NCBI GenBank assembly: GCA_016183065.1
Contig: JACPFF010000014.1
Location: 1 to 42,110, forward strand
DNA length: 42,110 nt
Reading direction: 5' to 3'
From: Deltaproteobacteria bacterium
Lineage (GTDB): Bacteria > UBA10199 > GCA-002796325 > JACPFF01
Shown: one piece after another, positions 1-42,110 of the stretch
How the letters are laid out: the number at the start of each line of letters is the position of its first letter
How positions within the stretch are numbered: position 1 is the stretch's first letter
Notes under the pieces: generated by a model
Seen by the model: only the letters and a program-made list of their open reading frames with translations
What the model was told of the DNA's origin: nothing
The model's database searches: none
Made by a program: the position numbers and the translations under genes

Positions 1-143
1 AGATCCGGGCCACCCCAGGGCACCATGCACCCGACGGAAATGCCATCGTTTTTCCCCACCCGCACGCCCAGGCCACCCCGCCGGGCGCCTCATTGTGAGA
101 ACCCCCCGTCAACGCGGTGACGGTGCCCGGTCCCTTTCATGCG
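1..143. other. Window edge downstream of carB; no gene assigned
   Basis: This is the stretch after the carB stop. It is G+C-rich and I recognise no protein in any frame. A short inverted repeat, CCGTCA at 106-111 and TGACGG at 118-123, could fold just past carB, but no T-run follows it on the minus strand, so a terminator is only a weak possibility. A minus-strand ATG near position 94 opens a short Arg/Gly-rich frame that runs off the window; I cannot tell whether it is a gene. Confidence 0.3.
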
Positions 144-3100
144 CTACGGATGCACAGAGAGGTCCTGGAGCGCGCGCACCGTGATCCCCTCGCCGTTCCC
201 GCACATGGCCTCCACTGCCGCGCTGGCCGTGGCCAGGGTCGTCACGTGGGGAATGCCACGCTCCATGGCCGTGCGCCGGATCGAAAACGAGTCGGCGAGG
301 ACGCCGGGCGCGTGCTCCGTGGTATTCACCACGAGCGCAATCGTCCCTTCCTGCAGAGCATCGACGATGTGGGGAGAGCCCTCTTTGACCTTCCGAATGA
401 TCGTCACGGGGATTTCTGCCGCCAGCAGGGCTTCGGCAGTCCCCCGCGTGGCCACCAGCGTATAGTCATGGGCAACGAGTCGGCGCGCCAATGGGAGGAG
501 CGCGGTCTTGTCGGTATCGCGCACACTGAGAAAGATCGTCCCTCCACGCGGTAACCGGTTGCCGCTCGCGTCCTGCGCCTTGGCAAAGGCCTCGGCAAAG
601 GTCGCACCAATCCCCATGACCTCCCCGGTCGACCGCATTTCCGGACCGAGGAGAGAATCGACATCGGGAAACTTCATGAAGGGAAAGACCGGCGATTTGA
701 CTGAAAAATGGACCGGCGGCGGCAGCGGATCGAGCACCGCCTGGAGCGACTCGCCCAGCATGAGCCGCGTGGCCATCCGGCTGATCGGCATGCCGGTGGC
801 CTTGGCCACAAACGGGACGGTCCGGGAGGCCCGTGGGTTCACCTCCAGAATATAGAGTCCCTCTTCACGTACCGCGAACTGGATATTGAGGAGGCCGATC
901 ACCCCGAGTTCGCGCGCCATGGCCACGGTCTGCCGTTCGATCTCGGCAATCAGTGCTACGGATAAGGCATGGGGCGGCAGGACGCACGAGCTGTCTCCCG
1001 AATGGACGCCGGCCTCTTCCACATGCTGCATGATCCCGACGACCGCCACCTCACGACCGTCGCTCAAGGCATCGACATCGATTTCGATGGCGCCATCGAG
1101 AAACCGGTCGATCAACAGGGGGTGGACGGACGATGCGGCAACCGTTTCGGTCAGGTAGCGGTCGAGCATGGCCGGATCGGTCACGATCCGCATCGCGCGG
1201 CCTCCGAGTACATACGAGGGACGGACCAGTACCGGATACCCGACCTGTGCGGCGATCCGCTGCGCCTCTGCACGACTCCGCGCCATCCCCGAGGGCGGCT
1301 GCTGCAGGCCGAGCAATTCCACCAGCTCGCGGAAGCGCCCGCGGTCTTCCGCGCGATCGATGGCATCGGGCGATGTACCGAGGATCGGAAATCCGGCAGC
1401 CGCCAGCGGGCGCGCCAACGTCAGTGGCGTCTGTCCGCCGAACTGGATAATGACGCCGTCCGGACGCTCCCGGTCGAGGATGGCGGCGACATCTTCAAGG
1501 GTCAACGGTTCAAAATAGAGTCGATCCGCCGTGTCATAATCGGTGCTCACGGTTTCGGGATTGCAATTCACCATGATTGTTTCCACACCCGCCTCGCGCA
1601 GCGCAAAGACGGCCTGGACACAACTATAGTCAAACTCGATCCCCTGCCCGATCCGATTCGGGCCGGATCCCAAGATGACCACCTTCCGTCGTGCGGTCGG
1701 TGCAGCCTCGTCGCGCGCGGCATGGGCGACATAGGGATCCCCGACCCCTTCGTAGGTCGAGTAGAGATACGGCGTGACCGCCTCGAACTCTGCCGCACAG
1801 GTGTCGACCGTCCGGTAACTCGGTTGTACGCCATGGGCCCGCCGAGCGGCGTATACCTCCTCCGCCGTAACACCGCACAATTGCGCGATCCGGACATCGG
1901 AGAAACCAAGGCGTTTGGCCTGCCGGAGTTCCTCCACACGGACGCCACTCACGCGAAGATTCTGCTCCATTTCGGTGATCAACCGGACCTGGTAGAGAAA
2001 CCATGGATCGATCCCCGTGTACCCGGCAATTTCCTCGAGGCCCAAGCCGTGCCGAAACCCCTCGGCAATCCACCAGAGCCTTTCGGGACGCGGCTCTTCC
2101 AGTAACGTCCGCAGTCGTGGCAAGAGACGCTCGCCCTTCGTGAACATCGTCCGTTCCTGGAGGCCATGGGTCCCGCTCTCCAGCGACCGGAGCGCCTTGT
2201 TGAGCGACTCCGGAAACGTACGCCCGATGGCCATCACTTCGCCGACCGATTTCATCTGGGTGGTCAGCGTGTCATCAGTTTGCGGAAATTTTTCAAAATT
2301 AAACCGCGGGATCTTGGTGACCACATAATCGATCGTCGGCTCAAAGGCCGCCGTTGTTTTTCCCGTGATGTCGTTCCGGAGTTCATCGAGCCTATACCCC
2401 ACTGCCAACTTGGCGGCAACCTTGGCAATCGGATATCCGGTCGCCTTCGAGGCCAAGGCGGACGACCGCGAGACCCGCGGATTCATTTCGACGACCACCA
2501 TCTCGCCATTCACCGGATTCACCGCAAATTGGATGTTCGATCCACCCGTCTCCACGCCAATCTCCCGGATGATGGCAATGGCCGCATCGCGCATCCGCTG
2601 ATACTCCTTGTCCGTCAGTGTCTGGGCCGGCGCCACTGTAATACTGTCACCCGTGTGAATCCCCATCGGATCGAAGTTCTCGATGGAGCAGATGATCGCG
2701 ACAGTGTCCGCAACATCGCGCATCACCTCGAGTTCGAATTCCTTCCACCCGAGGACCGACGCCTCGATGAGAATCTGGTGCACCGGACTCTGGGCGAGTC
2801 CCCAGGCCACCAGATGTTCATATTCATCGTGTGTCCGCGCAATGCCGCCCCCACTCCCGCCGAGCGTAAACGCCGGCCGGATGATCGCCGGCAGACCGAT
2901 CTGCTCTTCCACCTGCCGCGCGTCATCGGGGGTCCCAACCGTGACACTTTCCGGGACCGCGAGACCGATCCGCCTCATGGCGTCTTTGAAGCACTGCCGA
3001 TCTTCCGCCTTTCGGATCGCCGCAATGTCTGCCCCGATCAAGGCGACGTGATAGGTGGCCAGCACACCGGCCGCAGCGAGGCCCATGGTCACATTGAGCG

Positions 3101-3383
3101 CCGTCTGCCCTCCCATGGTCGGCAGCAGGGCATCCGGCCGTTCGCGGGCCATGATGGCCGCAATCGTCTCCACCGTGAGCGGTTCAATATACGTGCGATC
3201 CGCAAATTGCGGATCGGTCATGATCGTTGCCGGATTGGAATTGACGAGAATGACGCGATACCCTTCCTCACGCAATGCCTTGCAGGCCTGCGTCCCCGAG
3301 TAATCAAATTCGCATCCCTGTCCGATGACAATCGGTCCTGATCCAATGATCATGATCGAATGCAGATCCATTCGCTTCGGCAT
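144..3383 (-). CDS. carB: Carbamoyl-phosphate synthase large chain
   Basis: CarB makes carbamoyl phosphate from bicarbonate, ammonia delivered by CarA, and two ATP, feeding pyrimidine and arginine synthesis in the cytoplasm. The 1079-residue product has the usual length and duplicated architecture. The first carboxyphosphate half starts with [10 protein letters not shown] near residue 14. The second carbamate-kinase half starts with [10 protein letters not shown] near residue 574. A C-terminal MGS-type allosteric domain follows from about residue 940. ATP-grasp features such as [19 protein letters not shown] and its second copy [18 protein letters not shown] are intact. The ATG directly abuts the carA stop (TAAATG), with GGAGAAAG upstream as ribosome binding site, so the two subunits should be translationally coupled. 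It is the last gene of the pyr cluster. Confidence 0.97.
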
Positions 3384-4631
3384 TTAGCTGGACTTTCTCC
3401 GTGGTTGACGACGGTCACCGCGTCCGCACTGGCAGGCCGCAACAAACTGGTCGAAGATCCCGGCGCTATCGTGAGGGCCCGGGCTCGCCTCGGGATGATA
3501 CTGGACGGCAAAGTGCGGGGCATCGGTCGCGCAAAAGCCCTCGACCGTCCCATCGTTCAGGTTCACATGCGTCACGGTGAGTCCTGCGGGGAGCGAATCG
3601 GGATCGACGGCAAAACCGTGGTTTTGCGAGGTGATCGCCACTCGCCCCGTGGCGACGGTTTTCACCGGCTGATTGGCCCCATGATGCCCAAACGGGAGTT
3701 TATACGTGCGGCCTCCCACTGCCAACGCCATCAGTTGATGACCGAGACAGATCCCCAACGCCGGCCGGCGCGGGAGGAGCGCACGGACCGTGGCAATGGC
3801 ATAATCGACGGCGGCCGGATCTCCCGGACCGTTGGAAAAGAGGCACCCATCCGGATCTGTGGCCAGGATGGCTTTCGCCGGGGTCGTGGCGGGCCAGACC
3901 GTGACCTGACAGCCGCGCGCGACGAGTTCGCGAAGGATATTCTCCTTGACGCCAAAATCGAGGACGGCAATGCGCACGGCCCAGCCGCACAGCGGCGCTG
4001 GGGGGGGGATGGCGACGACCGAGTCCGGGGACCCGCGAAGCGGGTGGACGAGGAAGTACCCGGAGGCGGAGCCGCAGGGTACGTGAGCCCCTCCAATAGT
4101 CGTGACATGGTTCCACGGCCCTTCGGTCCACGCTGTCGGCGTCCGGCGCGTCACGTCGCGTACCAGCTCCTGGCCGCTCATGCCGGGGAGCGCGGCCGCA
4201 CGGGCGATGACGGTCCCGGGATCGACGGCGTGGGTCGTGAGCATGGCAGGCATGGCACCGGCCCGACGGATGGTGCGCGTGACCGTGCGGGTATCGACCC
4301 CCTCGATGGCCACAATCCCGTGCTGCTTGAGATACCGGTGCAGGGGTTGCGTGGCCCGCCAATTGCTCGGCATGGAGCAATAATCCCGCATGACCAGACC
4401 GCGCACCCACGGGCGGCGCGATTCCATGTCTGCGGGATTGACCCCGACATTGCCGATATGAGCGGCGGTAAAGACGACAATCTGTCCACTGTACGACGGG
4501 TCCGTGATGACTTCTTGATAGCCGCTCATTCCCGTCTGAAAAACCACCTCGCCCGCGACTTCCCCGTCGGCACCGATCGAGAGACCCGAAAAAATTGTTC
4601 CGTCAGCCAGAACGAGCCATGCGGGCTTCAT
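3384..4631 (-). CDS. carA: Carbamoyl-phosphate synthase small chain (glutaminase) carrying an in-frame repeat insertion
   Basis: CarA hydrolyses glutamine and channels ammonia to CarB. The start is the ATG at 4631, giving [11 protein letters not shown] with GGAG upstream; it overlaps the pyrC 3' end by 29 bases. The N-terminal domain (residues 1 to about 175) and the class I glutamine amidotransferase domain are intact, with the nucleophile Cys in GICLGHQL and the His/Glu pair in YHPEASPGP. The protein is about 415 residues, whereas E. coli CarA is 382. The excess lies in the linker between the domains, about residues 178-207. It is encoded by a copy of a palindromic repeat also found intergenically at 7703-7788. 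A C9 run (4000-4008 on the plus strand) follows the insert. The activity is probably preserved, because the insert avoids both folded domains. Confidence 0.95.
4010..4092 (-). repeat. Palindromic dispersed repeat, copy A, inserted in frame in carA
   Basis: Read on the minus strand, this begins AGGGGCTCACGTACCCT and ends GGTCGTCGCCA. The first 51 bases match 7703-7753 with two mismatches, and the last 24 bases match 7765-7788 exactly. The middle differs in length (8 versus 11 bases). It is rich in inverted repeats: GTACCC...GGGTAC enclosing GGC-TCC-GCC, and ACCCGC-GAA-GCGGGT. With its flank CTATTGG (to 4099) the segment is 90 bp, or 30 codons with no stop, which accounts for the extra length of CarA. 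Confidence 0.85.
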
Positions 4632-5901
4632 AACAGATGCGGCCTCCAACAATCGTGAAGAGGACCTTGCCGTGGCAGATCCAGCCATGGAAGGGACAAT
4701 TGCGGCTTTTGGATCGAAATTGCGTGGCGTCGATCTGGAGCTGCTGCCGCGGATCGAACACCGTCACATCGGCGGTATCGCCCACGGCCAACCGCCCGTG
4801 GGGCAACCGCAACGCCGCGGCCGGGCCGCGGGTCAGGAGGTCCACAAAACGACTGAGCGAAATGAGGCGCTCTTCGACCAGTCGATAACTGACCGGCACC
4901 GCGGTCTCCAGACCGATGACACCGGCCGCTGCGAGTTCGATCGGCCGTTCCTCCTTCTCGAGCGTGGAATGCGGCGCATGATCGGTCGCAATCGCGTCGA
5001 TCGTTCCGTCCTTGAGTGCGCGGCGCAAGGCCGTCTGATCGGCCTCCGTACGGAGCGGCGGATACATTTTATAGTTGGGATCAAAATCGGCCAGGGTCTC
5101 GTCCGTCAGGAAGAGATGATGCGGCGTCACCTCCACGGTCACGCCGACCTTGGCCGCCTTGGCCCGTCGCACGGCCTCCACGGCCTCGCGGGCGCTCACA
5201 TGCTGCACGTGGAGACGCGCGTTCGTTAACTGCGCGAGCGTGATATCGCGCTCGACGATCAGGTATTCCGAGGCACTCGGCCGACCGCGCAGCCCCAGCC
5301 GCGTGGAGACCGCTCCCTCATGCATCACCCCCTCCCCGGCCAGATGGGGATCCTCACAGTGGACAATGACGGGGAGCTGAAAGTCGGAGGCATATTCCAT
5401 GGCCCGTCGCATGATGAGGGTATTGGCGACCGTCTTCCCGTCGTCGGAGATCCCGACCACCCCCTCGGCGGCCAGGTCACCGATATCGGCCAGGGCCTCC
5501 CCTGCCAATCCCCGCGTCATCGCGCCGACGGGATAGAGTCGCACGCCATCGACCATCTGTGCCGCATGGCGCATGTAGCGCGTCACGGCCGCACAGTCAT
5601 TCACCGGCTTGGTGTTGGCCATGCAGACCACACTCGTAAATCCACCGGCGGCCGCAGCGGCCAGGCCGCTGGCAATGTCTTCCTTATATTCCTCGCCCGG
5701 ATCGCGGAAATGGACGTGCAGGTCAATGAAGCCCGGCGCGACCACGGCGCCATCGACATCGAGCACGGGGACACCCGTTGGTGGTTGCTTTGCCTTGGTC
5801 CATTCGGCCACCCGTCCGCGGCGAATCACGCAATTGATCTTCTCCCGGACGTCACGCGCGGGGTCGATCACGAGTCCATTGGTCAAAAAAAGATCACTCA
5901 T
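4603..5901 (-). CDS. pyrC: Dihydroorotase
   Basis: This enzyme cyclises N-carbamoyl-aspartate to dihydroorotate, the third step of UMP synthesis. The 432-residue product belongs to the long-type dihydroorotases of the amidohydrolase superfamily. The metal-binding HVHFRDPG is near residue 61, followed by [18 protein letters not shown] near residue 300 carries the catalytic Asp. The ATG at 5901 ([14 protein letters not shown]) is chosen over an in-frame ATG nine codons upstream because it has an AGAGGG ribosome binding site and matches the family N-terminus. The 3' end overlaps the carA start by 29 bases, and pyrB lies 33 bases upstream, so it sits inside the pyr operon. Confidence 0.95.
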
Positions 5902-5934
5902 CGGGGTGCAGCCCTCTGTCGTTCTCACACATCA

Positions 5935-6870
5935 TCATTGCACCGGCTCGCGCACGCCGCTCAGCAGATAGAGAGAGGCCATGCGCACGGCAATCCCGTT
6001 TTCCACCTGATCCAAAATGAGCGAGGAGGATCCATCCGCCACGTCGGGCGAAAGCTCGACACCGCGGTTGACCGGCCCGGGATGGAGGACCACGACGTGC
6101 GGCGCGGCGCGCTCGAGATGTTGTGCCGAGAGGCCGTAATAGCGCGCGTACTCGCGCACACTCGGAAACGCAAACTCGCCGAGCCGTTCCTGCTGAATCC
6201 GGAGGACCATCACCACATCGGCACCCTCGGTGGCCGCGGCCACCGACGTCGTATGCGTCACGCCGAGGGCATCGACCTCGGGGGGAAGGAGCGTGGAGGG
6301 GCCCGCCACCCGTACATGGGCGCCCAGTTTTCGCAGGAGAAGAATGTTCGACCGGGCCACGCGGGAGTGTGTGACATCCCCAAGGATCACCACCCGCAGT
6401 CCCCGAATCTTCCCCTTGGCCTCCTGAATCGTCATGGCATCGAGGAGGGCCTGCGTCGGATGTTCATGCATCCCGTCCCCGGCGTTGATGAAATGACACT
6501 GCGGCACCTGTGCGGCAATCCGTCCGATCAGTCCGCTGCTCTGGTGTCGCATGACCACGATATCGGGCTGCATGGCATTGAGATTGCGGATCGTGTCCAG
6601 GACCGATTCCCCCTTGGACATGGAGGACCCGCCGGAGGAAAAATTGATGGTGTCGGCAGAGAGCCGCTTTGCCGCGATCTCAAAGGAGGTCCTGGTCCGC
6701 GTACTCGATTCAAAAAAACAGTTGAGCACGGTTTTCCCGCGCAGCGCCGGTACTTTTTTGACCGACCGAAACGAGATCCCCTTCAATGAACGGGCTGTCG
6801 ACAAGATCAATTCAATATCCCGGGAGGTGAGGTCTGCGATCCGCAACAGGTGGTGTTTGGTAAATGCCAT
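5935..6870 (-). CDS. pyrB: Aspartate carbamoyltransferase catalytic chain
   Basis: PyrB condenses carbamoyl phosphate with aspartate, the committed step of pyrimidine synthesis. The 311-residue length is typical. The carbamoyl-phosphate-binding motif STRTRTS is at about 56-62, HPTQALLD at about 137-144, and LHPGPVNRG occurs in the C-terminal half. No regulatory PyrI gene is adjacent, and control is more likely through the neighbouring pyrR. The start has TAAGG four bases upstream. The spacer from the pyrR stop is 18 bases and contains the small inverted repeat AGGGT-CAG-ACCCT. Confidence 0.96.
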
Positions 6871-6888
6871 TGCCTTAGGGTCTGACCC

Positions 6889-7443
6889 TTACTTTTGTGT
6901 CTTCACCACGACGACATTCTCCCCGTCGACGCCCTTGATGCTCACTTTGACGTTCTCGGCCAGCGTGGTTTTGATCGTCTTCCCGATATAATCGGCATGA
7001 ATGGGGAGCTCGCGAAATCCGCGGTCGATGACGACCGCCAGTTGCATAAAGCGGGGCCGCCCAAAGTCCGTGACCGCATCGAGCGCCGCGCGAATCGTCC
7101 GCCCCGTAAAGAGGACATCATCGACCAGGATCACACCCTTACCGTGGATCGAGACGGGGAGTTCGGTCTGCTTTACGACCGGTTGATGATCCACTTCCGA
7201 GAGATCGTCGCGGTAGAGATTAATATCGAGGACACCGACCGGGAGGGTTTTATCCGTCAATTGGTGGAACTTTTTGGCAATCCATTCGGCAATCGGGACT
7301 CCGCGCGTCCGAATGCCGAGCAGGACAATATCCTGGTTCCCGACCGCTTTATGGATCTCCCTGGCGATTTTTGCCATGGCCTGATCCATTTCGGCCTCAT
7401 TCATGATCTGGCGTGGTTCTTTGTTCACCACCCGCTCGACCAC
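6889..7443 (-). CDS. pyrR: Bifunctional pyr operon regulator / uracil phosphoribosyltransferase PyrR
   Basis: PyrR is an RNA-binding regulator of pyrimidine operons that responds to UMP and has a residual uracil phosphoribosyltransferase fold. The PRPP-binding motif VILVDDVLFTGRT is present near residue 105, with LGIRTRGVPIAEWIA and LPIHADYIGK also typical. I place the start at the GTG at 7443 (MVERVVNKEPRQI), which has AGGAGGGG just upstream and gives 184 residues, the usual length. The frame stays open upstream to an ATG at 7536 preceded by a G8 run, so a 31-residue extension is possible. Its place at the head of pyrB-pyrC-carA-carB fits a regulator of this operon. I could not find a convincing PyrR-binding loop. 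Confidence 0.92.
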   Translation of the reverse strand: MVERVVNKEPRQIMNEAEMDQAMAKIAREIHKAVGNQDIVLLGIRTRGVPIAEWIAKKFHQLTDKTLPVGVLDINLYRDDLSEVDHQPVVKQTELPVSIHGKGVILVDDVLFTGRTIRAALDAVTDFGRPRFMQLAVVIDRGFRELPIHADYIGKTIKTTLAENVKVSIKGVDGENVVVVKTQK

Positions 7444-7539
7444 CGCCCCTCCTGCACCTGCTGATTGGACAAAATGGTTATCGTTACACTCATGCCACGA
7501 GGCCCGATAGGGCAAAATCTCTGCCACGCGATCCATCGT

Positions 7540-7547
7540 CCCCCCCC
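7540..7547 (-). promoter_or_regulatory. G8 tract in the pyr leader
   Basis: Eight G residues on the minus strand lie about 7 bases after the predicted transcription start and 3 bases before an in-frame ATG (7536) of pyrR. The tract could act as a crude ribosome binding site for the longer PyrR. It could also be a slippage-prone transcribed run. It lies in the 5' leader of the whole pyr operon. Confidence 0.4.
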
Positions 7548-7560
7548 TGGTTGAGGCGCG

Positions 7561-7589
7561 TACCTAATCAAATTCGTTGCCAGTGTCAA
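7561..7589 (-). promoter_or_regulatory. Predicted sigma-70-type promoter of the pyr operon
   Basis: On the minus strand a perfect -35 TTGACA (7584-7589) is followed after 17 bases by TAGGTA (7561-7566). The start of transcription would be near 7554, giving either a short leader to ATG 7536 or a leader of about 110 bases to GTG 7443. No other strong candidate lies between the dipeptidase gene end and pyrR. Confidence 0.6.
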
Positions 7590-7615
7590 TTTCAGACGGA
7601 GGAATTGTCACTATT

Positions 7616-7700
7616 ACAGGGGCTCACGTCGCCCCCCCAACGGGCCAAGCCCGTTGGGTCCCCCCCTCGCGCGCGCGGGGCGCGCTGGAAAACGGCTCCC
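7616..7700 (+). repeat. Divergent partial member of the palindromic repeat (B')
   Basis: This starts with ACAGGGGCTCACGT, the same 14 bases that open copy B 85 bases further on, then diverges. It contains a perfect 9-bp stem, CCCAACGGG and CCCGTTGGG, with loop CCAAG at 7636-7658, followed by GGGTCCCCC, which echoes the stem and GGTCCCC of copy A. It looks like a relative with a different core, arranged head to tail with copy B. Confidence 0.5.
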
Positions 7701-7702
7701 AC

Positions 7703-7788
7703 AGGGGCTCACGTACCCTCCGGCTCCGCCTCCGGGGACTTCCTCGTCCACCCCGCGTCGCCCCGGTCCCCGGACTCGGTCGTCGCCA
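7703..7788 (+). repeat. Palindromic dispersed repeat, copy B, intergenic
   Basis: This is the intergenic counterpart of the copy inside carA, in the opposite orientation. It shares AGGGGCTCACGTACCCT at the start and GGTCGTCGCCA at the end. The central hairpin seen in copy A is degenerate here (CCACCCCGCGTCGCCCCGG). It lies between the 3' end of the M20 peptidase gene (7810) and the pyr promoter. Together with B' it fills most of the 7444-7809 gap, in which I see no gene. Confidence 0.8.
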
Positions 7789-7809
7789 CTCGTCCCTCCG
7801 CAGGTTGTA

Positions 7810-9195
7810 TTATGATCTACACCCGCTCTTCATCTCACCATATGCCGCAAAGAGCGCGGCATAACATTCTGCCCCGCGATAGTATTGCTGCAGGTGAAAT
7901 TTCTCGCGCGGCGAATGGATGCCGTCGTCTGGCAATCCCATGCCGCACAACACGACGGGGACGCGCAACACCTCCCGTATGGTCGAGACAATGGGAATGG
8001 AGGCCGGCTCCCGCGTGATCACGGCTTCCACACCAAAGACGCTCGATGCCACCCGTGCCGCACAGGTGAGATAGGGATCCTGAATGTCATTGGCCCATGC
8101 CGGAGCGGCTTTCGACACCTGTAACTCCCATGTCACTCCTGCGGGAAACATGGTGGTGAAAAAGTTGCGGATGATTGTTTCAAACATCGTCGGGTCCTGT
8201 CCGGGAACGAGCCGACAGTTCACCTTGGCACGGGCCTCTGCCGGGATGATCGTCTTTTGCCCTTTTCCCGTATATCCACTCACCATGCCGACGATTTCAA
8301 ACGTCGGCTGCAAGGCATTCATGCTGCGATGTGTCTCGCCCGGTATCGGCTCAAGGAGCGCCGGCACACCCGTGGCGCGACGAATACTCTCCACATCGAC
8401 CGGCATCCGATCCACCAGGGCGCGTTCTTCGGGCGTGATGGGCGATGCACTCTCGGCAAAACCCGGAACGGCCAGACGGCCACAGGCATCTTTGGCCTTG
8501 GCCAGGGCCTGGCAGAGGACAAATGCCGGATTCATGACCAGTCCCCCATAGATGCCGGAGTGCACATCATGATGTGGCCCGCGGACCACAATTTCAAAAA
8601 ATCCGCTCCCGCGCGCCCCATAGAGAATCGTCGGAGTTCTTTCGTCGATCCATGGCGTATCACTGATCACGACGGCATCGCACGCCAGCAGCGCGGCCTC
8701 GCGGCGAATGGCCTCTGCGCCCGCGGGACCGGACTCTTCGTCTCCCTCAATAAGACAGCGGATATTCACCGGCAGACGCTTCTGTGTGGCCAACCAGGCC
8801 TCGATTGCATTGAGAACGAGCATAATCTGCCCCTTATTATCATTGGCCCCGCGGGCGTAGATCGCTGTGTCATCGACACGTGGTTCGAATGGCGGCGATG
8901 TCCACTGCTCAACCGGGTCCGGCGGCTGGACATCGTAATGACCGTAGATCATAATTGTTGGCCGCCCGGGGGCCCCGAGCCATTCGCCATAAATGACGTC
9001 ATGGCCCGAGGTGGGCAATGGACGAACATTCGTCAATCCGATCTGTCGCAAATGCTGTGCGATAAACGCGCCCGCACGACGGGTGTCCGCCTCGTGGGCG
9101 GAATCGGCCGAGATGCTCGGAACCTTCAGCCACTCGACGAGTCGCGCCAGATGGGCCGCCTGGTGGGTTCTTAGGTATTCGAAAATTTTTTCCAT
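7810..9195 (-). CDS. M20-family dipeptidase / metallohydrolase
   Basis: This is a predicted zinc-dependent peptidase of the M20 (CNDP/carnosinase-like) family, 461 residues, probably cytosolic. Metal-ligand motifs are in order: GHYDVQP near residue 90, DNKGQ near 120, EGDEESG near 155, an aspartate in VISDTPW, and a late His. The mid-protein HDVHSGIYGG fits the dimerisation domain. The start at 9195 (MEKIFEYLRTH) follows GGAGGG and lies four bases after the secA stop, so it is likely cotranscribed with secA. The exact substrate cannot be read from sequence; other possibilities are acetylornithine or succinyl-diaminopimelate deacylase relatives, but the length favours the dipeptidase branch. 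Confidence 0.88.
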   Translation of the reverse strand: MEKIFEYLRTHQAAHLARLVEWLKVPSISADSAHEADTRRAGAFIAQHLRQIGLTNVRPLPTSGHDVIYGEWLGAPGRPTIMIYGHYDVQPPDPVEQWTSPPFEPRVDDTAIYARGANDNKGQIMLVLNAIEAWLATQKRLPVNIRCLIEGDEESGPAGAEAIRREAALLACDAVVISDTPWIDERTPTILYGARGSGFFEIVVRGPHHDVHSGIYGGLVMNPAFVLCQALAKAKDACGRLAVPGFAESASPITPEERALVDRMPVDVESIRRATGVPALLEPIPGETHRSMNALQPTFEIVGMVSGYTGKGQKTIIPAEARAKVNCRLVPGQDPTMFETIIRNFFTTMFPAGVTWELQVSKAAPAWANDIQDPYLTCAARVASSVFGVEAVITREPASIPIVSTIREVLRVPVVLCGMGLPDDGIHSPREKFHLQQYYRGAECYAALFAAYGEMKSGCRS

Positions 9196-9199
9196 GGTC

Positions 9200-11917
9200 T
9201 CACCCTCCGCAACATTTTTTGTATTTTTTCCCGGACCCGCACGGGCACGGCTCGTTCCGCCCGACTTTTGGCGCAATCTGCCGCGACACCGCTGGGGAAC
9301 TGCCCTGCATGGGAATAGACGGTGTTCCACCGACCGCCGCGGGCACTCGGGCCATCGTGGCTGGTGCCGCCCCCTGCGCAAACACATTCACCGGACGATG
9401 TGTCATCTCCACCGAACGCCCGCCCATCGTCTCTGTCCGCACTTGCGCCGCCTCCGGCGTCCGAATTTCCACGCGCAAGATTTTCTCGAGAACATCCGCG
9501 GCAAAATGATACAGGGCCCGTTCGAACAAGAAAAACCCCTCGCGTTTATATTCCACGAGAGGGTCTTTTTGCGCATATCCCTGGAGATTGATCCCCTCTT
9601 TGAGATGATCCATCTGCAAGAGGTGGTCTTTCCACACCGCATCCAGCGTCGAGAGGAGGAGATATTTTTCTACGCGTCCGAACAGGTCTTTTCCATACCG
9701 ATCGATCTGCCGTTGATAGAGGGCCTCGACCGCCTGAAAAATATGGGCCCCGACCCCATCGCGTGTCCATGCGGTTGGGGGCAACTGGTCGAAGGCAAAT
9801 GCCACCTGACACTGCTGGCGGACCCGTTCGATCAGGGGTTGGACGTCCATCGTCGGGGGATCGAACGTCTTTTCCGGCAGATACTCGTCGACGATCTCCC
9901 CGATGACGCGTTCGCATTGATCCAGGACCATGGGACGCACATCGGATTCACCAAGGATGGCGCGCCGCTGCCGGTAGATGTGCTGCCGCTGCTGGTTCAT
10001 GACATCGTCGTATTCGAGGAGGTTTTTCCGGATGGAGAAATTGTGGCCCTCGACGCGTCGCTGCGCATTTTCGATGGCACGATTGAGCCACGGGTGTTCA
10101 ATGACTTCGTCTTCTTCCATGCCAAAACGATCCATCATTTTCTTGATGCGGTCCCCGCCAAAAATGCGGAGCAGATCGTCCTCGAGCGAGAGAAAAAAAC
10201 AGGAGCGCCCCGGATCGCCCTGCCGCCCAGACCGCCCGCGCAATTGATTGTCGATCCGTCGACTTTCGTGGCGCTCGGTCCCGAGGATGTACAACCCTCC
10301 TGCCGCAACCACCGCCTCGCGTTCCTCCTGACTCACCTCCCGATACTGGGCCAGGGCCGATACATACTCCTCGTCGCTCGCGGTGTGTCCGACTCGCGCA
10401 CGCGCCAGTGCCTCGGGGTTGCCACCGAGCATAATGTCGGTCCCCCGACCGGCCATATTCGTGGAAATCGTGACCGCTCCCTTGCGACCGGCCTGCGCCA
10501 CAATCTCGGCCTCACGCTCATGATGTTTGGCATTCAGGACGTGATGCGGCACGCCGCGGCGTTTCAGGAGTTGGGCCAATTGCTCGGAACGCTCGATCGA
10601 AATGGTCCCCACGAGGACTGGCTGTCCGGTGGCGTGCCGCTCGACAATCTCATTCACCACCGCACGAAACTTTGCCTCATGCGTCTTGAAGATCTGGTCG
10701 TGGCGATCCTGCCGGACCATCGGTTGATTCGTCGGAATCACGAGGACATCAAGATTATAAATCTTGGCAAATTCCTCCGCTTCGGTGTCTGCCGTGCCGG
10801 TCATGCCGGCCAGTTTGTGATACATGCGAAAAAAATTCTGAAAGGTGATCGTGGCAAGCGTCTGATTCTCATTCTCGACACGCACCCCCTCTTTCGCCTC
10901 CACGGCCTGGTGCAGTCCGTCGCTCCACCGACGGCCGGGCATGAGACGTCCGGTAAATTCATCGACAATCACAACCTCGCCGTCCCGCACGACATAATCG
11001 ACATCGCGTTTGTAGAGGGCATGTGCACGGATCGCCTGCAAGGCATGATGGAGATAAGAGATGTGGCGCGGATCGTACAGATTGTCGATGTTCAGCCGTT
11101 TTTCGCATTGTTTGACGCCATCCTCATTGAGGGAGACGGTCTTGCTCTTTTCATCCACGGTAAAATGGGTGTCGCGTTGCAGGAACGGCATAATCTGATT
11201 CACTTGTGCGTAGAGCTGGGTGGATCGCTCGGCCGGCCCGGAAATGATGAGCGGTGTGCGTGCCTCATCAATCAAAATACTGTCAACCTCATCCACGATC
11301 GCAAAATGGAGTTCCCGTTGCACATAGTGGGCAAGGTCGAATTTCATGTTGTCGCGCAGATAATCGAAGCCAAATTCGTTATTGGTGCCGTAGGTACAGT
11401 CGGCCCGGTAGGCCGCCGCCCGTTCGACCTCGGAGAGGCCGTGCACAATCACGCCGACGCGACATCCGAGGAAGTGGTAGAGCTGGCCCATCCACGCGGC
11501 GTCGCGACGGGCGAGATAATCATTCACCGTGACCACATGGACCCCACGTCCCGTGAGCGCGTTGAGATAGACCGGGAGCGTGGCGGCAAGCGTCTTTCCC
11601 TCGCCGGTCTTCATTTCGGCAATTTTTCCCTCGTGCAAGACGATCCCGCCGATCAACTGGACGTCAAAGTGGCGCATATGCAGCGTGCGCCAGGCGGCCT
11701 CTCGCACCACAGCAAAGGCCTCGGGGAGCACGGTATCCAGAGGTTCACCGTTGGCAATGCGTTCCCTGAACCGTCCGGTCTGTGCGGCAAGCTCGGCGTC
11801 GGTCAGCGGTGTGATCCGTGATTCGAGGGCATTGATCTGTACGACGAGCGGCTGAATGCGTTTCAGCTCCCGCTCATTTTTTGTACCAAACACCTTACGG
11901 GCGAGTAACCGGAACAT
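9200..11917 (-). CDS. secA: Preprotein translocase ATPase SecA
   Basis: SecA is the motor that drives unfolded preproteins through SecYEG. The 905-residue product has all the family landmarks: Walker A MKTGEGKT near residue 104, DYLARRDA near 134, [15 protein letters not shown], the DEAD-type [35 protein letters not shown], and [13 protein letters not shown]. The C-terminus ends in the zinc-binding [15 protein letters not shown], which contacts SecB and lipids. It is preceded by a Pro/Ala-rich linker. It lies 20 bases after the M23 peptidase gene and four bases before the dipeptidase start, which suggests an envelope/secretion operon. Confidence 0.98.
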
Positions 11918-11937
11918 ACGACCAGATCGGTGACGTG

Positions 11938-12867
11938 TTACCGTTGCGCGAGATAGCGCATCGGATCGACTGGGACACCATCGACAAGCACTTCATAATG
12001 GAGGTGGGGCCCCGTGGTTCGGCCAGTCATGCCGATGGCGGCGATCTGCATACCACGCCGGACGCGATCGCCCTCGCCGACAAACAACTCGGCATTATGG
12101 CCATAGACCGTACTCAACCCGAACCCATGATCGACAATCACGAGACGACCGAATCCACCCTTGTATCCCGCAAATGTCACTACGCCATCGCCAGACGCGT
12201 AGACCGGCGTCCCCATGGGCGCGGCGATATCGATCCCTTCGTGAAATCGCGTCCCACCCACACGGGTAGCACGCCGGGGACCGAATTGTGATGTAATCCA
12301 CCCCCGAACCGGCCAGTACGACGGGAGGGAGGCCCAAAAGGCATTCCGCTGCTTTTTGACGTTATAGATCTCGCCGAGCCGCCCCTCCACCTCGTTCGCA
12401 CGGTCTAACAGGGATTCAATGCGGCCATCGACCCCTGGGAGGGTAAACGGTTCCTCTGGCACCATGGAGCCCCGTAACGACAGCTGCTGCACACCATTGA
12501 CCGTGGGGAGGGGGGAGAGATCGAGCCCCTCGCTTAACGGCCCAATTCCTTCGGTCATCACACCACGCGGCTTGACATCGCCGCTCTCCTGCAGACGCGC
12601 GGCAAACCGGTCAATCTGCTCCACTGCAGCCTCCAGGGACTGCAGACGCGCCACCAACGCTGCCCGTTCCTGGTCGTATTCGGCATTTTTGACCCGAATC
12701 AGTGCAGTCGCACTATAGCCCTGCCAATAGTAGAAGAACCCGACGGTCGTGGCACTTAACGTCACCACGAGGAGTGCCAGACCGGTCAATCCCGCCTTGA
12801 TCCACCACCGTCTTGCCTCCCATCGCCGTACCTGGCGATGGTCTCCGGAGATGACGATGATGCTCAT
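11938..12867 (-). CDS. M23 (LytM) peptidase, membrane-anchored
   Basis: This is a predicted cell-wall endopeptidase or divisome-type LytM factor of 309 residues. A single N-terminal membrane segment (about 27-48) follows a basic cytoplasmic tail. A coiled-coil-like region of about 60 residues comes next, then the LytM domain from about residue 200. The zinc ligands are visible as HEGID and HLHYEV, with [10 protein letters not shown] at the active site, so the enzyme is probably active. The start at 12867 ([10 protein letters not shown]) is chosen over an upstream ATG at 12963 because that one lies inside a terminator-like hairpin. The gene heads the secA-dipeptidase group. Confidence 0.9.
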
Positions 12868-12928
12868 CCGCTTCCGATCTCGCTCCCCCTGCTGATGCAC
12901 GCGCTCTCCGTTTGCGAACTGTCCCTTG

Positions 12929-12964
12929 AAAAATTTGCCCTCAACAATCGGGCGAGAGGGCAAA
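12929..12964 (-). terminator. Terminator-like hairpin in the leader of the M23 peptidase gene
   Basis: A perfect 9-bp inverted repeat, TTTGCCCTC (12934-12942) and GAGGGCAAA (12956-12964), is followed on the minus strand by TTTTT (12929-12933). It lies about 60 bases before the M23 start codon and after the predicted promoter. No minus-strand gene lies upstream to be terminated, so it may be an attenuator or the end of a small leader RNA. Confidence 0.55.
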
Positions 12965-12993
12965 AAAAGTGAGTCGTAACAAGCGGTTATTCA

Positions 12994-13020
12994 CCTATAC
13001 GCTTCAGGAAATCGTGTCAA
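12994..13020 (-). promoter_or_regulatory. Predicted promoter of the M23-secA-dipeptidase group
   Basis: The minus strand shows TTGACA (13015-13020) and TATAGG (12994-12999), 15 bases apart. Both hexamers are close to consensus but the spacer is shorter than ideal. Transcription would start near 12987, leaving a leader of about 120 bases that includes the terminator-like hairpin. Confidence 0.45.
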
Positions 13021-13054
13021 CCGAAAAAGCCCATAACGCCTTATCCCCCCTGAA

Positions 13055-14530
13055 ATGACAGCGAAAAAAAATGAATTGGCGGATAATGTTCTTGCGGAAA
13101 TTTTGCAGTCCTTATATGGTCCGGCCATGGTCATCCAGCATCTGGCAGTACGAACCGGCCCTTCCTCTTTTCCTCGACCCACATCTCGTCCTCCTGTAGC
13201 GCCGACCATGTGCAGATCATTCTTGGGACGTTCAGCGTTCCTCGCTGATGGGTCTCATACACGCGTCGGCGGCGCAAACCGGTGGCGAACGCTGACGTCG
13301 TTGTCCGGAACGTCCGGCGGAGGGACCCCACCGCCCGGCAAAGGCGATGGCGGAAGGCCACCGTCACGGTCTGGACGCGGATCGTCGATCGTCGTTGGGG
13401 CCCTCTCCCTGCTGGGCATCTTCTCGCTCGCCAGTCTCCTGAGTGCCTGTCCCGAAATGGTCGCTGAGAGCGACGACACCATGGATGACACCACCGGCGA
13501 TACCACGGCGACTGACCTGCTCCCTGTTGCCGATGCTGATACCGAGTCTGAGATATGGTCCCCCTTCATTGCCGATCTCGGCCTCCATGCCGATACCGAG
13601 GCCTCGATCTCGGAGAGTGAAACGTCTGGGTCCGATACTGGCCTTCCGCATGAGGATGGCGAAAACCCCTCGGAGACCGTTTCTTCTCCAGACGGTCATG
13701 ACGCAAGTGACGGGATGAACATCCTCGATGCGGACGATGTCGCAATGCCAACAGATGGCGCGTCACCCGAGGACGCGGATGCCCTGACCACAGAGGACAC
13801 TGCAGAAGATATGGCAATCGGTGACCAAGAAGACGCCCCCACGGATACAGGCCCTGTTGCCGATCTACACGAGGATCCCCAGGACGCCGTGGAAGATGTC
13901 CCGGTGCCGCCAGATAGTAACGTGATCGATGTCGTCGATGCCCTGATGCCGGAGGAGACGGCCCTCCCTCCTGATATCGCCACCATCGATGCGACCGATA
14001 TCAATGCCCCGGACGCCACCGACACGGCCGAGCTGCCGCCCGTCCTCGATGTCCCCTTTATCCCTGGTGGCGTCCTCGTCCTCTACGGCTTCTCCCCTGA
14101 TGATGGAATGCCACTCTCGCAGGACGATCTCCTGGCACTCTTAAGCAGTGCCGACCCGCCAGAGAGCGTCCCCATGGAATTTGCGCACGTCTCCACACCT
14201 GGCGATGCACAACCGAATGGTCTCGTCCTCTGTTATCAACCGGACAGCGTCCCGACCTTCCCCCCAGAGACCCCGTGCGCCACACTGGCCCCTCCGCCAC
14301 CGCTCCCGATCACGCCGGACGCCGTTTCTGGACTGGCCCTCGTGTTTCCCGCAAACAATGGCCTTTTGGCGGAATGGGAGATGGTCGCTGCGACCCCGAC
14401 GACGCTGCTCGGGGGGACGATTATTTATAAGAACTTTGTTGGCACACCAGTCGTCACGGCGTGGATGACCGTGGAATCAACCCCCGGCGCCTCGTGCTAT
14501 TATGGCTTTGCGACCTCGTGGTGCGAGTAA
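13055..14530 (+). CDS. Asp/Glu-rich predicted lipoprotein of unknown function
   Basis: I do not recognise a family. A hydrophobic stretch ending in the lipobox LLSAC (near residue 132 of the longest frame) predicts a lipoprotein. A low-complexity Asp/Glu/Thr/Ala/Pro-rich region of about 190 residues follows. The last 150 residues are less biased and hold several Cys, ending SCYYGFATSWCE, which suggests a small disulphide-bonded domain. Such acidic lipoproteins are common in Myxococcota-like genomes. The start is uncertain: the frame opens at 13055, an ATG at 13208 is an alternative, and neither has a clear ribosome binding site. The 13210-13400 part, before the signal-like segment, is Gly/Pro/Arg-rich and full of inverted repeats, so the real start may be lost or lie at a non-ATG codon. 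Confidence 0.6.
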   Translation: MTAKKNELADNVLAEILQSLYGPAMVIQHLAVRTGPSSFPRPTSRPPVAPTMCRSFLGRSAFLADGSHTRVGGANRWRTLTSLSGTSGGGTPPPGKGDGGRPPSRSGRGSSIVVGALSLLGIFSLASLLSACPEMVAESDDTMDDTTGDTTATDLLPVADADTESEIWSPFIADLGLHADTEASISESETSGSDTGLPHEDGENPSETVSSPDGHDASDGMNILDADDVAMPTDGASPEDADALTTEDTAEDMAIGDQEDAPTDTGPVADLHEDPQDAVEDVPVPPDSNVIDVVDALMPEETALPPDIATIDATDINAPDATDTAELPPVLDVPFIPGGVLVLYGFSPDDGMPLSQDDLLALLSSADPPESVPMEFAHVSTPGDAQPNGLVLCYQPDSVPTFPPETPCATLAPPPPLPITPDAVSGLALVFPANNGLLAEWEMVAATPTTLLGGTIIYKNFVGTPVVTAWMTVESTPGASCYYGFATSWCE

Positions 14531-14557
14531 TACGACCATCGGCAGACGACGCGCAGA

Positions 14558-15187
14558 TTACGAGAGTGCCGCGAGAATCTTCCCGACCGTCGTCACCCAG
14601 AGAGTCTCCTGATAACGCCGTGCGCACGCCAGGGCACCCGTCAGGAACTCCTGGCAGCTCTCGCGATTCCATCCTTTTTTGAGACAATACTCGACCAGAT
14701 GGAAGTCGATATTGTCGCACGACAGAAATCCTTCAAAGCCGTTCATCATGGACGCGCGCAACATCTGCAGGGCCTTGCGACGATTCCCCTTGATGGCATG
14801 GGCGAGTCCCTCGAGGGTCTTGGCATGATGGACCACGACCGGGTTGTCCGGCAACAGTTTCTCCACCTGCCGGCATTTGCGCACGGCCTTTTCGGTCTCG
14901 TGGTAGACCTCGAGCAACAGCCGCGCGGTAATCAATTTTATCACGGGATCGTGCGGAATCAGGCGCTCGGCCCTTTCATAATGCCGCAGTGCGGCCTGGT
15001 AATGCCCCCGTCGTTTTTCCAGGACACCAAACGTGGAATGAAGGAGCGCACGAGCCACGGCGTCATCAACCTTGCCAAGCCAGTGCGCCAGGAGTTTTTC
15101 GGCGTCGTCGAATTGCCGGTCGCGAATCAACTCAAAGGCGCGATAGCAGATCCGTTGCGGTTCCACGGCAGTCCCCTGGGCGGTCAT
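14558..15187 (-). CDS. Tetratricopeptide-repeat protein
   Basis: This is a small helical-repeat protein of 209 residues, probably cytosolic since no signal peptide is visible. At least two TPR units can be seen: the one around ALLHSTFGVLEKRRGHYQAA is followed by LRHYERAERLIPHDP, a classical second helix. Flanking helices are more degenerate. TPR proteins mediate protein-protein contacts and the partner is unknown. Its ATG overlaps the stop of the inositol monophosphatase gene (ATGA at 15184-15187), so the two are translationally coupled. It converges on the Asp-rich lipoprotein gene with a 27-base gap that holds no obvious terminator. Confidence 0.8.
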   Translation of the reverse strand: MTAQGTAVEPQRICYRAFELIRDRQFDDAEKLLAHWLGKVDDAVARALLHSTFGVLEKRRGHYQAALRHYERAERLIPHDPVIKLITARLLLEVYHETEKAVRKCRQVEKLLPDNPVVVHHAKTLEGLAHAIKGNRRKALQMLRASMMNGFEGFLSCDNIDFHLVEYCLKKGWNRESCQEFLTGALACARRYQETLWVTTVGKILAALS

Positions 15188-15966
15188 ATGGCCGCCTGCG
15201 CAATGGCGGTGCTCATCGTGTCATGCAGCCGCGTGTTGGTGGCAAGAATTTCAGTGCCAAATGGATCAAAAGAGGTCCCGTCCATCATGGAGACGCGGCC
15301 ACCGGCTTGCGTCACAATCAGGGCCCCAGCCGCCACATCCCACGGTTTGAGATAATATTCCCAAAAACCGTCGAGTCGACCGGCGGCCACATACGCCAGA
15401 TCGACTCCGGCCACCCCGGGACGCCGAATGGCGCGCGTCTGTCGCAAGAGGGCATTAAAGACGGGGATGTTGATCTCCAACTCTCCACGTTCACGACCAT
15501 AGGCAAATCCCGTGGCCACCAGGGCATCGAGCAGGCGCTCGGTGGACGAGACGGCAATCCGCTCGCCATTGCAGGTGCTCGGCACGTCGTCAGTCGCAAG
15601 AAAGAGTTCGTCGCGATTCGGCTCATACACGACACCGAGTCGCGTCCGTCCCTCTTCTTGCAGGGCGATGCAGACACAAAAAAGCGGATACCCGTGGAGA
15701 TAATTGACCGTCCCATCGAGGGGATCGACAATCCACCGCCAGCGGCTCTCTCCCGCGGCCCCGCCACCGCCTTCTTCTGCCACGATGGCATGATCGGGAA
15801 AATGCCGGCGGATTCCTTGAATGATCAGTGTTTCGCAAAAGGTGTCGACCTCGGTGACCGGATCGACGGGATCTTTCATGCGGACCCGATGCCGGGTCCC
15901 GAAGTGCTGCAGTTGATACGCGCCCGCCTCCCGCGCCAGTGCCATGGCTAATGCCGTCGGATGCAT
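15184..15966 (-). CDS. Inositol monophosphatase family protein (SuhB-like)
   Basis: This is a predicted Mg-dependent phosphatase of the IMPase superfamily, 260 residues, acting on inositol phosphate or a related sugar phosphate. The family motifs are intact: DPVTEVD near residue 36, AEEGGG near 63, WIVDPLDGTVNYLHG near 80 with the metal ligands, and WDVAAGALIVTQAGG near 208. The start at 15966 (MHPTALAMALAREAG) gives the normal length, although the frame extends further. The downstream TPR gene overlaps by 4 bases. The divergent glycerophosphodiesterase gene starts about 90 bases away. Confidence 0.93.
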   Translation of the reverse strand: MHPTALAMALAREAGAYQLQHFGTRHRVRMKDPVDPVTEVDTFCETLIIQGIRRHFPDHAIVAEEGGGGAAGESRWRWIVDPLDGTVNYLHGYPLFCVCIALQEEGRTRLGVVYEPNRDELFLATDDVPSTCNGERIAVSSTERLLDALVATGFAYGRERGELEINIPVFNALLRQTRAIRRPGVAGVDLAYVAAGRLDGFWEYYLKPWDVAAGALIVTQAGGRVSMMDGTSFDPFGTEILATNTRLHDTMSTAIAQAAI

Positions 15967-16054
15967 TGCACAAAAAGTGTAGCATGGATGCACGGCGCTG
16001 CCTAGGGCGTGTTTCCACTCCAGACTTGCTTTCTCCCGTGTGGCCCCGCATAGT

Positions 16055-16825
16055 ATGCCCATGGGGGAGCTCCGACGACGGCCGCTCGTCATCGCACATC
16101 GCGGCGCCTGCAAATATGCCCCGGAGAACACCCTTTCCGCCCTCACCAAGGCCATTGCCCTCGGTGTAGACGGCGTGGAAATCGATGTCCAGTTGACGCG
16201 CGACAAGGTTCCGGTTGTCCTGCATGAGAATGCGTTGCATGCCGTGACGACGACCTATCGTTTCGTTCACCAGACACCGCTACGCGCCCTGCAAACAATC
16301 GATGTCGGCGCTCCCTTTGGCACACAGCCCACGCGAGAGCGGATTCCCACATTGGCAGAGGCCCTTGAGACACTCCGTCCGAGCCCACTCCTCCTCAATA
16401 TCGAAATCAAGGCGCAACCCCACTGGCATTTCGGCATTGAAGATCGTGTCGTCCGATCTGTCCGCGATGGCGGGATGAGTCCCCGCACGATTTTTTCCTC
16501 GTTCAGTCCCATGGTCCTCATGCGACTCCGCTATCTGGCCCCGCAGATCCCGCGTGCACTCCTTATCGGACCCGGGGCTTTCTCCTTTTTTCAGGCGCAG
16601 TTTTTTGGTAGGGTGATGAACGTGTCCAATATCCATTGTTGTGAGCGCCGCCTGACGCCGAAATTGCTCGCCATGGCAGCAGCAAATGGATGGCAACGAT
16701 GGGTCTGGACCATCAATACTCGTGCCGAGGCCGAACGGGTTCTCGCCCTCGGCATCGATGGCATCATCACAGACGATCCTCTCTTGATTCGGGAGGTCAT
16801 CGGGACGGCGGCTCATGGCATTTGA
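16055..16825 (+). CDS. Glycerophosphodiester phosphodiesterase
   Basis: This enzyme hydrolyses glycerophosphodiesters to an alcohol and glycerol 3-phosphate. The product, about 256 residues, is a GDPD TIM barrel. The catalytic motif IAHRGACKYAPENT is at the N-terminus, DGVEIDVQLTRD follows with the Ca ligands, IEIKAQ is central, and WTINTRAEAERVLALGIDGIITDDP ends the barrel. No signal peptide is seen, so it is probably cytoplasmic. The start may be ATG 16055, ATG 16061 or GTG 16040; none has a clear ribosome binding site. The stop lies inside the next gene (overlap 16815-16825), so the pair is translationally coupled. Confidence 0.92.
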   Translation: MPMGELRRRPLVIAHRGACKYAPENTLSALTKAIALGVDGVEIDVQLTRDKVPVVLHENALHAVTTTYRFVHQTPLRALQTIDVGAPFGTQPTRERIPTLAEALETLRPSPLLLNIEIKAQPHWHFGIEDRVVRSVRDGGMSPRTIFSSFSPMVLMRLRYLAPQIPRALLIGPGAFSFFQAQFFGRVMNVSNIHCCERRLTPKLLAMAAANGWQRWVWTINTRAEAERVLALGIDGIITDDPLLIREVIGTAAHGI

Positions 16826-18455
16826 CGAACCGGACGAAACAAAATTGATCGACGTCTCCGAACTCCCGCAGGAACCCGAGGACTCCGCGGAGCTGGAGCC
16901 CACGGCTGCCGCAGCCATCCCCGAAGCCACCACGCCTCCGCCAGTCACAAAACCACCGGCCGGACGCCCTCTGACCACGCCTCCCTCTGCGGCGCCAGGC
17001 GGAGGAACGCGGCTGGCCACGCTGGGAGAACGCTTTGCCGCCTTGTGCATCGATCTCGGTGTGGTGTGGGCGCTCTATTGGGCGCAGGTCCAACTCTATT
17101 ATCAGATCCGGGAAGGGCACTGGGGCGGACCGGCGCCGACCAATCTCGGCATGGACGGCCTGATCTTTCACACCATCGCTCTCCTCGCAACCTTTCTCTA
17201 TTTTTTTCTTGCCGAGGGAATTTTTGCGAGCACTATCGGCAAGGGACTGTGCGCGCTCTCTGTGCGACGGCATGACGGCCACATTGCCTCATTCAGCGCC
17301 ATTTTCCTCCGTAATTTTTTTCGCCCGCTCGATCTGCTCTGCCTCCCGGCACTGATGGCAATGGAATTCACCACCCATCAGCAGCGGGTCGGCGACCTGG
17401 CCGCCGGGACGATCGTCATTGCACGGCAGCGAAAGGCGCCGCACAATACGCCACTCGCCTGGGACGCCCTGGCCACCAGTACCGGACGGATCATGGCCGA
17501 AGCCATGAATCTCGCCATCATCCTCATGGGATGTGCAGCAACAGTGCTACTCCTCAGCGACCGGCATCCCTTTGTGAGCCAATGGATGATTATTGCGGGT
17601 CCCATGGTCCTGCTCCTCCTCTGGTCATTCGTGCACGCCATCGCAGAGACCACGCCGGGTGACTGGCTCTGCGGTTATCGTGTCGTGCAGGAAAATGGCG
17701 CACAGATGGGCTTCGTCCATGCCTTTCTCCGGACACTCTGGATGCCGGTCGATCTGCTGGTTGGTTTTTTCGCGCTCGCCCTCTCTCCCCGTCGTCAGCG
17801 ATGTGGCGATCTCGTGGCGGGTACATTGGTCATCCGCGAGCGTCGGCATGTGGCAGGAGGCATTGCACTCCTCCTCATCGTGGGACTCCTTGGGGGACTC
17901 GCACTCCTTGGCCTGAACAATCCCTCCACGTGGGTCAATCGCCATCTCCGTCTCAGTGATCCACGGAGCTGGATCAATCAGGACTTTCAGCTCACATTCA
18001 TGCCCCGGACGGAATTGGCCCCGAATTTTCCCGCGGTCCGTCCGGCACTCGCCCCCTTTCGGATTGTCGACTTTCGCTTTGCTGTCGGACGACCAGAGAA
18101 TACACGGGCGCCCGCAACGTACATTCCCGGGGAAACCGCCTTTTTTATCTTTGAACTGGAGGGGTTTCATCTCCGCGACAATAAGGTGTGGATTCAGCAA
18201 GACCTTGGGATCAAATACCCCGATGGGACGTTTGGGTATCGGCAGGAGAATATTATCGATCACCATCAGATCAAGCGGGAACCCGGCCCGCTCGTCTTGA
18301 AAAACGTGATCAATCTCTCCCAAACCATTCCCGTCGGCCAGTACGGCATTTACATCACCGTCCGCGACAAAATCGGCGGGGGCGCGCCGCTGGTCCATAC
18401 AGAAACATTTTATGTAAAGCCGCAGAGGCCGGAACCGCTCCCTGTTCATGAGTAA
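16815..18455 (+). CDS. Double-RDD-domain membrane protein with C-terminal extracytoplasmic domain
   Basis: A 546-residue protein in three parts. First is an acidic, Pro-rich cytoplasmic N-terminus (1-65). Two tandem RDD-type membrane domains follow, at about 70-205 and 220-345. Each has the Arg/Asp helix and a closing motif: QQRVGDLAAGTIVIARQR in the first, RQRCGDLVAGTLVIRER in the second. After one more hydrophobic segment (about 353-373) comes a soluble, probably beta-rich domain of about 170 residues, with VPVGQYGIYITVRD-like strands near the end. RDD proteins are membrane proteins of poorly known function, some implicated in Na+/H+ transport. The soluble domain is not a family I recognise. 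Coupling to the phosphodiesterase gene suggests a lipid or envelope link. Confidence 0.8.
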   Translation: MAFDEPDETKLIDVSELPQEPEDSAELEPTAAAAIPEATTPPPVTKPPAGRPLTTPPSAAPGGGTRLATLGERFAALCIDLGVVWALYWAQVQLYYQIREGHWGGPAPTNLGMDGLIFHTIALLATFLYFFLAEGIFASTIGKGLCALSVRRHDGHIASFSAIFLRNFFRPLDLLCLPALMAMEFTTHQQRVGDLAAGTIVIARQRKAPHNTPLAWDALATSTGRIMAEAMNLAIILMGCAATVLLLSDRHPFVSQWMIIAGPMVLLLLWSFVHAIAETTPGDWLCGYRVVQENGAQMGFVHAFLRTLWMPVDLLVGFFALALSPRRQRCGDLVAGTLVIRERRHVAGGIALLLIVGLLGGLALLGLNNPSTWVNRHLRLSDPRSWINQDFQLTFMPRTELAPNFPAVRPALAPFRIVDFRFAVGRPENTRAPATYIPGETAFFIFELEGFHLRDNKVWIQQDLGIKYPDGTFGYRQENIIDHHQIKREPGPLVLKNVINLSQTIPVGQYGIYITVRDKIGGGAPLVHTETFYVKPQRPEPLPVHE

Positions 18456-18492
18456 TCCGTCGGCCTCCCACGCATCGTCCATCGCGACCATC

Positions 18493-18518
18493 CTCCCGCA
18501 ACTTCCGGGGGGCGGGAG
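18493..18518 (+). terminator. Hairpin after the RDD protein gene
   Basis: CTCCCGC (18493-18499) and GCGGGAG (18512-18518) form a perfect 7-bp stem, 38 bases after the RDD gene stop. The downstream sequence CCCGATATCATTATAT is only weakly T-rich, so termination is plausible but not certain. Confidence 0.4.
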
Positions 18519-18567
18519 CCCGATATCATTATATGGGAGGGGGGCGTACGTGAGGGGAAGGTTCACC

Positions 18568-18596
18568 TTGGCCTTTTGAGTGAAAAATGTTATCAT
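18568..18596 (+). promoter_or_regulatory. Possible promoter of the lytic transglycosylase gene
   Basis: TTGGCC (18568-18573) and TATCAT (18591-18596) are separated by 17 bases, in an A+T-rich pocket just before the gene. The predicted start lies only about 10 bases ahead of the ATG at 18613, and no ribosome binding site is visible in that gap. Confidence 0.4.
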
Positions 18597-18612
18597 ATTT
18601 CAATAGTTAGCT

Positions 18613-19344
18613 ATGATCAATAAAGTACAAAAAACGACCCTCGCGGCCGAGCAGGCCCACCAACACCGCCCTGTCGGCGCGGCGCGGACCGAATTTCACG
18701 AGACCCTCGAGAAGAATCGACAGGCGCGCTCACCCATGAACGCCCGCGGGGATTCCCAACCACGTCGGTCCGGCCTGGAAAAACTGACGCTGACCCATGC
18801 GGCGCGGCTGGCCCATTTCGCCCCCCTCATTGCACGCCATGCGGCCAAATACCAGGTCCCGATCGAACTGATCTGCGGCGTGATGATCCAGGAATCCGGG
18901 GCCAACCCACGCGCTCGTTCCCATTGCGGGGCCTCGGGTCTCATGCAGCTGATGCCCGCCACGGCCAAACGGATGGGAGTCCGCAACATCTGGGACCCTG
19001 CACAAAATATCGAGGGTGGCGTGCGATACCTCCGGTATCTGATGGATACGTTTCGCGGGAAGATGCCGTTCGTGATTGCGGGCTATAATGCTGGCGAGGG
19101 GGCCGTGCAAAAACATGGCGGCATCCCCCCGTATGCGGAAACACAAAATTATGTCCCGCGGGTCCTCTCCTATGCGCGGACGGTCCGGGACATTCTGAGT
19201 GGTAACCCACAGGGCATTCGCACCATGATCCGCAACACCCTCCCGCGCCATGCGATCGCCAACTTCACCAGTGTCGAACGCCCGCGCGCGCCCGAACCGC
19301 TCGCGGATGCCACACAGGTGGCCCGCTCCATGGCACGGATTTAA
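18613..19344 (+). CDS. Lytic transglycosylase (SLT domain) without visible signal peptide
   Basis: This predicted peptidoglycan lytic transglycosylase has 243 residues. The soluble-lytic-transglycosylase (goose-lysozyme-like) domain covers about 75-200. The catalytic Glu is in MIQESGANP, GLMQLMPATAKRMGV follows, then VIAGYNAGEGAV and YAETQNYVPRVLSY. These signatures are complete. The N-terminal 70 residues are polar and basic with no hydrophobic signal segment, which is odd for a periplasmic enzyme. It may be exported by another route (flagellar, type III or phage-like), or annotated from the wrong start, although no better start is seen. The C-terminal 50 residues are low-complexity. It converges on lepB with 23 bases between. 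Confidence 0.88.
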   Translation: MINKVQKTTLAAEQAHQHRPVGAARTEFHETLEKNRQARSPMNARGDSQPRRSGLEKLTLTHAARLAHFAPLIARHAAKYQVPIELICGVMIQESGANPRARSHCGASGLMQLMPATAKRMGVRNIWDPAQNIEGGVRYLRYLMDTFRGKMPFVIAGYNAGEGAVQKHGGIPPYAETQNYVPRVLSYARTVRDILSGNPQGIRTMIRNTLPRHAIANFTSVERPRAPEPLADATQVARSMARI

Positions 19345-19367
19345 AGCAGGGTGTTATTGGCAACCGG

Positions 19368-20297
19368 CTAATGAATGGTCTCCCCGAAGCGCTGCCAGCG
19401 AATGCCGCCGCGATCATAATCTCGTGAGAGCCAGATACAGATGGCACGCCCCTTGAGATATTCCGGCGGCACCACGCCCCAAAAACGGCTGTCCTGACTA
19501 TTATCGCGATTGTCCCCCATCACAAAGTATCCGCGCTCCGGCACGGTGAATTCGTGTTCTTCATGACTGGCATGCCAACTATAGCGCACCACGTGCCGCG
19601 CCGTCCCAATGGTCTCGTGGTAGTACGCATAGGCCCCACGGTCATTGATATCCGGCGGAGGCGGCATCACTTCGTGCTGCAGGAGCACGCCATTGACCGA
19701 CACGTCATGCCCCACCAGACGGATATGGTCACCGGGAAGACCGATGACGCGCTTGATATAGTCGTCGGATTCATCGACGGGATAAATAAAAACCACGACA
19801 TCGCCACGCTGCACGGGATGAAACCGGATCGGCCACCATTTGGTCAGAGGAAGCCGGAGACCATAGTGAAATTTATTCACAAAAATGTAATCCCCGACCA
19901 GGAGCGTCGGGACCATGGATGGGGAGGGAATCTTGTAGGGTTCGACGAGAAAGGAACGGATGCCAAACGCAATGAGCATGGCCATGAGGATGGCCTCGGC
20001 ATATTCCCGCAGCGTGGATTTGAGAAACCGTCGCCGGCATGTGCTGCATCGCAACTGGCGCCGCGCACTCACCAGGGCATCGAGCCGGAGCGATTGTGTT
20101 GCCTTGCACGCCGGACAGCGCAAGTGCCAGACCCACGTGACTTTCCCGTCATGGCGGCAGGCGGGACAGCGCTCGCAGTGTCGACGGTGTTTGCGCCATG
20201 CGGAGCGCGGAATCTCGCCGGATCCTGCGCAATGGGCACAGGCGTACGCAATGCGCTCGATCGCCCGTTTGGAGCGAAAATGTGCCGTCTCAATCAT
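19368..20297 (-). CDS. lepB: Signal peptidase I with an N-terminal zinc-ribbon-like extension
   Basis: This is the leader peptidase that removes Sec signal peptides. The catalytic domain (about 110-309) is complete: one membrane helix, the nucleophile Ser in KIPSPSMVPTLLVGD, the general-base Lys in YIKRVIGLPGD, and GDNRDNSQDSRFWG. Before it are about 105 extra residues with four CxxC pairs (CAHC, CPAC, CPAC, CSTC), resembling paired zinc ribbons. These would lie on the cytoplasmic side of the first helix. The start at 20297 overlaps the lepA stop in ATGA, giving translational coupling and confirming that the extension belongs to this gene. I do not know this fusion in standard LepB proteins. 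Confidence 0.93.
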   Translation of the reverse strand: MIETAHFRSKRAIERIAYACAHCAGSGEIPRSAWRKHRRHCERCPACRHDGKVTWVWHLRCPACKATQSLRLDALVSARRQLRCSTCRRRFLKSTLREYAEAILMAMLIAFGIRSFLVEPYKIPSPSMVPTLLVGDYIFVNKFHYGLRLPLTKWWPIRFHPVQRGDVVVFIYPVDESDDYIKRVIGLPGDHIRLVGHDVSVNGVLLQHEVMPPPPDINDRGAYAYYHETIGTARHVVRYSWHASHEEHEFTVPERGYFVMGDNRDNSQDSRFWGVVPPEYLKGRAICIWLSRDYDRGGIRWQRFGETIH

Positions 20298-22123
20298 CGT
20301 GACCGGACCTTGAGGATCGACAAAAACGCCTCTTGCGGGAGATCGACTCTTCCCACGCGCTTCATCCGTTTTTTCCCCTCTTTTTGTTTCTCCAGGAGTT
20401 TGCGCTTCCGCGTGATATCGCCGCCATAGCACTTTGCTGTCACATTCTTTCGCAAAGCCTTGACGGTCTCCCGCGCAATCACGCGTCCACCGATCGCCGC
20501 CTGTACTGCAACATCGAACATTTGTCGAGGGATCACCTCGCGGAGTTTTTCCACGATTTCGCGACCGCGATAATAGGCCGTCTCCTGATGCACAATCACG
20601 GAGAGCGCATCGACGGGATCGCCATTAATCGCGACCGTCAGTTTGACCAACTGGCTCTGCCGATAGCCATGAAGATCGTATTCGAGCGAGGCGTAGCCGC
20701 GCGTGACCGATTTGAGTTGATCGTGAAAATGACAGATCAGTTCGGCAAACGGGATCTGGTAGCGAATCGCCACGCGATCGGTCCCGAAATAGTCGATCCC
20801 CTCCTGCTCACCGCGCCGCTCTTCACAGAGCGTCAAAATATTCCCGATGAATTCTGCCGGGGCATGGATCGTCAGGGCGGCATAGGGTTCCTCGATCATG
20901 GCCGCCTCTCCGCCCTGGGGAAATTCCGCGGGATTGGAGATCATCTGTTGCTGACCATCGGGGGCCGTGATGCGATAGGCAACCGTTGGTGCGGTACTGA
21001 TCAGGGAGACATCATATTCGCGCTCCAGCCGCTCCTGGATGATTTCCAGATGGAGCGAGCCGAGAAACCCGCACCGAAACCCGAACCCGAGCGCGACAGA
21101 GGTCTCCGGCTCAAAGTGAAAGGAGGCGTCGTTGAGGCGGAGTTTTTCCAAGGCCGTCCGCAGGGCCTCATATTCGCCGGCATCGGTCGGGAAAATGCCG
21201 GCAAAGACGATGGCCTGCGCCGGCCGGAATCCGGCAAGTGCCGGCACCGCCGCATCTGGCACGGTGACCGTATCGCCGATCTGCGTCTCGCGCACCTCGC
21301 GAATGCCGGTGATGAGGAAACCGACCTCTCCGGCGTTCAGTGACGGCACCGCGAGCGCCTCGGGCGCAAAGACTCCCAGCGAGAGGACCTCGGCCTGCCG
21401 GCCCGTAGCCATGAGCTGCACCCGCTCCCCGACGCGGATCGACCCATCGACGACCCGGACGAGCATGATCACCCCCTGATAATTGTCAAACCAGCTGTCG
21501 ATGAGCAACGCGCGCAACGGCGCCGTGGTTGTCGATGGTGGCGCCGGGCAGCGGGCCACAATGGCCTCCAAGACCGCCTCAATTCCCGCGCCGGTCTTGG
21601 CGCTCACGGCCAGCATCTCGTCCGATCGAAAGCCGAAGGTCTCCACGAGTTCTGCGGAGACCCTGGCCACATCAGCGTTGGGGAGGTCGATCTTGTTGAT
21701 GACCGGAATCAGGTGCAGCTGCTGCTCCATCGCGGCCAGGGCATTGGCCACGGTTTGCGCCTGGATGCCCTGTGTCGCATCGACCACCAAGAGCGCACCT
21801 TCGCAGGCACACAGCGCGCGCGAGACTTCATAGTGAAAATCGACGTGCCCGGGTGTATCAATGAGGTTGAGTTGATACGAGACCCCGTTGCGGCTGCGAT
21901 AGACCAGACGAACCGCCTGCGCCTTGATGGTAATCCCGCGTTCGCGCTCGATCTCCATCCGATCAAGATACTGATCGACGCGCTTACGGGCATCGAGCGC
22001 ACCAGTTTTTTCGAGAAATCGGTCGGCCAGTGTCGATTTCCCATGATCGATATGTGCGATGATACAAAAGTTTCGGATCGGGACCATGGCGATCGATTCG
22101 TGTGCGGTGCGTGTGATGGCCAT
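20294..22123 (-). CDS. lepA: Elongation factor 4 (LepA)
   Basis: LepA is a ribosome-associated translational GTPase. The 609-residue product has the G1 motif AHIDHGKST near residue 24, G3 DTPGHVDF, G4 NKIDLP, and the LepA-specific C-terminal domain with VTAKCYGGDITRKRKLLEKQKEGKKRM. The product is slightly longer than usual because of a short leader before MVPIRNFCIIAHIDHG; the internal ATG there could be the real start. The ATG at 22123 comes three bases after the SPOR gene stop. Its stop overlaps lepB, the classical lepA-lepB pairing. Confidence 0.97.
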   Translation of the reverse strand: MAITRTAHESIAMVPIRNFCIIAHIDHGKSTLADRFLEKTGALDARKRVDQYLDRMEIERERGITIKAQAVRLVYRSRNGVSYQLNLIDTPGHVDFHYEVSRALCACEGALLVVDATQGIQAQTVANALAAMEQQLHLIPVINKIDLPNADVARVSAELVETFGFRSDEMLAVSAKTGAGIEAVLEAIVARCPAPPSTTTAPLRALLIDSWFDNYQGVIMLVRVVDGSIRVGERVQLMATGRQAEVLSLGVFAPEALAVPSLNAGEVGFLITGIREVRETQIGDTVTVPDAAVPALAGFRPAQAIVFAGIFPTDAGEYEALRTALEKLRLNDASFHFEPETSVALGFGFRCGFLGSLHLEIIQERLEREYDVSLISTAPTVAYRITAPDGQQQMISNPAEFPQGGEAAMIEEPYAALTIHAPAEFIGNILTLCEERRGEQEGIDYFGTDRVAIRYQIPFAELICHFHDQLKSVTRGYASLEYDLHGYRQSQLVKLTVAINGDPVDALSVIVHQETAYYRGREIVEKLREVIPRQMFDVAVQAAIGGRVIARETVKALRKNVTAKCYGGDITRKRKLLEKQKEGKKRMKRVGRVDLPQEAFLSILKVRSR

Positions 22124-22126
22124 GAC

Positions 22127-22993
22127 TCAGGGATTTTGGACGACGATCCCCTCAACGGCTTCCCCGGATGCGAGCTGATCGCGGGCCGATTGAGCCTCGG
22201 CGCGCGTGGCATAGCCGCCCACCCGGAGACGATACCAACGGCCGGAATCGGGAAGGTCGGCAGAGGTCATGTAGACGGTGTATCCCTTGGCATGCCACTC
22301 GGCAAGCCGGGCATTCGCTTCATCGTAGTTCCGATATGCCCCCACTTGGACGGCGTACGGCGCTCCTCCCATCCCTTGCACTGCGGCAGGGACATCCGGA
22401 ACCCCCATGGCTTCTGAGCCGGTGGATGGGAGAGATCCGGCGGATGGTGGGGGCGCTTCACCACCCCCCAAGGTCACCGTGGCCGTTCGCCCGGGAAGCG
22501 GCGGCGTCAGTGGGACCTGTGTGGGAACTGGTGGTGCAAGGACTGGGGTGTTCTCCATGTCCGAGACCGCGCCCAATTCCACACGGGGCGGGGGCGGCAC
22601 AGCGACCGGCGATGTGAGATAGTCGGAGAGCTCATGCTCCAAGGTCTTTTGTTCTTCGCGCCACAAGGCCTGACGCGCCATGGCCTTGAGTTTTTTGTCC
22701 TCCAGCGCCTCCCGCTGTGGTTCGGTCAGGGGCATCTCGGCCCTTTCGTCGCGCGAGGGCGACGCACGGAGGGCCGCAGAGGTCGCGGTTTCTCGATCCG
22801 GAATCCCATCGAGGCGAAGGTACTGATTACCGTAGCGGGCCCCGAGATAAAACGAGGCGCAGATAGTCATGACCATCAACATGGTGAGTGTAAAAAATTG
22901 TCCGAAGGTAAACCGGCAAAAAAACTGGGCCTCGTCCTCTTCAGGAAGGTCGTCGATCACCTCATGCTCGCTGCGGGAGTCGATCTCAATCAT
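22127..22993 (-). CDS. SPOR-domain membrane protein
   Basis: This predicted cell-envelope protein of about 288 residues has a cytoplasmic acidic N-terminus, one membrane helix (about 30-52), a long Pro/Ala-rich periplasmic spacer and a C-terminal SPOR domain (about 215-288; YAVQVGAYRNYDEANARL then WYRLRVGGYATRAEAQ). SPOR domains bind peptidoglycan denuded of stem peptides, typically at division septa, so a FtsN-like role is possible. Two ATGs (23005 and 22993) compete. The GAGGGGG ribosome binding site directly touches the first, so I favour 22993. It overlaps the argS stop by a few bases. Confidence 0.87.
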   Translation of the reverse strand: MIEIDSRSEHEVIDDLPEEDEAQFFCRFTFGQFFTLTMLMVMTICASFYLGARYGNQYLRLDGIPDRETATSAALRASPSRDERAEMPLTEPQREALEDKKLKAMARQALWREEQKTLEHELSDYLTSPVAVPPPPRVELGAVSDMENTPVLAPPVPTQVPLTPPLPGRTATVTLGGGEAPPPSAGSLPSTGSEAMGVPDVPAAVQGMGGAPYAVQVGAYRNYDEANARLAEWHAKGYTVYMTSADLPDSGRWYRLRVGGYATRAEAQSARDQLASGEAVEGIVVQNP

Positions 22994-24707
22994 GATGTGC
23001 TGCATCCCCCTCGATGCGATTCATCCGCTCCGGTGCTGAGATGCCAAGGAGTCCCAGTCCGTTGCGTATCACAATCCGGAGACAATGCAACAGGGATAAT
23101 TTGGCCTGCATCTTCGGCAGCGCCTGGCCCAGCACGCGGTACCGGGGATCCTGCTTGCCACGCGTGTAGTAGGATTGAAAGGTCCGCGCGACCTCGAGCA
23201 GATACACGGTCAGGCGGTGCGGTGCGAGCTCTTCAGCAATCGCCCGAATGAGGCCGGGATACTCGCCGACCAGTCGGGCCAGTGCCCGTTCCTCTTCAAG
23301 ATCGAGCTGTGAAGCCTCGAGCGGGTCTCTCTGCCGCCACCCGGCTCCTGTGGCCTCGGCTTTGGCAAAAATCGAACAGATCCGCGCGTGGGCGTATTGG
23401 ACATAATAGACGGGATTCTCCAGTGTCTGTGCCGTGGCCAGGGCCAGATCGAAATCGAGTTGGGCCGTGTGCGAACGCATCAGGTAAAAGTAGCGCGTCA
23501 CATCGCGCCCAACTTCCGCAATCAAACGGGCCAGTGTCTCGTATTCTCCACGACGGGTCGACATACTGACCACCTCCCCGCCGCGCGTCAAATTGACCAG
23601 TTGGGTCAAGACATAGTCGAGCGAACCCGCATCGTGGCCAAGGGCTGCCACGACCGCCTTCATCCGCGGGACATAGCCGGCATGGTCGGCCCCGAGGACA
23701 TCGACGACCCGGGAAAACCCCTCAACATATTTTCGGGCATGATAGGCAATATCCGCGGCAAAATAGGTCAGACTCCCATCGGATTTGCGGATCACGCGGT
23801 CTTTATCGTCCCCAAAGGCCGTTGATCGAAACCAGAGCGCGTCATCCTGCTCATACAGATGCCCGGCATGACGTAATTGTTCGATGACCACCGGAATCGC
23901 CCCCTCGACATGAAGCGCCGATTCCAGAAAATAGCGGTCATGCACCACGCCGCAGGCGGCCAAATCGTCGGTAATCCCCCGGAGAATCCGGTCCGCGGCA
24001 TACCGACCGCAGGCGAGAGACTGCGCCCGTTCATCCAACGTCTGCCAGGCAACGGCCGTCCCGTCGCCCTGCAACTGCTGCGCGATATCGATAATATAAC
24101 TCCCCTGATAACACTCGGCCGGAAATGCCGCCTTCTCGCCCTGGAGTTCACGCAGCCGGCAGAGCACTGATCGCCCCAGGGTCTCGATCTGGACCCCGGT
24201 GTCATTCACGTAGTACTCTTTGGTGACCTGATACCCGACGGCCGCAAGGAGATTCCCGAGCACATCCCCCAAGATGGCATTCCGCCCATGGCCGACATGG
24301 AGAGGACCCGTGGGGTTGGCACTGACGAACTCGACCTGGCACCGCTCCCCTTGGTGGATGTTCGTACAGCCGTAGCGCTGGTCCGCGGCAATAATCTCCG
24401 TCAACTGTTCGACAAACCATGTGGGGATCAGGTCAAAATTGATAAATCCGGGGCCTGCAACGGACACGCCCTGCAGATGCGGATCGGACGGCATCCGTGC
24501 CACAAGGGCCTCAGCAATCGCGCGCGGCGACCGCTTCGCGGCCTTGGCGATGACGAGGGCAATATTGGTGGCCAAGTCTCCGTGCGCGCTCTGTCGCGGC
24601 CGTTCGAGATGGATCGGCGGACAGACCACCGTGCGGGGAATCTCTCCAGCCTCCTGACAGGCGGCAAAGGCCTGCGTGACTACCTGCGATAACCGCTGCT
24701 CAATCAT
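22986..24707 (-). CDS. argS: Arginyl-tRNA synthetase
   Basis: ArgRS charges tRNA-Arg. This class I synthetase shows the N-terminal additional domain (1 to about 105), the HIGH-type motif PLHVGHGRNAILGDVLGNLL near residue 130, YVNDTG, and an SMSTRRG sequence in place of KMSK near residue 360, which is normal for many ArgRS. The C-terminal DALR anticodon-binding domain is recognisable (FQSYYTRGKQDP). The ATG at 24707 (MIEQRLSQ) gives 573 residues; a GTG six codons upstream is the alternative. It heads the argS-SPOR-lepA-lepB operon. Confidence 0.97.
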   Translation of the reverse strand: MIEQRLSQVVTQAFAACQEAGEIPRTVVCPPIHLERPRQSAHGDLATNIALVIAKAAKRSPRAIAEALVARMPSDPHLQGVSVAGPGFINFDLIPTWFVEQLTEIIAADQRYGCTNIHQGERCQVEFVSANPTGPLHVGHGRNAILGDVLGNLLAAVGYQVTKEYYVNDTGVQIETLGRSVLCRLRELQGEKAAFPAECYQGSYIIDIAQQLQGDGTAVAWQTLDERAQSLACGRYAADRILRGITDDLAACGVVHDRYFLESALHVEGAIPVVIEQLRHAGHLYEQDDALWFRSTAFGDDKDRVIRKSDGSLTYFAADIAYHARKYVEGFSRVVDVLGADHAGYVPRMKAVVAALGHDAGSLDYVLTQLVNLTRGGEVVSMSTRRGEYETLARLIAEVGRDVTRYFYLMRSHTAQLDFDLALATAQTLENPVYYVQYAHARICSIFAKAEATGAGWRQRDPLEASQLDLEEERALARLVGEYPGLIRAIAEELAPHRLTVYLLEVARTFQSYYTRGKQDPRYRVLGQALPKMQAKLSLLHCLRIVIRNGLGLLGISAPERMNRIEGDAAHHD

Positions 24708-24809
24708 GGTCCCACTGTCCGTCACACGACCGCTGTTGTATCAGACCTGCGCAAGAATTTTCAGGGGTAATGAAATTCCCTGCAGAAGTCAATCGGTGGC
24801 GGATGGTCA

Positions 24810-24838
24810 TTGACGCGGATTATCCGATCTGATTACTA
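24810..24838 (+). promoter_or_regulatory. Possible promoter of the MMPL-VWA operon
   Basis: TTGACG (24810-24815) is followed after 17 bases by TTACTA (24833-24838), nine bases before the ATG at 24847. The -35 is good but the -10 is poor, so this is tentative. The 120-base gap to the divergent argS gene also holds the inverted repeat CAGGG...CCCTG near 24763-24783. Confidence 0.3.
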
Positions 24839-24846
24839 GCTCGCGC

Positions 24847-27324
24847 ATGCTGTCAGGACGCTCACGACATCGACCGTGGTGGGGGGTGTGGCTTGCGCAT
24901 CCTGCGTGGGCATTGGCCATTGGCGTGGTTCTGACCCTGTGTGCCTACTATGGCATGACCCGTCTGACCATCCAGACCAATTTTGTCGACCTCCTCCCCG
25001 ACGATCAACCGGAAGTCATCGAATTGAAACATCTCCAAGACATTGTCGGTGGAGCGAGCTTTGTGGTGGTGACGTTTGAAGGTCCCGCCGGCACTTCCAT
25101 TCCCCCCTTTCTTGAGACACTGGCGCTGCGGCTCCGCGCAAATCCCAGAGTGCGGTATCTCGATTATCGTATGCCGCTCCCGTTTCTTCGACAGACCGGA
25201 CTGCTCTATCTCTCGATGGACGAACTCAATGCCTTTGCGGACCGTATCGAACGGCGTTTGGAACAACTCAAACTGCACAACTTCATGATCGATTTGAGCG
25301 ATCCGGCAACCGTCCTGCGGATTGATGATTTGGAGGAGCAATATCCCTTCCTGCGCGAATATCCCTATTATCAAAATGCCGCGGGCACATTGTACGTCAT
25401 GCTGATCAAACCGATGGGACGGGCGACCGACATCGATTTTACCCGCGCATTCCTCCGCGAAATCCGCACATCGATCGCCGAGACGCGGCATGCATTGGGA
25501 CCGGATTTTTCGGCGCAGAAACTGACGATTCATCTGACCGGGCCCTACGTGAAAGCACTGACGCAGACATCGCACGTCACCGATGACGCCCGGCGCGTCA
25601 CCATGGTGGCGTTTCTCGGCATGGCGCTGATTCTCCTCGGCTACTTCCGCCGCAAGCGGGTCCTCGTTGTAATCAGCCTTCCACTCCTGGCCGGCATCTG
25701 CTGGGCACTGGGGGCGGCCTATCTCTTCTTTGGGCAACTCAATTTTTTTACGGCCGTGGCCTGTGCCGTCCTCATGGGCCTTTCCGCCGATTTTGGTATC
25801 CATCTCTGGAGCCATTATGCCGCGTATCGGCGAGGTGGTACGGCACCGGTCGAGGCCATCTCCACGACGATCGGTGCCCTCTGGCGGCCCATGGGATTGG
25901 CCACATTGACGACGGCCGCCGCCTTTTTTGCGTTGGCGGTGAGTGATTTCAAGCCCCTCTACCAATTCGGGGTCATTTCGGGCGTGGGGATTTGTTGTAT
26001 GCTCGGGGCCATGCTCCTCCTCTTTCCTCCGTTGGCCATCCTCTTCGACCACATTGCCCCCCTGCCACAGAATGTCACCCCGACGCGGATGCATCGCTCG
26101 GCAGTCATCATCTACCGGTGGGTCACGCGTCCGGGACGCCACCGCTGGCTGACCGCCATCTCCCTGCTGGCCGGCATTCCCGCGCTCGTCGGTGCCATTC
26201 AGTTTGATTACAACTACGGCAATATCATGGGGTCCCAGACCACCCGCACCCTCGATGACCGCGTCGACCGCATCTTCAGTTATTCCATCAATCCCGAGAT
26301 TGCCCGCGCAGAGCGTCCCGCGGATGCCACGGCCTTCGCCACCGCCATCCGTGCCGCACAACGCGCCGCGCAGGCCACGGGCACGCGCACGACCATCCAA
26401 ACGGCATGGGCCCTCGGCGACTTTGTCCCGACGCATCAGGAGGAGAAGATTGCGCGGATCGCGGGACTGCGCGCCGCCTTTCAGTCGCCATTGCTGACCC
26501 TCATGACCGACGAAGAGCGGCGCGTCTACGATCGTCTCGCGCCGTCACTCACCCCGCAGCCGGTGACCGCTGACGATCTTCCGGAAGAAATCATCACCAA
26601 GTTTCGTGATCTCCACGGTGATGCCGGAAAATTTTTGTACATCTTTCCCCGGTTTGATCGCCAGAATGGTGAGGCGCTCGAACAATTTGTCAAGGAGCTG
26701 CGCGCAGTCGAGTGCCTCACCTGCCAGGATCGCGTCGTGATCACGGGGGAATCGATCGTCTTTTATGAAATCATCCATCGGTTGCTGCGTGAGGGCCGGA
26801 TCGCCATCATGGCCAGTCTGCTCGCCGTGGCCCTCGCCCTCTTCATCGCTTTTCGACAGTGGACGCACATGGTGCGATGCCTGGTCCCGCTGGCACTTGG
26901 GATCGTGCCGACGTTGGGGCTGATGGGACTGACCGGAACGAAGTTTACCCTCGTCAATATCGCGGCCATTCCCGTCTTGCTCGGGACCGGCATTGATTAT
27001 GTCATCTACTATTACCAACAACTCCGCCAACATGGTCCCGCGCACGGTGTAGAGGTCTATCAAACCATTGCCCCCCCCGTGATCGCGAGCGCCCTCACCA
27101 CCATCTGTGGGTTCGGCGCACTCCTGACCGCCGACAACAACGGCGCCATCTCCTTTGGCAAAGTGGCGGCCCTAGGCATCGGCTCCTCCGCCCTCATGAC
27201 ACTCTTCTGGTTCCCGGGATGGATGGCGTCGCTGGCCGCGCGATCGTCCGCCATCTCACCGGCCGCCGGCGGCTCGTCTCCTTCCTCTTCCCAAGAAGCG
27301 CAAGTCATGATAGCGTCGTCATAA
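24847..27324 (+). CDS. MMPL/RND-family exporter
   Basis: This is a predicted inner-membrane transporter of 825 residues with the RND/MMPL layout. TM1 is at about 19-38 and a large periplasmic loop follows (about 40-245). A block of five to six helices (about 250-410) carries GLSADFGIHLWSHYAAYRRGG, the SSD-like motif of MMPL proteins. A second loop (about 440-645) and a second helix block end with LLGTGIDYVIYYYQQLRQHG. The acidic residues in these motifs fit proton-driven export. Family members export lipids or hydrophobic molecules (MmpL3, HpnN and COG4258-type predicted exporters); the cargo here is unknown. Its stop overlaps the next start in TAATG, so the VWA lipoprotein is its likely partner. 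Confidence 0.9.
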   Translation: MLSGRSRHRPWWGVWLAHPAWALAIGVVLTLCAYYGMTRLTIQTNFVDLLPDDQPEVIELKHLQDIVGGASFVVVTFEGPAGTSIPPFLETLALRLRANPRVRYLDYRMPLPFLRQTGLLYLSMDELNAFADRIERRLEQLKLHNFMIDLSDPATVLRIDDLEEQYPFLREYPYYQNAAGTLYVMLIKPMGRATDIDFTRAFLREIRTSIAETRHALGPDFSAQKLTIHLTGPYVKALTQTSHVTDDARRVTMVAFLGMALILLGYFRRKRVLVVISLPLLAGICWALGAAYLFFGQLNFFTAVACAVLMGLSADFGIHLWSHYAAYRRGGTAPVEAISTTIGALWRPMGLATLTTAAAFFALAVSDFKPLYQFGVISGVGICCMLGAMLLLFPPLAILFDHIAPLPQNVTPTRMHRSAVIIYRWVTRPGRHRWLTAISLLAGIPALVGAIQFDYNYGNIMGSQTTRTLDDRVDRIFSYSINPEIARAERPADATAFATAIRAAQRAAQATGTRTTIQTAWALGDFVPTHQEEKIARIAGLRAAFQSPLLTLMTDEERRVYDRLAPSLTPQPVTADDLPEEIITKFRDLHGDAGKFLYIFPRFDRQNGEALEQFVKELRAVECLTCQDRVVITGESIVFYEIIHRLLREGRIAIMASLLAVALALFIAFRQWTHMVRCLVPLALGIVPTLGLMGLTGTKFTLVNIAAIPVLLGTGIDYVIYYYQQLRQHGPAHGVEVYQTIAPPVIASALTTICGFGALLTADNNGAISFGKVAALGIGSSALMTLFWFPGWMASLAARSSAISPAAGGSSPSSSQEAQVMIASS

Positions 27325-29708
27325 TGGGGCGGGGGAGATTATTGCTCGTAGGAATCATCGCCATGGTGGCGATCTGCGGTTGCCGCAAATCGCTCCCGCC
27401 TGCGGCACCGACCGAATCCCCCAAGGAGCAGGCCTCCATTACCACGCCTCCTCTCGATCTTGCGACGACGACAGAGGCAAGCGGAATCGACTTCCCAAAG
27501 ACGGCCCCGGAGCCGGAGAAGGTCCCGAACGAGACGCTGCCGTTCAGCCCGACGCTGGTCAAATCCCGCACCAATGTGCTCATTCTTATGGATGCCTCCG
27601 GCAGTATGGCGGGACCGATTGAATCCTCGACCAAGATCGAATTCGAAAAGTCAGTGGTGAAGGACATGATCGTTCAACCACAACCGACGGGGATGCAGCG
27701 CTCCATCGGGGTGCGCGTCTTCGGGGCACAACATCCCCTGGAGGCCAAGGCCTGTGAAGATTCCCATCAGATTGCGCCGCTGGGCGACACAATGGCCGAC
27801 AAGATCGGACCGGCCATCGGCGCGATTGTTGCCCAGGGAATGTCCCCGATTGCCTTTGCCCTGCAACAGGCCGCCGCCACTTTTCCCGCGGCGGACAACG
27901 ACACCGACAACATGATCGTCTTGATCGTTGATGGGGGCGATACCTGCCAAGCCGATCCCTGCCAAGCCGCGGCAGACATCCATGCTGGCCCCTCCAAGGC
28001 CATGGTGCATGTCATCGGATTTGATCTCGACTCGACGGCCACCGAGCAGCTCCGCTGCGTGGCACACAATAGCGACGGCCGATTTCTCCTGGCACGCAAT
28101 GTCCCGGAGTTGCGGACGGCGGCCGATCAGGCACTCAATGCGAATCTCCCCTACAATCTCCGCATCAAGGTCTTTGCCGGTTCGATCCCGCTCCCAGCAG
28201 AAATGACCGTCTATCGCAGCGGCACCCGGACGGTGGTCGAACAGGGACGGACTCCGGGGGTCAAATTTTTTCAGCTCCAACCCGGCACCTATGATATTCT
28301 CATCACGTACGCGGATTCGCTCCAGGACCCGAAGCCGTCCAAACTCTTGCGGGGCGTGGAGGTCCAGGGATCGGCGCGCGCAGAACAGACTCTCTATTTT
28401 GAACTCGGGTTTCTTGAACTCTCGGGTGTCTCCCCGTATGGCGAACCCGTGGCCCTCACTTACGCCCTCCACACCCCCGGGGATACCAAGGCCCTGGCGA
28501 CCATCGAGGGACGGTCCGAACCGATCAAGACCGCCCTGACCCCTGGAGAATATGTGCTCATGGCCTCTGGCCCGACGATCAACGAGATCCCGCTCACAAC
28601 GACCTCGGATCCACTCACGATTACCGCCGGAAAAAAATTGGGCTATACTTTCCGTTTTGAGACCGGGGAGCTCGTGTTGCGAGCGCAGACGAGCCGGGGC
28701 GATTTTGTCCGCGCCGAGTATGCCATCGGTCTGCAGTCTGCACCGGACAAGACCCTGACCAAAGGCGAACTCCACCCCGAAGGGAACACCATTCCGCTGC
28801 CGGTCGGGGACTATGTAGTCGTCATCCGCGCAGGCAAGGGGCTACTGCAAAATGCCCCGGAGGTCCGGCTCGATCAGGTTACAATCCCCGCACGGGACCG
28901 CGTCCAGGAGCTCATCACCTTTCCGGTGGGGAATCTCCAGGTGATTGGCAAAGAGAGCGGTGGCACACCGACGAAGACCGAATTTACGCTGACGCGTTCC
29001 CATGAGACGGACATTCTCTGGCGGACGATCACCAAGGAGACGGCCGACGAGACCACCATTGCCCCCGGACTTTACACGATCATGGCCACACGGCTGGGCG
29101 GGAACATCACGCCACCGCCCGTGATCGTGTGGGAAGATGTCGAGATCGGAGAGGAAAAAACGACGGTCAAAGAGGCGATCTTCCAGCTGGGCACGCTTCA
29201 GTTGCTGAGCAAAGACGCGGCTGGCGCCCCGTTGCGGGGAGAATTCACGCTCTTTCGGCCCGGCATCACCGAGCCGTTGGCCACACAGCGGACGGCCAGT
29301 GGTGACCCCTTGATCTTGCAGCTCACACCCGGTCTCTACGATGTCCGCGCACAGGATGTCAGCGCCTCCGGTGACGTCAAGCCGACGATCTGGCTCCATG
29401 CCATCCCCGTGGCGGCCAATGAGACCACGTCGCGGGAAGTGGTCTTTACCTCCGGCCGCGTCCGCATCACCTGTCGGGGAACGAACAACACACCGCTCCC
29501 CTGCTCGTTCCGCTTCTTTACGTACGGACAAGATGCGCCGCTTTTTTCCGGTGCGACCGAAGAAGAATGGGAAGAATTTGAGATCAAACCGGGGTATTAT
29601 TATCTTGAAGTCGACTTCAACGACCTGGCCAAAAGTCATCATCTCAAAAAATGGATCAACGTCCACGTGGCCGAAAACGAGACCGTGGAGGAAATTGTCC
29701 AGTTTTAG
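27324..29708 (+). CDS. VWA-domain lipoprotein with tandem beta-sandwich-like repeats
   Basis: This 794-residue predicted lipoprotein starts at the ATG at 27324, directly giving a signal peptide with lipobox AICGC. A von Willebrand A domain spans about 85-260, with the MIDAS motif DASGS and a later VDGGDTC. From about 275 to the end I see six repeats of about 85-90 residues. Each opens with a hydrophobic strand (e.g. GTLQLLSKDAAGAPLRGEF) and closes with a P-G-x-Y/F turn such as TPGLYDV, LPVGDYVV or KPGYYYLEV. This resembles transthyretin- or Cna-B-like folds. The protein could bind a partner through the metal site and span the periplasm or cell surface. It is translationally coupled to the MMPL exporter. 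Confidence 0.85.
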   Translation: MGRGRLLLVGIIAMVAICGCRKSLPPAAPTESPKEQASITTPPLDLATTTEASGIDFPKTAPEPEKVPNETLPFSPTLVKSRTNVLILMDASGSMAGPIESSTKIEFEKSVVKDMIVQPQPTGMQRSIGVRVFGAQHPLEAKACEDSHQIAPLGDTMADKIGPAIGAIVAQGMSPIAFALQQAAATFPAADNDTDNMIVLIVDGGDTCQADPCQAAADIHAGPSKAMVHVIGFDLDSTATEQLRCVAHNSDGRFLLARNVPELRTAADQALNANLPYNLRIKVFAGSIPLPAEMTVYRSGTRTVVEQGRTPGVKFFQLQPGTYDILITYADSLQDPKPSKLLRGVEVQGSARAEQTLYFELGFLELSGVSPYGEPVALTYALHTPGDTKALATIEGRSEPIKTALTPGEYVLMASGPTINEIPLTTTSDPLTITAGKKLGYTFRFETGELVLRAQTSRGDFVRAEYAIGLQSAPDKTLTKGELHPEGNTIPLPVGDYVVVIRAGKGLLQNAPEVRLDQVTIPARDRVQELITFPVGNLQVIGKESGGTPTKTEFTLTRSHETDILWRTITKETADETTIAPGLYTIMATRLGGNITPPPVIVWEDVEIGEEKTTVKEAIFQLGTLQLLSKDAAGAPLRGEFTLFRPGITEPLATQRTASGDPLILQLTPGLYDVRAQDVSASGDVKPTIWLHAIPVAANETTSREVVFTSGRVRITCRGTNNTPLPCSFRFFTYGQDAPLFSGATEEEWEEFEIKPGYYYLEVDFNDLAKSHHLKKWINVHVAENETVEEIVQF

Positions 29709-29728
29709 GGCACATCGCTCGTCGCGTT

Positions 29729-29747
29729 GCCCCTCTATTGGAGGGGC
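29729..29747. terminator. Hairpin between convergent genes
   Basis: GCCCCTC (29729-29735), loop TATTG, GAGGGGC (29741-29747) make a perfect 7-bp stem just after the VWA lipoprotein stop. A second inverted repeat, TTCCCACGGGC (29775-29785) and GCCTGTGGGAA (29814-29824), lies before the DUF167 gene end. Either could separate the convergent transcripts; neither has a T-run. Confidence 0.4.
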
Positions 29748-29824
29748 TCACGCTCGCCGTGCTCGTTCGATAGCTTCCCACGGGCGACGCGAGCTGCCGA
29801 GGACCGCGGGCCTGCCTGTGGGAA
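29735..29824 (+). repeat. Possible third member of the palindromic repeat family (C)
   Basis: CTATTGGAGGGGCTCACG (29735-29752) is identical over 18 bases to the start of the carA copy with its flank (4082-4099, minus strand). The sequence then diverges but is again rich in inverted repeats. It shares only the leading edge, so membership of the same family is tentative. Confidence 0.4.
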
Positions 29825-29825
29825 T

Positions 29826-30056
29826 CTATGCAATCTCGATCACCTTGATCCGGCTGCGATGCCCACGCCGGATCGTCATGCGCGATTTCGCAATCCCAAG
29901 ATGTTTCGCCAGTACTGCAAGGACCGCATCATTGGCCTTCCCCTCGTGTGGCGCGTCAGGCACAGCGATGCGATAGGTCGTGGCGTCGATCATCTCGACG
30001 GCCACGCGTCGGGCATTCGGCTTGACATGCACGGTCAACCGGCGCGGCATGGTCAC
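29826..30056 (-). CDS. DUF167 (YggU-like) family protein
   Basis: This small 76-residue protein matches the DUF167 family by its LTVHVKPNARR opening and APHEGKANDAVLAVLAKHLGI core, ending in a GHRSRIKVIEI strand. The cellular role of the family is unknown; structures show a small alpha/beta fold. The start is either the GTG at 30056, which overlaps the acyl-CoA dehydrogenase stop (GTGA), or the ATG at 30050. The coupling suggests cotranscription with that dehydrogenase. Confidence 0.9.
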   Translation of the reverse strand: MTMPRRLTVHVKPNARRVAVEMIDATTYRIAVPDAPHEGKANDAVLAVLAKHLGIAKSRMTIRRGHRSRIKVIEIA

Positions 30057-31903
30057 ACCAGATCATCTTCCAGCCACCGCAGCCGGCCCTCCAAAACATG
30101 GCGCGATACCGCACGAGCGGTCGCATCGGTCCGCGAGAAAGCGTGGCGAAACGCCGCAGTAATCATCCGCCGTTGCTCCCGGCAGAAGAGGTCTGCCAGA
30201 AGGAGTGGGGTCCTGTCGGTCCGCTGCTCCCTGACCATCCGTGCGGCCCGCGAGCAGGTGCCGGCCATGGCAAAGAGTGCGGTGCCAATGTCGACCAGTC
30301 GCCACAAGACCATCTGGCGCCGCTCCAGGGCAGGACCATAACGACCCATGGCATGGACCAGCGTCCGGGCGAGGCGACGCGAGGCACGCTGCACAAAGCG
30401 GTAATGCGTACGTAGCGGTTTTGGCAGCGACGGCATCGCGGTCGTGAGCGGCATCCATTGACGCGGATACCACCAGGCATAAAACTTGAGCATCCGCCGG
30501 GCAGCCTGCCATTTCGCCTGACGATCCGCATGCGGATCGAACAATGCTCCCCCAAGAGTCAGATGGGGATCGAGAGCCTCGCGCGCAATAAAGAGGCGCA
30601 TGATCTCACTTGATCCCTCGAAGATGGTATTGATCCGCACATCGCGCATGATCCGTTCGATCGGGTCCGGCGATTCACCACGGCCAGCAAGGGATTGTGC
30701 GGTCTCATAGCCCCGTCCGCCCTTGATTTGCATCGCATCATTGACCAGCTCCCACGTGGTCTCCGAACAAAACATCTTGGCCATGGCCGCCTCGAGACGA
30801 ATATCCGTCTCTCCGCGATCGACCAACGCACAGGCAAGTGTGGTCATCGATTCCATGGCAAAGATATTGGCAGCCATCCGTGCCAGCCGCACAGCTATGG
30901 CCTCATGCTGGCCGATGGGCGCGCCCCATTGCACCCGCTCATTCGCCCATCGCCGGCAGATTTCCATACACCGTCGCGCGGCCCCAAGGCATGACGCCGG
31001 GAGCGTAAGCCGACCGGTGTTGAGGGTCATGAGCGCCACCTTGAGCCCCCGGCCCTCCTCCCACAAGATATTCTCTTTTGGCACCCGGACGTTCGTAAAC
31101 CGCAAGATCCCGTTTTGGATGCCGCGGATCCCCATAAAATCGCACCGGTATGCCACCTCCACTCCCGGCCACGCCCGTTCGACAATAAATGCGGTCAGTT
31201 GTTTTTTTTCCCGCCCTGCCACGATTTTTGGCACGGTCTGCGCGACCACCACGATGAAGTCGGCCACCGCATGATTGGTACACCAGAGTTTTTCGCCATT
31301 GAGCAGATACGTCGACCCATCCTCGCTCAACACCGCGGTGGTCGTGACTTTAGCCGGATCAGAACCGACCCCCGACTCGGTCAGCGCAAAGGCAGAGATG
31401 GCCCCCTTCGCGAGTTTCGGGAGATATTTTCGCTTCTGCTCTGGCGTCCCAAACATTTTCAATGGTTGCGGAACACCGATACTCTGATGCGCCGAAAGCC
31501 ACACCGCGGTGCTCATGCAATGACTCGCAATGAGCGCCATGACCCGATTATAATTCGTCTGCGTCAATCCGAGGCCTTCGTAGTCCTCGGCAATCTTCAT
31601 CCCGAAACACCCGAGCGTCCGCAATCCCTCGATGACCGTCTGGGGGAGTTCGCGTGTCCGATCGACCTCTTCTGGATCGAGATGCGTCTTGAGGAATTGG
31701 GCCACCTTGGCCATGAGGGCATCGCCAATATCGCGATCCTCCACGCCCTGCTCGGGAAACGGGAAGATCAGATCCGATCGGACCCGCCCCAGAAAGAGTT
31801 CGGCAACAAAACTCGGATGGACCCATTCGGTCTCGCGCGCGGACTCGACGACATCAACGGCATCCATTTTTTCTGAAGATTGCACCGAATCTGCGGTCGT
31901 CAT
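30053..31903 (-). CDS. Acyl-CoA dehydrogenase (VLCAD-like, with C-terminal extension)
   Basis: This FAD-dependent enzyme introduces the trans-2 double bond in acyl-CoA during beta-oxidation. The 616-residue product is longer than the roughly 380-residue short/medium-chain enzymes and resembles the VLCAD/ACAD9 branch, with an extra C-terminal helical domain (about 470-616). Visible signatures are FALTESGVGSDPAKV, LNGEKLWCTN for FAD and substrate contacts, MQIKGGRGYE, and the catalytic Glu region INTIFEGSSEIMRLFIAREAL. No signal peptide. The start at 31903 has no convincing ribosome binding site; an ATG at 31867 is an alternative. Electron-transfer partners are not in the window. Confidence 0.92.
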   Translation of the reverse strand: MTTADSVQSSEKMDAVDVVESARETEWVHPSFVAELFLGRVRSDLIFPFPEQGVEDRDIGDALMAKVAQFLKTHLDPEEVDRTRELPQTVIEGLRTLGCFGMKIAEDYEGLGLTQTNYNRVMALIASHCMSTAVWLSAHQSIGVPQPLKMFGTPEQKRKYLPKLAKGAISAFALTESGVGSDPAKVTTTAVLSEDGSTYLLNGEKLWCTNHAVADFIVVVAQTVPKIVAGREKKQLTAFIVERAWPGVEVAYRCDFMGIRGIQNGILRFTNVRVPKENILWEEGRGLKVALMTLNTGRLTLPASCLGAARRCMEICRRWANERVQWGAPIGQHEAIAVRLARMAANIFAMESMTTLACALVDRGETDIRLEAAMAKMFCSETTWELVNDAMQIKGGRGYETAQSLAGRGESPDPIERIMRDVRINTIFEGSSEIMRLFIAREALDPHLTLGGALFDPHADRQAKWQAARRMLKFYAWWYPRQWMPLTTAMPSLPKPLRTHYRFVQRASRRLARTLVHAMGRYGPALERRQMVLWRLVDIGTALFAMAGTCSRAARMVREQRTDRTPLLLADLFCREQRRMITAAFRHAFSRTDATARAVSRHVLEGRLRWLEDDLV

Positions 31904-31927
31904 GCACGCGAGTCTGCCATCGATGAC

Positions 31928-34900
31928 TCACTGATGCAAGGAACATCCACCACCCTGGATGGCGGAAGCACCCGTCGGTGTGGAGAGCGGCGGTGGCAGC
32001 GGCATATCAAAATCGGGACCACTCTCTTGATCCAGCGTGGTCGGTTCCACGAGCGTCCCCGGCAATCCGGGAGATGACGCGGTGGAGTCGTCCGCGCTCT
32101 GTGGCGGAATGACGACACACTCTCCCTCCACCAGGAACGCATTGGGGATCGCTGCACAGTCGGGTGTCTCCCCAGGCGGCACCGGCGGGACTGGCACAGG
32201 AATCGGCGTTCCATACTGGCAGGCATCGCCGAGGCCGTTCTGATCAACATCGTCCTGCGCCGTATTGGCAAAGAGCGGGCAGTTGTCTGTACCGAGGGCA
32301 ATACCATCCCCATCGAGGTCGCCCAAAGATGTCCAGGGAGCATTGTCTGTCGACGTAGCGACCGCAATGCGCACCGCATGGTTCATGAGGATCCGACGGA
32401 TGAGATCGAGATGCGCACCATCCCAGCCCCCCAGGGCTCCCAGCTCCGCGGCTGGGAGGAGTTTCGCCGCATGCAATGGCATCTCGTCCATCCAGGCGGG
32501 CGCATCCTGGCGCACGACTTGCGCGAGCGGAGGCGCATCAAGCGTCGATGCGGTCAGGTCCATGAGGGTGAGAAAGAGCCGCGCATCGACTATGCCCTGA
32601 TAGGTCTCCTCCCAGTAGAGCATGGGAATCAGCCGATGGTCGCACATCTCGACCATGCCATTATTTCGCGCCTCGCCATCGAGATTGTTCACGCATTCGC
32701 CGGTGGACGTGGCGTAATGCTCGTGATTGAGCGTCACGAGCGCTGCTAATTCCCCACTCGACCACGGTTGCAGTGATCGCTGCGCCTCTCGCAGACCATA
32801 GCCGAGCGGCAAGAGTGCGCCATACCGACCGTACCCGTGATTATAGAGACTGACGCGATTCCCGCCATCGAACATCATCTCCATCGCGTCCGTTGGTATC
32901 CCTGCTCCCCCCGGCAGCGCCTTCAAATAGGTGTGATTGAAAAACCCGTGAATCGGCCGTTTCCCTTTGCGGGCCAGACAGGCCTGGGCCACTGCGGCAT
33001 AATTCGTCTGTAGATCGGCGCCACAGGCATCGTCATTGCATGACGACACGGGCGCGGGGAGCGGCAGATAACTCCCATCCGCCTTCATGGTGCAATACTC
33101 GCACGCAATGGCGAGCCCGATGATCCCGTTGATCCGGATGGCAAGCGGCGCATCGATTCCCAAGGCCGCCGACGCTTCATCGACATACCGGATGGTTTCA
33201 CAGCCCCACTCCAGCGCCTTGTTCTTGTCGGGCATATTATCCCGCTCACCAAGAATATCGTAGGCGAGCGGATAGGTTCCCCCAAACTGAGTCTCGGCAA
33301 CCGCAACGGCCTTGACGATCCATGGCTTGAGAAATTTCTCGCGCAACGGTTTGTCGTTCAGCCCGAGCATGATGTTGGCCATCGGCTCGGAGAACCAAAT
33401 GCATCCGCCCGGCACCGTGATGGCTTTTTGTTCCTGTTCAGACACAACGGCAATGATCTCCCCTGTGGCATTGGTACAGAGTGCCCCGCCGGTCCCCCCT
33501 TTGCGGGCGACAAAGACGGTCTCCGCGAGAAACAATCCCGAGAGATCGATAATCAATTCCTCGCCAACGGGCGGCAAGAGGTGTGCCTTCTGCAAATCGG
33601 CATAGCTCCACATCAGCCCGGAGTTATTCGCGGCAATTTGGGCATCAATGTTCCCCTTCTTGATATAGAGACTATCCTGGAAACCGAGCGTCGCTTCATG
33701 AAAGCGATGGCGGTGTTTGTCTTCTTTCTCTTCTGAAAGCGCCTGTGCGAGTGACTTGGCCCCGGACGGGGGCTGGCAATACACAGAGGAAGGATACCCG
33801 TCCGATGGCTGGGCCCCGCTCTTGGACGTGCCGCCCCACCACGGGCTTCCAGACCAGAAACAATTCCAGAAGTTGAAATTATACAGTTCGAGCAGCGCTC
33901 TGCGATAATTATTGCCATTGTAAAATCGACCGCTGTAACCGGCATGCAGCCCGAGCGGGAGGACGTGCAGGCGCACGGGAATCTCCATCGGCACCTTCAT
34001 TTCTCCCACGGCAATCTCGATCGTCCCGGCATAGGATCCTGACGGAGCATTCTCGGGAATGTTCCATTGGAACCAGACCTGACGATTCCCAAAGAGCGTG
34101 CGAAAATAGGACATCTCCCCAAAGGGGTGGAGGGTCTGCGCCTGCAGGGTATAGGTCCCCTCCCCGTGTAATGACGACGGACCGACAATATCATAGCGCG
34201 CCCCGGCAAGTTCGGCCGTCGGTGCCGGCTTTTGCATGACCATGTGGACCTGGAGCTCGTGCAAGGTCTTGGCACTAAAGAGATTGAGGACCTGCTCGGC
34301 CACCATGCCGGGGACGGCAAAGACCTCGACGGCCTTCTCCCCGGCCAGCAATGCCTTGGACACCTGCACCTGCTCCGTGTTCGGCACGGTGGTGGGACCG
34401 ATGCGATCACCAACGGCCACGGGAAATGCGACGAGCGGTACCTTCCCCACGACACCGGCCGGCGGCGAGACCGGCGGCTGCACCGCGACATTACTCTCCG
34501 CGCCATGCCACGCCAGATAATTGTTCAGCCATTGTTGAATCGACGCCGCCCCTGCGGCACCATCAAACAGCATCAGGGCTGCCAGCGGAAAATCGATCCC
34601 CCGCTGAAAATGGATGGTGAGATGGACCGGTTGCCCATTGGCCAGGGGGACCGTGAAGGGGAGGAGTCCCAGTTGACGCCGCCCATCAAAATAAAACCGT
34701 TCAATATCGGTCGTCGGCGTCGGTTCTCCCCGCTCCAGGCGATGGTGCCAATTCACGGGCGATGGCTGTGCGGAGGTGGCCGGGGGGACCGTGGTCGTTG
34801 CCAGCACTGTTGCTCCACTCCGAATGAGCAATGTTTTCTCCTGTTCCATGTAGGCGTTCCGGTAACTCTGGAGCAGATCCCCGGAATCCATGAGCAACGC

Positions 34901-36034
34901 CGCGAGTGTCAACGACTGGCCACCGTCGCTCGCTGGGAGTTCGAGATGGAAAACGGTCTCACGATCGACATCGACCGATTTTGGCGATGCCGGTTGATAC
35001 CAGATCAGATCCGATTGCACGGGATCGAGCAGGTACGGGATGTTGGGCGCGTAATACTGATTCCACGCCGCCTGGAGTCCCGTGGAGCCGGGATCCCAGC
35101 CATAGCGGATTCCGGTAGCCCCATCGGTCGGCAGACCACCGGGTTGCGCAGGATCATAATAGAGGGGTACGGGCATCTTGATGAAGTCTGCGTATCCCTC
35201 CGCATAGGTTTTTTTCGCCCCGGCCACCTCCACGATCTGCGGCGCGGCTTCGATGGTGGTGGGCCCGCCAAAATCCCAGGCCACGATCCAGTGATGGGAG
35301 GCCACGGCATCGGCAGCAATCAGCTGCAGATCATCGAGATAGACCTGATGAGGATTGGCGCCAATGAACATCAGATAGAGACCGGCGAATTGGGGATCCG
35401 ACGGGGCATTTTTGGCCGTATCTCCGTCAAACCCGTCGCAGCGATATGCCTTCATATATTTGTAGGGACGCAGGTCGATGTACGAATCTTCATATTTCCC
35501 GGCATAGGAAGAGAGCGGCTTCTTCCATGCCACAAAGAAACTCCCATTGGATGCCGAGACAGCACCATTGGCACAGTAGGGAAATACCGAGAGGTAGGGG
35601 AAATTTCCCTCCGGCATCCCCTTCTCGGTCAGCACCACATTCGAGACAAATGGAAAGTCGGTTTTCGTGCGGAGATACACTCCCCGCGCCGCTTGCCATG
35701 TGCTCGACGCGATCGGGATCTTCAATCCAAACCGGACCTTGTCAGGAAAAAATTCCGGCGCCAGTGACACCCGCAATGCACCATCGCCCTCTGCGACATT
35801 CGGCACACCGACGTTCTTGGTCGGAGGATTCCCAAATGGATTCCCGGCAGTCACCGTCCACTTGCCGCTCACCAGCTGCAAGGTCACTGGCGCAAACGGT
35901 TGCTGATTCCCGTTGAAGTCTGCCAGGCAGATGACCCCCGGACTGGTATTACTGCAGGCCGATGCCGGAACCGTGTGCCCAAAGATGACAACAATGAGGG
36001 GGATGACACTGTATGCAATACGTGACGAATGCAC
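31928..36034 (-). CDS. Large secreted protein with GH123/DUF4091-like region, thrombospondin type 3 repeat and C-terminal GGGCSL motif
   Basis: A 1368-residue predicted secreted protein. The signal peptide (1 to about 27) ends in PASAC. The first 260 residues form a beta-rich domain. A middle module around residue 660 reads like the N-terminal domain of DUF4091/GH123-type glycosidase-related proteins (ENAPSGSYAGTIEIAVG then RLHVLPLGL). A larger region (about 690-1200) has many aromatic residues and Cys. Near 1245 there is a thrombospondin type 3 calcium-binding repeat (LDGDGIALGTDNCP, then QNGLGDAC). A Pro-rich tail follows and the protein ends IQGGGCSLHQ. A carbohydrate-active role is possible but not shown; I see no certain catalytic residues. 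The start codon is GTG. Confidence 0.75.
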   Translation of the reverse strand: MHSSRIAYSVIPLIVVIFGHTVPASACSNTSPGVICLADFNGNQQPFAPVTLQLVSGKWTVTAGNPFGNPPTKNVGVPNVAEGDGALRVSLAPEFFPDKVRFGLKIPIASSTWQAARGVYLRTKTDFPFVSNVVLTEKGMPEGNFPYLSVFPYCANGAVSASNGSFFVAWKKPLSSYAGKYEDSYIDLRPYKYMKAYRCDGFDGDTAKNAPSDPQFAGLYLMFIGANPHQVYLDDLQLIAADAVASHHWIVAWDFGGPTTIEAAPQIVEVAGAKKTYAEGYADFIKMPVPLYYDPAQPGGLPTDGATGIRYGWDPGSTGLQAAWNQYYAPNIPYLLDPVQSDLIWYQPASPKSVDVDRETVFHLELPASDGGQSLTLAALLMDSGDLLQSYRNAYMEQEKTLLIRSGATVLATTTVPPATSAQPSPVNWHHRLERGEPTPTTDIERFYFDGRRQLGLLPFTVPLANGQPVHLTIHFQRGIDFPLAALMLFDGAAGAASIQQWLNNYLAWHGAESNVAVQPPVSPPAGVVGKVPLVAFPVAVGDRIGPTTVPNTEQVQVSKALLAGEKAVEVFAVPGMVAEQVLNLFSAKTLHELQVHMVMQKPAPTAELAGARYDIVGPSSLHGEGTYTLQAQTLHPFGEMSYFRTLFGNRQVWFQWNIPENAPSGSYAGTIEIAVGEMKVPMEIPVRLHVLPLGLHAGYSGRFYNGNNYRRALLELYNFNFWNCFWSGSPWWGGTSKSGAQPSDGYPSSVYCQPPSGAKSLAQALSEEKEDKHRHRFHEATLGFQDSLYIKKGNIDAQIAANNSGLMWSYADLQKAHLLPPVGEELIIDLSGLFLAETVFVARKGGTGGALCTNATGEIIAVVSEQEQKAITVPGGCIWFSEPMANIMLGLNDKPLREKFLKPWIVKAVAVAETQFGGTYPLAYDILGERDNMPDKNKALEWGCETIRYVDEASAALGIDAPLAIRINGIIGLAIACEYCTMKADGSYLPLPAPVSSCNDDACGADLQTNYAAVAQACLARKGKRPIHGFFNHTYLKALPGGAGIPTDAMEMMFDGGNRVSLYNHGYGRYGALLPLGYGLREAQRSLQPWSSGELAALVTLNHEHYATSTGECVNNLDGEARNNGMVEMCDHRLIPMLYWEETYQGIVDARLFLTLMDLTASTLDAPPLAQVVRQDAPAWMDEMPLHAAKLLPAAELGALGGWDGAHLDLIRRILMNHAVRIAVATSTDNAPWTSLGDLDGDGIALGTDNCPLFANTAQDDVDQNGLGDACQYGTPIPVPVPPVPPGETPDCAAIPNAFLVEGECVVIPPQSADDSTASSPGLPGTLVEPTTLDQESGPDFDMPLPPPLSTPTGASAIQGGGCSLHQ

Positions 36035-36040
36035 GCTAGT

Positions 36041-36069
36041 TTTATAGCATAAAAAGGCATTCTCGTCTA
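36041..36069 (-). promoter_or_regulatory. Promoter at the 5' end of the large secreted protein gene
   Basis: The minus strand carries TAGACG (36064-36069), a 17-base spacer and TATAAA (36041-36046). Transcription would begin about 7 bases later, at or next to the GTG start codon (36034). This suggests a leaderless mRNA, unless the true start codon is downstream. Confidence 0.5.
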
Positions 36070-36168
36070 TGATGGCTCGCTCTGTGGTGATGACTCAAGA
36101 CCACACCATGAAGAATATTTGTAATGATACTTCGGTCTGATGTTCGTACAATGACGTCACCAAAGAAT

Positions 36169-36177
36169 GGGGGGGGG
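36169..36177 (+). promoter_or_regulatory. G9 tract serving as ribosome binding site
   Basis: Nine consecutive G residues stand two bases before the ATG at 36180. They are the only Shine-Dalgarno-like sequence for the lipoprotein gene. A mononucleotide run of this length at the initiation region can change length by slippage and alter translation. Confidence 0.5.
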
Positions 36178-36179
36178 AT

Positions 36180-37295
36180 ATGAGAAATTACTGTAGAAAA
36201 TTTTCGTGGTTCGTATTGTTCTCAGGTGTAGCGTTCTCGACCCATTGTGGCAGCAGCAGTGCACCAACAACAGAAACACCGGCCGCCGCAACAACAGGTA
36301 TCGCCCTCAATACTGCCGCAGATTTCAGCGCATCGGCTGCGGCCTCGATCTCCAAACGTCTGACAAAGACCACCACTGGCGTCTGTACGGATTTATCTGA
36401 TCTTACCATGGATGACCCAATCTTAACAGATGGATTAGACTGCGATGGAGACCTTGGAAAAGTCGCTCACGTCACGCCCACTCAATATGCGATCGCCTTC
36501 AAACGCGTTACGCTGATAAATACCGACGACCCGAACGTGGCAAATATAGACCTGGTAGCGGATACCGGAACGCTCGCGAATTCCGAGGTCGTCAATTTTA
36601 CGACCGACGACACGTCGGAAAGCGTCATCACCATTGAGCCGGGCGACCTGACCGCCGGAACATATACTGGCATTGAAGCGGAGCTCTATTATTTCCAAAT
36701 GACATTTCCTGTGGCGGACGTTACACAAAATGTTCGCATATATATGAGCGATGATGATTTTACCGCAGAGGCGGCGGATAGAATAGGCTTGGGCCCGCAT
36801 CATCAGGGCGACGTTACGCTTATTGGCGATGATGGGGTGGAAGATGGATGGGTTGACTCCACGTGGTTATCAGCAAATCTATCAACGACGCGCGAAAATC
36901 AGTCAGAATCTCCTCAAAATGGTGTTGCCGGAATGGACAGCGAAACATCGCACTGGCGCGGTTTCTTCGGAAATGCTGATTTTTGGAACGGAGCGGCATT
37001 ACGGCAGGGGGCCAATCAGGACGTGTATCTCTACGCTGTCGATTTTAGCACACCACTGGTAATTCCCGACCCATCAACCATAACAGACCTGACCACTATC
37101 ACTGTAACATTTTCTGTGGCTGACACATTCTACTACGAAGATTGTCCTCCGGATGGCTCTGCGGTAGGTTCGGCATATCCAGGGTTCTACCCGGGAGATG
37201 GCGGAGATGCTGGTGGAGGCGGGTGCACGGGTCCGGGTGCGACTGAAAGCGAGTGGGCTCCCATGACTCCAACCGCAATTATTACGTATGATTGA
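36180..37295 (+). CDS. Predicted lipoprotein of unknown function
   Basis: A 371-residue protein that I do not recognise. The first 23 residues are a signal peptide with a hydrophobic core and a Cys (STHC) that could be lipidated, though the lipobox is atypical. A Ser/Thr/Ala-rich linker follows. The rest looks beta-rich, with Asp-rich loops (DGLDCDGDLG, MSDDDFTAEAADR) and a Gly-rich segment near the C-terminus (GDGGDAGGGGCTG). It is divergent from the large secreted protein gene. Its base composition is less G+C-rich than the genes to its left, so it may be a recent arrival or fast-evolving. Confidence 0.65.
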   Translation: MRNYCRKFSWFVLFSGVAFSTHCGSSSAPTTETPAAATTGIALNTAADFSASAAASISKRLTKTTTGVCTDLSDLTMDDPILTDGLDCDGDLGKVAHVTPTQYAIAFKRVTLINTDDPNVANIDLVADTGTLANSEVVNFTTDDTSESVITIEPGDLTAGTYTGIEAELYYFQMTFPVADVTQNVRIYMSDDDFTAEAADRIGLGPHHQGDVTLIGDDGVEDGWVDSTWLSANLSTTRENQSESPQNGVAGMDSETSHWRGFFGNADFWNGAALRQGANQDVYLYAVDFSTPLVIPDPSTITDLTTITVTFSVADTFYYEDCPPDGSAVGSAYPGFYPGDGGDAGGGGCTGPGATESEWAPMTPTAIITYD

Positions 37296-37395
37296 TGTCG
37301 CCTTGGTGTGGGCTCGTAGATGATTTTCGAACTGCGTGCGAGGAATGCTCATTGGCGGCATGATATTGTCCCTCTTTCAATTACAGTATAGACAT

Positions 37396-37755
37396 TGAAT
37401 CGAAGACCCGGGCCGGGGTGGCGACGAGGCCCAGGCCCGGGAGCGCTCGGTGGCCGGTGTACGCCGGCGTCGTGAGGAGCGCTGCGCGGACGGGGGTCGG
37501 CGCCCCGAGGTTCGGGTTGAGGAGGAAGCGCACCGCCCCGAACGGGGCATACGCATAGCGCTGCACGACCTGGCCCTTGCTGTACAGAATCCCGGCGTGA
37601 GTCGCGCTCGCCTTCCCCTCCGTCACCAGCCACGCCGAGCCGAGCGGATCCGGGTGGATGTAGACGAGCGGCGTCGGATCATCGGTGGTCAGCCACGGCG
37701 CCCCCGTGTCCCCCGCGGGGAGGCGCATTTTGCCCAGGCACGCCTGAATCCCCAA
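37396..37755 (-). pseudogene. RHS-repeat core fragment
   Basis: A fragment of about 115 codons from the conserved core of an RHS/YD-repeat protein. It shows YIHPDPLGSAWLVTEG, then VVQRYAYAPFGAV, then YTGHRALPGLGLVATPARVFDS. These correspond to the family's H-D-x-LGS, YDPFG and G-x-x-D-x-x-TGL-x-x-x-x-ARxYD landmarks. RHS proteins are large secreted toxins or surface proteins. Here no upstream part and no toxin tip remain: the frame stops right after the ARVFDS core and its 5' side abuts the broken IS4 transposase. It is very G+C-rich. It is a remnant, not a working gene. Confidence 0.75.
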
Positions 37756-37756
37756 G

Positions 37757-38188
37757 TCAGATCAGGACGTTGCGTAGCGTATGACGTACCCTGGGGGTTT
37801 CAATCGTGGTGGAGTCCAAAGCCAGCACGTCGCCGTGAAAGCGGAATCCGTTGGCACGTGGAATAAGTGTGCGGGCACGGCCCAGAGCATAGGCAAAAAC
37901 ATTTTCGAGAATGGCGATGGGGCGTAATTTGTTGGCATCAGCCAGTGTGCTACGGCAGACGGCATGAAAGCCCAGCTTCTTGATGAGCCGGTCATCGTGG
38001 CAAAAAACCCGTTCAATGGCGCGGATGGAATCCTGTCGGCTGAGCTGGGAAAATAGAAGAGAGCCGAACCATGTCCAGCAATCTAGGGTGCGCACCCCTT
38101 TATCGCCCTCATGTGCAGTCACCCAAGACTGAAATTCGGAACGCGGAATCAATTTGACGATTTGATGAAAAACTGTATTTTGAGCCAT
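37757..38188 (-). pseudogene. Truncated IS4-family transposase (DUF4372-type N-terminus)
   Basis: The start at 38188 (MAQNTVFHQIVKLIPR) has GGAGGG eight bases upstream. The 130 or so conserved residues match the N-terminal half of IS4-family transposases with a DUF4372 domain, through WTWFGSLLFSQLSRQDS and up to the first catalytic Asp in LALDSTTI (about 37802). The sequence then departs into a short unrelated tail and stops at 37757. The other catalytic residues (second Asp, Glu) are missing, so the element cannot transpose on its own. The element's promoter-proximal end should lie near 38270-38290, next to the radical SAM remnant. Confidence 0.85.
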
Positions 38189-38844
38189 GACGTCCGACCC
38201 TCCGTGGAAAACGTTTGTGAGTGTGGTAACCCGCAAACGCCCATAGAATCGGACGTTTTTCAATCTAATGCTTAATTAAACCGGACAGGCGTGTAGCTTC
38301 TTATGCCGAGATGGTGGAAGAGGCCTCCCCCTATGTTGTTCCTGATTGGCTTCCCATTGTTTGGCATGGCGGAGAGCCCCTCATGGTTGGAATAAAGAAA
38401 TTCGAAAGGTATTTAAATATTCAAAAAGAATTTCAGGATAAACTAACCATTCAAAATATTATTCAAACCAATGCCACTTTTATCAATGAGGATTGGATCA
38501 AGTTATTCAAAGAATATAATATTCGTATTGGCATCAGCCTTGATGGTGACGCAACAATGCATAATCAGCATCGTAAATTTGCAGGTGGCTTAAATTCTTA
38601 TTCAGTCATTGAGGAGAAAATCACACGACTCAAAGAAGAAGGAATTCCCTTTGGAACGTTGGGTGTTTTGACGGAGAAAAAATATGTGCCGGCAAAACAA
38701 ATTTACAAGCATATGAGCCAGATAGGAGTGAACTGTTTTGATTTTACCCCGGCAATCTATGATGAAGAAGATGCCTGTGCACTAACCAATAAAACTTATT
38801 TTCGTTTTTTTAAAGAACTTTTTGATGCGCACCAAGAGAATTTT

Positions 38845-38880
38845 CAAGAAGAGGTACAAATACAAGAAGAGGTACAAATA
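38845..38880 (+). repeat. 18-base tandem duplication beside the IS insertion
   Basis: CAAGAAGAGGTACAAATA occurs twice in a row (38845-38862 and 38863-38880), giving a six-residue duplication in the radical SAM fragment. The second copy overlaps the target duplication by two bases. Confidence 0.85.
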
Positions 38881-38886
38881 AAAATT
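38879..38886 (+). repeat. Target site duplication, left copy
   Basis: TAAAAATT directly precedes the left end of the ISL3-family element and is repeated exactly at 40258-40265. Eight bases is the duplication length known for ISL3-family insertions. Confidence 0.95.
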
Positions 38887-40257
38887 GGGTCTTCTCCCCA
38901 TTGAGTGGGTAAATCTTAGAGGATGAAGTTGATTGGAGCCGCTCTGGCAGTGGATAAGAAAGTGATTGCGGAGGCGGAAAAACTTGGCATGACGATGGGA
39001 TGCTTAAAACAAGAAGGCTTGAGGACGAGTATTCCTTCCCCGGATTTCGTCCGTTGGCCCAAGTTCAGGGGATCTTCGGCGATCCGGATGCCCGTGTTAT
39101 CCGGCTTAAGCGACGTCAAAAAAAACAAACTGCGGCCCGTGCGGGACTATTCACGGAAGCTTCTACGACCGGAAGGTGCGTCGTATTCGCGATCTGTCCT
39201 GCGGCGACAAGAGAATCTATCTCGAAGTGGAGGTTCGGAGAGTGTTCTGCCGGGAGTGCCGGGCCGTGAAGCAGGAGAGACTGCCTTGGACCGCCGACAA
39301 TCCGTTCTACACCAAGAGATTCGCCTTTATGGTGGGACGGCGGTGCCGGGTGATGACAATTCGGGATGTGGCCAAGGAGTTCCGGCTGGACTGGAAGACG
39401 GTCAAGGAACTGGACTGTCAGTACATGCGGGAACAGATCAGGCGGACCGGAGTTCCCGCGCCTTCCGTCATCGGGATCGACGAAATCTCGATGAGGAAGG
39501 GCCACACTTATCGGATCGTGGTGAGCGATTTGATACGACGGCGAGCCATCTGGTTCGGAGGCATCGACCGGTCGGAAGAGAGCATGAACCTGTTTTATCC
39601 CTGGCTGGGGCCCAGGAAGGCCAAGAAGATCCGCTTGGCGGTCATGGATATGTGGAAGGCCTTCGAGAAGTCGGCCAAGAAGAATATCCCGCAAGCGGCC
39701 ATTCTTTACGACAAGTTCCATGTGATGCGGCATTTGGGAGAAGCGTTAGACAAGGTCCGGAAGCAGGAATATGCACGGTTGGCGGGAGAGGACCGGTCGT
39801 TCATCAAGGGACAGAAATACACGCTTCTGTCGCGGAAACAAAATCTGGACCTGGATGGGAAAAGGTCGCTGAAGAAACTGCTTCATGCCAACCGGCGGTT
39901 GAATACGGCCTATCTTCTGACAGAGACTTTTGGTCAGCTATGGAGCTACGAGAAGGAAGGCTGGGCGAGGAAGGGCTTCGAGCATTGGAAGGACGCTCTC
40001 AAATGGCAGAGGTTGGAACCTTATCAGAAATTTGTAGGTTTAATCGAACGGCATTGGGATGGGATTGCAGCCTATTGCCATCCCGACAACAAAGTGGCCT
40101 TGGGCTTCGTGGAAGGCTTGAACAACAAGATCCGGGTGATTCAACGGCGGGCTTACGGACTCCGAGACGAAGCATATCTCCATCTCAAAATCCTCACATG
40201 TATGCTGGAGGAAATCTGAAATGCTCTCAAATCACCCACTCAGTTTGGAGATGAGCC
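38887..40257 (+). mobile_element. ISL3-family insertion sequence, 1371 bp
   Basis: The ends are defined by imperfect inverted repeats. The left end starts GGGTCTTCTCC. The right end, read inward, starts GGCTCATCTCC. Of 24 terminal bases 19 match, including GAGTGGGT at positions 17-24 of each end. An 8-bp direct repeat TAAAAATT flanks the element. It carries a transposase in two overlapping frames and interrupts a radical SAM gene. It is G+C-richer than its target. The exact target duplication implies that the insertion is recent relative to sequence decay around it. Confidence 0.93.
39000..40219 (+). CDS. ISL3-family transposase, split in two frames by an A8 tract
   Basis: The N-terminal part is read from ATG 39000 (MLKTRRLEDEYSFPGFRPLA, through RLKRRQKK). 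The main part (in the frame of ATG 39176, to 40219) carries the zinc-finger Cys pairs (CGPCG, CRECR). It also has the DDE residues: Asp in VIGIDEISMRKGH, Asp in ILYDKFHVMRHL and Glu in GFVEGLNNKIR. The two frames overlap at AAAAAAAA (39118-39125). A -1 shift there turns RRQKKQTA into RRQKKTNCGPCG, restoring the family sequence. The heptamer A-AAA-AAA in the zero frame is a classical slippery site. The transposase may be made by programmed frameshifting or transcript slippage, or the copy may be broken by a one-base deletion. Confidence 0.85.
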
Positions 40258-40265
40258 TAAAAATT
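40258..40265 (+). repeat. Target site duplication, right copy
   Basis: TAAAAATT follows the right end of the ISL3-family element, identical to 38879-38886. Confidence 0.95.
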
Positions 40266-40688
40266 ATTCAGGATATCTCTTCTGTAATTGCTTATGAAAA
40301 AGGGGTTCTCCAAGAAGTCCCTCAGGTTTTGTGTGAGTTTGCTGGTGAATGTGGCAATGCCCTTTCCGTTTTGCCTAACGGAGATATTTTTCCATGTGAA
40401 TGCCTTGTAAATATACCGCGGTTCAAATTAGGAAATATTCAGAAGAATTCTCTAAAAAAAATTGTTGAAGGAAAGAAATTCCGCTACTTTGTTTCTGAAT
40501 ACAATAAATTGTCAAACCAACGTTATAATTGCAGATGGTTTTCTGTTTGTAAGGGAGGCTGTTTTCACCGACGCTTGCCAGAATGCAATGGAGATAAGGA
40601 GACGGATTATTTTTGTGCTGGTCGAAAAGCCCTATTTTGTCATATTGAAAAGGCTCTAACCGGAAAAGGCATAGATGGTAAGATTTAG
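40258..40688 (+). pseudogene. Radical SAM peptide maturase-like gene, C-terminal SPASM fragment
   Basis: This is the C-terminal half of the gene cut by the ISL3 element. It is a SPASM domain with the expected Cys pattern: CEFAGECG, then LPNGDIFPCECLV, KLGNIQKNSLKKIV, then CRWFSVCKGGC, and a last Cys pair in YFCAGRKALFC. These bind auxiliary 4Fe-4S clusters in sulfatase-maturase and peptide-modifying enzymes. An ATG inside the right end of the IS (40221) is in frame and lies one base after the transposase stop, so this fragment may still be translated. The gene overlaps the MFS exporter start by 14 bases, so they formed an operon. Confidence 0.85.
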
Positions 40689-41874
40689 GGAGACCGTAGC
40701 GCTCATTAGGCATAACCGGTTTGGACTTTTATTTATAAGTGATGCCATTTCCAACATCGGCGACTGGCTATCACTCATTGCCTTAATGATTTTATCCTAC
40801 GAAGAGACAGCGTCCCCCATGGGGGTAAGTGGAATTTTGATCGCAAGGGCCATTCCAACACTATTTTTAGGTATTTATGCCGGTGCTGTTGCAGATCGTG
40901 TGAGCCGAAAAAAAATTGTGATCATCTCGAATTTTTTACGAGGAATTACAATTTTACCTCTTGTTTTTACCCGGGACCCTCTCGTTCTATATCCGGTTGC
41001 ATTTATGGTGGCTGCTTTGGGGAGTTTCTTTAATCCTTCTATAGAGGCTTCTCTTCCCGGTTTGGTCGGGGAGAAACGGATTACCAGAGCAAACTCCTGG
41101 TTAAACGGGGGGAAAACAATCGCCATGATTTTGGGCCCTGCATTGGCAGCCATCAGCATTCAATATTTAGGTATTCACACAACATTTTTGCTTGATGCTA
41201 TTTCTTTTGTTTTCTTCGCAATTTTGCTTCTGTTTGTCCCGATCACCTCCAAAACAGCACTTCAGGAATATGAAAGGAGGGGGGTCTTGGAGGAAATTAA
41301 AGAAGGGTTCCAGTTTATCGGCCTGAACAAAATAATTTTAAAAATCTTGTTAAGCTATGGCGTTGCTTTCTGTGCCATGGGCGCTTTGGGAACGTTGGAG
41401 CTCGTTTTTTGTTCTGAGATTTTGAAAGTCGATACTCATATTTACGGAAAAATTGTTGCAATCGCTGGCGTGGGGGCTTTGGCAGGAAGTATTGTCTGTG
41501 CCGGTGTTGTCAAAGAAAAAGTAATGCGACTTTACATCTTGGGCATTATTTTATTTGGTTTAGGTATTTTCTTGTTTAGTTTTCAAACGGTTTTGCTGGC
41601 AACTATTCCCTTTTTGTTGATGGAGGGAGTTGGAGAGTCCTTTTTTTCTATTTGTGGGCGGAGTTATTTGCAACATGAAACTCCTAACGCAATGCTGGGG
41701 AAAACAATGGGCATCCGCGACTTAATGGAGAAATTTGGAATGCTCTCAGGGATGTTCCTTGCAGGAATTTTGGCAACGTATATCGATGTGAAGCTAATCT
41801 TGATGGGATTTGGAATTCTTTTGATACTGTCAAACATGGGGATGATTTTGAATGGCTTTTGGAAACGAGCGTAA
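40675..41874 (+). CDS. MFS exporter (MFS_3 / DHA3-like)
   Basis: A 399-residue major facilitator with about 12 predicted helices and the family signature GIYAGAVADRVSRKK between helices 2 and 3. It resembles MFS_3/DHA3-type efflux proteins (macrolide and enterobactin exporters). The gene appears intact, with no frameshift. It overlaps the end of the radical SAM gene by 14 bases, which suggests coupled expression and a role in exporting the product of that enzyme. With the upstream gene broken, its expression now probably depends on the IS element or on a new promoter. The composition matches the A+T-richer radical SAM fragments. Confidence 0.88.
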   Translation: MVRFRETVALIRHNRFGLLFISDAISNIGDWLSLIALMILSYEETASPMGVSGILIARAIPTLFLGIYAGAVADRVSRKKIVIISNFLRGITILPLVFTRDPLVLYPVAFMVAALGSFFNPSIEASLPGLVGEKRITRANSWLNGGKTIAMILGPALAAISIQYLGIHTTFLLDAISFVFFAILLLFVPITSKTALQEYERRGVLEEIKEGFQFIGLNKIILKILLSYGVAFCAMGALGTLELVFCSEILKVDTHIYGKIVAIAGVGALAGSIVCAGVVKEKVMRLYILGIILFGLGIFLFSFQTVLLATIPFLLMEGVGESFFSICGRSYLQHETPNAMLGKTMGIRDLMEKFGMLSGMFLAGILATYIDVKLILMGFGILLILSNMGMILNGFWKRA

Positions 41875-41933
41875 AACCTATAATGCTCCTTCTGAGCGAG
41901 GTTCATAAGTGGCTCTCTCTTGAGAAAATGAGA

Positions 41934-41966
41934 GGGGCTCTCCTTTGTTTCGTCAAGGGGAGCCCC
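41934..41966 (+). terminator. Strong hairpin after the MFS exporter gene
   Basis: GGGGCTC-T-CCTT and AAGG-G-GAGCCCC pair in a stem of 11 bp with one mismatch and a 9-base loop, 59 bases after the stop. No T-run follows (CCATCATCTATAC), so it is either an imperfect intrinsic terminator or a stabilising 3' structure. Confidence 0.5.
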
Positions 41967-42074
41967 CATCATCTATACACGACGCCATAAGTAATTGCCG
42001 ATATATTTAGGATGTGTTATGCCGGGGCATGACATTAAAAATAACCGTCCCGCACGCGGGATTAATATTACAGG
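41967..42074. other. Non-coding stretch at the right edge
   Basis: I see no gene here. A short palindrome, TCCCG-CACG-CGGGA, sits at 42048-42061, shortly before a possible start codon. It could be an operator or hairpin in a leader, or part of a mobile-element end. Confidence 0.3.
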
Positions 42075-42110
42075 ATGAAATTCGACGATCTGAAGATGCC
42101 CGTTACGATC
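42075..42110 (+). CDS. Possible start of a gene running off the window
   Basis: ATG at 42075 opens MKFDDLKMPVTI without a stop before the window ends, with ACAGG just upstream. Twelve residues are too few to name a family. Confidence 0.3.
   Translation, partial: MKFDDLKMPVTI

Follow-up and report, generated by a model that had tools for sequence, protein, structure and literature searches.

The carA Gene and Its Insert

The window, by which we mean the whole stretch of 42,110 nucleotides analysed here, contains a carA gene that carries a copy of a dispersed hairpin repeat in frame and, between genes, a second copy of the same repeat (Table 1). Both Pfam domains expected of CarA, CPSase_sm_chain and GATase, were found in the encoded protein, which is 48–61% identical to its relatives. 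E. coli CarA aligns to it in two blocks, 2–174 and 221–400, and the interdomain linker comprises 46 residues in the window protein versus 17 in E. coli, about 29 extra, while the CarA of G001 (same family) is shorter by about 30 residues at the insert; these comparisons confirm the roughly 30 additional linker residues given in a preliminary description of this DNA.

Table 1. Features of the carA copy and the intergenic copy of the repeat in the window.
Feature	Position	Strand	Basis
carA, carbamoyl-phosphate synthase small subunit, 415 aa (host gene)	3384..4631	-	translation, Pfam, relatives
In-frame repeat copy in carA, 126 nt, about 42 codons	~3975..4100	-	about 100 genomic copies; ends by copy comparison
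Left end of the element in carA, ACTATTGGAGGGGCTCACGT	4081..4100	-	left-end pattern
Two-hairpin core in carA	4016..4081	-	covariance model R1: 86.5 bits, E 6.7e-18; covariation
Stem 1 of the carA core	~4058-4080	-	
Stem 2 of the carA core	~4023-4049	-	
Right-hand module remnant in carA, CCCAGCGCCGCTGTGCGGCTGGGCCGTG	3975..4003	-	follows the core in other copies too
Left part of the intergenic copy (left end CTATTACAGGGGCTCACGT; hairpin CCAACGGGCCAAGCCCGTTGG with GC-rich tail)	7611..7680	+	left-end match 7613-7629
Intergenic copy, second unit with core, inverted partner of the carA copy	7703..7790	+	51 nt at 96%; R1 match

The two copies share a 51-nt match with two mismatches (4042–4092 versus 7703–7753), followed in both by an exact 24-nt block, GGTCCCCGGACTCGGTCGTCGCCA. 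Both observations stand as first made, but the orientation of the pair is inverted, with the copies on opposite strands. Covariance model R1 matches the intergenic copy at 7714–7782 with 67.2 bits. In carA the element runs from the left end through two hairpins to a shortened right-hand module, and the 90 bp originally assigned to the insert is too short because the right-hand module remnant, CAGCGCCGCTGTGCGGCTGGGCCGTG, belongs to the element.

The linker sequence is not shared with related CarA proteins, the insert being absent from all 22 aligned relatives (plus a whole-genome search). CarA linkers do vary in length among relatives, and one might picture a linker peculiar to the lineage, its likeness to the repeat being due to chance or composition; this reading is refuted by the 93–99% DNA identity of the carA copy to dozens of dispersed copies over about 88 nt, together with pattern controls that exclude chance, and its probability is next to nil.

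Copy Number and Modular Make-up in the Host Genome

The host genome (G000) is a 1.97-Mb draft in 30 contigs and is 89% complete. BLAST searches with the carA copy returned at least 47 matches in it, and among the longer matches listed identities are mostly 91–98%, with flanks that are unrelated between copies. Pattern searches found the 3′ part of the core, CCGGACTCGGTCGTCGCC, 106 times versus five times for the reversed control, and the left end 165 times versus 13 in the control; the covariance model gave 103 matches. In all, the core is represented about 100 times and the left end about 150 times, and the many further copies that BLAST and the covariance model turned up include some inside genes.

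The repeat has a mosaic build, in which GC-rich hairpin modules are grouped about a conserved two-hairpin core of 68 nt. Its copies combine a left end with a first hairpin of either of two types, the core, additional hairpins (for example CTCCAGCGGCAAAGCCGCTGGAG and GCGCGCGGTGCGCGC) and, as right end, GTGGGGCCCCAC; some modules are tandemly duplicated. In pneumococcal BOX elements, too, the internal modules vary. The terminal repeats are about 15 nt long and imperfect (left, GGGGCTCACGTACCC; right, reversed, GGGGCCCCACGACCC), and no target duplication was seen at the flanks of the copies.

Structure and Distribution of the Core

The structure of the core was aligned in 23 sequences from MAGs with four different phylum labels. 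Stem 1 is built from ACCC/GGGT or GGTT/AACC, a TNC/TNC internal loop and an inner GC stem of three pairs; a linker, ACTTCCTC, leads to stem 2, which has closing GTCC/GGAC pairs, inner ACCC/GGGT pairs and a four-base bulge, NCCC, and the core ends in a TCGGTCG tail. Conserved unpaired blocks are also present in the alignments. In the 23 sequences 96.5% of pair cells are paired and nine of the 15 pairs are changed on both sides, a level of covariation reached by none of 500 shuffles. A wider set gathered with the model, which includes some training sequences and whose alignment leans towards the model, has 97.7% of cells paired and double changes in 13 of 15 pairs. The same compensations, such as GTCC/GGAC, GGCC/GGCC and GCGC/GCGC, appear in a model-free alignment of 17 sequences that had not been used in model building. 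The core therefore covaries within and across phyla, and it is covariation among copies and species, not energy, that shows its structure: the folding energy of the carA copy alone is no better than that of shuffles (z -0.84).

Exact pattern searches of a named genome collection placed the core in MAGs of Chlamydiae, Elusimicrobia, Omnitrophica and Deltaproteobacteria (G001 and G002 are Deltaproteobacteria by their depositors' label). By the covariance model, 18 of the 46 genomes from the host's class contain it, at 1–11 copies elsewhere versus about 100 in G000, and at E 0.01 there were 14 matches in the Chlamydiae genome, 18 in the Elusimicrobia genome and four in the Omnitrophica genome, the weakest of which are doubtful. 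Only seven of 248 genomes in the phylum of the Elusimicrobia MAG have a match at E 1e-6, so the model is specific and the distribution patchy. Core copies in the Elusimicrobia MAG (L126/L169) and the Omnitrophica MAG (L132/L170) lie within open frames of putative genes. The element was not found in plasmids and phages by BLAST or in viral contigs by pattern search. Rfam, searched with permissive thresholds, returned nothing beyond chance matches, and a description of the family was found neither there nor in the literature searched, in agreement with the initial suggestion that it may be undescribed.

In the Chlamydiae MAG (L165, L171, L177, L183) and in G001 (L032) the core sits within a larger palindromic shell, either CTCCCCTTA...TAAGGGGAG or TTAAGGGGGAG...CTCCCCCTTAA, unlike the shell of G000. 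Both core copies of G001, L032 and L034, directly adjoin tRNA genes.

The strong covariation across phyla, the conserved unpaired blocks and the mostly intergenic position of the copies are what one would expect if the core were a functional structured RNA, regulatory or terminator-like, that has multiplied in the host genome and whose in-gene copies are by-products. However, copies between tandem genes keep no fixed orientation (31 versus 32), presence is sporadic (18 of 46 genomes in the class, 7 of 248 in another phylum), and one genome has about 100 copies against 0–11 in relatives. On these grounds a mobile element fits better than a conserved regulator, and we regard the regulatory reading as unlikely, although both can be true.

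Copies Inside Genes

Gene context was sampled in about 378 kb of stretches around matches, with gene calls from simple coding potential and with open frames required of in-gene copies. By this classification most copies are intergenic, and 19 of 120 classified host copies lie inside genes, 15 of the 19 in the gene's orientation, while those in gaps between tandem genes have no preferred orientation. All three sense frames are open in 73–77 of 79 copies (at least 92%), the antisense frames in 14–43 of 79. Because the sense frames are nearly always free of stops, a sense insertion is tolerated when the net change in length is a multiple of three. The usual sense frame of in-gene copies reads TIGGAHV...LVHPLRG.PDSVVAT, and the copy in an esterase gene is read in another frame.

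Six in-gene cases were compared with homologues: CarA, MurF, phytoene/squalene synthase, PyrE, AcpS and a YbfF-type esterase. The MurF insert is absent from 23 of 23 aligned relatives and follows directly on the P-loop helix, a position that is not obviously harmless. In the phytoene/squalene synthase a single Pfam match (profile 2–263) spans the 47-residue insert, and in PyrE, AcpS and the esterase homology flanks the insert on both sides, some second halves matching weakly. CarA and MurF are thus joined by several more conserved proteins in having an in-frame copy that is missing from their relatives. Coding potential alone places further copies in a LysM/transglycosylase protein, a cupin, FliG (near the N-terminus), a fatty-acid-synthase-like protein with two inserts and proteins of unknown kind. 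The spanning open reading frames C15:220617 and C15:311875 and the IS200 remnant C8:66050 were set aside as being intergenic, spurious or pseudogenic.

Two loci may be recorded in more detail. A ribonucleotide reductase gene (L009, G000:C3:10641-13742), again a case from coding potential, has an intein-like insert that contains an in-frame antisense copy; sequence derived from the element also occurs at its C-terminus. At G000:C8:65820-66180 (L134) two copies in tandem truncate an IS200-like transposase gene, which illustrates disruption of a gene by the element.

With a draft of 30 contigs, some of which (C3, C23, C26) end in repeat copies, the fusions could in principle be assembly artefacts in which unrelated contigs were joined at repeats. 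In several genes, however, a copy links the two parts of one protein in frame, which repeated misjoins could not do, and we consider such an artefact very improbable. It is also conceivable that the insert is missing from the mature protein through RNA excision, translational bypassing or protein excision, given that essential enzymes are affected, in MurF right behind the P-loop helix, and that the segment is structured. Against this, the inserts keep an open frame and frame-preserving net lengths, neither of which excision or bypassing would need, and no intron- or intein-like motif and no Rfam intron match was found. Moreover, the predicted folds of CarA and MurF accommodate a loop, AlphaFold2 giving residues 175–211 of CarA and 145–198 of MurF as almost entirely low-confidence loops between confident domains, and a guanylate kinase bearing a Rickettsia palindromic element (RPE) is translated and active (PMC2229807). 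Removal of the insert is therefore quite improbable, if less so than misassembly.

Taken together, a dispersed structured element has very probably inserted into carA in frame and is translated there. The original proposal that a structured repeat from between genes now codes for part of an essential enzyme, in the manner of RPEs, is supported, its translation being predicted from the sequence. The carA copy most likely contributes about 42 disordered residues to the protein, placed between its N-terminal and glutaminase domains. The peptide is most likely neutral or mildly costly, and no function need be assumed for it.

The CarA Linker as a Landing Site

In eight of 22 related CarA genes the linker DNA forms hairpins with 8–11 perfect pairs, where random segments of those genes average about 4–6. 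The carA linkers of G026 (L047, G026:C33:3003) and G036 (L048/L265, G036:C77:4788) contain a different dispersed repeat, GTAGGGGCGNCCCTTGGCGCGCCC, with 16 matches in G026, eight in G036 and none in the control, which is apparently a GTAG-type REP read in frame. Since two other genera carry an unrelated repeat there, the CarA linker is, as far as sequence comparison goes, a recurrent landing site for unrelated palindromic repeats. Other perfect hairpins of 8–11 pairs were noted in the carA linkers of the further relatives (L059, L054, L057, L060, L068 and L051), and these possibly represent yet other repeat families.

Relation to Known Repeat Families

We know of no sequence match between the hairpin repeat and RPEs. 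The latter (Ogata et al., 2000) are 100–150 bp long, and some lie in open reading frames without breaking the frame (PMC3767692). The hairpin repeat resembles them as a dispersed structured element of about 100–150 bp, a range into which the 126-nt carA copy fits, that occurs between genes and in frame within conserved genes (PMC3767692; PMC2229807), inserts in tolerated loops and, like RPEs, has no known mobilising enzyme. It differs in having two adjacent short hairpins and variable modules, where an RPE has one long stem-loop with terminal inverted repeats; in its named hosts, which are MAGs of Deltaproteobacteria, Chlamydiae, Elusimicrobia and Omnitrophica rather than Rickettsiales; and in that the tag of RPE-4 and RPE-6 is not conserved. 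The repeat thus works like an RPE but, judged by structure and host, is probably not one.

CGTC-tagged REPs (Di Nocera et al., 2013), which include RPE-4, RPE-6 and Neisseria dRS3 (PMC3733652), are similar in that a GC-rich hairpin follows CGTC in G000 and in being dispersed, sometimes intragenic and without a known dedicated transposase. In those REPs, however, the tag (CGTC, TGTC or CCTC) is unpaired, whereas GTCC of the hairpin repeat pairs with GGAC and covaries to GGCC/GGCC and GCGC/GCGC; because CGTC is part of a covarying stem, it becomes CGGC, CGCG and others across the wider family. CGTC-tagged REPs have an 8–9 bp stem starting with A-T pairs, a loop of 4–5 nt and an unpaired CCA tail (PMC3733652), in contrast to four closing and at least four inner pairs, a four-base bulge, no CCA tail and an obligatory second hairpin. 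Membership in this family was rejected, as the tag covaries as part of a stem and both stem and tail differ.

With GTAG REPs and their RAYTs (PMC3733652) the repeat shares dispersal, mosaic BIME-like groupings and plausible recognition as a single-stranded hairpin, but it lacks the GTAG tag and its core was near none of 27 Y1 loci. Like the MITEs ERIC, NEMIS and RUP (PMC2229807), it is non-autonomous, with defined ends, in a size range of about 90–400 bp, and its open frames fuse to genes as those of ERIC and NEMIS do; unlike them, it has imperfect terminal repeats of about 15 nt and no target duplication seen in its flanks. The preliminary description knew of no such in-gene family outside a few lineages. 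A restriction of this behaviour to few lineages is not supported: REPs of the GTAG and CGTC families are reported within genes of several species, O. terrae, Thauera and R. conorii among them (PMC3733652), and in-frame gene fusions have been reviewed for ERIC, NEMIS and RPEs (PMC2229807).

How the Repeat May Move

The carA segment is best explained as a single member of a dispersed, non-autonomous repeat family. No full-length parent element with a transposase was found, no transposase gene was recognised by eye between closely spaced copies, and there were no core matches in the 27 Y1 loci (about 3 kb each). Three core-bearing genomes show no Y1 gene, and one host Y1 gene is cut short by a repeat copy. 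Separately, a Y1-transposase element was observed at L133 (G000:C2:1756), with G000:C23:23008 and C24:132069, its ends being GGGTACGTCATACG.../...CGTATGACGTACCC; short relatives of it are seemingly nested within copies of the hairpin repeat.

We propose a trans-acting enzyme that would recognise the core in its folded form, whether single-stranded DNA or RNA, and insert copies at many sites. Most insertions within genes would be purged, and the survivors would be those in which the frame is kept and the protein tolerates a loop at that point, the copy then being translated into a disordered loop. That such a hairpin-recognising enzyme acting in trans mobilises the repeat is a proposition we consider evenly balanced.

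Implications

Rickettsia and Wolbachia are the best-known sources of protein-coding palindromic repeats. The repeat described here is an apparently undescribed family outside their ancestry, with about 100–150 copies in 2 Mb and several housekeeping genes affected, and for these reasons it allows the conversion of selfish repeats into protein to be tested independently. The cross-phylum covariation of the core points to recognition by a conserved factor, and makes it testable by what means REP-like elements lacking a dedicated transposase are moved. In its fullest form our reading, for which we see the case as standing about halfway, is that one two-hairpin core defines a new structure-recognised mobile family, served by an enzyme not yet known and passed horizontally between uncultured bacteria in several phyla, which in at least one lineage would be a continuing source of new sequence in essential enzymes, in linkers also hit by unrelated palindromic repeats. 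The finding also calls for caution, in that the loops of conserved proteins in MAGs can contain repeat-derived sequence.
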